A model generated the notes under the pieces. It was given only the letters and a program-made list of their open reading frames with translations, searched no databases and was not told where the DNA came from. DNA of 64,000 nucleotides from Sulfurovum lithotrophicum (GTDB lineage: Bacteria; Campylobacterota; Campylobacteria; Campylobacterales; Sulfurovaceae): the NCBI RefSeq assembly GCF_000987835.1, contig NZ_CP011308.1:310001-374000 (forward strand), read 5' to 3'. Positions 1 to 64,000 of this stretch are shown here, piece after piece; position 1 is the first letter of the stretch; each line of letters starts with the position of its first letter. The position numbers were made by a program, and so were the translations under genes.

Positions 1-819
1 TGTTCCGCTGGTAACCGTGGTACCTTCGAACAGGTCAGTGATCGGTTCTGTATTTCCCTTTCCTTCCTCGATGACCAACGTATTGCTGCCTCTATCAAGT
101 TTCCAGTTCTGTAGTGCCTGTGCAGCCAAAGGTACGTGACTGTCATTCATATCGTACAGGTAGATCTCCAGCATTTCACGGCCATTGTCCTCAGGGCTCT
201 TGAACCGTCTCCAATTGGATTGTGATATCATATGTTTAAAAGTGATCCACTGCAAACTGGAACCGGCATTAAGTTCATTTACAAGATTGGAATAGTAGAC
301 AGCATAGGCATCGGTTTCTTTGACATTGGGAAGTTCCAGTCCGGGACAATAAAGTATACTCTGGGCCAATACATAGGCGGCCCAATGGTTAAAGTATGTT
401 TTCCCGGGTGTCAAATGAAACAGTCTTGCCAGGATCGGTACTATGACTTGACCGTTTTTGGTGGCACTGTAATACTGGCCAATCAATTCTTCCACGTCAC
501 TGACTTCCGCAGCACTGTTCTCCCGATCGAACATGTCATAGGTTTGACTGATAAAAGTACCCGATTGAATACTGGTGTTAATATCATTCATGTCAGTACC
601 ATAATACAGAGTGCTGTAAAGCTTGGTGGCCACTTTGTATTTTTTTTCGGTAGAAAGGCTATTGAACTCATCATCTGTTAATCTGGGGAGTGAAAACTCA
701 TCATAGGAAAGTGGAGTAGCTTTGATGGTGATACCAAAGCTTGTTCCTCCGGCTTCCATACCTGTAGTAATAAACAGAAGAGATAGCAAAACTATTATTG
801 GTCTGTATAGAGAATACAT
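1..819 (-). CDS. Secreted protein of unknown function, partial (C-terminus beyond window)
   Basis: An open frame of 273 codons runs from an ATG at 819 off the left edge of the window without a stop. An AAAGGAT ribosome site lies just upstream. The N-terminus (MYSLYRPIIVLLSLLFITTG) is a typical signal peptide, so the product is exported. The rest is rich in Ser, Thr, Tyr and Asn and I recognise no domain. The gene is preceded by a c-di-GMP-I riboswitch and a run of nine Gs in the leader, so c-di-GMP control of a surface or secreted protein is likely (inference). The reading frame on the opposite strand over 232-681 is a shadow. Confidence 0.75.
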   Translation of the reverse strand, partial: MYSLYRPIIVLLSLLFITTGMEAGGTSFGITIKATPLSYDEFSLPRLTDDEFNSLSTEKKYKVATKLYSTLYYGTDMNDINTSIQSGTFISQTYDMFDRENSAAEVSDVEELIGQYYSATKNGQVIVPILARLFHLTPGKTYFNHWAAYVLAQSILYCPGLELPNVKETDAYAVYYSNLVNELNAGSSLQWITFKHMISQSNWRRFKSPEDNGREMLEIYLYDMNDSHVPLAAQALQNWKLDRGSNTLVIEEGKGNTEPITDLFEGTTVTSGT

Positions 820-863
820 AATGATCCTTTAAAATATAAAAAATTTAAGGGACAGAAAAGACA

Positions 864-872
864 GGGGGGGGG
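864..872. repeat. Homopolymeric G9 tract in the leader of the secreted-protein gene
   Basis: Nine consecutive Gs on the plus strand (C9 in the transcript) lie between the riboswitch and the ribosome site of the gene ending at 819. Long G/C tracts are classic slippage sites for phase variation in Campylobacterota. Here the tract is non-coding, so it could only alter leader structure or spacing. Confidence 0.8.
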
Positions 873-929
873 AGATTACAAAAAATATGTAAATAAAAAA
901 CTCTACTGAGATAGTATTCTCTATTTATT

Positions 930-1005
930 GTCCATATCGGCAACCTGGCAATCTACATGAGACCCATAGCTTTCTGTCCCTACCTCACGATAGGTTTAGC
1001 ATTTC
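930..1005 (-). promoter_or_regulatory. c-di-GMP-I (GEMM) riboswitch
   Basis: On the minus strand the sequence follows the GEMM-I consensus in order: AAACC, a P2 stem CCUAUC/GGUAGG closed by a GUGA tetraloop, GGGAC, AAAGC, GGGUCU, then AGAUUGCC, GGUU and GCCGA closing P3. Differences from the classic form are an extra U in GCUAAACC and a weak P1. It lies about 110 nt upstream of the start of the secreted-protein gene. No strong terminator is visible in the expression platform; UACU-AUCUC-AGUA followed by GAGUUUUUU is the best candidate. Ligand could be c-di-GMP or, less likely, cGAMP. Confidence 0.85.
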
Positions 1006-1204
1006 TAAAACAATAACTTAAATTTAATTGTATTTTATTTTAACTTAAATATTTATTAAATCCAAATTCAGAAAATAGAAAGCAAGTTGGTTTGGTGTTG
1101 GAGGAGATGCTGTTTTATACAGGATATTTCCAATTTCTAATTTCCAATTTCTGATTCTTTTGCTATGATAGCGTTTCAGAAAAAATATTATCATGGAGCG
1201 AACG

Positions 1205-1423
1205 ATGACAGCCTTACAGAAACTACAGGAAAAGATTACGCAATGGAAAGCAGATTACGAAGCACTCAAAAATGAAAATGAGCAACTCAATGCAGAGCTT
1301 GCAAATATGTCTGGTTCCCAAAGTGAAAAAGATACTATAATCGATTCACTGAAAAGGGAATTAGCTGAAAAAGATGCAGAGATCGAAAAAATAATCGCAC
1401 AAGTTGAGGCGCTGCTGTCATAG
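1205..1423 (+). CDS. Small coiled-coil protein, ZapB-like
   Basis: 72 codons from the ATG at 1205, which has GGAG six bases upstream; an ATG at 1193 in the same frame has no such site. The whole product is a predicted coiled coil with heptad-like spacing and many Glu, Lys, Gln and Leu residues, with no membrane segment. It sits 70 bp before a gene whose product resembles ZapA. ZapB-type coiled coils bind ZapA at the division ring, so a cell-division role is plausible. The assignment rests on size, composition and neighbour rather than on a diagnostic motif. Confidence 0.55.
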   Translation: MTALQKLQEKITQWKADYEALKNENEQLNAELANMSGSQSEKDTIIDSLKRELAEKDAEIEKIIAQVEALLS

Positions 1424-1492
1424 TACAGTTGAAAGGTAACAATTAAAAATTGATCTTCTGATTTTTAATTTCTATATCTGAAGGATTTGAAT

Positions 1493-1714
1493 ATGAAAAA
1501 TGTAGGACTTACTGTCTGCGGCAACCGCTATGAAATTAAACTTGAAGATGATTTTGCGGATTTTGTCAACAAGGACCTCTCGGATGCCGGTGTCAACCTG
1601 CATACAGACAATAAACCCGATAAGCTTCTCAAAGCCTATCTTCGTCTGGCCAAACAGGCCACTTCCTATGAAGATGAGATAGAACTGCTTATCGAAACGC
1701 TGGATGGTCTGTAA
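1493..1714 (+). CDS. ZapA-like cell division protein
   Basis: 73 codons from an ATG at 1493 preceded by AAGGAT at 1481-1486; a TTG two codons earlier is less likely. The N-terminal stretch resembles the ZapA fold (a short strand, 'V..CGNRYEIKLED', then helices). The C-terminal half is helical and acidic. ZapA bundles FtsZ filaments. Its partner in the window is the coiled-coil gene immediately upstream. The similarity is moderate, so this is a family-level call. Confidence 0.5.
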   Translation: MKNVGLTVCGNRYEIKLEDDFADFVNKDLSDAGVNLHTDNKPDKLLKAYLRLAKQATSYEDEIELLIETLDGL

Positions 1715-1784
1715 AGCATTACCTTTCGTTACTCTCTTTTGGAGAGTAAATACTTTTTGGTGCCGTGCTCTCATAGCTCTTACA

Positions 1785-2717
1785 TCAATTCTTGCTCCGC
1801 GTTATAAATGATTCTTCCGTTTCGCTGTTGTCGAACTGTGTTGTTATGAAATCAAATTCAGGTTGCGGATCTACATGGAATTCATAATGTGACAATGCTG
1901 TCTTGAGACGTGTTTCAAGATGGAGTGCAGCTTCTCTGTCTGCCATGGGCATGAGTATGGCGAAATGCTCTTCATCGTAACGGCATACTGTATCGCTGTC
2001 CCTTGTGGACATACTGATAACATGCGCTATTTTTTGTGCAAGATGTTTCTGCTGCTTCGCATCATAAATCCCACCCTTCAGGTTTGTTACCGACAAAAAG
2101 AAGATGGAGAGTGGACTGTTCTCTCTTTTTGCTCTGGCAACTGCAGTCTGAAGTTCCGCCAGGAAGAATTTTTGGTTGAAAAGATCTGTATCGTGGTCGT
2201 GAATGGCATGCTTTTTCATCTGTCTATGAATGTATACTCTTACAAAGTAGATTAGAAGAAGTGTGAATATCATAGCCAGTAAAAGGCTGATGTAAAAGAC
2301 ATTGATGATCTCTTTCTGTTTCAGGTAGACCATCTTTTCAATGTTGACGGCCATATTTTCAGCCAGATCGTAACATTTCCCCTTTTGTGCAGAAAGATCT
2401 TTTTTGGATGCGCTCCAGCATGCTGTTACATCTGAGAGATCCTGCGAGAGTGATTTCGCACCTATGTAGAGTTTGGAGTCGGCGTTCTTTTTTGCCCACT
2501 GTGCAATGTTGTTGAGATTTTTGTCTATCTGGAGTATATCATTTTCATTTGAGGTATGCTCTATTGCACCGGGGATCCAGCTGCTCTGGCGGACGATCAA
2601 TGTATCGGTTTTGATCGTCTCAAATGATGAGTAGACGAAGTAAAAACTGAAAGGGAGAATGAGAACGACTAGATAAAGTAGAAGTGTGATCCGAAATGAT
2701 GACCATTGTTTTTGCAT
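1785..2717 (-). CDS. Membrane protein with degenerate GGDEF domain
   Basis: 310 aa. Residues about 9-30 and 140-162 are hydrophobic and bracket a roughly 110-residue helical periplasmic domain of the four-helix sensor type with two Cys. After the second membrane segment comes a GGDEF-type domain (HDTDLFNQKFFLAEL start, then SPLSIFFLSV). The signature is RYDEEHFAIL instead of GGDEF and the upstream RxxD inhibitory site is not evident. It is therefore probably not an active diguanylate cyclase and may bind nucleotide or act as a scaffold. It lies 31 bp downstream of the pseudopilin gene on the same strand and may be co-transcribed with it. Confidence 0.75.
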   Translation of the reverse strand: MQKQWSSFRITLLLYLVVLILPFSFYFVYSSFETIKTDTLIVRQSSWIPGAIEHTSNENDILQIDKNLNNIAQWAKKNADSKLYIGAKSLSQDLSDVTACWSASKKDLSAQKGKCYDLAENMAVNIEKMVYLKQKEIINVFYISLLLAMIFTLLLIYFVRVYIHRQMKKHAIHDHDTDLFNQKFFLAELQTAVARAKRENSPLSIFFLSVTNLKGGIYDAKQQKHLAQKIAHVISMSTRDSDTVCRYDEEHFAILMPMADREAALHLETRLKTALSHYEFHVDPQPEFDFITTQFDNSETEESFITRSKN

Positions 2718-2748
2718 ATTATTTTCCTTATTATTATATCTTCATTTT

Positions 2749-3138
2749 TTAATTTCTGTTTACACCAATGCCGCCAAAGTCATAACTTCTGGCCAGGTGG
2801 CCTCCTACATAGTCTATATCTGTACAGTATGGAGCGGCTGTTGGATCAGTTGTTACATTGAAGTCTTCGCCATTGACGGAATAGACGATATTGTAGCACA
2901 TGGTACTGTTCTTGTCGCATGCTACAGGATGGTCTGCTAATGTATAATCACGATGGGTGGCTGTATAATGGGCAGCAGCGTCTGTTATGCAGATCGACAT
3001 GTTTGATACAACAGCTGAAAGCTTGGCGTCATCCCTTGTGGCAGAGAGTTTTTTGATGGCAATGCCTGCAAGTAGACCTATGATTACTATAACAAAGATC
3101 AATTCGATCATTGTGAATCCGCGTCTCATTTGTTTCAT
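2749..3138 (-). CDS. Type IV pilin-like / pseudopilin protein (copy 1)
   Basis: Prepilin leader MKQMRRG followed by FTMIELIFVIVIIGLLAG, the class III signal cleaved and N-methylated by PilD. About 120 residues follow, with four Cys in the C-terminal half. The ATG at 3138 gives a leader identical in length to copy 2. A TTG at 3165 has a much better ribosome site (GGAGGG) and would add nine residues, so the start is uncertain. The conserved KLSATRDDAKLS after the helix shows it is a paralogue of the three genes that follow on the other strand. It probably belongs to a type II secretion or type IV pilus-like machine. Confidence 0.85.
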   Translation of the reverse strand: MKQMRRGFTMIELIFVIVIIGLLAGIAIKKLSATRDDAKLSAVVSNMSICITDAAAHYTATHRDYTLADHPVACDKNSTMCYNIVYSVNGEDFNVTTDPTAAPYCTDIDYVGGHLARSYDFGGIGVNRN

Positions 3139-3192
3139 GTTGTGTTCACAGTTTTCGCTTTTCAAATGCAATCCCTCCAATCTCTTTTAATT

Positions 3193-3286
3193 TATGATAC
3201 TATAAAAAAGAAAGATAAGTCAAATACATAGAGCGGGAACGTACAGGTTCAAAATTTTTTATATTCATTTAAGTTATAGTATCATA
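3193..3286. promoter_or_regulatory. Mirrored 13-mers between divergent pseudopilin genes
   Basis: TATGATACTATAA at 3193-3205 and its exact reverse complement TTATAGTATCATA at 3274-3286 lie in the 200-bp space between the divergent pseudopilin genes, each facing its own gene. They contain -10-like hexamers. They probably mark two divergent promoters or a shared operator. Confidence 0.45.
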
Positions 3287-3343
3287 TACTTTTAGTGGGC
3301 CGATTATTGAATTGGTACTAAAATTTATTTTCAGGAGTTCATC

Positions 3344-3838
3344 ATGACTAACATGAGACGCGGATTCACAATGATCGAATTGATCTTTGTAATTGTAATT
3401 ATCGGTATTTTGGCAGCGGTTGCCATTCCAAAGTTGGCAGCAACGAGAGATGACGCAAAGATTTCTAACGTTATTGCAAATACAAGAACAGCCTTGGGTG
3501 ATATGTCTTCATATTATACTTCACAAGGTGGTACAGTATGGAAAACTGCCAAATTAAGTGATGTAACGAATGTACCTGTTTACACAGATAATGGATGTAC
3601 GACTCTAGCAACATCCAGTACAAATGCTATAGGTACGGTTTATTTGTGTGATGAGGCAAAAGGTAAGCCATGTGTAACTCTCAAAGCGACACAGACAGAT
3701 ATAAATGCGACAGCAGCATCTTCAGGAACAAGTACCGTATGTGATGGTGTAGTGAGTGATCCTGCTATTATAGCACTTACTGATGGTGCAGGAAATACAA
3801 AAACACATAAACTTGGTGGTGTAGGTGTTGTAAGATAA
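3344..3838 (+). CDS. Type IV pilin-like / pseudopilin protein (copy 2)
   Basis: 164 aa with leader MTNMRRG and mature start FTMIELIFVIVIIGILAAVA, followed by IPKLAATRDDAK. CAGGAG lies nine bases before the ATG. The C-terminal 110 residues are rich in Thr, Ser and Ala, with four Cys that could form disulphides. The protein is the length of a GspG-type major pseudopilin, but the C-terminus lacks a calcium-site motif that I can recognise. It is first of three tandem plus-strand paralogues leading to priA. Confidence 0.88.
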   Translation: MTNMRRGFTMIELIFVIVIIGILAAVAIPKLAATRDDAKISNVIANTRTALGDMSSYYTSQGGTVWKTAKLSDVTNVPVYTDNGCTTLATSSTNAIGTVYLCDEAKGKPCVTLKATQTDINATAASSGTSTVCDGVVSDPAIIALTDGAGNTKTHKLGGVGVVR

Positions 3839-3879
3839 GGCTTGCCTTATTTTACTAGTTCCCACGTACAACGTGGGAA
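3835..3879 (+). terminator. Two hairpins after pseudopilin copy 2
   Basis: ATAAGG-CTTG-CCTTAT (3835-3850) is followed by TTTTA. A second perfect stem, TTCCCACGT-ACA-ACGTGGGAA, spans 3859-3879. The first has a short T-run and may be a weak intrinsic terminator. The second lacks a T-run and may protect the 3' end. Confidence 0.45.
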
Positions 3880-3972
3880 TGCATATTTCAATAAGCATTA
3901 GAAAATAAATTCTAATTTTTTATTTATTTTCTAATTTTTATTTATTTTCTGATGAAAGTTAAAAGGATATCT

Positions 3973-4452
3973 ATGGATACTCCATATCAAAAAGCGTTTA
4001 CAATGATCGAACTGGTCTTTGTCATTGTCATTATCGGTATATTGGCGGCAGTTGCCATCCCGAAACTGGCAGCGACCAGAGATGATGCGAAGGTTTCTGC
4101 CATCATAAGCCATGCAAGAAAAACCCTTGGTGACTTTCAAGCCTTTTATACCTCACAGGGAAATGACAGATGGACAAGCGTGAATGTGACCGAAGCTACC
4201 AGTGTACCGCTTGAAAAGGCTGGCTGTACCGGTCTTGTGGACTCCGGTAGTGCACTCAGTCCCACAACTTTCGTATTGTGTCATGACAACGTGGTATGCC
4301 TCACCTTCACGACGATAAATGAAGGTAATTTGACCATAACGGATGGGACGGATACAACAGATTACATCTGTGAGGCAGTGAAGGCCGATCCTGCGATATC
4401 TGCCATCAGCAATAAATCGTATAGACTGGGCGGAGAGACAGTCGTACGATAG
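3973..4452 (+). CDS. Type IV pilin-like / pseudopilin protein (copy 3)
   Basis: 159 aa from the ATG at 3973, which has AAAGGAT immediately upstream; an in-frame ATG at 3952 lacks one. The leader ends in QKA, so Ala rather than the usual Gly stands at -1 before FTMIELVFVIVIIGILAAVA and IPKLAATRDDAK. PilD-type peptidases tolerate Ala there in some systems. The variable C-terminus has four Cys and ends in a YRLGGETVVR tail very like that of copy 2 (KLGGVGVVR), so the two share a C-terminal fold. Confidence 0.88.
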   Translation: MDTPYQKAFTMIELVFVIVIIGILAAVAIPKLAATRDDAKVSAIISHARKTLGDFQAFYTSQGNDRWTSVNVTEATSVPLEKAGCTGLVDSGSALSPTTFVLCHDNVVCLTFTTINEGNLTITDGTDTTDYICEAVKADPAISAISNKSYRLGGETVVR

Positions 4453-4548
4453 AGGTTCCCTAAAGTATATATTTTTGTGTTGCATGAAAGATAACTTCCT
4501 GCTTTTATGATATAATATAATAATAAAATGACACAAAAAAGGATTTCT

Positions 4549-4992
4549 ATGCACCATAAACATCAAAAAGCTTTCACCATGATTGAATTGGTATTTGTCA
4601 TCGTGGTAATTGGAATTCTGGCAGCAATCGCTATACCAAAACTGGCAGCTACACGTGATGATGCCGTCATTACCAAAGCAAGGGCGACCCTGGCATCAGT
4701 CAGAAGTTCATTAAGTACTGAACGCCAGAAACGTATTTTGCGGGGTGATTTTACAGCCATAGGTGACTTGGGAGACAGTACCTATGCATTTAGGTACTTC
4801 GATAACAACAGTTCCAATCCCGTGCTTGAATATCCGGTAAAAAACTGTGCAACCGGTGCGAATGAATGTTGGAAGCGTGACAGCAATACGCAGTATACTT
4901 TCAGGAGTCCCACCGGGACAGATGCGGTTTTTACGCTTTCAGGCAATAAACTGAACTGTAAAACCTCCTCTGACTGTAGCGAACTTGAATAA
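4549..4992 (+). CDS. Type IV pilin-like / pseudopilin protein (copy 4)
   Basis: 147 aa from the ATG at 4549 behind AAAAGGATT. The leader again ends in QKA before FTMIELVFVIVVIGILAAIA and IPKLAATRDDA. The C-terminal domain differs from copies 2 and 3: it contains ARATLASVRSSLSTERQKR and ends with a Cys pair. This form is common in Campylobacterota, where a GspG-like gene lies just upstream of priA. The stop is four bases before the priA start, so the two are probably co-transcribed. Confidence 0.88.
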   Translation: MHHKHQKAFTMIELVFVIVVIGILAAIAIPKLAATRDDAVITKARATLASVRSSLSTERQKRILRGDFTAIGDLGDSTYAFRYFDNNSSNPVLEYPVKNCATGANECWKRDSNTQYTFRSPTGTDAVFTLSGNKLNCKTSSDCSELE

Positions 4993-4996
4993 GTAA

Positions 4997-6871
4997 GTGC
5001 ATTACTACGAAATTCTTCTTTTAAGGTCAAGCGCTCCTGCTTTGACCTATTTTTCCAGACAAACATTAGATGCGGGTTCCATAATCTCTGTTCCTCTTAA
5101 ATCTACCCAAAAAGATGCGGTTGTGGTCAAAGAGGTTGAAAAGCCTGATTTTGAAACGGCTGAGATCGTTTCCGCATCCGGCAAAGCTTACAATACTGTA
5201 CAAATGGAGATCGCCAAATTCATCTCTGAGTACTATTTCTCCTCATTTTCCGAAGCTATCTCATTATTTTTGCCATATGCTGTAGGGTGTTGTCCCATGA
5301 CAACACCTTTAAAAACAGACCATGAGAAACAGCCTTGTGGTGTTGTAGGGGTACAACACCCTACGTTAACGACAATACAACAAAAAGCCTACGCCCAGCT
5401 CCTGAAAAAAGACAAAGCCCTACTTTTTGGTGTGACCGGCTCGGGGAAAACGGAAATATTTATTTCATTGATGGCAAAGATGCTCGAAGAGGGTAAAACG
5501 TCTATTTTCCTGATGCCTGAGATCTCGCTCTCTCCGCAGATGGAGAAGCGTCTGAAGGTCTATTTTGGCGATACCGTGGCGATGTGGCACTCTAAGATCA
5601 CCAAAAAGAAGAAAGAGCAGATACTTGAAGGCATTGGGAGCGGAACCGTCCGCATCATTGCCGGGGCACGTTCGGCGCTCTTTACACCGCTAAAAGACCT
5701 GGGGCTGATCATTGTCGATGAGGAGCATGACGACAGCTACAAGGCACAGACCAGGCCGCGCTACCATGCACGCGATGTGGCGGTACTTATGGGGCAGAGG
5801 CTGGGTGCCAAAGTGGTGCTGGCTTCGGCGACACCTTCGGCTGCGAGTTACTATAAGTATGATGTGGTCAAGCTTGGGAAGCCCTATGTGCAGATGAAAA
5901 AAGAATACCGTTTTATCGGTGGTGACAGCATCAATGCACCTATTTTGAATGCCTTGCAGCAGAATTTTGCAGCAAAGAACCAGTCGCTGCTTTTTCTGCC
6001 TACGAGGGGGAATTTCAAATACCTCTACTGTGAAAGCTGCGGCAAGACGCATCTCTGTCCCTACTGTTCGGTGGGGATGGCACTGCATCGCAGGCGCAGA
6101 CACCTCAAATGCCACTACTGCAACTTTACCGAAGCCATAGTCGACACCTGTACCTACTGCGGGCATACACCGCTCAGGAGTGAACGTATGGGAACCCAGG
6201 AGGCTATGGAAGTCATTGGCAATGCCATAGAGGGTATAGAAATAGAACAGTTCGACAGGGACAGCATCGGTACGGCAAAGCAGCTTAAAAATGCCCTCAA
6301 GCGTTTTGAGAGCGGAGAAAGCCATCTGCTGCTTGGTACGCAGATGTTGAGCAAGGGGCATGACTATGCCAATATCACGCTTTCGGTGATCATGGGGTTG
6401 GACCACATTTTGGGACTGGCGGATTACCGAGCCAGGGAACGGGCGGTGAGCCTGCTGTTCCAGGTAGCAGGACGAAGCGGAAGGGCCAAAGAAGCACAGG
6501 TGATCGTTCAGACCGGTGATGCGGAGTTTTTCAAAAACTATCTGCATGACTATGAAGATTTCATCAGGGACGAACTGGTGTTTCTTGAAATGGCAGGCTA
6601 TCCACCGTTCGCGTCACTGGCACGTATACTCATAGCCCATAAAGATGAAGCCAAAGCAGGGAAGATCACACTGGATACGGTGACGAAACTCAAACAGTTC
6701 GGTGACATTGAAATTGTCGGTCACGGCAAAGCACCTGTTGAACGCATTGCCAACAAATACCGTTTCAACATACTGCTGCGCGCCAAGAGCCGGGTGCCTC
6801 TGTTAAAAGCTTTGCATGCAGTAGACAGACGGGAGATAGAGATAGATATGGACCCGGTCGAGTTTTCGTAG
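4997..6871 (+). CDS. priA: Primosomal replication restart helicase PriA
   Basis: 624 aa from a GTG start. PriA reloads the replisome at stalled forks. After the N-terminal DNA-binding region comes the helicase core: Walker A GVTGSGKTEIF near residue 147, DEEHD near 241, and a Cys-rich zinc module with the pairs CESC, CPYC, CHYC and CTYC around 343-395. Motifs GTQMLSKGHD and QVAGRSGR follow. Residues about 96-123, between the DNA-binding part and the helicase, are encoded by an in-frame copy of the GTAGGG palindromic repeat. The stop codon TAG also lies inside the next repeat copy. Long frames on the opposite strand are shadows. Confidence 0.97.
   Translation: MHYYEILLLRSSAPALTYFSRQTLDAGSIISVPLKSTQKDAVVVKEVEKPDFETAEIVSASGKAYNTVQMEIAKFISEYYFSSFSEAISLFLPYAVGCCPMTTPLKTDHEKQPCGVVGVQHPTLTTIQQKAYAQLLKKDKALLFGVTGSGKTEIFISLMAKMLEEGKTSIFLMPEISLSPQMEKRLKVYFGDTVAMWHSKITKKKKEQILEGIGSGTVRIIAGARSALFTPLKDLGLIIVDEEHDDSYKAQTRPRYHARDVAVLMGQRLGAKVVLASATPSAASYYKYDVVKLGKPYVQMKKEYRFIGGDSINAPILNALQQNFAAKNQSLLFLPTRGNFKYLYCESCGKTHLCPYCSVGMALHRRRRHLKCHYCNFTEAIVDTCTYCGHTPLRSERMGTQEAMEVIGNAIEGIEIEQFDRDSIGTAKQLKNALKRFESGESHLLLGTQMLSKGHDYANITLSVIMGLDHILGLADYRARERAVSLLFQVAGRSGRAKEAQVIVQTGDAEFFKNYLHDYEDFIRDELVFLEMAGYPPFASLARILIAHKDEAKAGKITLDTVTKLKQFGDIEIVGHGKAPVERIANKYRFNILLRAKSRVPLLKALHAVDRREIEIDMDPVEFS
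5282..5364 (+). repeat. GTAGGG palindromic element inside priA
   Basis: Starts GTAGGGTGTTGT and ends ACAACACCCTAC. It contains two imperfect palindromes, TGTTGT(cccatg)ACAACA and TGTTGT(aggggt)ACAACA, facing each other. It is almost the same as the intergenic copy at 8152-8214. The reading frame of priA stays open through it. Confidence 0.9.
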
Positions 6872-7036
6872 GGTATGCAATGCAGGGTGTGCAATAGCAC
6901 ACCTTTTGCATGCGTATTATTATTTTAACCCGGAACATACAAGAGAGATCACACATCTTTTACAAAGCATTAGCCTATGGATATTCATAAAGAATCATAG
7001 ATTAACTTTTGATCGGTGTGCAATTGCACACCCTAC
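6868..7036. repeat. GTAGGG palindromic element pair, priA-ispG spacer
   Basis: GTAGGGTATGCAATGCAGGG and GTGTGCAATAGCACACC at 6868-6903, then GGTGTGCAATTGCACACC plus CTAC at 7015-7036 in opposite orientation. The priA stop TAG is part of the first GTAGGG. The 110 bp between the two arms show no gene. Confidence 0.85.
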
Positions 7037-7088
7037 GACGGATTAAATAATTTACGATAAAATAAAACAATTATAATGAAGGTTAAGT

Positions 7089-8150
7089 GTGAAAGAAAGA
7101 TACCCAACTAAAAAAATTTACGTCGGAGATGTTGCCGTAGGCGGTGATGCACCGATCTCTGTACAGTCGATGACATATAGTGATACACGTGATGTAGCCG
7201 CAACGGTAGAGCAGATCAACAGGCTGCATTTTGCCGGGGCAGATATGGTGCGTGTCGCCGTGCCCGAAATAGAAGATGCTTTGGCGCTTAAAGCGATCAG
7301 GGAGCAGATATCCCTGCCACTCATTGCCGATATTCACTTTAACTACCGACTGGCACTCGAAGCGGCCAAATGGGTGGACTGCATCAGATTCAACCCGGGG
7401 AACATCGGTGAAAAATCACGTATCAAAGAGATCGTAAAAGCATGTCAGGAGCGTAATTTGCCTATACGTGTAGGTGTGAATGCCGGTTCTCTGGAAAAAG
7501 AGTTCGACCAGAAGTACGGCGCGACGGCGGAAGGCATGGTTGCCTCTGCGGAATACAATATCAAGTTTCTCGAAGACCTTGGATTTACCGATATCAAAGT
7601 TTCTCTAAAGGCTTCTGATGTAGACAGGACAGTGGATGCCTACAGAATGCTGCGTCCCAAAAATGCCTATCCGTTCCATCTCGGTATCACCGAAGCGGGT
7701 ACGATCTTTCATGCCACGGTTAAATCGGCCATAGGTCTGGGAGCGCTGCTGCTGGACGGCATAGGCGATACGATGCGGGTTTCCATTACCGGCGAACTGG
7801 AAGAGGAGATCAAAGTAGGCAAGGCGATACTCAAAGACAGCGGACGGGTGCAGGAGGGGTTGAACATCATCTCCTGTCCTACCTGCGGGCGGATAGAGGC
7901 GGACCTTGTTTCTGCCGTTGCCGAGGTGGAAAAAAGAACGGCGCACATTAAAACACCGATGGATGTCTCTGTCATGGGCTGTGTGGTCAATGCCATAGGA
8001 GAGGCCAAGCATGCCGATGTGGCCATAGCCTATGGCAAAGGTAGCGGGCTGGTGATGGTCAAAGGGGAAGTGGTGGCAAAACTGCCTGAGAGTGAGTTGG
8101 TAGAGAGATTTGTGGAAGAGGTAGAAAAGTTTGCAGAACAAAATAAATAA
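7089..8150 (+). CDS. ispG: 4-hydroxy-3-methylbut-2-enyl diphosphate synthase IspG (GcpE)
   Basis: 353 aa from a GTG with GAAGG six bases upstream. It catalyses the penultimate step of the MEP isoprenoid pathway, using a [4Fe-4S] cluster. The N-terminal TIM-barrel has [12 protein letters not shown] and [11 protein letters not shown]. The cluster ligands are seen as SCPTCGR near residue 261 and [11 protein letters not shown] near 296, with the conserved Glu after it. The length is that of the bacterial short form. The gene is flanked on both sides by palindromic repeats. Confidence 0.97.
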
Positions 8151-8151
8151 T

Positions 8152-8214
8152 GTAGGGTGTTGTCCCATGACAACACCTTTTGAAACAGCGTGTTGTAAGG
8201 GTACAACACCCTAC
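8152..8214 (+). repeat. GTAGGG palindromic element, ispG-dnaB spacer
   Basis: GTAGGGTGTTGTCCCATGAC opens it and GGGTACAACACCCTAC closes it. It is the near-identical sister of the copy inside priA, with a shorter middle. Confidence 0.92.
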
Positions 8215-8233
8215 AGAAATAGAAGGTAGTTTC

Positions 8234-9670
8234 ATGGAAAACATGTATAACCTGAATATCGAAAGGGCAGTACTTTCAGCCATTATTTTTGATCCGGAGA
8301 TCTATGAGGAGATCGCCGCGAAACTTCATCCGCATGATTTCTATCTGCCGTTCCACCAGCATGTCTTTCTTGCAATGGAAGAACTTTCACGGGAAGAGAA
8401 ACCCATAGATGAAGAATTCCTCCGTTCCAAGCTTGTCAGTATGGGCAAGTTCGATGAAGTGGCGATGCTTGAGCTGCTTTCGGCAAACCCCATCTCCAAT
8501 ACCGCAGCCTACCTTTCCGAGATCAAAGCCAAATCAAGCAAGCGGGCATTGGCAACTCTGGCGACAGAGATCAAGAAAGTCACCATAGAGGATGACTTGC
8601 CTGCCGAAGAGGTAATGAACCTGGTAGAGAAGAAACTCTACGAGATCACCCAGAACAATACCAATGAAGACTTCAGGGAATCCAAAGAGATCACTCTGGC
8701 GATGATGGATGAGATCAACCGTCTCAAAGCGCTGGGAAACTCTAAACTCATTGGTACGGATACGGGGTTCAAGAATCTGAATGATAAAACCTCCGGGTTT
8801 GGTAAAGGGGACCTGGTGATCATTGCTGCGAGGCCGGCAATGGGGAAAACTGCCCTGGTACTCAATATGGCGCTCAGGGCCATTGAAAGAAACGAAGGGG
8901 TAGCCTTCTTCTCGCTGGAAATGCCGGCGGAGCAGCTGATGCTGAGGCTGCTTTCTGCCAAGACATCCATACCACTGCAGCAGCTGAGGATAGGGGACTT
9001 GCGTGATGAGCAGTGGAGCCAGCTCTCTGCTGCGACAGATGAACTTTCGCAGAAAAAGCTTTTTGTCGATGACGGCGGGTATGCAACCATCCACCATGTA
9101 CGGAGCAAACTGCGTAAGCTCAAGACACAGCATCCGGAGATATCCGTTGCGATCATCGACTACCTTCAGTTGATGAGCGGTGAAGGCAAAGAGGGGAGAC
9201 AGCAGGAAGTCTCTGAAATATCCAGAGGCTTGAAACAGTTGGCCAGAGAGTTGGAGATACCTATCGTGGCGCTTTCACAGCTGAACCGTGGACTGGAAGC
9301 TAGAGAGAACAAGCGTCCAATGCTCTCTGACCTGCGTGAATCGGGAGCGATAGAGCAGGATGCCGACATCATTCTTTTTGTCTATCGTGATGATGTCTAC
9401 CGTGAAGCCAAAGAGAAAGAGAAGGAGATGAAAGCCAAGGCGGAAGGGAAAGAGTATACTTCCGATTTCAGGAAGAAAGCCGAAGAGGAAGCGGAGATCA
9501 TCATAGGCAAACAGAGGAACGGACCGACCGGGACGGTCGATCTGGTCTTTCAGAAACAGTACACGCGTTTTGTGGATGCAACGCACTCTCCTGCCTTTGA
9601 AGTGGTGTATGAAGAGAGTGACATCCCTGCCAATACAGGGAATATCTCCGTGGATATGCCCTCCATATAA
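8234..9670 (+). CDS. dnaB: Replicative DNA helicase DnaB
   Basis: 478 aa from the ATG at 8234, which has GAAGGT upstream; earlier in-frame codons fall within the repeat. The N-terminal DnaB domain (NLNIERAVLSAII start) is joined by a linker to the RecA-like ATPase. Walker A is RPAMGKT near residue 200, followed by FFSLEMPAEQL, the Walker B-type AIIDYLQLM, SQLNRGLEAREN and SDLRESGAIEQDAD. The C-terminus has the KQRNGPTG and FQKQYTRF motifs. It unwinds DNA at the fork as a hexamer. No intein was seen. Confidence 0.97.
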   Translation: MENMYNLNIERAVLSAIIFDPEIYEEIAAKLHPHDFYLPFHQHVFLAMEELSREEKPIDEEFLRSKLVSMGKFDEVAMLELLSANPISNTAAYLSEIKAKSSKRALATLATEIKKVTIEDDLPAEEVMNLVEKKLYEITQNNTNEDFRESKEITLAMMDEINRLKALGNSKLIGTDTGFKNLNDKTSGFGKGDLVIIAARPAMGKTALVLNMALRAIERNEGVAFFSLEMPAEQLMLRLLSAKTSIPLQQLRIGDLRDEQWSQLSAATDELSQKKLFVDDGGYATIHHVRSKLRKLKTQHPEISVAIIDYLQLMSGEGKEGRQQEVSEISRGLKQLARELEIPIVALSQLNRGLEARENKRPMLSDLRESGAIEQDADIILFVYRDDVYREAKEKEKEMKAKAEGKEYTSDFRKKAEEEAEIIIGKQRNGPTGTVDLVFQKQYTRFVDATHSPAFEVVYEESDIPANTGNISVDMPSI

Positions 9671-9673
9671 ACC

Positions 9674-9707
9674 GTAGAGTGCGTAATGCCCTTGGGGTGC
9701 ACGCACC
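9674..9707 (+). repeat. GTAGGG-type palindromic element, dnaB-comEC spacer
   Basis: GTAGAGTGCGTAATGCCC then TTGGGGTGCACGCACC: one degenerate unit of the repeat family, with GTGCGT/ACGCAC arms. Confidence 0.7.
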
Positions 9708-9730
9708 AAAAAAGCAGACAGGGAACCCCT

Positions 9731-10990
9731 ATGGAAAAACCAAAACTTTTTGAAACGCATAAAAGTTTTGTCTGGACTATGGTCATTCTGTTGTTTCTGT
9801 TTTCCATACGACTCGGATGGGAATATAAAAACTACACGGAATTTATTTCAAAGCCTTTCTATTATACCTATGCTACGGTGCTTAATGCCTATATCAAGCA
9901 AAAGGGAAAACGCTCCTATCAAGTTCTGAAACTTCACAGCGATAACGGACTGACTTTTTATACGGTGACGCATCAGAAGGAATTGCTTCAAAACAGACGC
10001 TTACGCCTGCAAATTTTCCCCAGTAAAAAGATAGGTTTTACTGATTATCTGGGAAGTTTCTATGTTAAAAGTCGTATCAGGTCAAATGACCCTGTTTCTG
10101 CAGGTGTAAAAGAAGACGTACTGGAAAAGGTGGCTTCCCAGCACAGTGACCAGAAGATTGGCAGTTTCTATAATGCGATCTTTTTTGCGACCCCGCTTTC
10201 AAAAGAGATAAGGGAAAAAATAAGTTTGCTTGGTGTCAGCCATCTTGTGGCACTCAGCGGCTTCCATCTTGGGATCTTATGGGCACTGGTCTATGGTGGA
10301 CTGTTGTTGCTGTACCGGCCTTTGCAGCAGCGTTACTTTCCCTATAGATATGCGTTATTTGATGTGGGCCTGATAGCGATAGTCGTATTGGGAATCTATG
10401 TGTGGTTCGTAGGCGCTCCGCCTTCCCTGATACGCTCCTATGCAATGATCCTGGCGGGATGGGCTGTACTTCTGATGGCCATTGAGCTTCTCAGTTTCAG
10501 TTTTCTGGCCATGGTTGCGGCTTTGCTGCCGGTTCTTTTCCCTTCACTCTCTGTCTCCCTCGGGTTCTGGCTCTCTGTGGCGGGGGTTTTCTATATTTTT
10601 CTGCTTTTGCAGTATTTCAGGGAATATAACAAATGGCTCATCACGTTGCTGTTTATCCCCGTAGGTATATTTCTGTTGATGCTTCCCGTCGTGCATATGA
10701 TCTTTGGAACGACAAGTATATTGCAGCTCTTTTCTCCACTCCTGTCCATCCTATTCATCCCTTTCTATCCTCTGGTGATCTTTTTGCATCTTCTGGGTAT
10801 GGGGAATCTGCTGGACAATGCATTGCTGTGGATGTTCGATCTTCCCTCCAGCGGTACAGAACACTTTTTGCCTCTCTGGGCGGGAGCTGTGTATGTGCTG
10901 TTGTCTCTAGCTGCTATCAGGTACAGGCCGATGTTCTACGCTGCTTTAGGCAGTGCATTTACCTATGCAGGTTTTCTGTTTTTCTTTTAA
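9731..10990 (+). CDS. ComEC/Rec2-family competence membrane protein, short form
   Basis: 419 aa from the ATG at 9731 (AGGGAA upstream). One N-terminal membrane segment and a soluble OB-like stretch precede the Competence domain with about eight membrane segments. The family signature ALSGFHLGIL (after VSHLV) lies near residue 180 and PPSLIRSYAM near 225. ComEC forms the inner-membrane channel for incoming DNA in transformation. The C-terminal metallo-beta-lactamase domain of the long form is absent, as is usual in Campylobacterota. Confidence 0.88.
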   Translation: MEKPKLFETHKSFVWTMVILLFLFSIRLGWEYKNYTEFISKPFYYTYATVLNAYIKQKGKRSYQVLKLHSDNGLTFYTVTHQKELLQNRRLRLQIFPSKKIGFTDYLGSFYVKSRIRSNDPVSAGVKEDVLEKVASQHSDQKIGSFYNAIFFATPLSKEIREKISLLGVSHLVALSGFHLGILWALVYGGLLLLYRPLQQRYFPYRYALFDVGLIAIVVLGIYVWFVGAPPSLIRSYAMILAGWAVLLMAIELLSFSFLAMVAALLPVLFPSLSVSLGFWLSVAGVFYIFLLLQYFREYNKWLITLLFIPVGIFLLMLPVVHMIFGTTSILQLFSPLLSILFIPFYPLVIFLHLLGMGNLLDNALLWMFDLPSSGTEHFLPLWAGAVYVLLSLAAIRYRPMFYAALGSAFTYAGFLFFF

Positions 10991-10997
10991 TCCGGAT

Positions 10998-11849
10998 TTA
11001 AATATGTTCTATCTCTTTGTCTTTATTGAGCAGGTAGCAGAAGCGTAATCCATGCAGGAAGATCGCCCAGGAGATATAGATCCATAGAAGAAAAAAGAGT
11101 ACGGTGCTGATACTGCCGTAGACTGAAGTATACGTCTTGTTGTGCATGACATAGAAGACAAATCCGCTTTTGGAAAGGTACCAGATGAGTGACGCGATGA
11201 ATGAACTGGTAAGTGCCGCTCTTTTTTGGATGGCTGTATTGGCAGAGAGTTGATAGGCGATGTAAAATACACTCCAGATAATGATATAGGGAATGACGGA
11301 ATAGAGATGGATAGTGCTTGTGATCTCATTTTGGTTCAGGTAACCCTGAATGAGAGTGGAAACATAAAAGGATGCCCCCATCATCGTAGGCAGCAGCACA
11401 ATCAGCAAAAGATAGGTTTTGATACTTTTCATAATTCCCCGGCTGGGCAGTTCAAAAATATCATTGACGATATAGTCGTAACTCTTAAAGAACATAATGG
11501 CCGCAAAGGTGACATAGAATACACCTACTATTCCAAGCTTGTCCGAATTGGCGATGAAAGTATTGATGTGCTCCATGATCTCTTTGGACTGTGTGGGCAT
11601 GAGATTGGCAAAAATGAGTTGCTGTACCTTGTCGTACATTTCATGGAAAAGAGGCAGGGTGGTAAAGACATAAAGCAGAATGACGAGCAGAGGGATGATG
11701 GAAAAAATGGTATTCCAACTCAGACTGGAGGCATAGTAGCCCAGTCTGTCATCGAAAAGATCTTTGAAGAAATCTCTGAGAAAAATATAATACTCCCTAA
11801 AGAGCTTTCTCATCCTGCTCTTCTCAATTCTCTTCTCTTGAAGTTTCAT
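10998..11849 (-). CDS. YihY/BrkB-family inner membrane protein
   Basis: 283 aa with about six membrane segments. Family features are the N-terminal RLGYYASSLSWNTIFSIIPL and the later SFIASLIWYLSKSGF and LFFLLWIYISWAIFLHG. Such proteins were once called ribonuclease BN, which is no longer accepted, and their function is unknown. The gene starts seven bases after the end of glcD and is probably its operon partner, in the same order as Campylobacter yihY/rbn-glcD. An ATG twelve codons in (11813) is an alternative start. Confidence 0.9.
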   Translation of the reverse strand: MKLQEKRIEKSRMRKLFREYYIFLRDFFKDLFDDRLGYYASSLSWNTIFSIIPLLVILLYVFTTLPLFHEMYDKVQQLIFANLMPTQSKEIMEHINTFIANSDKLGIVGVFYVTFAAIMFFKSYDYIVNDIFELPSRGIMKSIKTYLLLIVLLPTMMGASFYVSTLIQGYLNQNEITSTIHLYSVIPYIIIWSVFYIAYQLSANTAIQKRAALTSSFIASLIWYLSKSGFVFYVMHNKTYTSVYGSISTVLFFLLWIYISWAIFLHGLRFCYLLNKDKEIEHI

Positions 11850-11855
11850 TTTGGA

Positions 11856-13247
11856 TCATACGCCGGGTAATCCCATTTTCCCCGGATTCAAGATATTGTT
11901 CGGATCGAAAGCATGTTTGATATCTTTAAAAAGTGAGAGCTCCGCTTCGTTGAAAGCAATATTCATAAAAGGAGCCTTGCTGGTACCGATACCGTGTTCT
12001 CCGCTGAGTGTCCCGCCCATATCGACGACCAGTTCGAAAATCTCTTCTATGGCCTTATGTCCCTCTTCGAGCTGTTTTTCGTCAGAACCGTCCACCATCA
12101 CGTTGACATGGATGTTCCCGTCTCCGGCATGCCCGAAGCAAGGCACTTTGAAATTGTAACGCTCACCGATCTCGTAGATACGTTTCAGCGCTTCGGGAAG
12201 CATACTTCTGGGTACGGAGATATCTTCATTGAGCTTCTTGCTTCCGAAGACGGTAATGGAAGGAGAAGCATTTCTTCTCGCATACCAGAGTGTGTCTCTC
12301 TCTTTGTCGGTGTGTGCAATCACAAAATCCTGTGCGCCGTTCTCTTTAAAAGATTTTTCAAGGATCTCAAGCTGAAAATCGACCTCTTCAATGACATTTC
12401 CATCCACATCGCCGATAAGCAGGGCACCTGCATCTTCGGGAAGTTCGATGCCCAGTTTCTCTTTGAGGGCCTGTACGACAAGAGCATCCATGAACTCCAT
12501 GGCAACAGGGTTCGCACCGCCGGAAAGCGACCTGAAGACAGCGTTCATTGCATTGTCAACAGAGGGGAAGATGCCCATATAGGCTTTCCTGAACTTCGGT
12601 TTGGGAAGCAGTTTGACTGTAATTTCGGTAATGACGGCAAGCGTACCTTCGGATGCAATAAGAATACCGGCGATGTTGTAGCCTGCCACATCCTTGATAG
12701 TCCTTTTGCCTGCACGGATGATATCACCGTTGGGACGCACGGCACGCAGGGCCATGACATAATCTTTGGTGATGCCGTATTTGGCTGCGCGCATACCGCC
12801 GGCATTTTCGGAAACATTCCCGCCAAGGGTGGAATACTCTTCGCTGGCAGGATCGGGCGGGTAGAACAGACGGAGCTCTTCCACAGCTCTTTGCAGGTCC
12901 ATGTTGACCACTCCCGGCTGTACCACTGCGACCATGTTCTCCATATCGATCTCAAGGATCCTGTTCATATGTTTTTCCATGGCAAGTGTGATACCGCCGT
13001 TGGTCGGAAGCGCACCGCCCGTAAAACCGGAACCTGCACCTCGCGGGGTGATAACGATACCGTGGTGGTTGCAGTAGACTAGAATACGGCTTACATCTTC
13101 TTCATTTCTTGGGAAAACGACTGCATCGGGTTCAAAACGAGTACGTGTGGCATCGTAGGAGTAGGCGATACGGTGAGCTTTGTCACTGTAGACATTCTCT
13201 TTGCCTACGATCTCTTTGAGGGTCTCTACATGTTTCGGATCAAGCAC
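11856..13247 (-). CDS. FAD-linked oxidase, glycolate/D-lactate dehydrogenase GlcD-like
   Basis: 463 aa from a GTG at 13247 that overlaps the last base of the upstream stop (TAGTG) and has GGAGG seven bases before it; an ATG at 13301 lies inside the upstream gene. The N-terminal FAD-binding domain has TPRGAGSGFTGGALP and PGVVNMDLQ, then DPASEEYSTLGGNVSENAGG. The C-terminal domain has CFGHAGDGNIHVN and GGTLSGEHGIG. It oxidises a 2-hydroxy acid, and the exact substrate cannot be read from sequence. An Fe-S partner subunit is encoded at 44406-45710. Confidence 0.92.
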   Translation of the reverse strand: MLDPKHVETLKEIVGKENVYSDKAHRIAYSYDATRTRFEPDAVVFPRNEEDVSRILVYCNHHGIVITPRGAGSGFTGGALPTNGGITLAMEKHMNRILEIDMENMVAVVQPGVVNMDLQRAVEELRLFYPPDPASEEYSTLGGNVSENAGGMRAAKYGITKDYVMALRAVRPNGDIIRAGKRTIKDVAGYNIAGILIASEGTLAVITEITVKLLPKPKFRKAYMGIFPSVDNAMNAVFRSLSGGANPVAMEFMDALVVQALKEKLGIELPEDAGALLIGDVDGNVIEEVDFQLEILEKSFKENGAQDFVIAHTDKERDTLWYARRNASPSITVFGSKKLNEDISVPRSMLPEALKRIYEIGERYNFKVPCFGHAGDGNIHVNVMVDGSDEKQLEEGHKAIEEIFELVVDMGGTLSGEHGIGTSKAPFMNIAFNEAELSLFKDIKHAFDPNNILNPGKMGLPGV

Positions 13248-13927
13248 TACAATGCCTCCATGGTCTGATAGTAGCTTCCCGTACTGCTTTTTGAGAACCA
13301 TCCCGTCCGGATCTCGTTAAAGTGCATATAGAAAGGAAACTGTGCTTTTGCAGGAAGATTTCCCATCGCCTTTTTATTGATGATCCTGCCGGAAATAGGG
13401 TCAAGCAGTACCAGGGAATTCTTGCGAACAATACAAATGAGTCCTATCTGGTAATCTTTGGCAAAGGAGGAAAGATTTTCACGTGTAGGAAAGGCATCGC
13501 CTCTTTTGGAAAGGTAAATGGCAAAGAGATCCGGGTGTATCCAATTCTTTGTGTAAGAGGAAGTGACTTTTGCGTAAGTATCTGCATCAGGGGCAAGAAG
13601 CAGAACATTGTTATAAAGATACCCGCCTATGACCTTGTCTCCTGCTCTGACCGGTGTTTTTATGGTAGGCAGCTTGTCATGATGTATGATGTCCTTACTG
13701 ATCACTTTTGCATGCCCTTTTGAAGTTTGCGCAATATAGGCAGTAATAGCCTGAAGGTCGCTACCGTAGTTGTGTACGATGATGCCACTCATACCGTTGG
13801 CAGGAAAAGAGGAGCGAAGTGCTATTGTGTCTCCTTTGGCAACAGAAACGGAAGTGTGAACGGTCGAAGGAAAAAATCCTGCAAAAAGGGGCAGGGCAGT
13901 CAGCAATATCAATGCTATTTTGATCAT
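13247..13927 (-). CDS. Exported protein, PgbA N-terminal-like
   Basis: 226 aa with signal peptide MIKIALILLTALPLFAGFF. The body resembles the N-terminal domain of Helicobacter plasminogen-binding protein PgbA, found across Campylobacterota: YIHPDLF-type strands, VRAGDKVIGGYLYNNVLLLAP and YSTRENLSSFAKDYQIGL-like patterns. The long Lys/Glu-rich tail of PgbA is absent, so plasminogen binding should not be assumed. The gene overlaps the glcD start by one base and is the first gene of the glcD-yihY operon. Confidence 0.75.
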   Translation of the reverse strand: MIKIALILLTALPLFAGFFPSTVHTSVSVAKGDTIALRSSFPANGMSGIIVHNYGSDLQAITAYIAQTSKGHAKVISKDIIHHDKLPTIKTPVRAGDKVIGGYLYNNVLLLAPDADTYAKVTSSYTKNWIHPDLFAIYLSKRGDAFPTRENLSSFAKDYQIGLICIVRKNSLVLLDPISGRIINKKAMGNLPAKAQFPFYMHFNEIRTGWFSKSSTGSYYQTMEAL

Positions 13928-14094
13928 TATGATCCTTTGAAAAATAGTGTTGTGGGCAGTTTCTATAATTAGATATTCCCAATTATTTGATTATACAGAC
14001 AAAAGATTAAAAATCTGATTGTAAATATCCGCTTCACATACCCATTTAGTTTAATTGGCTATAATATTGCCTAGATAACGGGGTTGGAGCAGAA

Positions 14095-15384
14095 TTGAAA
14101 TATCTTATATTGATCGTTGTATTGTTCAGTTTTTCATTTGGAATGAAAGCCAAAATGAAGGAATGGCCTCATGACTTCACATTTGCAGACTATTTGGATT
14201 TTAATGATATCTCAAGAGAGATGCTTGATTCTATTTCCCCCCAAGACCAGGAATATCTCTCCGATATCCAGAGCAAATACAAATATTATGAATTGCTGGA
14301 TGACAACGGTAGCCTTATGCAGGCTTTGATCCCCATTTCCAAAGAGATGCAGATACATCTTTTCAAAGAAGTTAAGAAAGACAGATACAAGTTCGACATT
14401 ATCCCTATTGCCTACAAGACACAGGAATATTTTGCCAAAGTGATCATCAGTTCCAATCCCTATACCGATGTCCAGAAAGCCATCAGCCGGGACAGTGTGG
14501 CAAAAAAAGCTTCCCAGGCACTCAAAGGTGTTATCAATACAAAAAAACTTCATAAAGGCGATATGCTTGCATTTGTCTATACCCAGCGCAGCAGGGTGGG
14601 GGTTCCCTATACGATGCCCCAGATCAGGGTGATGAAGGTCAAGACCAGGAAAAGTGAACAGTTCATCTATGTCGATGAGGATGGGAATGGCTATAAGGAG
14701 ACAGGTAAAAAAGTAGCCTATACGGTGACAGGAAAAAAGAAAGTGATCTATACGCGACGTGTCAAAGAGAAAGGAAGCACCTTTGGGATGCCGCTGCGTC
14801 ATGCACGTATCACTTCAAGTTTCTCCTACAGACGCTGGCACCCCATCCTGCACCGTTACCGTCCGCATCACGGGACAGATTTTGGTGCCAGACGCGGTAC
14901 ACCCCTGCTGGCGGTCAATGACGGTAAAGTCAGTTTTGCCGGATGGAAAGGCGGTTACGGCAGGGTTGTCCAGATCAGACACGCCGGGGGCTATGAGTCA
15001 TTCTATGCACATCAGAGCCGCATACGTGTCAAGCGTGGCCAGAGAGTGAAAAAAGGACAGATCATCGGCTATGTAGGCAGTTCGGGCAGAAGTACCGGAC
15101 CGCATCTCCACTTCGGGCTTAAGAAGAACGGCCGCTGGGTCGATCCGATGAAGTATCTTCGCAAGAGGTCCATCGGGAAAACCATTCTGAAGAAGTTCAC
15201 TAAATATAAAGATGTAGAAGAGACCCGGTACAAAAAAGTGAGTATCAAGGGTACGGCAGAGAACAGGAAAAAACTCGAAGCATACCTCCTGAACGATACC
15301 CCCTCCTATATCTGGGGGAAAGAATATACAGGAACGGTACATGTCAACGACAAAGGGAAGTTTGAAGATGCAGAACAAGATTGA
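14095..15384 (+). CDS. M23-family peptidoglycan peptidase, Csd3/Pgp3 type
   Basis: 429 aa from a TTG preceded by GGAG. A signal peptide (KYLILIVVLFSFSFG) leads to an inhibitory N-terminal part and a central domain, then a LytM/M23 zinc peptidase: HHGTDFGARRGTP near residue 260, and GPHLHFGLKKNG near 338. The order and length fit Helicobacter Csd3 (HdpA) and Campylobacter Pgp3, periplasmic DD-carboxypeptidase/endopeptidases that shape the cell. The position next to the pgbA_N-like gene and glcD is the same as in Campylobacter. The stop overlaps the Nudix gene by 17 bases. Confidence 0.9.
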   Translation: MKYLILIVVLFSFSFGMKAKMKEWPHDFTFADYLDFNDISREMLDSISPQDQEYLSDIQSKYKYYELLDDNGSLMQALIPISKEMQIHLFKEVKKDRYKFDIIPIAYKTQEYFAKVIISSNPYTDVQKAISRDSVAKKASQALKGVINTKKLHKGDMLAFVYTQRSRVGVPYTMPQIRVMKVKTRKSEQFIYVDEDGNGYKETGKKVAYTVTGKKKVIYTRRVKEKGSTFGMPLRHARITSSFSYRRWHPILHRYRPHHGTDFGARRGTPLLAVNDGKVSFAGWKGGYGRVVQIRHAGGYESFYAHQSRIRVKRGQRVKKGQIIGYVGSSGRSTGPHLHFGLKKNGRWVDPMKYLRKRSIGKTILKKFTKYKDVEETRYKKVSIKGTAENRKKLEAYLLNDTPSYIWGKEYTGTVHVNDKGKFEDAEQD

Positions 15385-15949
15385 GAAATTTACTTTACAT
15401 CCTCTGGAAGATCCAAGGTTCATCTCCACAGCCAGGGCAACCTATGAGCAGAACGGCACGGCAAAGAGCTGGGAGATCGTCAAAGCGCACGACAGTGTGG
15501 CTATACTCATTTATCATATTCAAAAAGATGCTTTTATTCTGGTGCAGCAGTTCCGTCCGGCTGTCTACATCAACAATCATGACGGTCTGACCGTTGAACT
15601 CTGTGCGGGTATCGTCGATAAAGACCTTTCTCTTGAACAGATCGCCAAAGAGGAGATAGAAGAGGAGTGTGGCTATAATGTACCGCTGGATAAAATAGAA
15701 AAGATCACCTCTTTTTATACCTCCGTCGGATTTGCCGGAAGCAGGCAGACCCTCTATTATGCCGAAGTTGATGAGCGTATGAAGGTGTCAGAAGGCGGTG
15801 GCGTGGATGCTGAGCAGATCGAAGTGATCGCACTTCCGGTCAAAGAGGCACAGGCTTTTATATTTGACGAGAGTATCGCCAAAACACCGGGATTGATGTT
15901 TGCGTTCATGTGGTGGGAACAAAGGCGAAAAGCGCTTTTGGATGGATAA
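15368..15949 (+). CDS. Nudix hydrolase, NUDT14-like (nucleotide-sugar pyrophosphatase)
   Basis: 193 aa from the ATG at 15368, which overlaps the end of the peptidase gene. The Nudix box is seen as GIVDKDLSLEQIAKEEIEEE then CGY. Measured against GX5EX7REUXEEXGU it has Leu for the first Glu and Glu for the Arg, while the metal-binding Glu residues are kept. The run ELCAGIVDKDLSLE resembles the UDP-glucose pyrophosphatase NUDT14 subgroup more than ADP-ribose pyrophosphatases. Overlap with the M23 gene suggests coupled translation. The substrate is an inference. Confidence 0.82.
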   Translation: MQNKIEKFTLHPLEDPRFISTARATYEQNGTAKSWEIVKAHDSVAILIYHIQKDAFILVQQFRPAVYINNHDGLTVELCAGIVDKDLSLEQIAKEEIEEECGYNVPLDKIEKITSFYTSVGFAGSRQTLYYAEVDERMKVSEGGGVDAEQIEVIALPVKEAQAFIFDESIAKTPGLMFAFMWWEQRRKALLDG

Positions 15950-15956
15950 TGAATGG

Positions 15957-15981
15957 GTAGGGCGCTGTCTCCAGACAGTAC
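15957..15981 (+). repeat. GTAGGG-type palindromic element (single unit)
   Basis: GTAGGGCG then CTGTCTCCAGACAG and TAC. One unit of the dispersed family with CTGTCT/AGACAG arms, between convergent genes. Confidence 0.65.
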
Positions 15982-16014
15982 TATTTATAATGGTTACACG
16001 ATCCCCGATTTCTG

Positions 16015-16533
16015 TTAGTCTTCTTTCACCTGTGTATAGGCTGCATAGTAGGTACTTCCGTCGGCAAAATTGTTGACAGTCAACTTGGAGAATGCTTCAA
16101 GATACTCCCAAAACTCTCTGATCAGTCCAATATCGACATGCTGTGCTTTGTCCGCCAATGCTTCACGCATAGTGCCAAGCCATTCTATACGGTTGTTCTC
16201 GTTAATAGAAAAATCATCATGGATTCGGATCATGTACTCGTTGAGTTCCATCCCTTTGCTCTCATTCTCATAAACTTTTGGTCCGCCGCAGATCTGGATG
16301 AAGAATTTGCTGTTCTTCTTTTTGACCTCTTCGAACTCCTCCTCATCCTGAGGGAAGAAATGGGCGATCTTGCTTTCGTATATCTTGTCATAGAAGTTGT
16401 ACATCAGCTCCTTCATCCCTTCTTCTCCACCGATAGCCTCATAAAATGCCTTGGGTGGGTTTTTGAAATGAACGGGCTTTCCTTTCTCTACCGCTGTGAT
16501 AGGCAGGTCCATGATCTCTTTTCTTGTAGCCAT
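16015..16533 (-). CDS. Truncated haemoglobin-like globin
   Basis: 172 aa, with AAAGG upstream of the ATG. The core YEAIGGEEGMKELMYNFYDK is the helix B start typical of 2/2 globins. It continues with FFPQ and FFIQICGGPKVY, then IHDDFSI carrying the probable proximal His. About 30 extra residues precede the globin fold. Truncated globins bind O2 or NO at haem. Group II looks the closest, but I cannot fix the group by eye. The N-terminal extension has no signal peptide, so the protein is cytoplasmic. Confidence 0.78.
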   Translation of the reverse strand: MATRKEIMDLPITAVEKGKPVHFKNPPKAFYEAIGGEEGMKELMYNFYDKIYESKIAHFFPQDEEEFEEVKKKNSKFFIQICGGPKVYENESKGMELNEYMIRIHDDFSINENNRIEWLGTMREALADKAQHVDIGLIREFWEYLEAFSKLTVNNFADGSTYYAAYTQVKED

Positions 16534-16586
16534 AATATACCTTTATCTTGTTTATCTGAATGGATTATAGTTAAAGTCTCTTAAAT

Positions 16587-17459
16587 TCAGTCACAATAGC
16601 GTTTGAGCAAGCAGTCATATGCCTCAATGCGACGATCACGCAGAAAAGGCCAGATGTCACGTACCTCTTTGGTGCGTTTATGTTTAACATCGGCATAGAG
16701 TATCTCCTCTGTGCTGTTACTGGCCTGTGCGAGCATCTCTCCCTGTGCACCGCAGACAAAAGAGTTCCCCCAGAAGCGGATTCCGTTCAACACTTCGCTG
16801 CTATCGGGTTCAAAACCGATACGGTTGCAGGAGAGTACCGGAATGCCGTTTGCGATGGCATGGGAACGCTGTATGGTGATCCAGCTCTCGAGCTGCCGAT
16901 TTTTCTCTTCCTCGCTGTCCTCATCGAACCAGCCTATGGCAGTAGGGTAGATGAGCAATTGGGCACCTTTGAGTGCCATGATGCGTGCCGCTTCGGGGTA
17001 CCACTGGTCCCAGCAGACCAGAACCCCCAGTCTGCCCACAGATGTATCGATGGGTTCAAACCCCATATCTCCCGGCGTGAAATAGAACTTTTCATAAAAG
17101 CCGGGATCATCGGGAATGTGCATTTTTCTGTATTTCCCCGCGACACTGCCGTCCTTTTCAAAGACAACGGCTGTGTTATGATAGAGCCCTGGTGCACGTT
17201 TTTCAAAAAGCGAGGTGACAAGAACGATGCCGTTCTCCTTTGCGACATCTCCCCAAAATGACACATCTGCATCGAAGTCGGAAGCATAACCAAAGAATGC
17301 GGTATTTTCGCTCTGGCAAAAGTATTCATTCTGATGAAGCTCCTGAAGAACAATCAGTTCTGCGCCGTTGGAGACAGCTTCTTCTATCTTTTCTACTGTA
17401 GCCCGGACAGTATCTTCTTTGTTTTCATAAAATTTCTGTTGTATCAATGCTGTTTTCAT
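16587..17459 (-). CDS. aguB: N-carbamoylputrescine amidohydrolase
   Basis: 290 aa nitrilase-fold enzyme. The catalytic triad is visible: Glu in VLQELHQNEYF, Lys in YRKMHIPDDPGFYEKFYF and Cys in GVLVCWDQWYPEAAR. The FTPGD and HIPDDP motifs are typical of AguB, which converts N-carbamoylputrescine to putrescine, CO2 and ammonia. The gene lies 16 bp downstream of agmatine deiminase on the same strand, so the two form the agmatine-to-putrescine route. Confidence 0.93.
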   Translation of the reverse strand: MKTALIQQKFYENKEDTVRATVEKIEEAVSNGAELIVLQELHQNEYFCQSENTAFFGYASDFDADVSFWGDVAKENGIVLVTSLFEKRAPGLYHNTAVVFEKDGSVAGKYRKMHIPDDPGFYEKFYFTPGDMGFEPIDTSVGRLGVLVCWDQWYPEAARIMALKGAQLLIYPTAIGWFDEDSEEEKNRQLESWITIQRSHAIANGIPVLSCNRIGFEPDSSEVLNGIRFWGNSFVCGAQGEMLAQASNSTEEILYADVKHKRTKEVRDIWPFLRDRRIEAYDCLLKRYCD

Positions 17460-17475
17460 AATGAATGATTCCTTG

Positions 17476-18504
17476 TTAATATGCGACCTGCATCGTAGAG
17501 CAGTGGAGACTTCCTCCCTCCTCTATGAGTTTCAGGCAGTTCACCGGGATCATCTCCCTCCCCGGAAACAATTCCCTTAATATCTCTTCCGCTTTGCTGT
17601 CATTTTGACTGTCGCTGTATGTCGGGAATACCAGTGCATCGTTCGTGATGAGGAAATTGGCATAGGTTGCAGGCAATCTTTTCCCCTCCTTGTCATATTT
17701 GGCTTCGCACATGGGCAGAGGGACCAGCTTATAGGGGTTGCCGTTCTGCTGCCTGAAGCTTCGAAGCTGCTCCTCCATCTTTTTGAGGGCATGGTAGTGT
17801 TCGTCTTCCGAATCTTCACACTGAACATAGGCAATAGTAGCTTCGTCAGTAAAGCGTGCCAGTGTATCGATGTGGCCATCGGTATCATCCCCTGCAAGAT
17901 AGCCGTGATCGAGCCAGAGTACCCTTTTTGCACTGAGATACTCTTTCAATTTGTGTTCTGCCTCTTCTTTTGTCGATCCTCCATTACGGTTGGGATTACA
18001 GAGGCATTGACTCGTTGTCAGAATGGTTCCTTTCCCGTCACTCTCTATGGAACCGCCTTCAAGTATGAAGTCTATATGCTCAAGCTGTGTGATTCCCATA
18101 TAGCCTTTTTGATGTAAAAGAGTATTGACACTATTGTCAAGTTCGGCTTCGAATTTTCCACCCCATCCGTCAAAGACAAAATCGAGCAGTTTTGTTTGCC
18201 CATCCTCCTCTATGCTGATGTATCCGTAGTCACGTATCCACGTATCGTTGGTAGGTATCTCAATAAAAGTCATGTTCCTGGTAGAGCAGAACATAGACGC
18301 TATCTTCTCTTTCGCCTGACAAATGATGTAAACCGCTTCTTTGTAGGCAATGGCCTGGGCGATACGGATAAAAGGGGAGAGTGCTTCATTGAGAGAGCTT
18401 GGATCTTCCGGATCGTACCAGTCGGTATGCTCATGGGGGAAAGACATAAGTACGCAGCGTTGACGCTCCCATTCGGCAACCATTCTTCTCTCAGTCAAGG
18501 TCAC
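17476..18504 (-). CDS. aguA: Agmatine deiminase
   Basis: About 340 aa of the peptidyl-arginine-deiminase/agmatine deiminase family. Conserved parts are TNDTWIRDYG, DFVFDGWGGKF, LEGGSIESDGKGT, GDDTDGHIDTLARF and the catalytic Cys in GGSLHCSTMQ. It hydrolyses agmatine to N-carbamoylputrescine. The start is uncertain: GTG at 18504, TTG at 18498 (GGGAG eight bases before) or ATG at 18483. Homologues usually begin a few residues before the AEWE motif, which favours TTG 18498 or GTG 18504. The gene overlaps the small membrane-protein gene upstream. Confidence 0.93.
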   Translation of the reverse strand: MTLTERRMVAEWERQRCVLMSFPHEHTDWYDPEDPSSLNEALSPFIRIAQAIAYKEAVYIICQAKEKIASMFCSTRNMTFIEIPTNDTWIRDYGYISIEEDGQTKLLDFVFDGWGGKFEAELDNSVNTLLHQKGYMGITQLEHIDFILEGGSIESDGKGTILTTSQCLCNPNRNGGSTKEEAEHKLKEYLSAKRVLWLDHGYLAGDDTDGHIDTLARFTDEATIAYVQCEDSEDEHYHALKKMEEQLRSFRQQNGNPYKLVPLPMCEAKYDKEGKRLPATYANFLITNDALVFPTYSDSQNDSKAEEILRELFPGREMIPVNCLKLIEEGGSLHCSTMQVAY

Positions 18505-18628
18505 ATCTCCCGCTTACTTTTCCCTGTTTGCTCTCTCTAATGCTTTTCTTGAACTCTTTGATGAGCAGAAAGATGAGGTAGGCGGTAAAGAACATACCGC
18601 CAATCTCAAGCAGTGTAAGCCAATTCAT
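18491..18628 (-). CDS. Small single-span membrane protein (45 aa)
   Basis: ATG at 18628 with a strong AAAGGGGGA site six bases upstream; the stop TGA is at 18491-18493. The product has a hydrophobic segment (WLTLLEIGGMFFTAYLIFLL) followed by a basic, charged tail KEFKKSIRESKQGK. It ends inside the start region of the agmatine deiminase gene, so translation may be coupled. I do not recognise the family. The strong ribosome site and the overlap make a real gene likely. Confidence 0.6.
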   Translation of the reverse strand: MNWLTLLEIGGMFFTAYLIFLLIKEFKKSIRESKQGKVSGRCDLD

Positions 18629-18667
18629 TTTAATCCCCCTTTAGTCATTATGTTTGTATAATCCTAT

Positions 18668-19678
18668 ATGGCAACTATTACGATCAATAAAGAAAATTTC
18701 TATCATAATCTTAACCAAATTGCATTAAAGACCGGTTCAATCGACAAGATTGCCATTGTACTAAAAGACAATGCGTATGGTCACGGCCTTGAGATTATGG
18801 CTTTCCTCTCTGCAGAGTTCGGCATCAGGCATGCAGTGGTCAGGAGTATGGAGGAAGCCAAGAATATCAAAGAACTCTTCCGGACGGTACTGGTACTGGG
18901 AGACCATGCGGTCAAAGATGATATCTGTTCTTTTGCACTCAACTGTTTGAACGACATAGAAAATGCAGAGCTGGGCGCCAGAGTGGAACTCAAGGTCGAC
19001 ACTGGGATGCATCGTAACGGTATCGCACCCGAAGAGTTAGAGAGTGCGTTGCAAATGATCCAAAAGAAAGATTTGGAACTTGTGGGGGTCATGACCCATT
19101 TCCGTTCGGCCGATGAGATGGGTTCAGAACTCTTTTGGCAGCAGAAGCGGTTTGAATCAGTGAAAGAGAGAGTGAAAGAGGCCGGTTTCATGAATGTACG
19201 TTTCCATTCTCACAACTCCGCGGCTATTTTGCGTACCAAAACATTCGATGAAGACCTGGTACGTGTTGGCATAGGCGCATATGGTTACAATGAACTGCCT
19301 GACGCTTTTGATGACATCCCCTTGAAACCAGTACTGTCCCTGTCTGCAAAGAAGATCGCTACCCGCAGACTTAAAAAAGGTGAAAGAGTAGGGTACGGAG
19401 GGGATTTTTCGGCACCTGAAGAGATGACCGTTTCAACCTATGACCTGGGGTATGGTGACGGCTGGTGTCGCGGTGACAGCGCCCATCCGTATATCACAGC
19501 AGAAGGATTGCCTATCTTGGGGCGTGTCTCCATGGATTTCATTATTCTGGAATCTGAAAAAGAGGAGCTTGTTATTATGAATGATGCCCAAAAAGCCGCC
19601 AGACAGTTCGGTACGATCTCTTATGAAATGACAACGGCTTTAAGTACAGATATTGAAAGAAAGATCGTTGATCGCTAA
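18668..19678 (+). CDS. alr: Alanine racemase
   Basis: 336 aa. The PLP Lys lies in [13 protein letters not shown] near residue 37. Other family motifs are [51 protein letters not shown] and [10 protein letters not shown]. It makes D-alanine for peptidoglycan. It is slightly shorter than the usual 360 residues at the C-terminus. No neighbour on the same strand shares an operon with it. Confidence 0.93.
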
Positions 19679-19766
19679 TGGATGACTCTGGATAAACTGC
19701 TTCCCATGCGCTGGGAGCCGCGTATTTATGAAACTGTACGAATATGAAAATACTATTAGAGGTGCC

Positions 19767-21311
19767 CTATTTATAAAGCAGTCTGACCGCTCCTGTGGCA
19801 AAGAGTATGATCGCTGCCATTTTGTAGGTAGGATCGATCAACAGAATGAAAAACGCGAGCAAGATCAGCACAAACGAGAGTTTAAGCGAATTGAGACGAT
19901 TAGCTAAACGGCTCTCAAGCCATTCCAACTGCCTTTCGCTCAAATGAACCCGCAGCTCATCCTCACTGATCTTCTGTATCCCGGTTTTGATCTGCCTGAG
20001 TGTCAGGGGAAGTGATCCCGCTTCATCTATAACCGTTTCGAGTATGCCGCTATCTGCTCCCAGTGCTTTTGGGATGTTCTTCTGGAGCAGGGGGAGAATG
20101 TCTTTGACACCGTTGAAATTGGGGATATAGATGGTCCCCAGACCTTCGATAATGGCACTGGCACGCATGATGTAGATCGCTTCCTGCGGCAGTTTGAACG
20201 GGAAATCCCGCATCGATGCCATAACGCCGAAAGCAAGTTCCTGCATGCTTGTCGCATCGAGCGAATCGTCGTTGAATATCTCAAACATTTTCTGTGCAAG
20301 TTCGGTCATCTGGTCCTGAGGTGCTTCATAGGTGATGACCCCCAGGCGTTTGCAGCTGGAAATGTAAAGTTCAAAATCCTGCTCATGGGCGGATTTGACC
20401 ATTTCGATGATCGCGATACGGGCGGGATTGCTGATACGCTTGACCATCCCGAAATCCAAAAGTACCAGTTGTCCGTCTTCGCGGATCAGAAGATTGCCCG
20501 GGTGCGGGTCTGCATGGAAGTAACCGTTGATCAGCATCTGCTCAGTGTAGAACTCTATCAGTTTGTGCATGGCGGTCTGAAAGTCGATCCTGTTGTTCAG
20601 AAGCGCCTCTTTGTCGTCGAAGCGGATGCCCTTTTCAAAGCTCATTACAATGGCATCATCGCAGCAGTGTGCCTCATAGGGAACAGGGAAAATGACACCG
20701 CTTTTCTCGTAGACCATATTGAAACTTTTGAGATTGGAGAGTTCATTGGTGAAGCTGACCTCTTTGAGGATCATATCGGAAAATTCAGCTATGAGCGAAT
20801 CGATGGAGTTCTTGGTGTAGTGTGAAAAAAGCGGACGGAAGATCCGGTTGAAAAAAGTTAATATCCGGATATCCGCTTTGACCTGCTCTTCGATCTGCCA
20901 GCGGCGCAGTTTGACCGCCACATGTTCTCCACTTTTGAGCCAAGCCTCATGCACTTCCCCTATGGAAGCGCTGGCGATGGGTACTTCGTTGAAACGTTCA
21001 AAGGGCTTACTGCTCCCAAAAGCACGGTCATAGACTTTTTTGAAGTTCCTGTGAGACATGGGAGGGATCTCGTCGTGCAGGGAACGCAACTCGGACAGGT
21101 AGGCATCATTGAAGAAGTCGGCTCTTGTGGCCAGTACCTGTGCCAGTTTGATGAAACTCGCACCCAGTTCGTTGATGCTCTCCCTCAACTCGGAAGGAGA
21201 AAGCGGGCGCATAAAAAGAAAACGCTCTTTCTTTTTGATCAGCAGATAAACTGTCAGCAGAAAAACAAAAACTTTTTTGACCCGTCCGGGCGAATAATTT
21301 GAAAGGTTCAA
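19767..21311 (-). CDS. UbiB/ABC1-family atypical kinase
   Basis: 514 aa. The N-terminal KxGQ-like region is here LGASFIKLAQVLATR. The kinase-like core follows with VAVKLRRW, EVSFTNELSNLKSF, NGYFHADPHPGNLLI and VLLDFGMVKRI. Two hydrophobic segments stand at the C-terminus (FVLILLAFFILL and MAAIILFATGAVRLLY). UbiB proteins support isoprenoid-quinone synthesis or lipid handling at the inner membrane. Campylobacterota make menaquinone by the futalosine route, so the exact role is open. The gene starts five bases after the small coiled-coil gene. Confidence 0.9.
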   Translation of the reverse strand: MNLSNYSPGRVKKVFVFLLTVYLLIKKKERFLFMRPLSPSELRESINELGASFIKLAQVLATRADFFNDAYLSELRSLHDEIPPMSHRNFKKVYDRAFGSSKPFERFNEVPIASASIGEVHEAWLKSGEHVAVKLRRWQIEEQVKADIRILTFFNRIFRPLFSHYTKNSIDSLIAEFSDMILKEVSFTNELSNLKSFNMVYEKSGVIFPVPYEAHCCDDAIVMSFEKGIRFDDKEALLNNRIDFQTAMHKLIEFYTEQMLINGYFHADPHPGNLLIREDGQLVLLDFGMVKRISNPARIAIIEMVKSAHEQDFELYISSCKRLGVITYEAPQDQMTELAQKMFEIFNDDSLDATSMQELAFGVMASMRDFPFKLPQEAIYIMRASAIIEGLGTIYIPNFNGVKDILPLLQKNIPKALGADSGILETVIDEAGSLPLTLRQIKTGIQKISEDELRVHLSERQLEWLESRLANRLNSLKLSFVLILLAFFILLIDPTYKMAAIILFATGAVRLLYK

Positions 21312-21315
21312 GTAT

Positions 21316-21588
21316 TTACTTTTTTTTCTCTTTCTCTTTGTTCAGTGCTTCTATATCGGCTTTGGTAGCCAGGTCCATCTCTTCAAGGACTTCACGGATC
21401 GCCTCTTTGAGTTTGGACTTGAACTCCTTTTCTTCATCTTCGCCTTTGGCTTTGGCCTTGTCGATCAGCTTTTGAGCCTCTTCTTTGTTCAGTTTGCCCT
21501 TTTCAACCAGCTCATTGAGCTCTTTCTCAACTTTTTCCTTCGCCAGAAGCGCACCGCCCAGGCCAATGTAAAATAGATCTTTTAACAT
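21316..21588 (-). CDS. Phasin-like small coiled-coil protein
   Basis: 90 aa. MLKDLFYIGLGGALLAKEKV is followed by a Glu/Lys-rich helix, the arrangement seen in small phasin-family proteins that sit beside ubiB genes. No polyhydroxyalkanoate gene is in the window. The stop lies five bases before the ubiB-like start, so the two are in one operon, with this gene first. It forms the last chromosomal gene before the island boundary. Confidence 0.7.
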   Translation of the reverse strand: MLKDLFYIGLGGALLAKEKVEKELNELVEKGKLNKEEAQKLIDKAKAKGEDEEKEFKSKLKEAIREVLEEMDLATKADIEALNKEKEKKK

Positions 21589-21690
21589 AATAATATCTCC
21601 TGTCTGTATATTTTTAATGATAGCATTTCTGAGTTAACGAAAATCAGTGTTTATACAAAATGGCTTTTGTGATTTGTTTTGTATTGTAGT

Positions 21691-21711
21691 TTGGTGGAGG
21701 TGAAGGAAATT
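21691..21711. repeat. attL-like partial copy of the ssrA 3' end
   Basis: TTGGTGGAGGTGAAGGAAAT matches the ssrA end TTGGTGGAGATGAGGGGAAT at 27490-27510 with three mismatches, in the same orientation. Just after it stand two short direct repeats, TTGTGTACCA and TCGTGTACCA (around 21757-21780), that look like integrase arm sites. The rest of 21589-21862 shows no gene. Confidence 0.6.
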
Positions 21712-21862
21712 TTACTTTCCCTTAAAACCGTGATTTCAAGCCATAGGCTCTAAATTGTGTACCAATTCGTGTACCACTTCAAATACTTTGCATCTTATCT
21801 GCAAGACAGATAAAGAATTATTGTACCTTTGAGCTGCTTAAATTTGACAATCAGCTCATATT

Positions 21863-23041
21863 ATGATACGATTATCTGAAATAATCAGCTCACACAGACC
21901 AAGGATAGAAATGCAAGATGAAAAAATATGGATATGGCAAGATGATAACTATCCTCATTTCAGATACAATAAGGATGTATTGAATAAAAGCTTATTGTCT
22001 GTGAGTCAAAACAGCGGCAGACTAGATGGCATACTTACCATGCTCGGAGTTCAAAAAAGCAATGCTCTTAAAGTGGAATCTTCTATCAATGAAATAGTTA
22101 CCTCCTCTCAAATAGAAGGAGAGGTTTTAGATCGTCAGAGTGTTCGTTCATCTATTTTAAAAAAGATGGCTGGTAGCGTTACAAAAAAAGATACTTCTAC
22201 TAAACACACAGATGGACTTGTGGCTATGTTTATGGATAGCAGTACAAATAACTCGCCACTAACAGTTGAACGTCTCAATGGATGGCATAATACGCTGTTT
22301 CCTGATGGATATAGTGGATTGTATAAAATAAATGTGGCTAAATTTAGAGAAGAGGAGATGTCTGTTGTCTCCTATAAGGGTGGCAGAGAACAGACACACT
22401 ACATTGCACCACCGCCAGATATTTTAGATAAAGAGATGGATGTTTTTTTAGCGTTTGTAAACACAAGTACAGAAGAACCTTACACTAAAGCCGCAATAGC
22501 CCACTTTTGGTTTGTGACTATACACCCTTATGATGATGGAAATGGTAGAATTGCAAGAGCAATAACAAACTATGTATTATCAAAAGAGCTTGGATTAAAT
22601 GATGGGTACTACTCCATATCTACAGCCATAGTAGAGGATAAAAAGAGCTACTATGAGCTTTTGGAACATAGTCAAAAACTTATATATAATAAAAGTCTAG
22701 AGATAACAGAGTGGATATTATGGCATACAGATATGATAAACAAAGCTATAGAAATATCACTACAGCAGGTTCAAACAGCCATACAAAAAGCCAATTTTTG
22801 GGATAGAGCAAGAGAGTATTCACTTAACACTCGCCAAATAAAAGTGCTCAATAAGTTATTGGATGCAGGAGAAGATGGTTTCGAGGGTGGTCTAAATACA
22901 AAAAAATATATCTCCATAGCCAAAACTTCTACCGCCACAGCCAAGAGAGACATCGCTGATCTGGTCTCAAAAAACCTCATAGAACAAGTAGAGGGAACGG
23001 CTGGTAGAAATGTGAGATATGTTGTTCAGTTAATGAATTGA
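21863..23041 (+). CDS. Fic-family protein (DUF4172-Fic-winged helix)
   Basis: 392 aa. The catalytic Fic loop HPYDDGNGRIARA is near residue 233; most Fic enzymes AMPylate targets through this His. The inhibitory motif S-S-Q-I-E-G near residue 76 lies N-terminal to it, making this a self-inhibited class II Fic. The N-terminal part (RPRIEMQDEKIWIWQDDNYPHF) matches DUF4172, and the C-terminus looks like a winged helix (KYISIAKTSTATAKRDIADL). It is island cargo. The target is unknown. Such proteins are often stress or competition factors rather than true toxins. Confidence 0.88.
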   Translation: MIRLSEIISSHRPRIEMQDEKIWIWQDDNYPHFRYNKDVLNKSLLSVSQNSGRLDGILTMLGVQKSNALKVESSINEIVTSSQIEGEVLDRQSVRSSILKKMAGSVTKKDTSTKHTDGLVAMFMDSSTNNSPLTVERLNGWHNTLFPDGYSGLYKINVAKFREEEMSVVSYKGGREQTHYIAPPPDILDKEMDVFLAFVNTSTEEPYTKAAIAHFWFVTIHPYDDGNGRIARAITNYVLSKELGLNDGYYSISTAIVEDKKSYYELLEHSQKLIYNKSLEITEWILWHTDMINKAIEISLQQVQTAIQKANFWDRAREYSLNTRQIKVLNKLLDAGEDGFEGGLNTKKYISIAKTSTATAKRDIADLVSKNLIEQVEGTAGRNVRYVVQLMN

Positions 23042-23193
23042 ATCCTCTCGGGAATAATTCCCCGACCTTGTGGATCGATGCATTATCGACCTTAAGTGAT
23101 AATTTATCGTGAGTCACGTCGCACTGACCTGCTCCCCAAAATTTGAGCCAAAACCAGAGTTAGACTATAATGTCAATACTACTGGAGGACAAG

Positions 23194-23457
23194 ATGAAGA
23201 AACGATTCAGCGAAGAGCAGATCGTCAAGATTTTGCAAGAGGCTCAGATAGCGGATACCCAACGAGAGATTATCCGAAAGTACAATATCAGTGAACAGAC
23301 TTTTTATAAGTGGAAACGTACCTATGGCGGTATGAGTGTTTCCGAAGTAAAACGACTCAAAGAGCTGGAAAAAGAGAATGCCAAACTGAAAAAGCTTTTG
23401 GCCGAACAGATGCTTGTCAATGAAGCACTCAAGGAGATCACGGAAAAAAAGTGGTAA
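23194..23457 (+). CDS. IS3-family transposase OrfA
   Basis: 87 aa from the ATG at 23194, which has GGAGG at spacing six. MKKRFSEEQIVKILQEA opens a helix-turn-helix, and a leucine-zipper-like tail (LKELEKENAKLKKLLAEQ) follows. It recognises the IS ends. The frame ends just after an A7G slippery run at 23444-23451, where a -1 shift would give the OrfAB fusion transposase. Confidence 0.93.
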   Translation: MKKRFSEEQIVKILQEAQIADTQREIIRKYNISEQTFYKWKRTYGGMSVSEVKRLKELEKENAKLKKLLAEQMLVNEALKEITEKKW

Positions 23458-24284
23458 CGCCTGCTGCAAGACGTGAAGCTGTCAGAATGATGATGGATCA
23501 TCAGATATCCCAGCGGCGGGCGTGCAAAGAGATCGGCCTGAGCCGTTCTCTATTGGTCTATGAGCCAAAGCAGCCAGCAAAAGACAGGCCTTTGATGGAA
23601 TCGGTCAAAAGCCTTAGCGAAACCTATCCACGGTTCGGTTACAGACGTATTGCCGTAATGCTGGGTTGGCAACAACCAGAAGAACATGTGAACGTCAAAC
23701 GGGTATACAGGATATGGAAGATGCTAAACCTCCAACTGCCAAAGAGACGGCCACGAAGGAAAAGACCCGGTACCGATCCCATGAAGCTGCTCTCCCAACA
23801 TACAAACCATGTATGGAGTTATGACTTTATCAGTGACCGTGCTGCCAATGGCCAGAAACTGAAGATCCTTGTGGTGGTAGATGAATATACCAGAGAATGC
23901 CTGGCACTTGAAGTAGCCACATCGATCAGAGCCAACCATCTCATTAAAACCCTTGGAAGGCTGATGACACTGTATGGTAGACCAAAGTTTATCCGTTCGG
24001 ACAATGGTCCGGAGTTTACAGCAAAAGCACTGATCAAATGGCTGACAGAGCACAATATCGGTCCTGCATTCATCAAACCCGGCTCTCCCTGGCAAAATGC
24101 CTATGTTGAAAGCTTCAATGGAAAGTTCCGGGATGAGTGTTTGAGCAGAGAGTGGTTCCTAAACAGAAAAGAAGCACAGGTCATCATAGAAAAGTGGCGT
24201 TACAGCTATAATCATGAACGACCTCACAGTGCACTGGATAACCAGCCACCATCAAAAGTTTCAGGCAGACAAAATGCTGCTTGA
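23451..24284 (+). CDS. IS3-family transposase OrfB (DDE integrase domain)
   Basis: 277 aa in the -1 frame relative to orfA. The N-terminal HTH_21 part (YPRFGYRRIAVML) is followed by the rve integrase core. The DDE residues are seen in WSYDFI, RSDNGPEF and YVESFNGKFRDE, with the Lys/Arg after the Glu kept. It is expressed mainly as an OrfAB fusion by programmed frameshift at the A7G run. Confidence 0.93.
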   Translation: MVTPAARREAVRMMMDHQISQRRACKEIGLSRSLLVYEPKQPAKDRPLMESVKSLSETYPRFGYRRIAVMLGWQQPEEHVNVKRVYRIWKMLNLQLPKRRPRRKRPGTDPMKLLSQHTNHVWSYDFISDRAANGQKLKILVVVDEYTRECLALEVATSIRANHLIKTLGRLMTLYGRPKFIRSDNGPEFTAKALIKWLTEHNIGPAFIKPGSPWQNAYVESFNGKFRDECLSREWFLNRKEAQVIIEKWRYSYNHERPHSALDNQPPSKVSGRQNAA

Positions 24285-24316
24285 TATACAATCAAAGTCT
24301 AACTTTGGGAATAGAT

Positions 24317-24478
24317 CTATTTTTTGGGGCAGGTCAGCACCAATAAATTTAAATCCGATTCATACCCCGTACCCTTGGATCGAGGTTGTTGATTCCTACT
24401 GATTTTAGTCATATTCTCACCAACTCTTGCTTCTTTGATGACTTGTGCCGTCTCATCATTAGGTGTCTTAATTTTCAA
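24317..24478 (-). pseudogene. Remnant resembling a type II antitoxin, cut by the IS
   Basis: A 53-codon frame reads from a TTG at 24478 into the IS end. Its residues KTPNDETAQVIKEARVGENM resemble the C-terminal half of RelB/DinJ-type antitoxins. The 4-bp duplication lies at residues 46-47, and joining the flanks across the IS gives seven more codons and a stop. No ribosome site precedes the TTG and a stop lies just upstream, so the gene was probably broken already. The identification is tentative. Confidence 0.3.
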
Positions 24479-24580
24479 ATATTATTCAAATATTATTTTT
24501 GAGGTTCTTTTTGATATAAATATGCTAAAATTAGTCTAATGATGATTGTTTTACTTTTAAAGGAAATGGTAAGATATGCC

Positions 24581-24615
24581 AATAATATATTGCCTCGAGA
24601 TTGAGGTATATTATT
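24581..24615 (+). promoter_or_regulatory. Inverted repeat upstream of the ABC-3C-like operon
   Basis: AATAATATA-ttg-CCTC-gagatt-GAGG-TATATTATT: a 9-bp and a 4-bp stem with a 3-base bulge, ending 45 bases before the first gene. It may be an operator or a leader hairpin. An 18-codon frame (ATG 24576, stop 24630) spans it behind AAAGGA, and could be a leader peptide. Confidence 0.5.
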
Positions 24616-24659
24616 TTCATATAGAAGAATAATTAATAAAATATTAGGATAAGTGGTAA

Positions 24660-25577
24660 ATGACCATTAAAAAATTAGAAGAACTTATATCAAATGCTAT
24701 TCTTAGAAAAGAAGGCTTTGAATTTGAAGAGTTTGTAGTCTATATTTATAAGATTGTATATGGTGATGATTTTTTAGGAGTTGCTTCTGGTGGTGGTGAT
24801 GATGGAAATGATGGAACCAATGGAAATATCCTGATTCAAGTTTATGGACCAGCAGACCTGAAAGGTACTAATGCTATATCTAAAATGAATGAAGACTATA
24901 CTAAAGCAAAAGAAAAGTGGGACTTTTCAGGGTGGCATTATGTAGTAAATACCAAATTGAAAGATGCTCCAGCTAAATTAGTGTCAGCGGTATTGGAACT
25001 TAAAGAGAATGAGAAGCCTATTGAGATTGAATTAATTGATAGTAGTCGTTTAATAGGTTTGATTATGGATGCTTGGCAGAATGATAATAGCAGCCATTTA
25101 AAAATATATTCTTTACTAAATTTTGATGTAAATATTGATAACTTTAAAGACTTTGATAAAATATCAAAAGTAATAGACTTTATTGCGGATATTGATGAAG
25201 TTAAAAGTATTGATGTATTTGTTAATTTTGGAGGAGTTCAGTTTTTTCAAGGCAAAGATGAAAAAATAGATATCAATATAAAAACAGAGCAATTTAAAAT
25301 ATTTTTTATAGAAATAGTTAAAAATGCACGAGTTACAATTGAAGAATTTAAAGATAAAATTGGAGAAGAATATCTTGATGAAGTAGGAGAGTATATTAAA
25401 AAGAAATATATTGCTTTATTAAAAAGTATGGATGAGGAACATGCAATTATGGAAACTTATCAAAAAATATATGAAAAATTAAATAATGATCATAATTTAT
25501 CTATTGCATTATGGATAGTAATAGGATATTTCTTTGACATATGTGATATAGGGAAAAAAGATAATGGTAATGGGTGA
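24660..25577 (+). CDS. ABC-3C-like effector component with nuclease-like N-terminus
   Basis: 305 aa, strongly A+T-rich. The first 170 residues look like a restriction-endonuclease-like fold: helix FEEFVVYIYKIVYG, then GGGDDGNDGTNGNILIQVYG, in which D, D and Q-x-Y would be the active-site pattern seen in effectors of ABC-three-component systems. The remainder is helical and specific to its own system (KEKWDF.GWHYVVNTKL, then a 130-residue C-terminal domain). There is no signal peptide. It is the first gene of a three-gene operon and overlaps the next by 14 bases. The family call rests on the three-gene arrangement as much as on this protein. Confidence 0.65.
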   Translation: MTIKKLEELISNAILRKEGFEFEEFVVYIYKIVYGDDFLGVASGGGDDGNDGTNGNILIQVYGPADLKGTNAISKMNEDYTKAKEKWDFSGWHYVVNTKLKDAPAKLVSAVLELKENEKPIEIELIDSSRLIGLIMDAWQNDNSSHLKIYSLLNFDVNIDNFKDFDKISKVIDFIADIDEVKSIDVFVNFGGVQFFQGKDEKIDINIKTEQFKIFFIEIVKNARVTIEEFKDKIGEEYLDEVGEYIKKKYIALLKSMDEEHAIMETYQKIYEKLNNDHNLSIALWIVIGYFFDICDIGKKDNGNG

Positions 25578-25797
25578 TAAAATATTTAAAATTGAAGATG
25601 CTTTAATTGTAATAGGGTCAGAAGTTGTTAATGTACTTCAAAAATATGGCTCTATGAGGCTTGATGATATTTTTTTATATGTAAAAGATAATTATGTAAA
25701 AGATATTAAGTTTGATAGATTGATATATACTGTAGATTTTCTTTATATGATAGGGAAAATAAATATAAAAGAAGATGATATATTGGAGTTATTATGA
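25564..25797 (+). CDS. ABC-3C-like middle component
   Basis: 77 aa (75 if the ATG at 25570 is used). Residues DKIFKIEDALIVIGSEVVNV and LDDIFLYVKDN suggest a small helical, winged-helix-like protein. Small proteins of this size stand between effector and ATPase in ABC-three-component systems and are called middle components; they are thought to join the other two. It overlaps the effector gene upstream by 14 bases and the ATPase gene downstream by ATGA, so the three are translationally coupled. Confidence 0.65.
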   Translation: MVMGDKIFKIEDALIVIGSEVVNVLQKYGSMRLDDIFLYVKDNYVKDIKFDRLIYTVDFLYMIGKINIKEDDILELL

Positions 25798-27410
25798 AGC
25801 TTCTACAAATTACAAGTAATAATTCAAAGTTTTCTACTATTGAGTTTAAAGATGGGCTAAATTTAATTGTCGGTACAAAAATTGATAAAGATAAGAAAGA
25901 AACATCTAATGGTGTTGGAAAAACAATGTCAATTCAACTTATAAATTATTTGCTTGCTGGGCAAAATAAATTACTTGATCAAGTGTTGCAAAATTTAACA
26001 ACTTCAGTTACCCTACAACTTAAGATTAAAGATGAAATACACCAAATTTCAAGAGACGGGAAGATCATATCATTAGACGAAGAGGAATTAAAGCTAAAAG
26101 ACTTAAAAGATTTTTTGAATAAAAGTGTTGATAATGATAGATTTACTTTTCGTGATTTGTTCGTGAGATTTAATAGGCAATCTTATGAAAAAGCAACGGC
26201 ACAAATTTCTACGGAAGAAGCTTTTAAAAATAATGCTATAAATGCTTGGTTATTGGGATTAGATATTCATTATATTGACAAGAAAAAAGAGCTTTATAAC
26301 AAGCAACAAGCTTTAAAACAAATTATTGCCTATTTAAAAGAGCTTCAAGAGACCGTAAATAAAGAAGAGATTTATGAAATAAAAGAAAAGTTAGAAAAAA
26401 TTGAAAAAGATATAGAAAATTTTGAAATAGCTGAAGATTATTATCAAATAAAAGAAAAAGCTGATGAATTAACATTACAGCTTAGAGATTCTGAAAATAG
26501 ATTATCTATGTTAAGAAGGGATTTGAATTTAAGAGAAGAGCTTATCCGTGTAAACAAGCAAGAAGATGTTGATATAAATAGAGTTGAAAGAATTTATAAT
26601 GAAGCTAAATTCTTTTTAGATGATAAAGTTATTAAACATCTTGAGGCAGTAAAAGAATTTCATAATACATTATTTGAGAATAGAAAGAAAAAAGCTAAAG
26701 AAGAGATTGAAATTTTAATAAAAGAAATTGAAATTGAAAAACAACGAATAGAATCACTAGATAAAGAAAGATCTAAATTGCTTCAATATTTAGAATCTAA
26801 AGGAGCTCTTGAAGAGTATAATAAATTATTAAGATATAGAGATGAATTAAAGAATAAGCTTCAAGATCTTGAAGCTAAAGAGAAAGAAAAAGAGAGGTAT
26901 GAAGAGGAAAAGCAGCAGTTAAAACTTGAAATTGATAAGTTTGAACTTGAACTTATAAAAGCATCAAAAACAATGAAGTCTCAATTTGGATCTCTTGCAA
27001 CTAAATTTAGGGATATATCAAATAAGTTCTATGAAAAACCAGGGTATCTTGACATAGATATAAATTCTACAATGAAAGCTAAATATGTATATAAAATCGA
27101 TCCTAAAATACAAGCTGATGAAAGTAGTGGAATAGGAATGATGAAAATATTTATTTACGATATGCTTACCTATGATTTGAATTCTAATTTAATAGGCTTT
27201 TCAAGTCATGATAATATACTATATGATGTTGTTGATGAAAGGCAAATAGCAACAGCTCTTGATTATGCAAAAAATAATGCCAGTCAATATATATGTTCAA
27301 TTAGTGATACAAAATTCCAAGGAGCTCTTGAGTATGCTAATAAAGTAGATAAAAATGATGTAATATTGGAATTAAATGAGCATAAAAAACTATTTGGTAT
27401 AGATTTCTGA
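25794..27410 (+). CDS. ABC-3C-like coiled-coil ATPase (DUF2326-like)
   Basis: 538 aa. Walker A is SNGVGKT near residue 40 behind a strand FKDGLNLIVGTKIDK. A long Glu/Lys-rich coiled coil spans about 165-405 and resembles SMC/RecN arms. The C-terminal head has SSGIGMMKIFIYDML (signature-like) then GFSSHDNILYDVVDERQ. This is the arrangement of DUF2326 ATPases in ABC-3C systems. Such ATPases are thought to sense invading DNA or its processing and to license the nuclease-like effector. The start overlaps the previous stop in ATGA. Confidence 0.75.
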   Translation: MKLLQITSNNSKFSTIEFKDGLNLIVGTKIDKDKKETSNGVGKTMSIQLINYLLAGQNKLLDQVLQNLTTSVTLQLKIKDEIHQISRDGKIISLDEEELKLKDLKDFLNKSVDNDRFTFRDLFVRFNRQSYEKATAQISTEEAFKNNAINAWLLGLDIHYIDKKKELYNKQQALKQIIAYLKELQETVNKEEIYEIKEKLEKIEKDIENFEIAEDYYQIKEKADELTLQLRDSENRLSMLRRDLNLREELIRVNKQEDVDINRVERIYNEAKFFLDDKVIKHLEAVKEFHNTLFENRKKKAKEEIEILIKEIEIEKQRIESLDKERSKLLQYLESKGALEEYNKLLRYRDELKNKLQDLEAKEKEKERYEEEKQQLKLEIDKFELELIKASKTMKSQFGSLATKFRDISNKFYEKPGYLDIDINSTMKAKYVYKIDPKIQADESSGIGMMKIFIYDMLTYDLNSNLIGFSSHDNILYDVVDERQIATALDYAKNNASQYICSISDTKFQGALEYANKVDKNDVILELNEHKKLFGIDF

Positions 27411-27490
27411 TTTAAATATAATCACAATAAATGATGTTTACAGAGGATAGTGATTTTTTATAATTTTTTAAGAAGTATTACATTTGAATT

Positions 27491-27864
27491 TGGTGGAGAT
27501 GAGGGGAATTGAACCCCTGTCCTAAAATAGCTAGGACTATGACTCTACATGCTTAGTCGGTGTTGATTGGTCTCGTTTGGTTTCGTTCAACACCCAAAAC
27601 TACATCAAACCAGCCAGAATTCTCACACCGTGGCATGGCTTCCACGGAGCATAGTCATCAGATGTGATACCCAAAGATCCGGTTAAGATGACACTCACCG
27701 GCAGGGCAGTCCTCCGCGTTAGCGGGGTTAATGACTTACGCTACTGCGTAAGCTGGACGATAATCTGTATTGTTTGCGTTTAAGCTAAGTGGGCCGCGTA
27801 ACGGAATTGCCCAGTCCGACATGCACATAGCCCCGACTACTCCAGTCGAAACCAAGTCATCCCC
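27491..27864 (-). ncRNA. ssrA: Transfer-messenger RNA (tmRNA)
   Basis: About 374 nt. The 5' end GGGGATGACTTGGTTTCGAC pairs with the 3' end CATCTCC before ACCA, forming the tRNA-like acceptor stem, and the T-loop GGGTTCAATTCCCC is clear. The tag frame reads ANNTDYRPAYAVA and a stop, close to the Campylobacter and Helicobacter tags. It rescues stalled ribosomes with SmpB. Its 3' end is the right boundary of the island, and the RNA is intact. Confidence 0.97.
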
Positions 27865-27874
27865 ATGTGGGCGG

Positions 27875-27903
27875 ATAATAACACTTTTAGGTTAGTTTGT
27901 CAA
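27875..27903 (-). promoter_or_regulatory. Promoter of ssrA
   Basis: On the minus strand TTGACA (27898-27903) and TATTAT (27875-27880) are exactly 17 bases apart, and the predicted start lies next to the mature 5' end at 27864. This is a near-consensus sigma-70 promoter. A TATAAT at 27924-27929 on the plus strand may serve modE, so the two promoters nearly abut. Confidence 0.85.
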
Positions 27904-27970
27904 GGGCGTTGTTTCTTAAGGTATATAATGCTAATATTTTCGTTATGTATTTAAGTATATAAGGAAAAAG

Positions 27971-28753
27971 ATGGAAGTCACATCGCCACTTACCTTTGAA
28001 ATTTCAGGTGAACCGTTCCTGCTGGAAAAACGTATACGCCTTTTGTATGCGATAAATGAGCATGGTTCCATTTCCAAGGCGGCTAAAGTAGTACCCATGA
28101 GTTACAAAAGTGCCTGGGAAGCGGTTGATGCGATGAACGCACTCTCTCCGGAACCCATTGTTTTTAGGGAAACAGGCGGAAAGGATGGCGGTGGAACGAC
28201 CATAACCGCGTATGGAATGCAGCTTTTGGAGAATTATGCACTACTGAAAGAAGAGCATAACCGTTTTCTGGAACGTCTTTCCGAATTGACGGACATTCAG
28301 AGCGGAGCGTTTAAAACCATTGGGCGGCTGGGATTGCAGATCTCGGCACGAAACCAGATACAGGCAGTGGTTACAGCCATTGAACCCGGAGAGGTCAATG
28401 CAAAGGTTTACCTGAAATTAAAAAGTGGGCAAGAACTGGTTTCTGTGATCACGGAAGAAGCCGTTGAAGATCTTGATATAAAAGAAGGACAGGTGGTAAC
28501 GGCTATTTGTAAGTCTTCAAATGTTTACCTCCTTGTGGAAAACGAGAATAAGAATGAGATGGAAAACCATCTTGAAGGCAGGGTAGTACAGATAGAAAAA
28601 GACAAGAAAAATGTGAAGATAACGGTAGATATCGGCGAGCATGATACGATCGTTTCTGTAATGTCCCTGGAGAACTTTGAGAAATTGGCAATAGCAGAGA
28701 GCAGTAGTGTTATAGTAGTAATTGAAGCAAAAAATTTGATGTTGGGAAGATAA
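27971..28753 (+). CDS. modE: Molybdate-responsive regulator ModE
   Basis: 260 aa. The N-terminal winged helix (RIRLLYAINEHGSISKAAKVVPMSYKSAWEAVDAMN) is typical of ModE, and two molybdate-binding Mop/TOBE domains occupy about 128-195 and 200-260 (SARNQIQAVVTAIEPGEVNA, then MENHLEGRVVQIEKD). Molybdate-bound ModE usually represses mod transport genes and activates molybdoenzyme genes. It stands at the head of the mod operon, 13 bases before modA, so autoregulation is likely. Confidence 0.93.
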   Translation: MEVTSPLTFEISGEPFLLEKRIRLLYAINEHGSISKAAKVVPMSYKSAWEAVDAMNALSPEPIVFRETGGKDGGGTTITAYGMQLLENYALLKEEHNRFLERLSELTDIQSGAFKTIGRLGLQISARNQIQAVVTAIEPGEVNAKVYLKLKSGQELVSVITEEAVEDLDIKEGQVVTAICKSSNVYLLVENENKNEMENHLEGRVVQIEKDKKNVKITVDIGEHDTIVSVMSLENFEKLAIAESSSVIVVIEAKNLMLGR

Positions 28754-28766
28754 GGAGGAAGATGCA

Positions 28767-29528
28767 ATGCTAAAAAAACTCTTTTGGGGAATCTTACTGC
28801 TAAACAGTCTGCTCTTTGCCGATACGATCACGGTTTTTGCGGCAAGTGATCTGAAATTCGCGCTTGACAGTATCAAAGAGAAGTTCCTGGCACAGCATCC
28901 GGATGATACCGTTAATATGATTTACGGTTCTTCGGGCAAGGGAAGGATACAGGTGGAAAAAGGGGCGCCATACGATCTCTACTTCTCCGCCAATATGGAT
29001 TATGTGGAAAGTCTGTATAAAAAAGGGAATATCGTGACAAAACCCAAACTGTATGCTATAGGAAGGATCGTTATCTGGAGTAAGAACGGACATTTTGATG
29101 CGAAAAAAGGGTTTGAAAATTTCAAAATGTCATGGGTACATAAAGTGACCATTGCCAATCCGTCGCATGCGCCGTATGGACAAAAAGCTAAACAGGCGCT
29201 TGAAAGTGTCGGACTCTACAAAGTGCTTGAACCCAGAATCGTCTTTGGCGAGAATATCTCCCAAACGGCGAATTATATCAATATGAAAGCGGCGGATATA
29301 GGCATCATCGCGCTTTCACTGGTACTTGCCCCAAGCATTGCCAGGAGTGAATACAGCAGTTATTATCTGATAGATGATTCGCTTCATGAACCGCTGAGGC
29401 AGGGATACGGCATCACGAAACATGGTTCAAAGTCAAAACTGGCCAAAGCATTTTATGCGTTTATGCAAACCCCGCAAGTGCAGCAGATCATGAAAAAGTA
29501 CGGCTTTGTTATCAATAAACAGGCATAA
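28767..29528 (+). CDS. modA: Molybdate ABC transporter, substrate-binding protein ModA
   Basis: 253 aa with signal peptide MLKKLFWGILLLNSLLFA. The mature part starts with TVFAASDLKFALDSIKEKF, and the oxyanion-binding features YGSSGKGRIQVEKGAPYDLYFSA and AIGRIVIW follow. It binds molybdate or tungstate in the periplasm and delivers it to ModBC. It ends six bases before the Mop gene. Its family neighbours here make the substrate call safe, though tungstate cannot be excluded. Confidence 0.94.
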   Translation: MLKKLFWGILLLNSLLFADTITVFAASDLKFALDSIKEKFLAQHPDDTVNMIYGSSGKGRIQVEKGAPYDLYFSANMDYVESLYKKGNIVTKPKLYAIGRIVIWSKNGHFDAKKGFENFKMSWVHKVTIANPSHAPYGQKAKQALESVGLYKVLEPRIVFGENISQTANYINMKAADIGIIALSLVLAPSIARSEYSSYYLIDDSLHEPLRQGYGITKHGSKSKLAKAFYAFMQTPQVQQIMKKYGFVINKQA

Positions 29529-29534
29529 GAGAAG

Positions 29535-29936
29535 ATGAACAGCATTACTGCAGCGATCACCGGCATCGATACGGTTGAAAATCTCAACATCGTACAGTTC
29601 AATGTGCAGGGTGACAGCCTGACAATGATGAGTTTGGACCTTGGTGATACCGTCCGGATCGGAACCGTGGTCAAACTTGCAGTCAAAGCAACGAACATAG
29701 CCATAGGGAAGCACATCGGCGGATCATTGAGTTATGCCAACCAGTTGCCGGTTATTGTAGAAAATATTGAAGAGGGTGTCTTGTTGAGTGCTGTGACTTT
29801 AAAGCATTTTGATACCGCTTTGGAGGCGATCATTTCTGCAGATGCTTTGAAAAAGATGGATCTGCATATAGGTGAAAAGGTCACGGCACTCATCAAAGCG
29901 AGTGAAATCTACATTCAGGAGATCATCCATGAATGA
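29535..29936 (+). CDS. Molbindin (Mop) with two TOBE domains
   Basis: 133 aa made of two Mop/TOBE units in tandem (MNSITAAITGIDTVENLNIV..., then NQLPVIVENIEEGVLLSAV...). Each has the small beta-barrel pattern that binds molybdate between subunits. It is a cytoplasmic molybdate store or buffer, with no DNA-binding part. It stands between modA and modB, and its stop overlaps the modB start by eight bases. Confidence 0.88.
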   Translation: MNSITAAITGIDTVENLNIVQFNVQGDSLTMMSLDLGDTVRIGTVVKLAVKATNIAIGKHIGGSLSYANQLPVIVENIEEGVLLSAVTLKHFDTALEAIISADALKKMDLHIGEKVTALIKASEIYIQEIIHE

Positions 29937-30624
29937 ATTGTTTCAGACCATCGAATTCACACCTTTTGTGCTTTCATTCAAACTCGCGGCGATCACGTCA
30001 ATGATTCTTTTTACGATAGCCCTGCCTCTGGCATGGTACCTTTCACAGACACGCTCCAAAGTGAAGCCTGTCCTGGAAGCTGTTACAGCCCTGCCTATCG
30101 TACTGCCGCCCTCCGTTCTGGGGTTTTATATGCTTTGGGCACTTTCCGCTAATTCACCTATAGGCGCCTTTTTTGAAGAGATATTCGGCGTCAAGCTGGC
30201 TTTCTCTTTTCCCGGACTGGTGATAGCCAGCTGTTTTTACTCCATGCCCTTCATGGTCCAGCCCCTGCAGAGCGGATTTGAATCGCTCAATAAAAATATG
30301 CTTGAAGCGAGCTACATCGCAGGCAAAAGCAGATGGATGACGCTCCTCAAAGTGGCACTGCCCAACATCAAACCTTCCCTGATGACTGCGCTTATTGTGA
30401 CTTTCGCCCATACGGTCGGCGAGTTCGGTGTGGTACTGATGGTGGGAGGCAGCATTCCCGGTGAGACGAAAGTGGCATCGGTGGCTATCTATGATATGGT
30501 CGAAATGATGGACTATACCTCTGCACATATCTACAGCGCCATTATGATCGTCATGAGTTTTTTGGTGCTGCTGGCTGTCTATATCTTCAATGCAAAACAG
30601 CATAAAAAGTTTGGTTTACAATGA
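29929..30624 (+). CDS. modB: Molybdate ABC transporter permease ModB
   Basis: 231 aa from the ATG at 29929 with GGAG upstream; earlier codons in the frame lie within the Mop gene. About five to six membrane segments are visible. The permease loop that meets the ATPase is EASYIAGKSRWMTLLKVALP, and TALPIVLPPSVLGFYMLW is a ModB family marker. It forms the inner-membrane channel with ModC. The stop overlaps the modC start in ATGA. Confidence 0.94.
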   Translation: MNELFQTIEFTPFVLSFKLAAITSMILFTIALPLAWYLSQTRSKVKPVLEAVTALPIVLPPSVLGFYMLWALSANSPIGAFFEEIFGVKLAFSFPGLVIASCFYSMPFMVQPLQSGFESLNKNMLEASYIAGKSRWMTLLKVALPNIKPSLMTALIVTFAHTVGEFGVVLMVGGSIPGETKVASVAIYDMVEMMDYTSAHIYSAIMIVMSFLVLLAVYIFNAKQHKKFGLQ

Positions 30625-31469
30625 TAGAGATAGAGATAAAAAAAAGCCTTCACGGCAGTACGGGAGAGATGGATCTTTCTGTCGATCTAGAGATAAAAGA
30701 GCAGGATTTTATTGCCTTGACAGGGAAAAGCGGGAGTGGGAAGACAACCCTGCTGCGAATACTTGCCGGTCTGGAAAAGGTGGAGGGAAAGATTACTGTT
30801 TCAGGAGAGATCTGGCAGGACGGGAAACATTTTCTTCCTCCACAGCAGAGAGAGATCGGTTATGTCTTTCAGGAGTATGCCCTGTTCCCCAATATGACGG
30901 TAGAAGAGAATCTGCTCTTTGTTGAGAATGACAGAGTCTTGTCGGATCGTTTACTTGAGCTTACGGAGTTGTATGACTTAAAGAAAAGACTGCCGCATTC
31001 TCTGAGCGGCGGACAGCAGCAGCGTGTCAGTCTTTGTCGTGCCATGATGAAGCGTCCCAGACTGCTGCTCATGGATGAACCGCTGTCTGCACTCGACCCT
31101 GAAATGAGGATGAAACTGCAAAACGAGATACTGGCACTGCATAAAGAGTTCGGTACCACAACGATCATGGTCAGCCATGACCCGAGCGAGATCTACCGTT
31201 TGGCGTCACGCGTACTGGTGCTGGAGCAGGGAGAGATCATCAATGACGGCAAGCCCAAAGAGGTACTGCTTCAAACACAGGGCTCCCAGAAATTCTCTTT
31301 CGAGGGTGAACTGCTCGATATTACAAAAGTGGATGTGATCTATGTGGCCATTGTTTCCATCGGACAGCAGCTTGTTGAAGTGGTGGTCTCTTCACAGGAA
31401 GCAGAGAACCTGAAGATAGGGCAGAAGGTGAGGGTGAGTACCAAAGCGTTTGCACCGATGATCGTTTGA
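30621..31469 (+). CDS. modC: Molybdate ABC transporter ATP-binding protein ModC
   Basis: 282 aa. Walker A GKSGSGKTT is near residue 36, the signature LSGGQQQRVSLCRAMM near 131, and Walker B LLLMDEPLSALDP near 150, with the switch His in MVSHDPSEIYRL. The C-terminal 60 residues hold one Mop-like TOBE domain (LDITKVDVIYVAIVSIGQQL), as usual in ModC. It drives molybdate import. It is the last gene of the mod operon, and a palindromic repeat pair follows. Confidence 0.94.
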   Translation: MIEIEIKKSLHGSTGEMDLSVDLEIKEQDFIALTGKSGSGKTTLLRILAGLEKVEGKITVSGEIWQDGKHFLPPQQREIGYVFQEYALFPNMTVEENLLFVENDRVLSDRLLELTELYDLKKRLPHSLSGGQQQRVSLCRAMMKRPRLLLMDEPLSALDPEMRMKLQNEILALHKEFGTTTIMVSHDPSEIYRLASRVLVLEQGEIINDGKPKEVLLQTQGSQKFSFEGELLDITKVDVIYVAIVSIGQQLVEVVVSSQEAENLKIGQKVRVSTKAFAPMIV

Positions 31470-31485
31470 TAATATGCGGTGTATT

Positions 31486-31580
31486 GGTGTTGTCGGGGGA
31501 CAACACCCTACAGCTTCATGATAAAATCACAATTAATAACAAAACATTGTTTCCGTAGGGTGTTGTGCCCCCACAACACC
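31486..31580. repeat. GTAGGG palindromic element pair between convergent genes
   Basis: TGTTGTCGGGGGACAACA plus CCCTAC (31486-31511) and GTAGGGTGTTGTGCCCCCAC plus AACACC (31555-31580) face each other across 43 bp. The arms TGTTGT/ACAACA are as in the priA copy, and the loops CGGGGG and GCCCCC are complementary to each other. Confidence 0.9.
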
Positions 31581-31584
31581 AGTT

Positions 31585-33093
31585 TTATACAAGACTGTCA
31601 ATAAGTTGCGCTGCGGTACCTGCTTTTTCATTTTTGGGCTGGTAGAGGTAATTGTTCAACTTCTCCGGAATATGCTCCGGTACTTCTAATACTTCATATT
31701 CCTCTTTGGCAGCTTGTTTGGCTTTGAAGAGTGCCATCTGCACACGGCTGTAGAAATTGGCTGCACCTTCTCCCGATGTCTCTATGCTGAGGAAATTCGC
31801 CTGCGGATAGCGGCTGGTCACCAGTGACTGGACTCCGTCCGATACGGCAGAGGAGGGCATGCATCCGAAAGGTTTGATGGAGATGACGAGGTGTGCAAGA
31901 TTGTGCTTGACGCTTTCGATGAGGTGTGCCACCTCAAGGTGCCCTTCTCCTCCGCTGCAGTCGAGTGTATAGTACTCCTTTGCAAGCTCTGCCAGCTTTT
32001 CCATATTTGGAATGTCATAGTCATGCAGGCCGATGGCTTTGGCATAAAGTGAAAAGTGGGTTTTGACAGCCGCTTTTCCGGCTTTGATGAGCATGCGCGT
32101 TCTGACGTTCGAGAAGTCTATTTTTTTGCCGTTCTCGACAGCGAGCTTCTCTTTTTTGTTCAGAGCCTGTTCTGCTTCCCAGATGCTAAGCATCAGACGA
32201 TTCGTGATAGGTTGCGGTGTGCATTCTGCCCCCTCGGCTTCCAGAAATCTGTGTAGATTGTAGTTCCCGTCACCCTCTGTCATAGCAGCCCAGAATTCTC
32301 CCATGACCATTACTTTTGCTTTGGGCTGCAGACGGTTCAGTCTGACCTTCGCCAGGACAGTCCGGCACTTCCACAGTGCATTGATGAGACTGGAATGATC
32401 CAGAAAAGCCTTGGATACGATCTCTTTACATTTTTCTACAGCCTTGTCAACGCTTCCTTTCTCCACTTCATAGGGGCGCATTTTATAGGTCAGAATGTTG
32501 ATGATGTCGCCGATGATGACGGCCTTGATGAGTCTAATGAAGAATTTTGGGGTAAAACTGAGAATATCTTCCTCTATTGTATCTCCCTGAAAGATCCCCT
32601 TGTCATGTTCGAAAGAAGTCAGTCTGAAACCTTCAAAGCCCGCATCTCGCAATGCCTTTTTGTATTCGGTGATGTACATACCGAAACGGCATGGGCCACA
32701 TCCTCCGGCAGTGATGTAAACATATTTTCTGATGATCTCTTCACTGCTCAATCCCTGTTTGTCATGGAGGTCCTGCAGATATTTGACCAGGTTCCCTACG
32801 GTAAAGTAGGTAGGGTTGCACTGGCCTCTGTTCCCAAAGGCTTTTCCCGTCTGAAAGGATTTGAAGTCCGGATTGGGCAGGGCGATAAAGTTTATATCCA
32901 TGGAGTTGAGGGCTGCTTCGACCAGTTTGTCCTGCAGGAGTGTCAATCCACCCGAGAGGAAGATGGTTTCTTCTTTTGGGGCATATTCAATGGGTTTGGA
33001 GGGAATGTCTCTCCATTGGGAAGGCGCTTTGTTAATGAAACTCAGATCACCGTTCTTGTCGGTCATTTTGATACTGGAGCAGGATTGACTCAT
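31585..33093 (-). CDS. 2-hydroxyacyl-CoA dehydratase-activase-associated protein (HgdB-like half)
   Basis: 502 aa. Cys-rich motifs YITAGGCGPCRFGMY near residue 150 and IKPFGCMPSSAVSDGVQSLV near 410 could bind an Fe-S cluster. SIETSGEGAANFYSRV follows. The sequence corresponds to the C-terminal part of the long single-chain activase-related proteins of Clostridia. There, it is fused to two ASKHA domains; here that part is a separate gene 353 bp upstream on the same strand. The substrate is unknown, and no CoA-transferase or acyl-CoA gene is nearby, so a fermentation role should not be assumed. Confidence 0.78.
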   Translation of the reverse strand: MSQSCSSIKMTDKNGDLSFINKAPSQWRDIPSKPIEYAPKEETIFLSGGLTLLQDKLVEAALNSMDINFIALPNPDFKSFQTGKAFGNRGQCNPTYFTVGNLVKYLQDLHDKQGLSSEEIIRKYVYITAGGCGPCRFGMYITEYKKALRDAGFEGFRLTSFEHDKGIFQGDTIEEDILSFTPKFFIRLIKAVIIGDIINILTYKMRPYEVEKGSVDKAVEKCKEIVSKAFLDHSSLINALWKCRTVLAKVRLNRLQPKAKVMVMGEFWAAMTEGDGNYNLHRFLEAEGAECTPQPITNRLMLSIWEAEQALNKKEKLAVENGKKIDFSNVRTRMLIKAGKAAVKTHFSLYAKAIGLHDYDIPNMEKLAELAKEYYTLDCSGGEGHLEVAHLIESVKHNLAHLVISIKPFGCMPSSAVSDGVQSLVTSRYPQANFLSIETSGEGAANFYSRVQMALFKAKQAAKEEYEVLEVPEHIPEKLNNYLYQPKNEKAGTAAQLIDSLV

Positions 33094-33446
33094 ATGGTTG
33101 CCTCCAAAATTGGTTTTGTATGTAAGGCTTTTAATCTACTTTTTTTAGAAAAAAGTAGGCAAAAAAGCGTCTCTTCACAAGTGTACGGGCGATGCTCTCG
33201 GCATGTTGCTTTGCAATATGCATACCTACGCATCTGTACACCCAGTGCTCAGAGACAACAAAGCATATTTTGATAAAAAAACGTTGTATTTGGCGTTAGC
33301 CTTGTTTTTAAAAAAAGAAAATGTCATCCCGAACGACCTTGAAAGCGAAGCGATTCGAGAGGGATGACGCATTTGGCCTACCTTTTCTAAAAAGGTAGAA
33401 AGAGAAGATCGTAAAACAGAAAAGATATTTATTTTGAAAGAATACA
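33094..33446 (-). other. Spacer between the two activase-like genes, with hairpins and a GTCATCCC element
   Basis: No gene is supported in these 353 bp. Two strong hairpins, CTACTTTTTTTAGAAAAAAG plus TAG at 33136-33158 and CTACCTTTTCTAAAAAGG plus TAG at 33378-33398, resemble a third at 36902-36922 before the upstream gene. Between them GTCATCCC (33323-33330) and GGGATGAC (33361-33368) bound a 46-bp palindromic element of a type dispersed in many bacterial genomes. Confidence 0.7.
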
Positions 33447-36400
33447 TCATACCAAAACCCTTTCACTCGAATTTTCAAAAGTTTTTATATCCCCTTGAGG
33501 GTGACAAGACAAATTATCCAAAAGCGTTTGCCTATACTGTTCCAAAGTATAGGCAAAGGTCTTGACACGTATCTTGATCGATCCGCCGGGCTTGTTCGCA
33601 TCGATATCGTGCAGGGTCAGATGCGGTGTACGGCTTGCACCCAGTATTTTATCGATAATGGCATAGGTAGGTGCATCATGCCCGCACTTGAACGAACTGA
33701 GGTCAAGTACAGCCACATTGGGGTGCCGTGCAGCGAATTTAGCCGCCCAGACCTTTTGTGCCGAATTGGTCGAGAAATTCTCTGCCCAGACATCTCGTAT
33801 ATCATAAGGGGATTCTATGATTCCCTGTGCGACTTCTTCTCCAAAGAAGCGCATCAGATAGGTTTCATCTTTGGGGATGGCACGCATGGAGATGGTCTTG
33901 AACCCGAGTGACTGGAATTCGTCGAGAACTTCATGGTTGAGCCCGGGGTCGGAATGGTAGGGACGTGCAAGCAGCAGAATAATAACCTCGCTGTTTTTTT
34001 CTGCCTCATCTAGAATGCGGTGTCCCTCTTCCATTATCTCCCGGTCGTTTTCATCAAGTGCCTTCCACGCCTGCTCGGCCGCCCATCTGTTCTCATCTTC
34101 AGTAATGCGCAGCCTGTCTCCCCAGGTGGCAAAGAGCTGTTTTTCAAGCAGTTTCCGGTTATCGAAATTCAGCGCTTCATCGACATAAACGATCCCCCTC
34201 TCCGAGAAAAGGTCCTTCTCCTTGGTGAAGGCGGAGTAGACCACTTTCGGTGTACCGGAAACGATGGGGCATGAGGTTTGTCCCATGGTATGCTGAACGT
34301 AACCGGGAAGCTCCGTCACGGCGGGGAACCATAGGTAGTCAAATGTTTTTTTCGCGAATTTTTTGCTGTACATCAGTGCATAGACATGAGACTGTGCCAC
34401 TTTGGCAGGGTAGCAGGAATCCACAGAACCGTATTTGGCTCCTTCAAGGTACATATCTTCATTGGAAAAACCGGAGAACTGGATGTTGAGAGGGTCGATG
34501 CCAAGCGCTTCAAGATAGGTTCGCATGAAGGGAGCCAGAGAATAGACATTGAGTACTTTGGGAATAGCGATCTTCAGTGCTTTCCTGTAGGCTGTATCTT
34601 CCACTGAACTGACTTTGAAATTCTGTGTGATCTCCCTGCGCAGTGTCGGTCCCCATCCTCCAAGGGTCACTTTGACTTCCTGTCTTTTCACCTGTGTCGA
34701 TTCTGTCGGCTTTTTATCCAGCATATAGGTGGGTGCAAAAAGTTTGGAAGACTCTTTTTTGACAAGGTTTGGTACGGTTTCTTGTAATGCTTTTCTGGAA
34801 CTTTTCAGTGCTTTAAAGGCATCTGCAGACTCGACTGTACCATCTTCGCAGGAGAACCCGGCAATGTAACGCACGGTCTCCGAAGAAGGGGTATGGGTAT
34901 CGATGAAGGTACGTGAGCAGTTGATGGTGCAGAAATGGCAGCGCGTACTCTCATCTGTCTTGGAAGTATAGGTCATCTGCAGTGCTTCCTCCAACCCGAC
35001 AAAGGTGGCCGTGCCTCTTTTCTGTACGACATCTCTTGCTTCAAGTGCGGCGCCGATAGCTCCGGCTTCTCCCGGATGCGGATGAACATCGACCCTGGCA
35101 TTGGGTACACGTTCTTTTATGTAATCCACCTGTGCCTTAAGTGCTGCCTGGTTGTACTGTGTTCCTCCCTGCAGCACGAAGTGGTCTCCGAACATGGCAA
35201 GGTTGGGGGCCTGTACGACATACTGCCAGACATTTTTGGGCAGGACCTTCGATATGCCGGCAAAGAGTTCCTCTTTGGTGTATCCCTCTTTTTGAAAGTT
35301 CACTCTATCCGTATCGAGAAAAACGGCACATCCGTAGTTGAAACGCGGTGCCTGCTTGGCGGCAAAGGCAACATCTGCAAAGCCTTCCACCGGAACACCG
35401 AACTGCTTGGCCATACTCTGCAGCAGGGTTCCGTTACCGGCACTGCACTGATTGGAGAGACGAAAATTTTTCATCATCCCGTTCTCCATGAAAAGCACTT
35501 TGATGTCCTGTCCGCCGATATCACAGATGACATTGATGCTTTCACCGAAAGCCTGCTGCGCACTTTTCATATGTGCAATGGTCTCGATGATATTTGCATC
35601 GGCTTTGAGTGCACCACCGAGTACATCTGCTGCGTAGCCGGTGACGCCAAGACCTTTGATATCGTAGTATTTCCCACTCTCTGATTCTGTGATCTTTTGC
35701 AAAAGTTCCAGTGTATCGTCAATGGGGTTTCCTTTTGAGAGCTGGTAGACTTTCAGGAGCAGTTCACCTTTTTCATCCAGCAATACCGCTTTGGAAGAGG
35801 TGGAGCCTCCGTCTATACCGAGGAAACAGGTAGTTTTTTCTGTCAATTGGGGAGATTGAAAGGGTTTGATGGTATAGCGCTCTCTGAATTCCCGAAGCTC
35901 CTGCTCATTTTTTACCAGGGGGGCGTCAATATTGTCATTCTGGTTGACACCGCCTGTATCTACCAGTGTTTTCAGAGCAATAAGTCCGGCGAAAGATTTG
36001 TCGTGGTTCGCTTCGCCTTCACCGAAGATCACTGCACCCAGAGCGGCATAGTACTGGGCATTGTCCGGTACGATGATCAGTTCATCAAGCTTGTTTTTGT
36101 CGTAAACTATGCCGCGTTCATCCCAGAGTTCGGCAATGCGCATGCGCCAGCAATCCTGCAAAAACGGCAGATAAGTGTTCGGTCCGCCAAGCAGCAGGAC
36201 TTTGGGCATGAGTGTATTGCCCCGAGTCAGTACGGTCAGGTTCTGCATAACAATGGCATCTGCCAGGGAGTTCATGATCTCGTTGGAAGGAACGGAGGTC
36301 TTGACAAGGTTGACAATGTCCGTTTCTGCAAAGACACCGCATTTGGCAGCGACATGATGTAGTTTCTCTGTCGCAAAGGTGAGTTTCTGAACTTCTTCAC

Positions 36401-36872
36401 TCTCCATACCGACCTTCATGGTACACTTCTCTATGGTGGCTCCCGTACCGGAAGCACATTTGTCGTTCATGGAGGTCAGTACGGTTTTTTTGCCGTCCTT
36501 ACCCTCTTTGAAGTGGATGATCTTTGCATCCTGTCCACCCAGTTCCACTACAGCATTCACGTCGGGATGGTGGTGTTCCACGGCAAGCACGACAGCATTG
36601 ACCTCCTGCACAAAACGCGCATTGAGTGTCGGGGCAATCCGGCTGGCTCCCGAACCTGTAATGTAAACTTTGTCAATGTTGTCATAGGCTTCTTTGTGCG
36701 TTTGAGAGAGTTCTTCGAGGAGTCTTAGAAGGGTAGGTGCCTGTTTGGTGTCGTGCGGAGTATAGGCTTTGGCAATGATGTTGAAGTCTCTGTCGCACAG
36801 TACATATTTGACAGTGGTGGAACCGATGTCGATACCAAGTGCATAATGATTTGTTCGGTTTTTTGCATTCAT
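33447..36872 (-). CDS. Double-ASKHA acyl-CoA dehydratase activase-like protein with DUF2229
   Basis: 1141 aa from the ATG at 36872; an in-frame ATG at 36935 adds 21 residues. Two BadF/BadG/HgdC-type ATPase domains are in tandem: one has GIDIGSTTVKYVL, ELGGQDAKII and CASGTGATIEKC; the second has GIDGGSTSSKAVL, DIGGQDIKVL and QCSAGNGTLLQSM. A Cys motif RCHFCTINCSRTF follows, then a DUF2229 region with SGFSNEDMYLEGAKYGSVDS. HgdC-type activases couple ATP hydrolysis to low-potential electron transfer. The partner encoded downstream holds the HgdB-like half. The substrate is unknown. Confidence 0.82.
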   Translation of the reverse strand: MNAKNRTNHYALGIDIGSTTVKYVLCDRDFNIIAKAYTPHDTKQAPTLLRLLEELSQTHKEAYDNIDKVYITGSGASRIAPTLNARFVQEVNAVVLAVEHHHPDVNAVVELGGQDAKIIHFKEGKDGKKTVLTSMNDKCASGTGATIEKCTMKVGMESEEVQKLTFATEKLHHVAAKCGVFAETDIVNLVKTSVPSNEIMNSLADAIVMQNLTVLTRGNTLMPKVLLLGGPNTYLPFLQDCWRMRIAELWDERGIVYDKNKLDELIIVPDNAQYYAALGAVIFGEGEANHDKSFAGLIALKTLVDTGGVNQNDNIDAPLVKNEQELREFRERYTIKPFQSPQLTEKTTCFLGIDGGSTSSKAVLLDEKGELLLKVYQLSKGNPIDDTLELLQKITESESGKYYDIKGLGVTGYAADVLGGALKADANIIETIAHMKSAQQAFGESINVICDIGGQDIKVLFMENGMMKNFRLSNQCSAGNGTLLQSMAKQFGVPVEGFADVAFAAKQAPRFNYGCAVFLDTDRVNFQKEGYTKEELFAGISKVLPKNVWQYVVQAPNLAMFGDHFVLQGGTQYNQAALKAQVDYIKERVPNARVDVHPHPGEAGAIGAALEARDVVQKRGTATFVGLEEALQMTYTSKTDESTRCHFCTINCSRTFIDTHTPSSETVRYIAGFSCEDGTVESADAFKALKSSRKALQETVPNLVKKESSKLFAPTYMLDKKPTESTQVKRQEVKVTLGGWGPTLRREITQNFKVSSVEDTAYRKALKIAIPKVLNVYSLAPFMRTYLEALGIDPLNIQFSGFSNEDMYLEGAKYGSVDSCYPAKVAQSHVYALMYSKKFAKKTFDYLWFPAVTELPGYVQHTMGQTSCPIVSGTPKVVYSAFTKEKDLFSERGIVYVDEALNFDNRKLLEKQLFATWGDRLRITEDENRWAAEQAWKALDENDREIMEEGHRILDEAEKNSEVIILLLARPYHSDPGLNHEVLDEFQSLGFKTISMRAIPKDETYLMRFFGEEVAQGIIESPYDIRDVWAENFSTNSAQKVWAAKFAARHPNVAVLDLSSFKCGHDAPTYAIIDKILGASRTPHLTLHDIDANKPGGSIKIRVKTFAYTLEQYRQTLLDNLSCHPQGDIKTFENSSERVLV

Positions 36873-36939
36873 AAAGTTGTTTGTATACCTTATTCCTATC
36901 TCTACTTTTTTGGAAAAAGTAGGTAAAAATGACAAAGCG

Positions 36940-37725
36940 CTATGTACTGTGTTTCTTTTTTAAAGCCCATAATATCCATATGATACCTATCAAAATAAAA
37001 GGTAAACTTAAAGCCTGCCCTGTGCTGAAAGGAAGGTCCCATGTGTAGTCTGCCTGTTTTGTTTTGGTATATTCGAGTAGAAAACGGACCGTGAACATAA
37101 AAGTCAAAAAGATACCCGGAAGGATGCGGGTAGCAAAGTCCGGTTTGCTTTTGAGGTAGACCAGGAGCATAATTACCAAAAGTATCAGGTAGGAAAAGGC
37201 TTCATAAAGTTGTACCGGGTGTCGTGGAAGCATGTCGACACGCTCAAAGATGATTGCCCAGGGAAGATCGGTAGGTTTCCCCAGTATCTCGGAATTGAAT
37301 AAGTTCCCGAAACGTACGAATGCTGCCGTGATCGTGCCGGCAATGGCTGTGCGTGAGAGCAGCCACATGAAATCAAGCCTGTATTTTCTGCAAAAGAACC
37401 AAATAGCCAGGATGGAACCAAGCAGTCCGCCATGGCTTGCCAGTCCTCCTTTCCATACTTTGAGTATCTCCAGCGGATGAGAGAGGTAGAATGCAGGTTC
37501 ATAGGCAAAACAGTGCATCAGTCTCGAGCCGATAACTGCACCAACCATGACATAGATGAGGAAACTGTCCAGAAGAGCAGGGTCTTTGCCTTCGCGTTTA
37601 AAGATCCATTGTAACAGCATAAGTCCCAGAAAAAAGGAACCAACGAACAAAATTCCGTACCAGCGTAGCTGCAAGGGACCTAAATGTAATAAAACGGGAT
37701 CGACATTCCAGATAAAATGTTCCAA
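36940..37725 (-). CDS. lgt: Prolipoprotein diacylglyceryl transferase
   Basis: 261 aa with about seven membrane segments. The Lgt signature is GGLASHGGLLGSILAIW, with RLMHCFAYEP and the NLFNSEILGKPT loop following FGR-like FVRFG. It transfers diacylglycerol from phosphatidylglycerol to the Cys of lipoprotein precursors in the inner membrane. A substrate of this pathway is probably the lipoprotein encoded at 61644. It lies just upstream of the activase gene on the same strand, 67 bases apart, and might share transcription. Confidence 0.95.
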   Translation of the reverse strand: MEHFIWNVDPVLLHLGPLQLRWYGILFVGSFFLGLMLLQWIFKREGKDPALLDSFLIYVMVGAVIGSRLMHCFAYEPAFYLSHPLEILKVWKGGLASHGGLLGSILAIWFFCRKYRLDFMWLLSRTAIAGTITAAFVRFGNLFNSEILGKPTDLPWAIIFERVDMLPRHPVQLYEAFSYLILLVIMLLVYLKSKPDFATRILPGIFLTFMFTVRFLLEYTKTKQADYTWDLPFSTGQALSLPFILIGIIWILWALKKKHST

Positions 37726-37919
37726 AAATATACCTTAATTGTAATTATTTGTATTATACTTTAAATTGTTTAATAGGGGTTTTCAGAAAACAATAAGCTT
37801 CCCGGATAAATTTTAATTATCAAAATGATGAAGCCCAATATTTCAACAATTTCTTTTTAAGAATAGCTTTACATGGACTATGCAATAATTAAGAAAGATC
37901 AAATTAAAGGAGGATTTTC

Positions 37920-38513
37920 ATGAAAAATTTTAAAACACTGGTTTATATTCCGCTTCTTCTTGCTTCACTTTTAACGGTTGCGAGTGCTGATGATGTTGTT
38001 GATACGTTGAATGGAGTTATCAAATCTTATGAAAAGGGGGAGTATGGTGCTGCGGTAGAAGACTTGAATTATGTATTGCAGCTTATCCAGCAAAAAAAGA
38101 GTAAAGGCCTGGAAGCCTATCTTCCGGAAGCACTTGCAGGATGGAGTGCAGAAAAAGCAGAATCACAAACAGCTGGTTCAGCGATGTTCGGTGGGGGCAT
38201 AGCAACCTCCAGAAAATATAAAAAAGGTTCATCCAGGATCAAGATAGAGATCATTACGGATTCTCCGCTTATGCAGAGTATGATGAGTATTTTTTCCAAC
38301 CCGATGTTTGCTACAGCTGATGGCGGAAAGCTGGAACGTATCAATAGAGAAAAAGCGATCGTAAAATATAATGACGAGAGACAAAAAGGTGAAATCACCA
38401 TTGTCGTAGCCAGACGATTTTTAGTCAAAATCGAAGGACAAAAAGTTTTGCTTGATGAACTTAGAGCATATGCAAAAGCGATTGATTTTAAGAAATTGAA
38501 AAATTTACCCTAG
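37920..38513 (+). CDS. Exported protein of unknown function
   Basis: 197 aa with a very strong AAAGGAGG ribosome site and signal peptide (FKTLVYIPLLLASLLTVASA). The rest starts with a helix (VVDTLNGVIKSYEKGEYGAAVEDLNYVLQLIQQ) that resembles one TPR-like hairpin, followed by a beta-rich domain (SRIKIEIITDSPLMQSMMSI and later GEITIVVARRFLVKIEG). Similar periplasmic proteins occur in other sulfur-oxidising bacteria, but I do not know a function. It stands alone, with a weak hairpin and T-run (38546-38572) after it. Confidence 0.75.
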   Translation: MKNFKTLVYIPLLLASLLTVASADDVVDTLNGVIKSYEKGEYGAAVEDLNYVLQLIQQKKSKGLEAYLPEALAGWSAEKAESQTAGSAMFGGGIATSRKYKKGSSRIKIEIITDSPLMQSMMSIFSNPMFATADGGKLERINREKAIVKYNDERQKGEITIVVARRFLVKIEGQKVLLDELRAYAKAIDFKKLKNLP

Positions 38514-38589
38514 TTTTCAGGGGAGCTCGAAGAATTAAGTAGTCCCTACTTCAAAAGAGTAGTAAATTTTTTAAAAGCAAAAGTGAAGA

Positions 38590-39333
38590 TCAAAGATTTA
38601 TTTTCTCTTTGATCTCTCTGGCAATAGCAGAGATCTTAGTGATCTTCTGTGTATCACTCAAAGTGTTATCAAGTAACACTTTTACAAATGCTGAACCTAC
38701 AATAACACCGTCAACCCCTTTGGCTTTTTCTTTAGCAGTATTCTGGTCAACACCAAACCCTACATAGACCGGTGTGCTGGTGCATTCTTTGATATTGGAG
38801 ATAATAGGCTGAAGGTCCTCGCTGTGTCCCGCGCCGGTGATACCGGCATAGGCGACAAGATAAATAAATTTTTTTGCATCGATGACAATCTGTTCTATAC
38901 GTTCTTTGGAATCTGTGGGTGCGATAAAATCTATCAGATTCAGACCGTCAGCTTCAAGAGCAGGCTTGTAAGGTTTTGCCTCTTCCAATGGAAGGTCAGG
39001 GATGATGAAACCGTGCACACCGGTCTCTTTTGCTCTGGAAATGAAATAATCCATTCCTTTATGGTAGAAGGGATTGAAATAGCCCATCCAGAGCGTATCA
39101 ATATGTGGTGCTATTTTAGCAGAAGCCTCGAATAGATGCTCCAGTTTGAAGCCGTTCTGAAGCGCTTTGAGGTTGGCAGCTTCTATGACAGGACCGTCTG
39201 CTACCGGATCGGAGAAGGGCATACCGAGTTCAAGTGTATCCACACCGGCCTCTGCCAATGCCAGTGCAGCATCTACCGTGAAGTCCAATGAAGGGAAACC
39301 GGTGGTAATATAGGCAACTAATTTTTTATCCAA
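38590..39333 (-). CDS. trpA: Tryptophan synthase alpha chain
   Basis: 247 aa from a TTG at 39333 with AAAGAG upstream; a longer open frame reaches 39432 but adds non-conserved residues. The catalytic Glu lies in LELGMPFSDPVADGPVIEAA and the catalytic Asp in FIIPDLPLEEA. GYFNPFYHKG and the phosphate loop VGFGVDQNTA are kept. It cleaves indole-3-glycerol phosphate to indole. trpB is not in the window next to it. Confidence 0.94.
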   Translation of the reverse strand: MDKKLVAYITTGFPSLDFTVDAALALAEAGVDTLELGMPFSDPVADGPVIEAANLKALQNGFKLEHLFEASAKIAPHIDTLWMGYFNPFYHKGMDYFISRAKETGVHGFIIPDLPLEEAKPYKPALEADGLNLIDFIAPTDSKERIEQIVIDAKKFIYLVAYAGITGAGHSEDLQPIISNIKECTSTPVYVGFGVDQNTAKEKAKGVDGVIVGSAFVKVLLDNTLSDTQKITKISAIAREIKEKINL

Positions 39334-39469
39334 AATATACTCTTTATATGTCAATATGACTATTATTTGTGATATTATACATTTTTTTGATAAAATGAGT
39401 ACCAAAATACAACCGGAGTGGTTCAACAACAATGTTGCCGACAGACTAAGAAGGAATAGATTTTATATT

Positions 39470-40282
39470 ATGAGCATCCATACCCCAAGAATAGAAAAAA
39501 AGATCACTTTGTCGACTATAGCCAAAATGAAAGGCGTTGAGCCCATTACGATGGTGACGGCTTACGATGCACTTTTTGCCCAGCTCTTTGACGGTGAAGT
39601 GGAGATGATCCTGGTCGGTGACAGTCTCAATATGAGTTTTCTGGGCAAAGAAGATACACTCTCTGCCACGATGGACCAGATGATCTATCATACACAGGCA
39701 GTAGGCAACGGTGCCAAGTCGGCATGTATCGTTTTTGATATGCCTTTTGGTTCCTATACGACAGCCCAACGCGCCCTTGAAAATGCTGTGAGGGTCTATC
39801 GTGAGACAAATGCGCAGGCGGTGAAGATCGAAGGTGGAAAAGAAAAGGCTGACATCGTACGTGTCCTGTCAGAGAATGGGATAGCCGTAGTTGCACATAT
39901 AGGCCTGATGCCTCAGCATGTACGCAGTGAGGGCGGCTATAAAGTCCGGGGGAAAGATGAGGAAGACATTAAGGCATTGCTCGAAGATGCTTTGGAACTT
40001 CAGGCTGCCGGGGCTGCCATGATACTGGTAGAGGGGGTCAAAGCGGAGGCAGCCAAAGTCGTGACAAAAGCTGTGAAGATACCGACCATCGGTATCGGTG
40101 CGGGGAACAGTACGGACGGCCAGGTACTGGTCTGGTCCGATATGTTCGGTTTCTTTGAAGCCTTCAAGCCCAAATTCGTCAAACGTTACTGCGACGGTGC
40201 CAAAGAGGTAAGAGAAGGGTTGGAGCAGTATATCAGCGAAGTGAAATCGCGAGCATTCCCGGATGAGGAGCATACGTATTAA
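39470..40282 (+). CDS. panB: 3-methyl-2-oxobutanoate hydroxymethyltransferase
   Basis: 270 aa from the ATG at 39470; earlier ATGs (39356, 39395) extend beyond the family length. Motifs are [52 protein letters not shown] and [20 protein letters not shown]. It makes ketopantoate for pantothenate and CoA. Its stop overlaps the ruvB start by one base (TAATG), so the two are in one operon. Confidence 0.94.
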
Positions 40283-41295
40283 TGGAAAGAATGGTTGAAA
40301 TAGAGCGTTTTGACGAAGAGGTTTCGTACGAAGTAACACTTCGTCCGAGTTCCTGGGATGAATATATCGGGCAGGAAAAGATCAAAAAAAACCTAAAAGT
40401 GTTCATTGAAGCGAGCAGGCGTAGGGAAGAGGCACTTGATCACATTCTTTTCTTCGGGCCTCCTGGCCTGGGGAAGACGACACTGGCGAACATCATCGCT
40501 TCTGAAATGCATACCAATATCAAGACCACTGCGGCACCCATGATCGAAAAAGCGGGTGACCTTGCAGCCCTTTTGACCAATATCGAAGAGGGTGATATTC
40601 TTTTTATCGATGAGATCCACCGTATGTCCCCGGCTATCGAGGAGATACTTTACCCGGCAATGGAGGATTTCCGTCTCGATATCATTATAGGCAGCGGCCC
40701 TGCGGCACAGACGGTGAAGATAGACTTGCCACGCTTTACTCTCATCGGTGCGACCACACGGGCAGGTATGCTTTCCAACCCGCTGCGTGAACGTTTCGGT
40801 ATGCATTTCAGGATGCAGTTCTATACTCCCGAAGAGCTTGCAAAGATCGTTTCTCAGGCATCGCACAAACTTGAAAAACCTTCCAAAGCGGAAGCGGCAC
40901 ATGAGATCGCGCGACGAAGCAGAGGTACTCCGAGGATTGCCCTGCGTCTGCTAAAACGCGTACGGGATTTCTCCGAAGTGGCCAATGAAAATGAAGTGAC
41001 TCTTGAAAGGGCCAGATATGCCCTCGATGAGCTTGGTGTGAATGATCTTGGATTCGACGAACAGGATATCAGGCTGCTCGAACTGCTTGTCTCCGCCAAG
41101 AACAAGCCGATGGGCCTGAGTACCATCGGTGCGGCATTGAGTGAGGATGAAGGGACGATCGAAGATGTACTCGAGCCCTACCTTATCGCCAATGGCTATA
41201 TCGAGAGAACGGCCAGAGGACGGATTGCCACGCCAAAATGCTATGAGCATTTCAAACTGGGCGGCATAACACAAGGATTATTTGATGATCAGTAA
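40282..41295 (+). CDS. ruvB: Holliday junction branch migration helicase RuvB
   Basis: 337 aa AAA+ protein. Walker [16 protein letters not shown] is near residue 57, Walker [10 protein letters not shown] near 110, sensor LIGATTRAG near 156, and the arginine finger region [15 protein letters not shown] near 213. The C-terminal winged helix contains [12 protein letters not shown]. It drives branch migration with RuvA. It overlaps the following membrane-protein gene by 11 bases. Confidence 0.97.
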
Positions 41296-42328
41296 CAAAA
41301 GCCTGATGATCACGGCACTTTTTGTCTTTACCGTAATCGGTGCCTACAGTATCTATCAGCCGTTTTTGCTGCCCTTGAGTGTGGCCATATTGCTTACTAT
41401 GGCTACCTACAATTTGACAAAGAAAATGATCAAATTTTTCAAGTCAAGAAAACTTAGTGCCGGTATTGCCACACTGCTTCTGGTACTTATTATCTTTGCA
41501 CCTATTGTCTATATGGCAACGACCGGGGTCGGATATATGACACAACTCGATGTGGAGAAGATCAAACATGTCACGGAGGTGTTCAAGACATTTGGTGAAG
41601 AGATCCCTTTTGTCAAAGGATGGGTACATACTGCGCTTAGTGATAAAGCCATAGCAGGGTATGTGCAGGATGCCACCTCCTACCTGACAACGGCTGGTTC
41701 TGTGGGGATCGGTTTTGTGAAAAATATGATCCTTGTACTGGTTTTCTATTTTCTGATCAACTATTATGGAGAGCGTTTCTTTGAACTGATACGTGCATTG
41801 CTGCCGATCAACAAAATGAAAAGTGCCAAGATGATACATGAAGTATCCTCCACAATGGAGGTAGTCTTTTATTCCATCATCATCACAGCTATCTTTGAAG
41901 GTTTTCTTTTTGGTATTATGGTGAGCTATTTTGGTTTCAACGGGCTGCTTTTTGGTATGATCTACGGCTTTGCCTCCCTCATTCCCCTCATTGGAGGAGC
42001 AGTGGTATGGGTACCGGTCTCGCTTTATGCCTGGACCACTATCGATGCCAATACGGCGATCTTTATTGCTTCCTATTCTGTAGTGGTCATCTCCATCATT
42101 GCCGATACTTTCATCAAACCGGTGATCATCAAGGTGATCAAAGAGGATCTGCTCAAAAGCAATATCGAGGTCAACGAGATCGTGATCTTCTTCTCCATAT
42201 TGGCGGGGATGAGTACCTACGGTTTCTGGGGGATGATCCTCGGGCCGGCAATCACGTCATTCCTGATCGCCATTACCAGAATATACATTGAATACAATTC
42301 CAAAGAGCAGTTGATGGCTAAACAGTGA
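41285..42328 (+). CDS. AI-2E/PerM-family membrane transporter
   Basis: 347 aa from the ATG at 41285 (AAGGA eight bases upstream), overlapping ruvB. About seven or eight membrane segments are seen, with the family motif [20 protein letters not shown] near residue 240 and [10 protein letters not shown] near 275. The family exports small solutes, autoinducer-2 in some members and sodium in others, so no substrate is assigned. A ruvB neighbourhood for this gene is common in Campylobacterota. Confidence 0.88.
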
Positions 42329-42405
42329 ACAGAAGATTTTCATTAACTTGATGCTATTATCTGCTCTAACTATTTTTCGAAAGAATCAAATTAAAGGAAA
42401 GAGCT

Positions 42406-43086
42406 ATTATAAAGATATTGATTATAGAAGATGACCCGGAACTGGCGCTCATCCTGACGAACTACCTTACCAAGTACGATATGGAGGTCATCGGTGCGGA
42501 AGACCCTTATATCGGGCTCTCCCTGCTAACGCAGCATGATTTTGACCTGATCATCCTTGACCTCACTCTTCCCGGGATGGATGGACTGGAAGTAATCCCC
42601 AAGATCAGAGAGATCACCAATATTCCTATCATCATCTCTTCGGCGCGTGATGATATTACCGATAAGGTGATCGGTATGGAGCGCGGAGCGGATGATTATA
42701 TGCCCAAACCGTATGATCCAAGAGAACTTGTAACACGTATCAAAACGATTCTGAGACGGACACACAGTGCAGAGGAGAAGAAAGAGGAGAAGCGGGAGAT
42801 ATTTGTTGCCGACCCAAAGGCACATACGATCACCTTCAAAGGGCACCTGCTCGACCTGACAGCAGCCGAGTATGATGTGCTCGGTATGCTGATCCAGCAC
42901 AAGAACGGTTCAGTATCACGCGAGCAGCTTCTCTATGAGAGTGAACATATCGATGATGACAGCTCCATCAAGAATATCGATGTGATCATTTCCCGTATCA
43001 GGCAGAAGATCGCGAAGATCGATCCGGACCATATTTATATCAAGCCTATACGCGGTGTAGGATACCTTCTGACAGACCGTGTATGA
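42406..43086 (+). CDS. OmpR-family response regulator (ArsR-like)
   Basis: About 227 aa. The receiver has EDDPEL, the phospho-Asp in LIILDLTLPGMDGL, and KPYDPREL. The winged-helix output contains LTAAEYDVLGMLIQHKNGSVSREQLL and the terminal IKPIRGVGYLL. The start is unusual: the only standard candidate is TTG 42418, which would cut the first strand. AAAGGAAAGAG stands before ATT 42406, and starting there gives the usual MIKILIIEDD. It precedes, and overlaps by four bases, a kinase gene. Together they resemble the acid-responsive ArsRS pair of Helicobacter. Confidence 0.88.
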   Translation: MIKILIIEDDPELALILTNYLTKYDMEVIGAEDPYIGLSLLTQHDFDLIILDLTLPGMDGLEVIPKIREITNIPIIISSARDDITDKVIGMERGADDYMPKPYDPRELVTRIKTILRRTHSAEEKKEEKREIFVADPKAHTITFKGHLLDLTAAEYDVLGMLIQHKNGSVSREQLLYESEHIDDDSSIKNIDVIISRIRQKIAKIDPDHIYIKPIRGVGYLLTDRV

Positions 43087-44327
43087 AAAATATTTCCGTC
43101 ACCGCATTCATCCACATTCTTTTCTCGGTAGCGATCGCCATTTTGCTCGCTACTTTTCTTCTCTTCCTCTCCTGGGATAAAGACCGTCAGAAGATCGAAG
43201 AGTTTAAGCGTTACCAGCTTATCTCTATTACTTTTCTCTCCAACCTGCGGCTGAATCCTACAGAAGAGGAACTCAAACAGCTTTATAAAAAACTGCATGT
43301 TGTTCCTGTAAGTAAAGAAGAGATCGAATTGATCAAGAATGAGATCAGAAATAACGGCAAGACAATCTTCAGTGGCGGATCGAGTGCAGGACGGGTAAGA
43401 GTCTTTAATATAAATGATACCCATTATATCTATGTGCAGCGTATGTCGTACAATCTGATGCTGCGGGATAACAAACCGAAGGATTATAAATTCGAAATCG
43501 CAATGGCGACGGGCGTATTCCTTATCCTGCTCCTGCTCCTGCTCTACCTGGCAGTCTTGAAAAAGCTTTATCCACTCAAAAAGCTCCATAGAGAAATACA
43601 GCGTTTTGCCCAGGGTGATATGAATATCCGTATCCATTATGAGTATGATGATGAAATCGGAAAGATCGCAAAAAGTTTCGATGATGCCATCAGGCATATC
43701 AATGAGTTGAGCAACTCGAAGAACCTTTTTATGCGCAATATGATGCATGAGCTTAAAACACCGATCACCAAAGGGCGTATCGTGGCGGAGATGCTTGAAG
43801 ACGAAGGGACCAAAAAGATACTTGTACGTGCATTTGAACGTATGAATGAGCTCATCTCTGAACTGGCCGAAATCGAAAGGGTCACGACACAGCGTTTTGA
43901 GCCCAATATGGAGTATGTCACTCTTGAAGAGGTGCTTGAAAAAAGCCAGGATATGCTTATGGCGGAAAAGAGCTGCGTCAAGATGGAGATCAGGAACAGG
44001 GCGATCACCACCGATATCAATTTCATGGCGCTGGCGATCAAAAATCTGTTGGATAACGGTATCAAGTACGGGGAAGACAAATGTGTCCTGCTGAGAAGCA
44101 ATGAGCATTTCATAGAAGTGGTCTCAAGAGGAGAGGTGTTGCATCACCCACTGGGCTATTATACAGAACCTTTCTCTCAGGAGGAAAAGCGAAGCAGCGG
44201 GTTCGGACTGGGGCTGTATATTGTCAACAGTATTTTGATGAAGCTTGGCTATAAGTTGGGATACCGCTATGAAGAGGGAATGAATATCTTCATGATCGAA
44301 CCCGATATGAAGCGGCGCTTCGGCTGA
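43083..44327 (+). CDS. Sensor histidine kinase, ArsS-like
   Basis: 414 aa. Membrane segments are at about 8-30 and 138-160, bracketing a 105-residue periplasmic sensor region. A HAMP domain follows, then the phospho-acceptor His in MMHELKTPITKGRIV and a short HATPase with NLLDNGIKYGED and RSSGFGLGLYIVNSIL. MHELKTPITKGR is very similar to ArsS of Helicobacter and Campylobacter. The ATG overlaps the regulator's stop. The stimulus cannot be read from sequence. Confidence 0.9.
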   Translation: MKNISVTAFIHILFSVAIAILLATFLLFLSWDKDRQKIEEFKRYQLISITFLSNLRLNPTEEELKQLYKKLHVVPVSKEEIELIKNEIRNNGKTIFSGGSSAGRVRVFNINDTHYIYVQRMSYNLMLRDNKPKDYKFEIAMATGVFLILLLLLLYLAVLKKLYPLKKLHREIQRFAQGDMNIRIHYEYDDEIGKIAKSFDDAIRHINELSNSKNLFMRNMMHELKTPITKGRIVAEMLEDEGTKKILVRAFERMNELISELAEIERVTTQRFEPNMEYVTLEEVLEKSQDMLMAEKSCVKMEIRNRAITTDINFMALAIKNLLDNGIKYGEDKCVLLRSNEHFIEVVSRGEVLHHPLGYYTEPFSQEEKRSSGFGLGLYIVNSILMKLGYKLGYRYEEGMNIFMIEPDMKRRFG

Positions 44328-44345
44328 CCTGAAGACAGTGTCCGC

Positions 44346-44370
44346 GTAGGGTGCGTAATAACCACGCACC
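44346..44370 (+). repeat. GTAGGG palindromic element (single unit)
   Basis: GTAGGGTGCGT then AATAACC and ACGCACC: one unit with GTGCGT/ACGCAC arms, between the convergent kinase and Fe-S protein genes. Confidence 0.8.
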
Positions 44371-44405
44371 ATAAAACAAGTATCTACTCCAAATCCCTAT
44401 GGGTA

Positions 44406-45710
44406 CTATCGTAGTGCCTCTGCGATCAGCTCAAGAGGATTTTTGAAGATCGTCTCCACCCCTGCATTATTCATCGATTCGCTGATCTGAACACGGCAGG
44501 CTGAGCACTCCGCAGAGACATAATGTGCTTTGGTCTCTTCGATCATCGCGGCTTTCGGTTTACCTGCTGCTTCGGCGAAATGGAACTTCTCTGTCTGCAT
44601 GGTCACCCCGCCGAAACCGCAGCATCTGTTGGGGTCTGACATTTCGACCATCGGGTAGTTCGGTGCAAGGAGGTTGCGGGGCTCTTCGTAGATTCCCTGT
44701 ACTTTTCTGGCATGGCAGGGGTCATGGTAAGTGACCACTTCATCGAAACGTTTGCCTTTTTCCTCCAACATCTCTTTGAGGTTGGTATTGTCATGCAGCC
44801 AGACGGTGGCCATATGTATCTTCTCCCCCACCTTTTTGGCTCTGGCTTCCCAGTCGGGCATATCATGGTTTTTAAAAAAGACCTGCCAGTCATGTTTGAC
44901 CATTGCTGAACAGGTCGCTTCTGGAATGAGCATGGCATCACATTCATCCATGAAACTTTCGAAATATTCGATGTTCTTTTTGGTCATGTATTCTACTGAA
45001 GAGACATCCCCTGTAAAGTAGGCAGGTGCACCGCAGCAAAGCTGGTCTTTGGGAATGAAGATATCGATATTGAGCTTCCCCAGTATCTCTACCAGGCCGT
45101 TCCCGATACCTTCATAATTGTAGTTGCCCAGACAACCGATGAATATGGCAACACGGGGGTTTTTCTGTTTCTGCTCGGGTGCGGGTATCTCTTCGGGGTA
45201 AGTGTTAAGAAAAGAGGTTTTCATCATCGAGGGGATGAGACGGTCCTTTTTCATCATCGGCAGCGAGAATCTGGCTCTCAGTCCTCTGCCCTTGCTGTCT
45301 TCTGCCAGTGCGCAGGTCTTGAACATAAAACCGAATTTCATGACAAAGTCCATGATCTTCCGGTGACGAAGCAGGAAGAAAAATCCTCTTTTGAACCAGG
45401 CAATGCCGTATTTGTCGGCGATGTCTGCCCGTACCTCTTCTATGACCATATCGGTCGGAAGGGAGTTGGGGCATACATCGACACAGTTTGTACAGAGAAA
45501 ACAGCTCTCGAAGATATCTTTCGCATTTTTGTCCAGTTCAAGCTGTCCCCTCTGGTACGCACCGAGAAGATCGATAAACCCGCGTGGAGATGTTGTTTCG
45601 TCCGGGTTAATCTGGTGGATCGTACAGACAGGGATGCACTTACCGCATTTGATACAGTCGTCGCTGGTAGCGGTAAAGTTGAAAATCTCTTCTGGTTTTT
45701 TCAAACTCAT
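44406..45710 (-). CDS. Fe-S oxidoreductase subunit, GlcF/GlpC-like
   Basis: 434 aa. Two [4Fe-4S] ferredoxin motifs, CIKCGKCIPVC near residue 19 and CFLCTNCVDVCP near 70, lead to two CCG domains (CCGAPAYF near 227 and CCGFGGV near 369). These domains bind clusters in heterodisulphide reductase-like and glycolate-oxidase subunits. It would pass electrons from a flavin subunit such as the GlcD-like protein encoded at 11856-13247, though the two are not neighbours. The exact partner is an inference. Confidence 0.87.
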   Translation of the reverse strand: MSLKKPEEIFNFTATSDDCIKCGKCIPVCTIHQINPDETTSPRGFIDLLGAYQRGQLELDKNAKDIFESCFLCTNCVDVCPNSLPTDMVIEEVRADIADKYGIAWFKRGFFFLLRHRKIMDFVMKFGFMFKTCALAEDSKGRGLRARFSLPMMKKDRLIPSMMKTSFLNTYPEEIPAPEQKQKNPRVAIFIGCLGNYNYEGIGNGLVEILGKLNIDIFIPKDQLCCGAPAYFTGDVSSVEYMTKKNIEYFESFMDECDAMLIPEATCSAMVKHDWQVFFKNHDMPDWEARAKKVGEKIHMATVWLHDNTNLKEMLEEKGKRFDEVVTYHDPCHARKVQGIYEEPRNLLAPNYPMVEMSDPNRCCGFGGVTMQTEKFHFAEAAGKPKAAMIEETKAHYVSAECSACRVQISESMNNAGVETIFKNPLELIAEALR

Positions 45711-45735
45711 TCCTTATTACCCGTTTCTGATTAAA

Positions 45736-45793
45736 GGTGGGCAATTGCCCACCCTACGGGGTTCTATTATTTTATAGGGGGCAATTGCCCACC
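45736..45793. repeat. GTAGGG palindromic element pair
   Basis: GGTGGGCAATTGCCCACC plus CTAC (45736-45757) and TAGGGGGCAATTGCCCACC (45775-45793), two units facing away from each other with GGGCAATTGCCC palindromes. Confidence 0.88.
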
Positions 45794-45798
45794 ACTTT

Positions 45799-47166
45799 CT
45801 AGACCGTTTTTGAAAAACTTTTTTTGTTTCCACCGTACTGATGCATGTAGGCATCGAACGGCATGGCGATATTCCGGATCAGCAGAGTCCCTGTAGTTCC
45901 TACGGAAATTTTTTCATCAGTGACAGTAATAAGATCTGCATCTACGAACTCCTGAAGTTCCTCAAGTGCATCGGCAAAGTATTCTTTGAAATCGATGCCG
46001 TGTTCTTTTTCTACACGTTTGATGTCGATGGAGAAGTTTGCCATCAGCTCCATGATGACTGCTTTGCGCAGGTAATCGTCTTCGCTGAGCTCTACACCTC
46101 TTTCAAAAGGGAGTTTTCCTGCTTCAATGGCAGCCTCATAGGCCTTCATATCTTTGGTATTCTGCGCATAGTAGTGACTTCCTTCACCGATACTCGTCAG
46201 GCCGATCCCGATGAGGTTTGCGCCGCCTTTGGTGGTGTAACCCTGGAAGTTTCTGTGCAGTTCGCCTTTTGCAATGGCAGAGAAGAGTTCATCTTCAGGC
46301 TTGGCAAAGTGGTCCATACCTACCATTTTATACCCATTGCTCTCAAAAAAGTCAATAGTATACTGGAAGATCTGCAGTTTGACATCCGGTGCCGGCAGGG
46401 TAGTCTCATCGAACTTGCGCATGGTCTTCTTCATCCAGGGTACATGGGCGTAGTTGAACACTGCCAGTCTGTCCGGGCTGAGGGTGAATGCTTCCTGAAG
46501 TGTCTTTTTGAAACTCTCGAACGTCTGGTACGGCAGGCCGTAGATCAGATCGACATTGATGGAATTGATACCGTATTTCCTGGCAAGGTCCACGGCTGCC
46601 TTGGTGATCTCGTAGGGTTGGATACGGTGGATTTCCTGCTGTACCTTCGGGTCAAAGTCCTGTACACCGAAAGAGATACGGTTGAAACCGTGTTTCTGGA
46701 AAACCTTCATCTGGTCTTCATTGAAGAATCGGGGGTCTATCTCACAGCTGACCTCTGCATCTTTACTCCAGTTTGGGAAGGTCTTCTTCACATAAGTGAC
46801 GATTTCGTCAAGCTCGAATGCTTTGTAAAAGGTCGGCGTACCTCCGCCAAAGTGAAACTGTATCACTTCGCGGTTCGTATCGAGGTGCTCTGCAAGGATG
46901 TCTATCTCTTTTTTGAGGTATTCAATGTATTGGCTGAGTTTTTCTTCCTTGGAAGTAAAGACCACGTTGCAGCCACAGAAATAACATGCGGAACGGCAGA
47001 ACGGCAGGTGTATGTAGAGTGAAAGTTTATCCGTACCTTCATCGAGGTATTTCAGGTATCTTTCATAGGTGAAATCGTCATTGAACTCCAGTGCGGTAGG
47101 GTAAGAAGTATATCTCGGCCCCGGCTTGGAGTATTTGCTGAATTTTTCGAAATCGATGTTGCTCAT
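45799..47166 (-). CDS. hemN: Oxygen-independent coproporphyrinogen III oxidase HemN
   Basis: 455 aa from the ATG at 47166 (AAGGAA upstream); 26 earlier codons derive from the repeat. The radical-SAM cluster motif is LPFCRSACYFCGC near residue 53, a CxxxCxxC plus a fourth Cys typical of HemN. FHFGGGTPTF, SFGVQDFDPKVQ and NVDLIYGLPYQT follow. The C-terminal domain is full-length. It makes protoporphyrinogen IX for haem, alongside hemB nearby. A 393-codon frame on the opposite strand is a shadow. Confidence 0.95.
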   Translation of the reverse strand: MSNIDFEKFSKYSKPGPRYTSYPTALEFNDDFTYERYLKYLDEGTDKLSLYIHLPFCRSACYFCGCNVVFTSKEEKLSQYIEYLKKEIDILAEHLDTNREVIQFHFGGGTPTFYKAFELDEIVTYVKKTFPNWSKDAEVSCEIDPRFFNEDQMKVFQKHGFNRISFGVQDFDPKVQQEIHRIQPYEITKAAVDLARKYGINSINVDLIYGLPYQTFESFKKTLQEAFTLSPDRLAVFNYAHVPWMKKTMRKFDETTLPAPDVKLQIFQYTIDFFESNGYKMVGMDHFAKPEDELFSAIAKGELHRNFQGYTTKGGANLIGIGLTSIGEGSHYYAQNTKDMKAYEAAIEAGKLPFERGVELSEDDYLRKAVIMELMANFSIDIKRVEKEHGIDFKEYFADALEELQEFVDADLITVTDEKISVGTTGTLLIRNIAMPFDAYMHQYGGNKKSFSKTV

Positions 47167-47187
47167 TTGTTTCCTTGCATGTATGTA

Positions 47188-47249
47188 GTAGGGGGCTGTA
47201 TCCTCACAGCACCATTTTATCAGCGTGCTGTGAGGGCACAGCACCCTAC
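47188..47249. repeat. GTAGGG palindromic element pair, hemN-argF spacer
   Basis: GTAGGGGGCTGTATCCTCAC and AGCACC (47188-47213), then GTGCTGTGAGGGCACAGC and ACCCTAC (47225-47249) in opposite orientation. The arms are GCTGT/ACAGC. Confidence 0.9.
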
Positions 47250-47266
47250 GCGTTCAAAAGAGGCTT

Positions 47267-48190
47267 TTAGCCTCGATGCTGATCCAACCACACCATGATC
47301 CCTTTCTGGGCATGGAGTCTGTTCTCCGCTTCGGTAAAGATGACCTCTGCATGTTTTTCAAAGGTCTCTTCGCTGACCTCATAGCCACGGTATGCCGGCA
47401 GGCAGTGGAGAAAGATGGCATCTGGCTTTGCCAGGGACATCATGGCTTCATCGACCATGTAGCCATCAAATACCTTGAGGCGGATTTCTTTTTCATCCTC
47501 CTGCCCCATGGAAACCCAGGTATCGGTGGTGACGATATCACAGCCTTTGACGGCTTCTCTGGGGTCATGGCCGAAGCTGATCTTCGCACCGCTCTCTTTG
47601 GCGATCTCCAGTGCATCGGCAACGATGGCAGGGTTGCATTCATACCCCTTGGGGGTCGCTACTCTAAGCTCAAAACCGAGTTTGGCCGCCAGCATCAGCC
47701 AGGAGTGTGTCATATTGTTTCCGTCACCTACATAGGCCACTACAGGGTTCTTCTCTTTCCCAAACTCTATCATCGTCAGGTAGTCTGTCATAAGCTGTAC
47801 TGGGTGGTAAGAGTCTGTGAGACCGTTGATGACAGGCACTTTGGAATAGGTTGCGAACTCTTCGAGTTTTGACTGTTCAAAGGTTCTGATCATTACCATA
47901 TCGACCATACGGCTGATGACCCTTGAAGTATCTTTCATCGGTTCACCGCGCCCCAGCTGGATGTCATTGGCAGAAAGGAAAAGCCCGATACCGCCAAGCT
48001 GGTAAATCCCTGTCTCGAAACTGACACGTGTACGTGTGGAACTCTTCTCGAAGATCATCCCGAGTGTCTGTCTCTCCATGTAGGGAACAAACTTCTTCTG
48101 TTTGGTCTGTGCCTTGATCTTTTGAGCCAAAGCGATCATTTCCAAAAGTTCATCTTTAGTGAAATCTTTGAGTGTTAAAAAGTGTCTCAT
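47267..48190 (-). CDS. argF: Ornithine carbamoyltransferase
   Basis: 307 aa. The carbamoyl-phosphate site [10 protein letters not shown] is near residue 51, [12 protein letters not shown] near 127 and the ornithine-side Cys in HCLPAYRG near 263. [10 protein letters not shown] is also kept. It makes citrulline in arginine synthesis. It is downstream of hemB on the same strand, 115 bp away with a hairpin in between, so separate transcription is likely. Confidence 0.95.
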
Positions 48191-48286
48191 TGGACCGCCT
48201 TTTTGCCTATCGCATATGGATAGTAAAATTTAAAAGAGATTATTTTACCATAAATGGGTTGAAAGTTGTAAAATTATATGAGTGCT

Positions 48287-48302
48287 GGGGGCGGGAACCC
48301 CC
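48287..48302 (-). terminator. GC-rich hairpin after hemB
   Basis: GGGGG-CGGGAA-CCCCC lies three bases past the hemB stop. No T-run follows on the minus strand, so it may be a 3'-end stabiliser rather than an intrinsic terminator. Confidence 0.35.
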
Positions 48303-48305
48303 GAT

Positions 48306-49283
48306 TTAGAATTGTTTTTGCAGTAAGAGTGCAGCTTCTTTTGCATGATAGGTGATGATGATATCCGCCCCGGCACGTTTGAAACCGAGCAGTGTCTCCA
48401 TCATGACCCTGTCATAATCTATGACACCTGCTTTGGCCGCCATTTTAAGCATAGAGTATTCTCCGCTGACGTTGTAAACCGCCAGTGGCAGGGTGGTGTT
48501 GTTTTTGACATCGCGTATGACATCCATGTAAGCCAGAGCAGGTTTTACCATAAGAATGTCTGCTCCTTCCTGTTCATCTGCAACACTTTCTGCTATAGCT
48601 TCTGTTCTGTTTGCCGGATTCATCTGGTAGCTTCTTCTGTCTCCAAAGCTTGGACTGCTTTCTGCTACATCACGGAACGGACCGTAGTAGGCTGAAGCGA
48701 ATTTGGTAGAGTAGCTCATCACAGGGAGGTTTTCAAACCCTGCATTATCAAGTCCTTTTCTAATAGCCTGGATCATCCCGTCCATCATACCGCTCGGAGC
48801 GATCATATCTACACCGGCTTTAGCATGTACAATAGCTTGTTTTGCCAGATTGTCAAGGGTAATGTCATTATCAACTGTTTCCAGTACAGGGTCAAGTACA
48901 CCGCAGTGCCCGTGGTCTGTATATTCACAAAAACACAGATCGGTGACAACGAACATATCAGGGTGTGCAGCCTTGACGGCTCTGACCGTTTCAGCCATTA
49001 TCCCGTGTTCACACATGGCATCAGATCCTACAGAATCCTTTGTATCGGGGATACCGAAAAGGATGATGGCTCTGATGCCGAGTTTTTTTAGTACATCGCA
49101 TTCTTTGACAACCTCATCGATACTCATCTGGTAGACTCCCGGCATGGAAGCCACTTCGTCTTTGATGCCTTCACCGCTTCTGGCAAAGAGCGGATACATA
49201 AAATCATTGACACTCAAATGTGTCTCCTGTAGAAGATCTCTTAAAACGGGGTGGATTCTTTTTCTTCTAAAACGTGTGAACAT
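48306..49283 (-). CDS. hemB: Delta-aminolevulinic acid dehydratase (porphobilinogen synthase)
   Basis: 325 aa TIM-barrel. The metal site CFCEYTDHGHCG is near residue 118, and the Schiff-base lysines lie in the SYSTKFASAYYGPF region and in MVKPALAYMDVI. It joins two aminolevulinate molecules to porphobilinogen. The DHGHCG sequence suggests the Cys-type (zinc-containing) active site in part, while one family Cys is replaced. A palindromic or T-rich spacer separates it from ribA, which is divergent. Confidence 0.96.
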   Translation of the reverse strand: MFTRFRRKRIHPVLRDLLQETHLSVNDFMYPLFARSGEGIKDEVASMPGVYQMSIDEVVKECDVLKKLGIRAIILFGIPDTKDSVGSDAMCEHGIMAETVRAVKAAHPDMFVVTDLCFCEYTDHGHCGVLDPVLETVDNDITLDNLAKQAIVHAKAGVDMIAPSGMMDGMIQAIRKGLDNAGFENLPVMSYSTKFASAYYGPFRDVAESSPSFGDRRSYQMNPANRTEAIAESVADEQEGADILMVKPALAYMDVIRDVKNNTTLPLAVYNVSGEYSMLKMAAKAGVIDYDRVMMETLLGFKRAGADIIITYHAKEAALLLQKQF

Positions 49284-49342
49284 AAGTATTGCCTTATTAA
49301 ATATTTTGCTTATTTTAACAATTCTATTGCATTATTTCGATT

Positions 49343-49377
49343 AATTTCTAATTTCTAATTTCTAATTTCTAATTTTT
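49343..49377. repeat. AATTTCT heptamer tandem repeat
   Basis: Four AATTTCT units plus AATTTTT directly between divergent hemB and ribA. Related AATTTCT, AATTTCC and TTCTAATTTTT runs occur at about 1127-1160, 1457-1475 and 3910-3950. They make A+T-rich, polar spacers and could vary in copy number. Confidence 0.85.
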
Positions 49378-49393
49378 AAAGTATACTTTCGGC

Positions 49394-49963
49394 ATGAAAA
49401 ACATAGAGATATCACAAATCGCTACCTTACCGACCAAATACGGCACCTTCAAAATACAGGCCTTTAAAGATGAATTGGGGAAAGAACACCTAGCTCTTTT
49501 CAGTGATGAACTTGTAGAAGCCCCTATCGTCAGGGTGCATTCAGAGTGTCTGACGGGTGACGCACTGGGCTCTGTCAAGTGCGACTGCGGTGAGCAGCTC
49601 CATTTCGCACTTGAACTCATTGCCAAAGAGGGCGGTATGCTCATTTACCACCGTCAGGAAGGCAGAAATATCGGCCTCTTAAATAAAGTGAATGCCTATG
49701 CCCTTCAGGATAAAGGCTATAACACGGTCGAAGCCAACCACCAGCTGGGTTTTTCTGCGGATGAGAGAACCTATGAGATTGTCGAATTCATTCTGAACCA
49801 TTTCGGCATCAAAAAGCTCAAACTCCTGACCAATAATCCCAAGAAAATAGAAAGCCTCGGTTCCATAGAGATCGTAGAGCGTCTGCCCATACAGATAGCA
49901 CCAAATCCGTATAACGAGAAGTATCTCAAAACAAAGAAAGATGAGATGGGACATCTGCTTTAA
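49394..49963 (+). CDS. ribA: GTP cyclohydrolase II
   Basis: 189 aa. The zinc-binding Cys residues lie in HSECLTGDALGSVKCDCGEQL and the GTP-site motif is YHRQEGRNIGLLNKV near residue 83. LTNNPKKIESL is near 152. It opens GTP for riboflavin synthesis. It stands alone and without a RibB domain, as in many Campylobacterota. Its promoter must overlap the AATTTCT repeat. Confidence 0.95.
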   Translation: MKNIEISQIATLPTKYGTFKIQAFKDELGKEHLALFSDELVEAPIVRVHSECLTGDALGSVKCDCGEQLHFALELIAKEGGMLIYHRQEGRNIGLLNKVNAYALQDKGYNTVEANHQLGFSADERTYEIVEFILNHFGIKKLKLLTNNPKKIESLGSIEIVERLPIQIAPNPYNEKYLKTKKDEMGHLL

Positions 49964-49987
49964 TGATGTAGTATGTTGAGTTTTAAA

Positions 49988-50110
49988 TCATGTGCATTTG
50001 GTCAAGAGATTTATTGTGATACTTTCCAAAGCAGCTTCACTTTCAAGATGTGATTTTATTTCATTTAACTTTTCTGCCAGTGCATGATTCCTCAAATTAA
50101 ACAATAGACC
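49988..50110 (-). pseudogene. Decayed partial copy of the HPt gene at 54366-54683
   Basis: 40 codons on the minus strand read GLLFNLRNHALAEKLNEIKS, then HLESEAALES, then a diverged tail and stop. The intact gene has GLLFNLGNHALAEKLNEIRS and HLESDVAL in the same order, and the nucleotide match is clear over about 100 bases. It lacks a start and the phospho-acceptor His lies upstream of the surviving part. It follows the PAS-kinase gene at the end of the cluster. Confidence 0.85.
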
Positions 50111-50199
50111 TTATCAATGAAATTTTTTTTATAAACTAGGAGCAAGAAATTTGTTGGAAATTTCAAGTCTAATGTTTATATAAATATTGAACGGTCTCT

Positions 50200-52713
50200 C
50201 TAGACGCGCATCATATCTTCTTTAACTATTACAATCCTAAACAAAGCACCATCTACAGTATTCATCACACTAAGCTTTCCAGCACAATGTTCTTCAACAA
50301 TCGTCTTGCTCATATAGAGTCCAAGTCCCGTACCCTCTTTTTTGGTTTTAGTACTAAAATAAGGATCAAAGATATTTTCCATGATCTCTTCCGGTATGCC
50401 CCCGGCGTTATCACTGACTTCTAAAATATATTTGTCATTCTCTTTATAGGTGAATATTTTGATATAAGGATTCTCTGTTTTCTTCTCAAGCAGTGCATCT
50501 TCTGCATTTTTAATGAGATTTAAGACCACCTGTTTTAACTCATTGGAATAGGTACTGAACTTATCGTGACAGTTTAACTCCTGGATCAACTCTATATTAC
50601 TATTTTTAATGGAGATACCTATAATCTCTAGAACGGATGCTACAAGTTCATCGTATGATGTCTCTACTTTTTTCTTAGTTGGTTTAAAGAAATTTCTAAA
50701 ATCATCGATGGTTCTACTTAGATGTTGTGCGAAATTGGAAATATCGTGTGCTTTTTGTTGAGCAGTATCATTATCCAGCTTATTTAAACTGGCTTTGAGC
50801 TCTATGGATGCACTGGTTGAAGAAATGGCAGATAGGGGTTGTCTCCATTGATGCGCGATCATAGATATCATCTCTCCCATTTGGGCCATTCGGGATTGTT
50901 TTATCAAAAGAATGTCTTTTTCTCTTATTTGCCACAGTTGAGCATCAACTTCCTGTTGTAAATGATCATTTAAATGTTTGATCTTATCCTCTGCTTTCTT
51001 TTGCTCTGTGATGTCACGAGAAGAGCCTATTATACCGATAGGCTCTCCTTTCTCATCTTTTAGCAGTGAAAGAGAAAGCTCTGCAAATATGACTTTTTTT
51101 GACTTTTTAAGTAAACGTATCTCTGCCATATACGTACCTCTTTGCATAAGTTTATCAATATTTTTTTGGAGTAATTCGTAATCTTCTTCTAAATAGAGTG
51201 ATCTAATATGTTTCCCTGATATTTCATCAGCTTTATATCCAAGCAATAGCTCTGAACCTGTATTCCAACTATTAATATAGCCATCAAGGTCAGTTGATAT
51301 CACCGAGTCATGGATTTGATCAATAATTTGTGCCTGGTGGGAGTATTTGAGTTGTAGTGCTTTTTGCTCGGTAACATTGGTATGGATCCCAACCATACGC
51401 AAAGCTTTTCCATGCTTATCATATTGTATTATACCTCTGCCCAATATCGATAGCCATTGTCCATTTCTATGTTTCAGACGATGAATTCTTCCAGTATGCT
51501 CTTTTTTAGCATTGACAGTTATTTGAACATCCGACATAATATCTTCATAATCGTCAGGATGGACACGATCTGCCCATGTAGAAAAGAGGTTGGGAAGTTC
51601 ATCATCTCTGTAGCCCATCATCTGCTTCCATTGAGGAGATATGTAAACACTATTATCTACCATGTTCCATTCATAAACACCGGCATTATAGCCCAAAAGT
51701 GCCAACTCCATACGCTCTTTAAGCGTAGTATTTTCATCTTCCAGCCTTTTTCGCTCGGAAATATCTCTCCAGACACCATGAAGCAGCTCATCCGCATTCA
51801 ATGTGATCCTAGTTAATACGATTTCGGTCCAGAACATTTCACCGTCTTTTTTTTGATATAACCATTCAAAACTATGTGTGCCGTTTTCAAGTGCAATCTT
51901 TGTCATTTCAACCATTTTGACAATAGAACGTTTACCATCAGGTTGATATTTTGGCATAAATTTTGAGAGATCTGTAGTTAAAACTTCCTCTTTTGTACTA
52001 TATCCAAACATTTTCAATATTGCTTCATTACAGTCTTGAAACCTACTTTCTTTGATAAGCATTATTCCATCTGAGGATTTTTCATACATGGTCTGGAATG
52101 TTTCTTCTAAAAAGGCCGTATTTCTCAATTTAATATATTGACGATATCCAAAAACTATATGCAGTATCATATAGAATAATAAAAAAAGAGCGAGTGTCAG
52201 GAATATTTCTCCACCATGCAATAATGCAAGAATAATAAGAGGTGTTACACTCAAACTTACAAATAGTATAAAAGTAATAATGACATTACCAAGAGTAGAG
52301 ATTGAAGTTGCAGCTATTAAAATAATTACTATAGTCATTAGAAGAATATACAGATCAGGAACATTATAAATATACATGAACCATATTATCACTGCATACA
52401 GTGCAGCAGTGAGTGAGGTTACTGTAAGCAATGCTATAAGATATTTTTGTATATTCTTTTGAGAATATGACTTCTTTAAAAAATAGAGCAGTTTTTTACT
52501 AATAAAAATACGTCCGATAAAGAGAATAATATGTAAAAATAGCCAAGTATAAATCAAATTATGTGGCAAAAAAGAATAGAGTATAAAGGCACTTACAGAT
52601 GAAACCATAATATTTGCGGCAAATGCCCCAAAGATGGCGGTCTTTGCCATATTTGAAATTAGTTTTGGATGATAATCTAAAGAGAATATTTTTTTAAAAT
52701 TTATTGTTTTCAT
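50200..52713 (-). CDS. Membrane PAS-domain sensor histidine kinase
   Basis: 837 aa. Six membrane segments fill about 22-195. Three PAS domains follow (starts near 208 MYEKSSDGIMLI, 337 ALLGYNAGVYEWN, 460 IIDQIHDSVISTDL), each with PAC-like YQKKDGEMFWTEI or the like. A coiled coil leads to the phospho-acceptor in MIAHQWRQPLSAIS and HATPase with NLIKNAEDALLE and GTGLGLYMSKTIV. There is no receiver domain, unlike its upstream neighbours. Its start overlaps the stop of the REC-HK-REC gene in ATGA. Confidence 0.9.
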   Translation of the reverse strand: MKTINFKKIFSLDYHPKLISNMAKTAIFGAFAANIMVSSVSAFILYSFLPHNLIYTWLFLHIILFIGRIFISKKLLYFLKKSYSQKNIQKYLIALLTVTSLTAALYAVIIWFMYIYNVPDLYILLMTIVIILIAATSISTLGNVIITFILFVSLSVTPLIILALLHGGEIFLTLALFLLFYMILHIVFGYRQYIKLRNTAFLEETFQTMYEKSSDGIMLIKESRFQDCNEAILKMFGYSTKEEVLTTDLSKFMPKYQPDGKRSIVKMVEMTKIALENGTHSFEWLYQKKDGEMFWTEIVLTRITLNADELLHGVWRDISERKRLEDENTTLKERMELALLGYNAGVYEWNMVDNSVYISPQWKQMMGYRDDELPNLFSTWADRVHPDDYEDIMSDVQITVNAKKEHTGRIHRLKHRNGQWLSILGRGIIQYDKHGKALRMVGIHTNVTEQKALQLKYSHQAQIIDQIHDSVISTDLDGYINSWNTGSELLLGYKADEISGKHIRSLYLEEDYELLQKNIDKLMQRGTYMAEIRLLKKSKKVIFAELSLSLLKDEKGEPIGIIGSSRDITEQKKAEDKIKHLNDHLQQEVDAQLWQIREKDILLIKQSRMAQMGEMISMIAHQWRQPLSAISSTSASIELKASLNKLDNDTAQQKAHDISNFAQHLSRTIDDFRNFFKPTKKKVETSYDELVASVLEIIGISIKNSNIELIQELNCHDKFSTYSNELKQVVLNLIKNAEDALLEKKTENPYIKIFTYKENDKYILEVSDNAGGIPEEIMENIFDPYFSTKTKKEGTGLGLYMSKTIVEEHCAGKLSVMNTVDGALFRIVIVKEDMMRV

Positions 52714-54332
52714 ATTTTGATCAAATACTTTCGCAGAGTACTGGTGAGTGAAGAGGGATCAACAGGTTTGCTCAAGTATTCATCCATACCAGCTTTTAAA
52801 AAGCGTTCCTTATCCCCTTTAAGGGCATTTGCCGTTAATGAAATGATTGGTGTATGTTTTAAACTACCCTCTTTTTCCATAGTCAAAATTACTTTAGTCG
52901 CTGCAGTACCACCCATTTTTGGCATATTCTCATCCATCAGAATTAAGTCGTATTTTGTGGTTTTGAACTTTTCAATTGCCTCAATACCATTGATCGCGGT
53001 ATCATATGTTAAGCCGGCATTGTTGAGAATAATGCCAAGGAACATCTGATTGGCTTCAATATCTTCAACAATCAATATATGACCCTTGAGAGGCTCTGTA
53101 AGCTCAATACTCTGGGTACACTCTTGGTGTATATCCTCAGAAACCGGCATATCTATAGCCAATGTAAAAGTACTTCCCATAGTTTCTTGACTCTTAAGTG
53201 TTAATGTACCGCCAAGAAGTTCAGCCAGTCTGGCACTGATAGACAACCCCAGACCCGTACCACCATACTCCCTGCTTGTTGAGTGCTCTGCTTGTAAAAA
53301 AGGTTCAAATATAAGCTTTTGTTTATTTGCAGGAATACCGATGCCAGTATCTTGGACACGAATAGTTAAACACTCCTTCTCGTAATAAACAGAACATTTG
53401 ATACTTAAACCCTTTGGTGTAAACTTAACAGCGTTAGAGAGAAGATTTGAAAGGATCTGCTTGATTCTGTGTATATCAGAGAAAAGAAATTTTGGTATAT
53501 CATCAGCAAATTCAATTTCAAACGCAATATTTTTTTGAGATGCTTTCTTCTGAAAAAGTTCCATGACTGTGATCAACTCTTCATAAGGATTAAAATTGAT
53601 ATTATCAATCTCCAGGTTTCCATTATCTATTTTACTAATATCTAAAATATCACTGATGATCTGCAGAAGTGAATCCGAAGAGCTTTTAATGACTTGTAGG
53701 TATTTGAGCTTTTCTGCATCCGTCTCGTTTTCATGCAGTAGGGAAATAAAACCGGTAATTGCATTAAGTGGTGTGCGAATCTCATGTGACATATTTGCTA
53801 AAAATTGGCTTTTTTGATATGAAACATATTCAGCTTCCTTTTTTGCTGCTGCTAAAATAAGATTTTTCCTTTGGATATCTTCATATTGTTTTTTTATAAC
53901 TTTTTTATTTTGAAGAGAGGTTGCAATATGGAAAATCTTTTTTTGAAATTGCGTAATATCTATGGGTTTTAGTATAAAATTTGAAATTCCCATATTGATC
54001 AATTCTAGGAGATAATCTGATTCATTGTGGGCTGAAATGATGAGAATTATTTGTTCTTCATTGAGTGATAAAATTGATCTGCTCATTTCGATACCGTTCA
54101 ACTTTGGCATCTTGATATCAGTAATGACAATATCATAATACTGATTATTATCATTGTAGTATTTTTTATACTTTTGAAGACCTGTCTCCCCATTTTCTGC
54201 TGAATCAATTTTTAAAAAAAAATCTTCCATCATACCCAGAGTGCTGTTGTGTACTACTGTATTGTCCTCAACATATAAAACGGTTAGATCTTTACTTAAT
54301 TTTATTAAAATTTCAAGTTTCTTGTTTATCAT
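52710..54332 (-). CDS. REC-histidine kinase-REC hybrid protein
   Basis: 540 aa without membrane segments. The N-terminal receiver has YVEDN and the phospho-Asp in VITDIKMPKLNG. The kinase core has the His in MSHEIRTPLNAITGF, NLLSNAVKFTP and GGTGLGLSISARL. The C-terminal receiver has IVEDIEANQ, LILMDENMPKMGG and LSKPVDP. A cytoplasmic kinase with a receiver at each end can pass phosphate among partners of a phosphorelay. It lies 33 bp downstream of the HPt gene. Confidence 0.92.
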   Translation of the reverse strand: MINKKLEILIKLSKDLTVLYVEDNTVVHNSTLGMMEDFFLKIDSAENGETGLQKYKKYYNDNNQYYDIVITDIKMPKLNGIEMSRSILSLNEEQIILIISAHNESDYLLELINMGISNFILKPIDITQFQKKIFHIATSLQNKKVIKKQYEDIQRKNLILAAAKKEAEYVSYQKSQFLANMSHEIRTPLNAITGFISLLHENETDAEKLKYLQVIKSSSDSLLQIISDILDISKIDNGNLEIDNINFNPYEELITVMELFQKKASQKNIAFEIEFADDIPKFLFSDIHRIKQILSNLLSNAVKFTPKGLSIKCSVYYEKECLTIRVQDTGIGIPANKQKLIFEPFLQAEHSTSREYGGTGLGLSISARLAELLGGTLTLKSQETMGSTFTLAIDMPVSEDIHQECTQSIELTEPLKGHILIVEDIEANQMFLGIILNNAGLTYDTAINGIEAIEKFKTTKYDLILMDENMPKMGGTAATKVILTMEKEGSLKHTPIISLTANALKGDKERFLKAGMDEYLSKPVDPSSLTSTLRKYLIKI

Positions 54333-54365
54333 AAGTATTCCATTTTGTTTGTAGCGTTGTTCGCT

Positions 54366-54683
54366 TTATGTCTCATCAAACAATATTTGTGAAATTTCTT
54401 TTAAGGCAACGTCACTTTCAAGATGAGATCTTATTTCATTTAATTTTTCTGCCAGTGCATGATTTCCTAAATTGAACAATAGCCCTTTTAGCGCATGTAA
54501 AACATTATTGATCTCATCGATGGAAATCGTATCTTCATGAAGCAATATCTCTAATTTGGTCAAATTTGCCTGCAAGTCTTTTTTCGCCCGATCAACTAAT
54601 GGGGTTATCTGTTCTTCCGGAAATCCAAACGCTTTGAGGTGCTCGTATGCAATGGCTTCTGTTTCACGGATTATCTTTTTCAT
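54366..54683 (-). CDS. HPt-domain phosphotransfer-like protein
   Basis: 105 aa, all helical. Residues VLHALKGLLFNLGNHALAEK match the HPt active-site pattern HxxKG...NLG, with the probable phospho-His in HALKG near residue 68. It overlaps the end of the upstream hybrid kinase by 20 bases. It is the likely shuttle between the hybrid kinases on either side and the LuxR-type regulator. A decayed duplicate lies at 49988-50110. Confidence 0.75.
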   Translation of the reverse strand: MKKIIRETEAIAYEHLKAFGFPEEQITPLVDRAKKDLQANLTKLEILLHEDTISIDEINNVLHALKGLLFNLGNHALAEKLNEIRSHLESDVALKEISQILFDET

Positions 54684-56544
54684 CTATCACCCTTTCAATC
54701 ATTTCAAATAAAATATCAAGTTGTAACGGTTTTTCAAGTAATCCCGTAAAACCGGCTTGTGCTACTTTGCCATAGGTACTCTTGTATATGTCCGCTGTCA
54801 ACGCATATGTTGGAGGTACATGATCATGAATGGTTTTTAGTCTTTTTAGAACTTCAAAACCGTTCAAGCCGGGCATTTTCAAGTCTATAAAGACAAGATC
54901 ATACGCTCTGGATTTATACATTCCCAGCGCTTCATAACCATCTGTTGCCAAATCTATGTTGGCAAAAGGATATTTTTTTGTTATGAACATTTTAAGTATT
55001 TCCAGGTTTGTTTCCATATCGTCAATAGCAAGAATATGTAGGTCTGCCTGCTTATTCGTATCTGTTTTTTCTATGGTTTTTTTGGACTCCAGTATAGTTC
55101 TAGGCTTCAAATATGTTGATATCGGGGCAAAATGATGATAAATTTTATCAAAGTGTTCAAGAGAGATATTTTGCCCGGTCTCTTCGGCAATAAAAGTTGT
55201 TTTGTTAAATATCCCGAGTGTTTTCAGGTAGTTTACAAGTGCATCGAATCTTATGTAGCCATCGTGGGAAGTAGTGATTGAAACAATGTCTGGGGCTTTA
55301 TCTTTTTTGGCCAGCATGCATGTTATGAATTTCTCCGGATTATTGAAGGTGATGATCTTGTATCCATACTCTTTTAGGAAATGCATCTTCTGGTCAAATC
55401 CGTATGTTTCTTTTTGGTCATTGAAAAAGCAAATTGTTCTCTGCTCTATTTTGCCAGGTTCATTGCTTTCCTTTTGCAATGTGACAGTAAAAGAAAATGT
55501 ACTTCCCACTCCGACCTTGCTTTTGGCAGTTAAAGTTCCGCCTAACTTTTGTGCCAGCTTCTGTACGATATACAGACCGAGTCCTACCCCGTTCCTGTCT
55601 GTTTTAAAGCGGCTGAAAGGGTCAAACATATTTTTCAGCTCTTTGGGCGTCATTCCTATACCGCTATCTTCAACCTCAAAGCATATTTCTATACTTTCTT
55701 CAGATTCCTGGATCTTTCTGACTTTGAGATGAATAAAACCATGGTCCGTGTATTTAATGGCATTGCTTAACAGGTTCATAATGATTTCTATGAACCGCTG
55801 GGCATCCCCCAATACTTTTTTTGGGAAAAAGTCCACCTCGGCCTTAAAGACCACATTTTTTTCTTTTAATCCTATAGTAAGATTGTCGATACATTTCAAG
55901 ATCATTTGATCTACCCAAAAAAATTCCTCTTTTATCTCCATCTGCCCGGCGTCTATCTTTGTGCTATCCAAAATGCCGGTGACAAGGTTCTTCAACACCG
56001 AAGATGCATTTTCGGCTTTCTCAAGAAAGGTTCTGTCCTCTCCTTTTAAAATATCTTTTTCCTTTATGAAAGTAATATAGCCGATAATAGCATTGAGTGA
56101 AGTACGCATATCATGGGAGATCCCAGAGATCATAAGCTGTTGTGTCTCAAGTGTTTGGTTTAATCTCTCACTTACACGCTGCAAGATAGTATGAATAATG
56201 CTTTCTCTTTCTTCAGCTATTTTGGCGTAACGGCAGCGCTGAATGAATATCGTTTCGAAAAAAAGATTAAAAAATGTTTTTAACTCTTCTTTGTCGGAGG
56301 CATATTCTTCTCTGGAAAGTAAAAAAGAAAAAGTCTCAATCATACACTTAAGTACTTGCATGGAATATTCAGGATCGTTTTGAAAATACATAGAATATCT
56401 GATCGTGTAAAAAAGTTCATCGGTTTCTCCGAGCAAAGCTTTTTCCAGATAATCCCCCATCATCTGAGATTTTTCGAGCCCCATACCAAATTGGCCGGCT
56501 ACATTTTTAATGATCTGTTGTTTGTCTTTTTTATGCAGTTTCAT
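54664..56544 (-). CDS. Hybrid histidine kinase with pseudo-receiver and receiver
   Basis: 626 aa, cytoplasmic. An N-terminal helical region of about 150 residues precedes the phospho-acceptor in SGISHDMRTSLNAIIGY. The HATPase has NLLSNAIKYTDHGF and GVGLGLYIVQKLA. A degenerate receiver-like stretch (RTICFFNDQKETYGFD on) lacks an acceptor Asp. The terminal receiver has AIDDMETN, LVFIDLKMPGLNG and LEKPLQL. It starts four bases inside the end of the FIST-protein gene, so FIST input to this kinase is likely. Confidence 0.9.
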   Translation of the reverse strand: MKLHKKDKQQIIKNVAGQFGMGLEKSQMMGDYLEKALLGETDELFYTIRYSMYFQNDPEYSMQVLKCMIETFSFLLSREEYASDKEELKTFFNLFFETIFIQRCRYAKIAEERESIIHTILQRVSERLNQTLETQQLMISGISHDMRTSLNAIIGYITFIKEKDILKGEDRTFLEKAENASSVLKNLVTGILDSTKIDAGQMEIKEEFFWVDQMILKCIDNLTIGLKEKNVVFKAEVDFFPKKVLGDAQRFIEIIMNLLSNAIKYTDHGFIHLKVRKIQESEESIEICFEVEDSGIGMTPKELKNMFDPFSRFKTDRNGVGLGLYIVQKLAQKLGGTLTAKSKVGVGSTFSFTVTLQKESNEPGKIEQRTICFFNDQKETYGFDQKMHFLKEYGYKIITFNNPEKFITCMLAKKDKAPDIVSITTSHDGYIRFDALVNYLKTLGIFNKTTFIAEETGQNISLEHFDKIYHHFAPISTYLKPRTILESKKTIEKTDTNKQADLHILAIDDMETNLEILKMFITKKYPFANIDLATDGYEALGMYKSRAYDLVFIDLKMPGLNGFEVLKRLKTIHDHVPPTYALTADIYKSTYGKVAQAGFTGLLEKPLQLDILFEMIERVIDEKDNP

Positions 56545-57650
56545 GTGCTTTCTCGCTTTTCGGTGAGTACGGCAAGTGTCAATGTCTGGTTTTGCAATAC
56601 GGAAAGATCCTGAGGATCCAGAGGGCCTATTTCACCAAATGAATGCAGACCTATAAAGGGGATATAAATGTTTTTTGCAAGCCGCATGATGTAGATCGGC
56701 TCCATTTGCCCCCAATGACCCTTATAGGCTACACAGGCAAATAAAAAAGCGATACTGTCATTTGTAACAAGATGGGAAAATTTGTCCAGTTGGTCTATTT
56801 GCTTTTCTCGGCTAAAAGGTATGGCCAGCTTGAGTTTGTCACCTTTTGAAACCTTCTTAAAGAGAGTGATTGTTTTGGCTTTCCTGTCTATCGACAAGAT
56901 AGAAGAGATAGGTTTTTTAAAAGAGTGATTATGATCATTAAATGGTGTAATAAAAAACGGTTGGTCATATGACTCAATGGTTTTCAGAGATAAGGTACCG
57001 ATCATACTTTCGATCATATCCAGTGCCGGTCGATGTTCAATTTCAATAATTTTGAATCCCTCTGTGCGGGTAATCTCCAGATCAAATCCTACCGGATCAA
57101 AATCATGTGCCGATATGCCTTTAAGAGAATAGTCTTCTTGATCGATCAGCCATACCAGGGTGCTTTCAGAAAGATATTCTCCGTTATAAAATATGCTTCC
57201 CCCTTTTATATCGGATGATTTAGCTCCTGCGATCGCACCGAAAAAACTGTTTTTACCGATATTTTCCTGCAGTTGTACAATGATCTGTTCAAGAGCATTG
57301 CCGTAACGGGAACTTAGAACAATGGCGCTGTATTTTTTATTTTTTTCGACAGGAATCTTCTGTTTTTCCTGATCAGGGAAAAGCTGCAGCTTATAGGATC
57401 CCTTTTTCATCTCTATACACATATAGATACAGGGGTGTGTCCGGTTCACATCAACATAAGGGATCGAATCATAAATATTACTCTCACTGCTGCATCCAAT
57501 AATGTCAACATCGGGGAAACGGGCTTTCAGGGTTTCACTACATTGAGAAAAAAGTTTCTCTTTGTCACTCTCATAAAACCCTACTATAACTGTCGGTATG
57601 AAACCAATAGAGTCAATTTGATCAATATTTGTCAATACAGCGTAATTCAT
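56541..57650 (-). CDS. FIST-domain sensory protein
   Basis: 369 aa from the ATG at 57650, with AAGGGAAGGG upstream; an ATG at 57680 has no site. FIST_N (TVIVGFYESDKEKLFSQCSE, DVDIIGCSSESNIYDS, FFGAIAGAKSSDIKGGSIFY) is followed by FIST_C (SILSIDRKAKTITLFKKVSKGDKL and FLFACVAYKGHWGQMEPIYI, PFIGLHSFGEIGP). FIST proteins are predicted soluble sensors of small ligands, perhaps amino acids, working with kinases or chemotaxis receptors. It is translationally coupled to the hybrid kinase next to it. Confidence 0.88.
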   Translation of the reverse strand: MNYAVLTNIDQIDSIGFIPTVIVGFYESDKEKLFSQCSETLKARFPDVDIIGCSSESNIYDSIPYVDVNRTHPCIYMCIEMKKGSYKLQLFPDQEKQKIPVEKNKKYSAIVLSSRYGNALEQIIVQLQENIGKNSFFGAIAGAKSSDIKGGSIFYNGEYLSESTLVWLIDQEDYSLKGISAHDFDPVGFDLEITRTEGFKIIEIEHRPALDMIESMIGTLSLKTIESYDQPFFITPFNDHNHSFKKPISSILSIDRKAKTITLFKKVSKGDKLKLAIPFSREKQIDQLDKFSHLVTNDSIAFLFACVAYKGHWGQMEPIYIMRLAKNIYIPFIGLHSFGEIGPLDPQDLSVLQNQTLTLAVLTEKREST

Positions 57651-57805
57651 TTCCCTTCCCTTTATACAATAAATTGTCAATTCAATTAAAGTATTAACTA
57701 TAGAATAGTATTTTTTATCTAAAATATATGTAGGAATAATCTTACTTATACTATTATTTTAGCTTTTTAATAAATGCATCAAAAGGTAATATTCTGGCTT
57801 CTTCT

Positions 57806-58456
57806 TCACTCAAATTCATGCAGAGCAAAATGAATAAGCTGATTGATATTGGAGAGTGATAGTTTTTCCAGTATACGTTTGCGATAAGTAGATATAGTTT
57901 TAGGACTTAAATCAAGTTTTTCTGCGATCATTTTACCGCTATAGCCTGAGCTAAGCAGGTTATACACTTCAAGTTCCCTTTTGGATAAAGACGCTATCGA
58001 GATCTTTGGTGTCTTGTTTAAAATGGTACCATAAGGAAGCGTTTCCCTATATGCCGAATCAAGATACTTTTCCCCTTCAATGATGCTGTTTATTGCAAGT
58101 ATCAGATCGGTAGATACCATTTTTTTATTTAAATAACCCGAAGCTCCAGCTTGGAGAGATTGTAAAGCATAGGGGTCTTCAGGAAACATGCTTAAGATCA
58201 ATATGGGCAGTTCGCTGAATTTATCACTGATTTCACGTACAGTGTGTATGCCATTTTTGTCACCGAGATTTAGATCTAAAATCAAAAAATCATAGCTTTT
58301 TTTGGAAAGAAGGCCCATGAGCTCATTGAAGGAAGAAGCTTCATCCTCAATGTAAAAATCCTTTTGGGACTCCAAAATAAACCTGATGCCGCTACGCACG
58401 ATCTCATGATCATCTGCGACAATGATTTTATAGGTATGATTATGATGCATGCTCAT
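57806..58456 (-). CDS. NarL/FixJ (LuxR)-family response regulator
   Basis: 216 aa from an ATG behind GGGAGGGGG. The receiver has VADDHEIVRSGIRFIL, the phospho-Asp in FLILDLNLGDKNG and GYLNKKMV. The LuxR helix-turn-helix reads SLSKRELEVYNLLSSGYSGK then MIAEKLDLSPKTISTYRKR. It is the only DNA-binding protein in this signalling cluster, so it is the likely output. It lies 155 bp upstream of the FIST gene on the same strand. Confidence 0.93.
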   Translation of the reverse strand: MSMHHNHTYKIIVADDHEIVRSGIRFILESQKDFYIEDEASSFNELMGLLSKKSYDFLILDLNLGDKNGIHTVREISDKFSELPILILSMFPEDPYALQSLQAGASGYLNKKMVSTDLILAINSIIEGEKYLDSAYRETLPYGTILNKTPKISIASLSKRELEVYNLLSSGYSGKMIAEKLDLSPKTISTYRKRILEKLSLSNINQLIHFALHEFE

Positions 58457-59014
58457 CCCCCTCCCTTTTTTTCACTCAAATATGAGCAACTTGCAGATCT
58501 CAATGAAATCAATTGCTTTACTATTTAAATAAAAGTATTACCAAGAGATTACTTATTAAATATTGATTTGAATATGAAAAAAAGCCTTTTTCACTGCTCG
58601 GTAAATGTAATTTTAGATGATTTATTATAACATAGTTTTATTATAATGGTCAAATTATTTTAGGTCATAGTGTGATCTGTACTAGTGTTCAGAACTGGCT
58701 CAGTCGTTGCGTGACAGTGTTAAGTGCTCAGAGTTACGAAAGTGCAGTATTATATTTTTTTGAAGCGCTTAAAGATCAGAAGGATAACTGCTGTTTCAAC
58801 AGCAATAAGCAAAAAATGCAGATCATAGACTTGCTCCTGACTGTTTGTTTCACCATAGAGAGTCGATATTTGAGTAAAAAAGATACCCAGATTTAAGATT
58901 TAGGGGCTTTAAGGTGCTAACTGACTCTAATGGTGAAAATAACTTTTAAGAAAAATGGAAAGAAACTATTTTATGTTATACTCCTACTCAACAAATCTTC
59001 AAGGGAAATCCCAA
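58457..59014. other. Intergenic region without a clear gene
   Basis: A 74-codon frame from a GTG at 58672 to 58896 has AGGT upstream and a TATAAT at 58642-58647, so it may be a small gene or RNA. Its product is Cys-rich with no known motif, so I do not call it. The rest is A+T-rich and holds promoter-like sequence for the divergent genes on both sides. Confidence 0.4.
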
Positions 59015-59773
59015 ATGAAACACATCTTACTGTATGTAGTGACAGGAATGATGCTCGCAGGTATACTTCAGGCATCAGAGGTCATCACCGACAAAACAAA
59101 ACTTCAGGAAATCAAAAAAGCCAATGCAGTACTGCAGGACCCTGTGCTTACGATAAAAGGTGCCATAGAAAAACCCAAAAGCTATGTGCTGAAACTTGAA
59201 GCAAAATCTCCGCGTGGTTCACAGAAGCTTACGGCATTTTTGAACAAAGAGACGGGAGACCTTTATATTGGGTCCGGGTATGACAAAGAAGGTAAGGAGA
59301 TCGTATTTCCCACAGATGCCAAGATCGTCAATGAAGGGGTTTCGTTCAGTTACGGCAAAGGTAGCAAAGATATTTACCTCGTGACCGATCCTCAGTGCCC
59401 TTACTGCGGCAGATTTGCAAAAGCTGCAGAGGGAAAACTGGATAACTACAGGGTACATGTCATACTCTTCCCGCTTTCATTTCACAAAAAGGCACCTGCC
59501 ATGGTTGAGTGGATCATGCAGGGCAAAGATGACACAGAGAAAAAAGAACGTTATGAACAGGTTATGCTGAAGGGCTCTACCGAGTACAAATCGCTCATCA
59601 AAGATGAAAAAAAACCGTTTGTCTACTCTTCTAAAGCAAAAGAGAAGATGGATGCTTCCAAAAAGGCAGCTGTTGAACTTGATCTTCGTGGTACACCGGC
59701 CATTTATGATGCAAACTTTCAACCCGTTTCACAACAGATATTGCTAAATCCTACAACAAAAGAAAGGAAATAA
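59015..59773 (+). CDS. Exported thioredoxin-fold protein, DsbC/DsbG-like
   Basis: 252 aa from the ATG at 59015 with AAGGGA upstream. Signal peptide MKHILLYVVTGMMLAGILQA leads to an N-terminal domain of about 100 residues. A thioredoxin fold follows, with the active-site DPQCPYCGRF near residue 130 and the cis-Pro in LRGTPAIY near 230. Proteins of this form isomerise or reduce disulphides in the periplasm. The N-terminal part differs from E. coli DsbC, so subfamily is left open. It is six bases from rsmG. Confidence 0.87.
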   Translation: MKHILLYVVTGMMLAGILQASEVITDKTKLQEIKKANAVLQDPVLTIKGAIEKPKSYVLKLEAKSPRGSQKLTAFLNKETGDLYIGSGYDKEGKEIVFPTDAKIVNEGVSFSYGKGSKDIYLVTDPQCPYCGRFAKAAEGKLDNYRVHVILFPLSFHKKAPAMVEWIMQGKDDTEKKERYEQVMLKGSTEYKSLIKDEKKPFVYSSKAKEKMDASKKAAVELDLRGTPAIYDANFQPVSQQILLNPTTKERK

Positions 59774-59779
59774 AAAGTA

Positions 59780-60370
59780 GTGGAACTGTCACAGTACCTT
59801 GATGCCGAAGGCATCATTCTGGATGATGAAATAATTGGTAAACTTGAAGGCTTTGCCGTACTGCTGCATGAATGGAACCAGGTGCATAATCTTACCGGAG
59901 CAAGATCGGTAGCGGCGATCTACGACAACATTGTCGATTCGCTCTATCCTCTGGCTTTTATCAAAATACCAAAAACACTGTTGGATGTGGGAACGGGAGC
60001 AGGTTTCCCTGGACTGGTGCTTGCCATTGCGCTTCCGGAGACCGAAGTGGTGTTGGCTGAACCGTTGAAAAAACGTGTCTCTTTTTTGAAGTATGCCACC
60101 ATGGATCTCGGGCTGAAAAATGTGAAGGTGGAAGCGAAGCGGGTTGAAAGTGTGGAGCATGAAGCCTTCGATATGATCAGCTCGAGAGCAGTGACCAATA
60201 CAAAGCTTCTGCTTGACCTTACGTCTCGCATCAGTGATGAACATACAGAATATCTTTTTTACAAAGGAAGCCGTGTATTTGACGAAATAGCGCAGGTGGA
60301 AGGTCAAATGAGTTATGATATAATACAAAAAAACCAGAGAAACTATCTCTATATAAAGAATGAAACATGA
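59780..60370 (+). CDS. rsmG: 16S rRNA (guanine(527)-N7)-methyltransferase RsmG
   Basis: 196 aa from a GTG. The SAM-binding motif is [17 protein letters not shown] near residue 75, and the family features [13 protein letters not shown] and [14 protein letters not shown] are kept. It methylates G527 of 16S rRNA, and its loss gives low-level streptomycin resistance. Its stop overlaps the next start in ATGA, so the following small gene is translationally coupled. Confidence 0.95.
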
Positions 60371-60594
60371 TATTGAAACTGATCATTTTTGCGATCGCCG
60401 GTATATTTATCTATAAACTTTTGGGCGGAAAACTGCCGACAGTACCAAAGCCGAAAAGCAAGGAACAGAAAAAACTCGATGAGGATACGCTGGTGGAATG
60501 CAGTAAATGCGATACCTATGTGACAATGAAGGAGTGCATTATAATACATGGCAAATACTATTGTGATGAGTGTGCAAAGGAGGAAATGAGATGA
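60367..60594 (+). CDS. PP0621-family small protein
   Basis: 75 aa. One N-terminal membrane segment ([20 protein letters not shown]) is followed by a Pro/Lys linker and a zinc-finger-like C-terminal part with two Cys pairs, CSKCDTY and CDEC. The form matches PP0621-type proteins, which have no assigned function. It overlaps rsmG upstream and the next gene downstream by four bases each, forming one tight operon. Confidence 0.8.
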
Positions 60595-60971
60595 TCATTA
60601 TAGGGCATCCGTGGATTGAAAGCAGTCGTTTTCGAAAAGTATTTTCCAAAGATGATATAGAGCAGAGTAAATCAGAAGAAATCGTTCTGCTTGAACCGCT
60701 GGTCGATTCGGTAGAACTTGCCAAGTATTGTCAAAGCAATGATATCCCCTATGCGATTACTGTGAACAGTCTGAATGAGGCATTGTTTGCCAATGCGTTG
60801 GATGCGAGTTTTATGATATGCAAAGAGGAAGAAGCTCTGCTGATCCAGCCGATAGCTGAGAAGTACCTTTTCGATACGAAAGTACTGGTACTTATCCATG
60901 AGGAAAAAGAGATCGTCAAGATAGCCCGGTCGGGGATAGATGGTGTAATCTTTGTTGAAGCGATCTGCTGA
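60591..60971 (+). CDS. Conserved hypothetical protein
   Basis: 126 aa from the ATG at 60591, which has GGAGGAAAT upstream; a start at 60570 lies inside the previous gene. No membrane segment is visible. Residues [20 protein letters not shown] and EEEALLIQPIAEKYLFDTKV look like an alpha/beta domain. Similar small proteins stand between PP0621-like and rhomboid genes in Campylobacterota, but I do not recognise a function. Confidence 0.7.
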   Translation: MIIIGHPWIESSRFRKVFSKDDIEQSKSEEIVLLEPLVDSVELAKYCQSNDIPYAITVNSLNEALFANALDASFMICKEEEALLIQPIAEKYLFDTKVLVLIHEEKEIVKIARSGIDGVIFVEAIC

Positions 60972-60985
60972 TCCCTTTGAATCGT

Positions 60986-61663
60986 ATGAAAGAATTTTCA
61001 CGCTATAAGGTTACCTATAGCATTATTGCCATTAACAGTGTTATTTATCTTTTGTCTGCGCTCTTCAGCGGCAGTATCGTCGATATGGATATGCATGTCC
61101 TGGTCGATATGGGTGCGCTCTATGGCCCGTTGACTGTGCTGAAAGGAGAATGGTGGCGTCTTTTTACCGCGATGTTCCTGCATGGCGGCATGACGCATAT
61201 TCTGATGAATATGGTCTCACTTTACATCATAGGACGGGGTATGGAGATGTACTTCGATACAAAATCCTACCTGAGTATCTATCTTTTTTCCGGGCTTCTT
61301 GGTGGGCTGGTATCTCTTTATATCCATCCTGCGAGTGTGGGGATCGGGGCATCGGGTGCTATTTTCGGTGTATTTGGCGCACTGGCCGGTTTTTTCATTG
61401 CTCACAGAAAGCATCTCGGGGAACATACAAAAGCATTTATGAAAGAGTTCACTGTGATCATCGTGATCAACCTGGTGATAGGCTTTTCCATTCCGAACGT
61501 GGATGTCAGTGCCCACGTAGCTGGTACGATCGTAGGGTTCATAGGCGGCTATCTGCTCTCCAAAGATCCGAAGTTCATTGGGATATACAGCGGGTTGATG
61601 GTTTTGCTCATGCTTGCGATCATGGCGTACCTGCCGACAATGTATGTACAGACATTTACTTAA
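60986..61663 (+). CDS. Rhomboid-family intramembrane serine protease
   Basis: 225 aa from the ATG at 60986; a TTG at 60977 is an alternative. Six membrane segments are visible. The catalytic Ser lies in GIGASGAIFGVFGA near residue 117 and the His in VDVSAHVAGTIVG near 170. The L1-loop motif GEWWRLFTAMFLHGGMTHIL is kept with its conserved WR and HxxxxHxxxN pattern. It cleaves membrane proteins within the bilayer. Its end overlaps the lipoprotein gene by 20 bases. Confidence 0.93.
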   Translation: MKEFSRYKVTYSIIAINSVIYLLSALFSGSIVDMDMHVLVDMGALYGPLTVLKGEWWRLFTAMFLHGGMTHILMNMVSLYIIGRGMEMYFDTKSYLSIYLFSGLLGGLVSLYIHPASVGIGASGAIFGVFGALAGFFIAHRKHLGEHTKAFMKEFTVIIVINLVIGFSIPNVDVSAHVAGTIVGFIGGYLLSKDPKFIGIYSGLMVLLMLAIMAYLPTMYVQTFT

Positions 61664-62189
61664 GTTTTTTTTCATCCTCTTTCTTTTGACAGGATGTACG
61701 GTCAAACCGGTACCCCTAAAAGATACCGAAGTAAAAAGACTCTCCATAATGCTTCAGCAAATGGATAGGAGCATTGAAGCAAAAATGGCAGATCGGCTCT
61801 CGAAAGATCTCTTTATTCAAACAGCACAGCTCACCAGAAAATTTGATCTTACCTCACCGCCATGGCTGCACAATACACTGGTAAATACAGGTTTTCGTCA
61901 AAAGGGTCTGTGTTACGACTGGAGCGATGCGCTGTATATTTATATGATCAAACAGGCGTATCCTGACTTCAGCTTTCATCTTGGCGGTGCCAATATAGGC
62001 CGGTACTGGAGTGAACACAATGTTCTGGTCATTACGGCTAAAGGCAAACCGTTCGATACGGGGATCGTCATAGATCCGTGGAGAAATTCAGGGAAGCTTT
62101 ATTTCTCCAAAGTAAAAGATGATGTACAATATAAATGGAAAGAGCGTAAAGACAGATGTATATCAAAAAGGAAAAAAGATGACCGATGA
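61644..62189 (+). CDS. Putative lipoprotein of unknown function
   Basis: 181 aa from the ATG at 61644, within the end of the rhomboid gene. The N-terminus MYRHLLKFFFILFLLTGC carries a lipobox (LLTGC), so it is predicted to be modified by Lgt. The body has TSPPWLHNTLVNTGFRQKGLCYDWSDALY and ends in a very basic tail (KERKDRCISKRKKD). The RGLCYDW-like stretch is reminiscent of a cysteine-peptidase-like fold, but I do not assign activity. Confidence 0.75.
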   Translation: MYRHLLKFFFILFLLTGCTVKPVPLKDTEVKRLSIMLQQMDRSIEAKMADRLSKDLFIQTAQLTRKFDLTSPPWLHNTLVNTGFRQKGLCYDWSDALYIYMIKQAYPDFSFHLGGANIGRYWSEHNVLVITAKGKPFDTGIVIDPWRNSGKLYFSKVKDDVQYKWKERKDRCISKRKKDDR

Positions 62190-62279
62190 CGAACGTGCCC
62201 GGTACGGAAGAGATAAAAGCCAAACTCTTCACGCCAAAAGCGGTGAGTTTTCCTTCGGAGTTTTTAAAACAACAATGAT

Positions 62280-63248
62280 CTACAGCGGAAGATAGACTTT
62301 GTCTATCAGTTCCTCATATTCGCTTGTTGCATCTGAATCCAGAGTAATACCCCCGCCGCTTTTGTAGAAGAGTCTGTTGTTCTCTTTTTCGATGAAACGT
62401 ATCATGACCCCGGAACGCAGGGATTCACCATCAAAAATACCGAATACACCGGTATAGAACCCGCGCTCATAGTTTTCAATATCACTAATGATCTCAACCG
62501 TGGACTTTTTCGGGGTACCGGTAATGGAGCCGGCTGGAAGGATACTTGAAAGTAGTGTGCCGAGATCATCTCTCCAGTTTTCAGGGAGTGTTGCGGTGAT
62601 CTTGGAACTGACCTGAAACAGCTCTTTCTTTCCTGCTTTGATCCTGTCAACATAACGGAACTTCTCTACCTTGACATTAATTCCGATAATCCCGAGGTCG
62701 TTACGCATCAGATCGACGATCATGATATGCTCCGCCATCTCTTTCTCATCGTTCAGGATACGGTGTTCCGCATCGGGTATATCGGCATCTATTGTTCCTT
62801 TCATCGGGTAAGTGGCGATGGTGTTTCCTTCTGTTTCTACGAACATTTCGGGAGAGAAGCAGATAAACTCATCTTTGAAATAGAGCTTGAATTTTGCTCT
62901 GGCATAAGTAAAGATCTCCTTGAGAGTGAAACTGCTTTCGATGGGTGTTCTAAAGGTAAGGTTCAGCAGATAGGTATTGCCCGAACGTATCTCTTCGAGT
63001 ATTTTTTCCATACTGTTCCTATAGATGGGAAAATCGACGGGTATTTTTGAAAAGGTAAATGCCTCAGTTCTTTTTTTGACCGGGTAGTTCCGCCAGTCCT
63101 GCAGTTTGTAGAATATATCGCTCTCAAGTGTTTCGAGAGGCTGGGCGAAGATCTTTGTTTTATCGTAGGAGATGATGAAGAGGAATGGGGTGCGGTTTTG
63201 ACCTAATTGATTGATTTGGGAAAAACCGTCTTTTGAATTCAGCCACAC
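62280..63248 (-). CDS. pabB: Aminodeoxychorismate synthase component I
   Basis: 322 aa from a GTG at 63248. Only the chorismate-binding domain is present: GNTYLLNLTFRTPIES, ICFSPEMFVETEGNTIATYPMKGT, VKVEKFRYVDRIKAG and LPAGSITGTPKKSTVEII, ending with GGGITLDSDATSEY. It converts chorismate with glutamine-derived ammonia to aminodeoxychorismate for folate. The PIPGTP-like sequence (MKGT) separates it from anthranilate synthase TrpE. pyrB is upstream on the same strand. Confidence 0.9.
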   Translation of the reverse strand: MWLNSKDGFSQINQLGQNRTPFLFIISYDKTKIFAQPLETLESDIFYKLQDWRNYPVKKRTEAFTFSKIPVDFPIYRNSMEKILEEIRSGNTYLLNLTFRTPIESSFTLKEIFTYARAKFKLYFKDEFICFSPEMFVETEGNTIATYPMKGTIDADIPDAEHRILNDEKEMAEHIMIVDLMRNDLGIIGINVKVEKFRYVDRIKAGKKELFQVSSKITATLPENWRDDLGTLLSSILPAGSITGTPKKSTVEIISDIENYERGFYTGVFGIFDGESLRSGVMIRFIEKENNRLFYKSGGGITLDSDATSEYEELIDKVYLPL

Positions 63249-63306
63249 TTCTTCGTTCCCCTATTGTTATTTTCTACTTTTTAAACGCTACGCTTAACAC
63301 TCAACG

Positions 63307-64000
63307 CTAATTATTGCTGTCCAACATCAATAATTTCAGGATTGCCATTCGCATGTATACACCGTTCTTTACCTGTGTGAGTACTTTGCATCTGGGGTCT
63401 TCAAGCATTTCGTCGGAAATGTCGATGTTTCTCATGACGGGTCCGGGGTGGAGAATGAGGATGTTTCTTTCACCGAGGCGTTCTTTGGTGATGCAGTAGT
63501 GTCTGGCATATTCGCCATAGTCATCAAATATTGGTGAGGCATGACGTTCAAGCTGTGCTCGCAAACTCATAATAACATCGATCTTGTCCAGTACATCTTC
63601 AAGGTTCTCATATTGCGGCAGGTCACTTTGGGGCATGAAGGGTTTGGGTGCGACCAGGATGATGTTCATTCCCATACGTCTCAGCAGGCGGATACCCGAA
63701 CTTGCCACCCTTGAGCTAACGATGTCCCCTACAATGGCGATGGTTTTTCCCTCTATATTTCCGTCAAAATGTTCCATCAGTGTGAAAAGATCGAGCAGTG
63801 CCTGGGTAGGATGGGCATAATTCCCCGCACCGGCATTGATGACTGAAGTCATCTGCATGTCGGCAAGAATGCTCGGAGCCTCATTCTCTTCATGGCGGAT
63901 GATGACACCGTCGGGCTCCATGGCACAAAGGTTGGCAAAGGTGTCTTCAAGAGATTCCCCTTTTTTGGTCGAACTTCTGCTGGGGTCAAGATGCACCACA
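63307..64000 (-). CDS. pyrB: Aspartate carbamoyltransferase catalytic subunit, partial (N-terminus beyond window)
   Basis: 231 codons are seen and the N-terminal quarter, with its first carbamoyl-phosphate motif, lies off the right edge. Visible family features are the SSTKKGES region, INAGAGNYAHPTQALLDLFT, GDIVSSRVASSG and the C-terminal LHPGPVMRNIDIS. It begins pyrimidine synthesis. The frame is intact where it can be read. It lies 58 bp upstream of pabB and is on the same strand. Confidence 0.95.
   Translation of the reverse strand, partial: VVHLDPSRSSTKKGESLEDTFANLCAMEPDGVIIRHEENEAPSILADMQMTSVINAGAGNYAHPTQALLDLFTLMEHFDGNIEGKTIAIVGDIVSSRVASSGIRLLRRMGMNIILVAPKPFMPQSDLPQYENLEDVLDKIDVIMSLRAQLERHASPIFDDYGEYARHYCITKERLGERNILILHPGPVMRNIDISDEMLEDPRCKVLTQVKNGVYMRMAILKLLMLDSNN

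Follow-up and report, generated by a model that had tools for sequence, protein, structure and literature searches.

A FIST-linked gene set in Sulfurovum lithotrophicum resembles a many-to-one phosphorelay with a putative GacA-like operator

Three described systems in which a FIST sensor is paired with a soluble kinase come closest to the locus analysed here. In Vibrio cholerae, as described in PMC4398556, PMC6769237 and PMC7046293, the FIST protein VpsV (NosP) is encoded with a cytoplasmic hybrid kinase, VpsS, which shares one HPt protein (LuxU) and one response regulator (LuxO) with three membrane kinases. In Pseudomonas aeruginosa, NosP-NahK-HptB is likewise described as a FIST sensor, a hybrid kinase and a stand-alone HPt (PMC11784011), while the GacS/GacA network has an 18-bp upstream activating sequence, TGTAAG-N6-CTTACA, that lies upstream of its target promoters (PMC4950607). 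Burkholderia NosP-NosK-NosR, in the account of PMC12570481, places FIST beside a kinase that lacks both a membrane part and any known sensor domain and carries about 130 unexplained residues before the DHp domain.

The Sulfurovum locus shares much of this design. It too pairs a FIST protein with a cytoplasmic hybrid kinase (FISTHK), whose N-terminal stretch is akin to that of NosK, and, by analogy, we expect that up to the HPt it works like the Vibrio and Pseudomonas systems, although by score its proteins fall in none of the named families. Set against Vibrio as described, the HPt lies within the FIST operon, the output is a LuxR/GacA-type regulator instead of LuxO, a putative operator is shared upstream of sensor operons, and there is an extra soluble kinase with a receiver at each end (RHR). 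Control of rsmY by HptB is described as indirect in Pseudomonas (PMC11784011, PMC4950607), whereas here the HPt and the GacA-like regulator are neighbours, and a palindrome like that of GacA (PMC4950607) precedes protein-coding sensor operons. Burkholderia differs in that the account does not call NosK a hybrid, the output of NosR is HD-GYP and the operon as described contains no HPt (PMC12570481). An initial sequence-only reading of the locus had held that the set has no known name; since the logic of FIST, soluble kinase and shared HPt is that published for VpsV-VpsS-LuxU and NosP-NahK-HptB, this is only partly right, the part that stands being that the FIST protein falls far below the NosP cut-off. 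Among the titles listed in our literature searches, none dealt with such a phosphorelay in Sulfurovum.

Sulfurovum is a deep-sea bacterium, and the S. lithotrophicum genome (labelled G000) is complete at 2.2 Mb; the window is a 64,000-nucleotide stretch of it. The gene order on the minus strand is LuxR, FIST, FISTHK, HPt, RHR and the membrane kinase memHK, with all six ORFs open (Table 1). ORF and Pfam analysis confirmed the genes, order, strand and domains that the sequence-only reading had given. The tight overlap it described holds at three junctions (4, 20 and 4 bp) but not between RHR and HPt, which are 33 bp apart; on the upstream side, 155 bp separate the LuxR gene from the revised start of FIST. 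That start, placed earlier at TTG 57680, is most likely the ATG at 57650, because a good ribosome site precedes it and the orthologues begin there. FISTHK carries a single canonical REC domain, preceded by an alpha/beta stretch (residues ~369-460) that is receiver-like but has no Pfam match.

Table 1. Features of the locus, in window positions; the last two rows are sites elsewhere in the same genome, in genome positions.
Feature	Position	Strand	Remarks
memHK	50200..52713	-	hydrophobic N-terminus (from sequence), three PAS, HisKA, HATPase; no REC
RHR	52710..54332	-	REC-HisKA-HATPase-REC soluble kinase; no membrane part seen
HPt, stand-alone	54366..54683	-	HxLKG motif, invariant His63
FISTHK, soluble hybrid kinase	54664..56544	-	N-domain, HisKA, HATPase, receiver-like stretch, REC
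FISTHK canonical receiver, residues 504-616	54697..55035	-	Pfam REC; conserved Asp
FISTHK N-terminal helical domain, residues 1 to ~112	56209..56544	-	putative FIST dock
FIST_N-FIST_C protein, putative cytoplasmic auxiliary sensor	56541..57650	-	start revised from 57680
Putative operator AGTAAGATTATTCCTACA	57729..57746	-	TGTARG-N6-CYTACA, 11/12; ~80-96 bp upstream of FIST start codon
LuxR/NarL-type response regulator	57806..58456	-	REC and GerE
Palindrome site	1000693		perfect; before FIST and PAS-GGDEF-EAL operon
Palindrome site	68060		before REC-GGDEF and FIST-kinase-REC-REC-HPt operon

What might the FIST protein sense? Both of its domains pass their Pfam cut-offs, FIST_N (PF08495) with 59.1 bits against 23.2 and FIST_C (PF10442) with 29.8 against 28.5, and the records of its nearest relatives are mostly named Sulfurovum or Epsilonproteobacteria. 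A fold search with its predicted structure (pLDDT 84.9) gave as sole PDB matches at E <= 0.001 four entries for FBXO22, which we take to carry the eukaryotic FIST domain; PDB searches with the single sequence or a profile returned nothing useful. As NosP proteins are, it is co-encoded with a kinase that lacks a known sensor domain of its own, the two genes overlapping by 4 bp. We nevertheless rejected it as a plain NosP member, since it reaches 19.5 of the 450 bits required by the NosP model (NCBIfam NF041558), and NO sensing is therefore a guess. By analogy with characterised FIST sensors, NO bound through heme is our best guess for the ligand. It is quite possible, if not what we would bet on, that the ligand is instead an amino acid or another metabolite: the NosP model is missed by a wide margin, and the FIST domain has been proposed as a general binder of small ligands (PMC4398556). 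Against this, the FIST and soluble-kinase pairs characterised in the literature examined are heme/NO sensors, the FIST operons of relatives carry PilJ-domain proteins and a large kinase, and the window genome's orthologue of that kinase contains a domain for nitrate/nitrite sensing, NIT (47.3 bits, cut-off 24.9). In the orthologue alignment, His346 and Cys316 of FIST are invariant and His192 nearly so, though a role of these residues with heme is putative only.

FISTHK before its HisKA domain, which starts at residue 135, has no Pfam match; this N-domain is helical in the predicted structure, and our fold search with the kinase covered the core and the receiver. In G056 and G058, which have no FIST, a kinase 50.7-52.5% identical to FISTHK begins at window residue ~111, overlaps HPt in the same order and is followed by RHR. 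The gaps upstream of this kinase (252 and 139 bp) are too short to hold the 330 bp that it lacks, and we found no trace of FIST in them. A kinase-core tree groups the two with the window genome, G020, G023 and contig B135 (87/91, not starred). As it is precisely the N-domain that the kinases of these two FIST-less genomes lack, it is likely, from the alignments and the predicted structure, to be the FIST dock. The two are contiguous, so that one deletion could remove both. Counted as history, the loss of FIST and N-domain in G056 and G058 is a single event. This coupling points to how auxiliary FIST sensors may grip soluble kinases, a description of which was not found in the FIST literature examined.

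On the NahK/ErcS model NF041832 (cut-off 400), RHR scores 190.8 bits and FISTHK 132.9. HPt scores 18.7 bits on Pfam Hpt (cut-off 24.6), with the conserved HxLKG motif present; all 18 aligned sequences have His63 and Gly67, and Lys66 is nearly invariant. The best NCBIfam match of LuxR is UvrY/SirA/GacA (NF007018), at 130.2 bits against a cut-off of 280.

The neighbourhood survey that the sequence-only reading had called for covered the genus group of 61 Sulfurovum genomes (G000-G060; FIST orthologues at an identity of at least 33%), and the genes do co-occur. FIST orthologues are present in 11 genomes besides the window genome. FISTHK comes immediately after FIST in all 11 (counting G025 and G059, where a contig end cuts the kinase), and in each of the 9 whose contig extends beyond FISTHK the next gene is HPt; the pair, with HPt where the contig extends, thus recurs beyond chance. 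The claim of a self-contained module is not supported. Of the 12 FIST genomes, only the window genome and G023 have RHR and memHK next to the FIST core, and the FIST operons of relatives mostly add other genes: many have REC and GGDEF-EAL genes before FIST, and PilJ proteins with a hybrid kinase of ~1030 residues after HPt. In the window genome such extras are absent from the locus or located elsewhere; its PilJ-kinase set lies at G000:C1 ~598.9-605.3 kb, where some relatives have their whole FIST locus. PilJ is present in 11 of the 12 FIST genomes versus 14 of the 49 others.

Outside FIST loci, RHR stands mostly in a second set with a soluble PAS protein, memHK, LuxR, HPt, a protein of the histidine phosphatase superfamily, presumably SixA-like, and one of Roadblock-like appearance; several genomes add a Ras-type GTPase. 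The Roadblock-like protein has no Pfam match, and the window genome, G020 and G023 lack the gene for it. In the sister species G020, RHR and memHK are on their own, neither LuxR nor HPt being adjacent, and memHK there has another sensor part (7TMR-DISM) on a kinase core that is 77% identical.

Across the 61 genomes the families track one another, which supports the earlier claim that several kinases act on one HPt and one LuxR. FIST occurs in 12 genomes and RHR, HPt and LuxR in 16 each; HPt and LuxR occupy the identical 16, and all 12 FIST genomes fall within these. RHR is found in 15 of the 16 HPt/LuxR genomes versus 1 of the 45 others (Fisher 3.6e-12), and FIST against RHR gives 11/1/5/44 (Fisher 1.1e-7). 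As both values ignore kinship, we used a dnaB tree of 54 genus genomes, seven without a usable dnaB, including the FIST-bearing G025 and G059, being left out. On this tree HPt/LuxR needs 10 changes and RHR 11, and RHR against HPt/LuxR gives 6 independent pairs on supported branches and 0 opposite (median sign-test p 0.031). For FIST against RHR there are only 3 independent pairs, which is not significant and underpowered.

Do FISTHK and RHR then share one hub? The window genome, as had been claimed, carries a single HPt and a single LuxR of these families although both kinases are present, and the same holds for G020, G049 and G023 (58% complete, its single copies being therefore less sure). 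It is thus plausible that the two kinases share the set. Elsewhere, G009 (one LuxR split), G015, G032, G050 and G055 have two copies each of HPt and LuxR; in G024 two HPt accompany a single LuxR, G025, whose FIST contig ends within the kinase, has a single HPt with two LuxR, and G059 has one of each, with RHR not found. In a LuxR tree built by a quick method, without the module-2 copies of G050 and G055 and the split LuxR of G009, the FIST-type and RHR-type copies of two-hub genomes separate, and single-hub copies lie apart from both; the HPt tree is weakly supported, with a long-branch warning. One could read these data as two insulated circuits lying side by side, FIST-FISTHK-HPt-LuxR on the one hand and memHK-RHR feeding another HPt or regulator on the other. 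The separate copies in many relatives, their separate grouping in the LuxR tree, the rarity of RHR-memHK beside the FIST core, and two further separate Hpt-domain proteins in the window genome (309 and 437 aa), which RHR could use, speak for such an arrangement. We consider it rather unlikely for the window genome, however, given the single set there and in three others, the adjacency of HPt and RHR in the FIST-less G056, G058 and G022, and a palindrome that G020's unlinked RHR operon has in common with FIST operons.

This 18-bp palindrome, TGTARG-N6-CYTACA, was found by comparison of upstream regions and fits the upstream activating sequence of GacA once a single position in each half is relaxed (consensus from PMC4950607). 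Similar sites lie upstream of FIST in G020, G023, G025 and G049; in G056 and G058 they lie before the N-truncated kinase, and others precede c-di-GMP enzyme operons and one exopolysaccharide operon. The copy before the unlinked RHR operon of G020 is perfect (12/12) and, judged by sequence, would tie that operon to the FIST operon. Two other candidates were set aside: an adjacent palindrome, ACTATNCTATAGT, which among the loci compared is confined to G020 and the window genome, and the RcsAB box, to whose form TaAGaatatTCcta (PMC4325325) the window site comes close, although the spacing in the perfect copies of relatives agrees better with that of GacA.

In 930,164 bp of distinct loci there are 23 perfect sites versus 0.2 expected, and 40 sites of at least 11/12 versus 5.2 expected; with duplicates in overlapping loci removed (three doubles among the 40), 22 and 37 remain. 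The loci were chosen for the module, so this enrichment concerns module neighbourhoods. The LuxR-bearing genomes other than the window's (429,519 bp) hold 32 sites of at least 11/12, of which 27 lie outside gene models: 25 precede FIST, kinase, RHR, REC, PAS, GAF-kinase, LuxR, PilJ or large-kinase genes, and the other two a Wzc-like exopolysaccharide gene (G020) and a lone REC protein (G024). Five sites fall inside gene models, two of which (G009 and G056) we think real and the models over-long. In genomes without this LuxR, 161,828 bp in which module genes are matched only through G043, there is one site, in a dnaB fragment. G043 keeps the RHR, REC, GAF-kinase, PAS, Roadblock-like and phosphatase genes; no LuxR match was found in it, and its only HPt match is a weak one in a larger protein. 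At the divergent PAS/GAF-kinase promoter, all 10 of the LuxR-bearing genomes read show a 12/12 match, against 8/12 for G043.

The window genome by itself gives no enrichment: in the 944,004 bp (43%) scanned, 5 sites of at least 11/12 equal the shuffled mean of 5.0, and thus only the position of the sites and the one perfect copy speak for function. Two sites are inside genes, and the three intergenic ones, that of the window and the two others in Table 1, all precede operons with a FIST gene. The loci of the two in Table 1 that lie elsewhere in the genome were chosen for their FIST genes; the mostly unselected stretches at 1-60 kb and 78-898 kb, window included, have no intergenic site besides the window's. 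The palindrome is absent from two further FIST loci of this genome, from its LuxR gene, from upstream of the PilJ set in G000, G020 and G023, and, at 11/12 or better, from the FIST loci read in G009, G015, G024, G032, G050, G055 and L080.

Presence of the palindrome goes with the recognition helix of LuxR. Palindrome-bearing FIST operons occur with the helix STYRxRIL (G000, G020, G023, G025 and G049) and FIST operons without it with SAHHxHIL (G015, G032, G050 and G055); the element AAAAGTCCTATAG is common to G009, G032, G050 and G055. L080, with a STYR-like helix (ATYRSRIL) and no palindrome, is a plain exception. That the palindrome belongs to a second NarL/GacA-type regulator, LuxR controlling unrelated genes, is improbable in our view: further NarL-type regulators are likely in the window genome, as the LuxR search scored 17 candidate places there, and the palindrome does not lie at the LuxR gene itself, but the pairing of helix and palindrome, and G043, which keeps sensor genes while having neither LuxR, stand-alone HPt nor palindrome, argue against it.

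We therefore return to the many-to-one phosphorelay, with FIST-FISTHK and RHR as inputs on one HPt and LuxR and a GacA-like operator, as the probable reading. FIST, having no kinase of its own, would bind a small ligand, perhaps NO through heme, and, docked on the N-terminal helical domain of FISTHK, set the activity of that kinase. Phosphate would pass from the FISTHK histidine to its own receiver, on to His63 of HPt and then to the LuxR receiver, while RHR, probably fed by memHK, would load or drain the same HPt. The GacA-like LuxR may then bind the palindrome that precedes the FIST operon by ~80-100 bp and, by activation or repression, control production of its own sensors, of c-di-GMP enzymes and, in the sister species, of exopolysaccharide export.

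More generally, and more tentatively, we propose that the regulon of this GacA-like regulator is largely its own sensor array, with one HPt/LuxR hub gathering the signals of FIST and other kinases, one palindrome, three FIST operons (two of them with c-di-GMP enzymes) and, in the sister species, polysaccharide export. The duplicated hubs of some relatives, with regulators diverged from STYR to SAHH beside FIST operons without the palindrome, might then represent one phosphorelay splitting into two insulated ones. FIST-coupled phosphorelays would gain a testable DNA target in the putative operator, and a natural set of genomes, some with one shared hub and others with two separate ones, makes input sharing and insulation directly comparable. 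As a corollary, the locus suggests a possible route by which sulfur-oxidising vent bacteria may tie small-molecule sensing to c-di-GMP and the biofilm matrix.

An element reading AAAAGTCCTATAG, followed by T-rich sequence, is common to four loci of the genus group (L043 of G050, L045 of G009, L046 of G055 and L042 of G032), where it precedes REC and an outer-membrane-like gene; it is possibly the binding site of the LuxR regulators whose recognition helix reads SAHHxHIL. The window has no gene model in the roughly 470 bp from its LuxR gene to the thiol-disulfide gene.

At locus L047 of G016, a genome without the LuxR and HPt families, a FIST gene is followed by a PAS-hybrid kinase that carries its own Hpt, and exopolysaccharide-type genes flank the pair on both sides.

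In many Sulfurovum genomes (e.g. loci L200-L211 of relatives) dnaB is split into two matching parts within a single open frame of about 820-850 residues, a pattern resembling an intein insertion near residue 212-224 of the DnaB encoded in the window.

Features and their coordinates
Feature	Position	Remark
LuxR to thiol-disulfide gap	window 58457-58929
dnaB	window 8180-9670	uninterrupted
Ras-type small GTPase and Roadblock-like protein	L103:71-577 and L104:6234-6623	members of relatives' RHR (REC-kinase-REC) gene set
PilJ-kinase set	L071:6869-13316 (own genome 598.9-605.3 kb)	encodes four PilJ-like proteins plus a NIT-domain hybrid kinase

No Hpt domain was recognised in the NIT-domain hybrid kinase of the PilJ-kinase set, and this set is a possible extra input into the HPt of the module.
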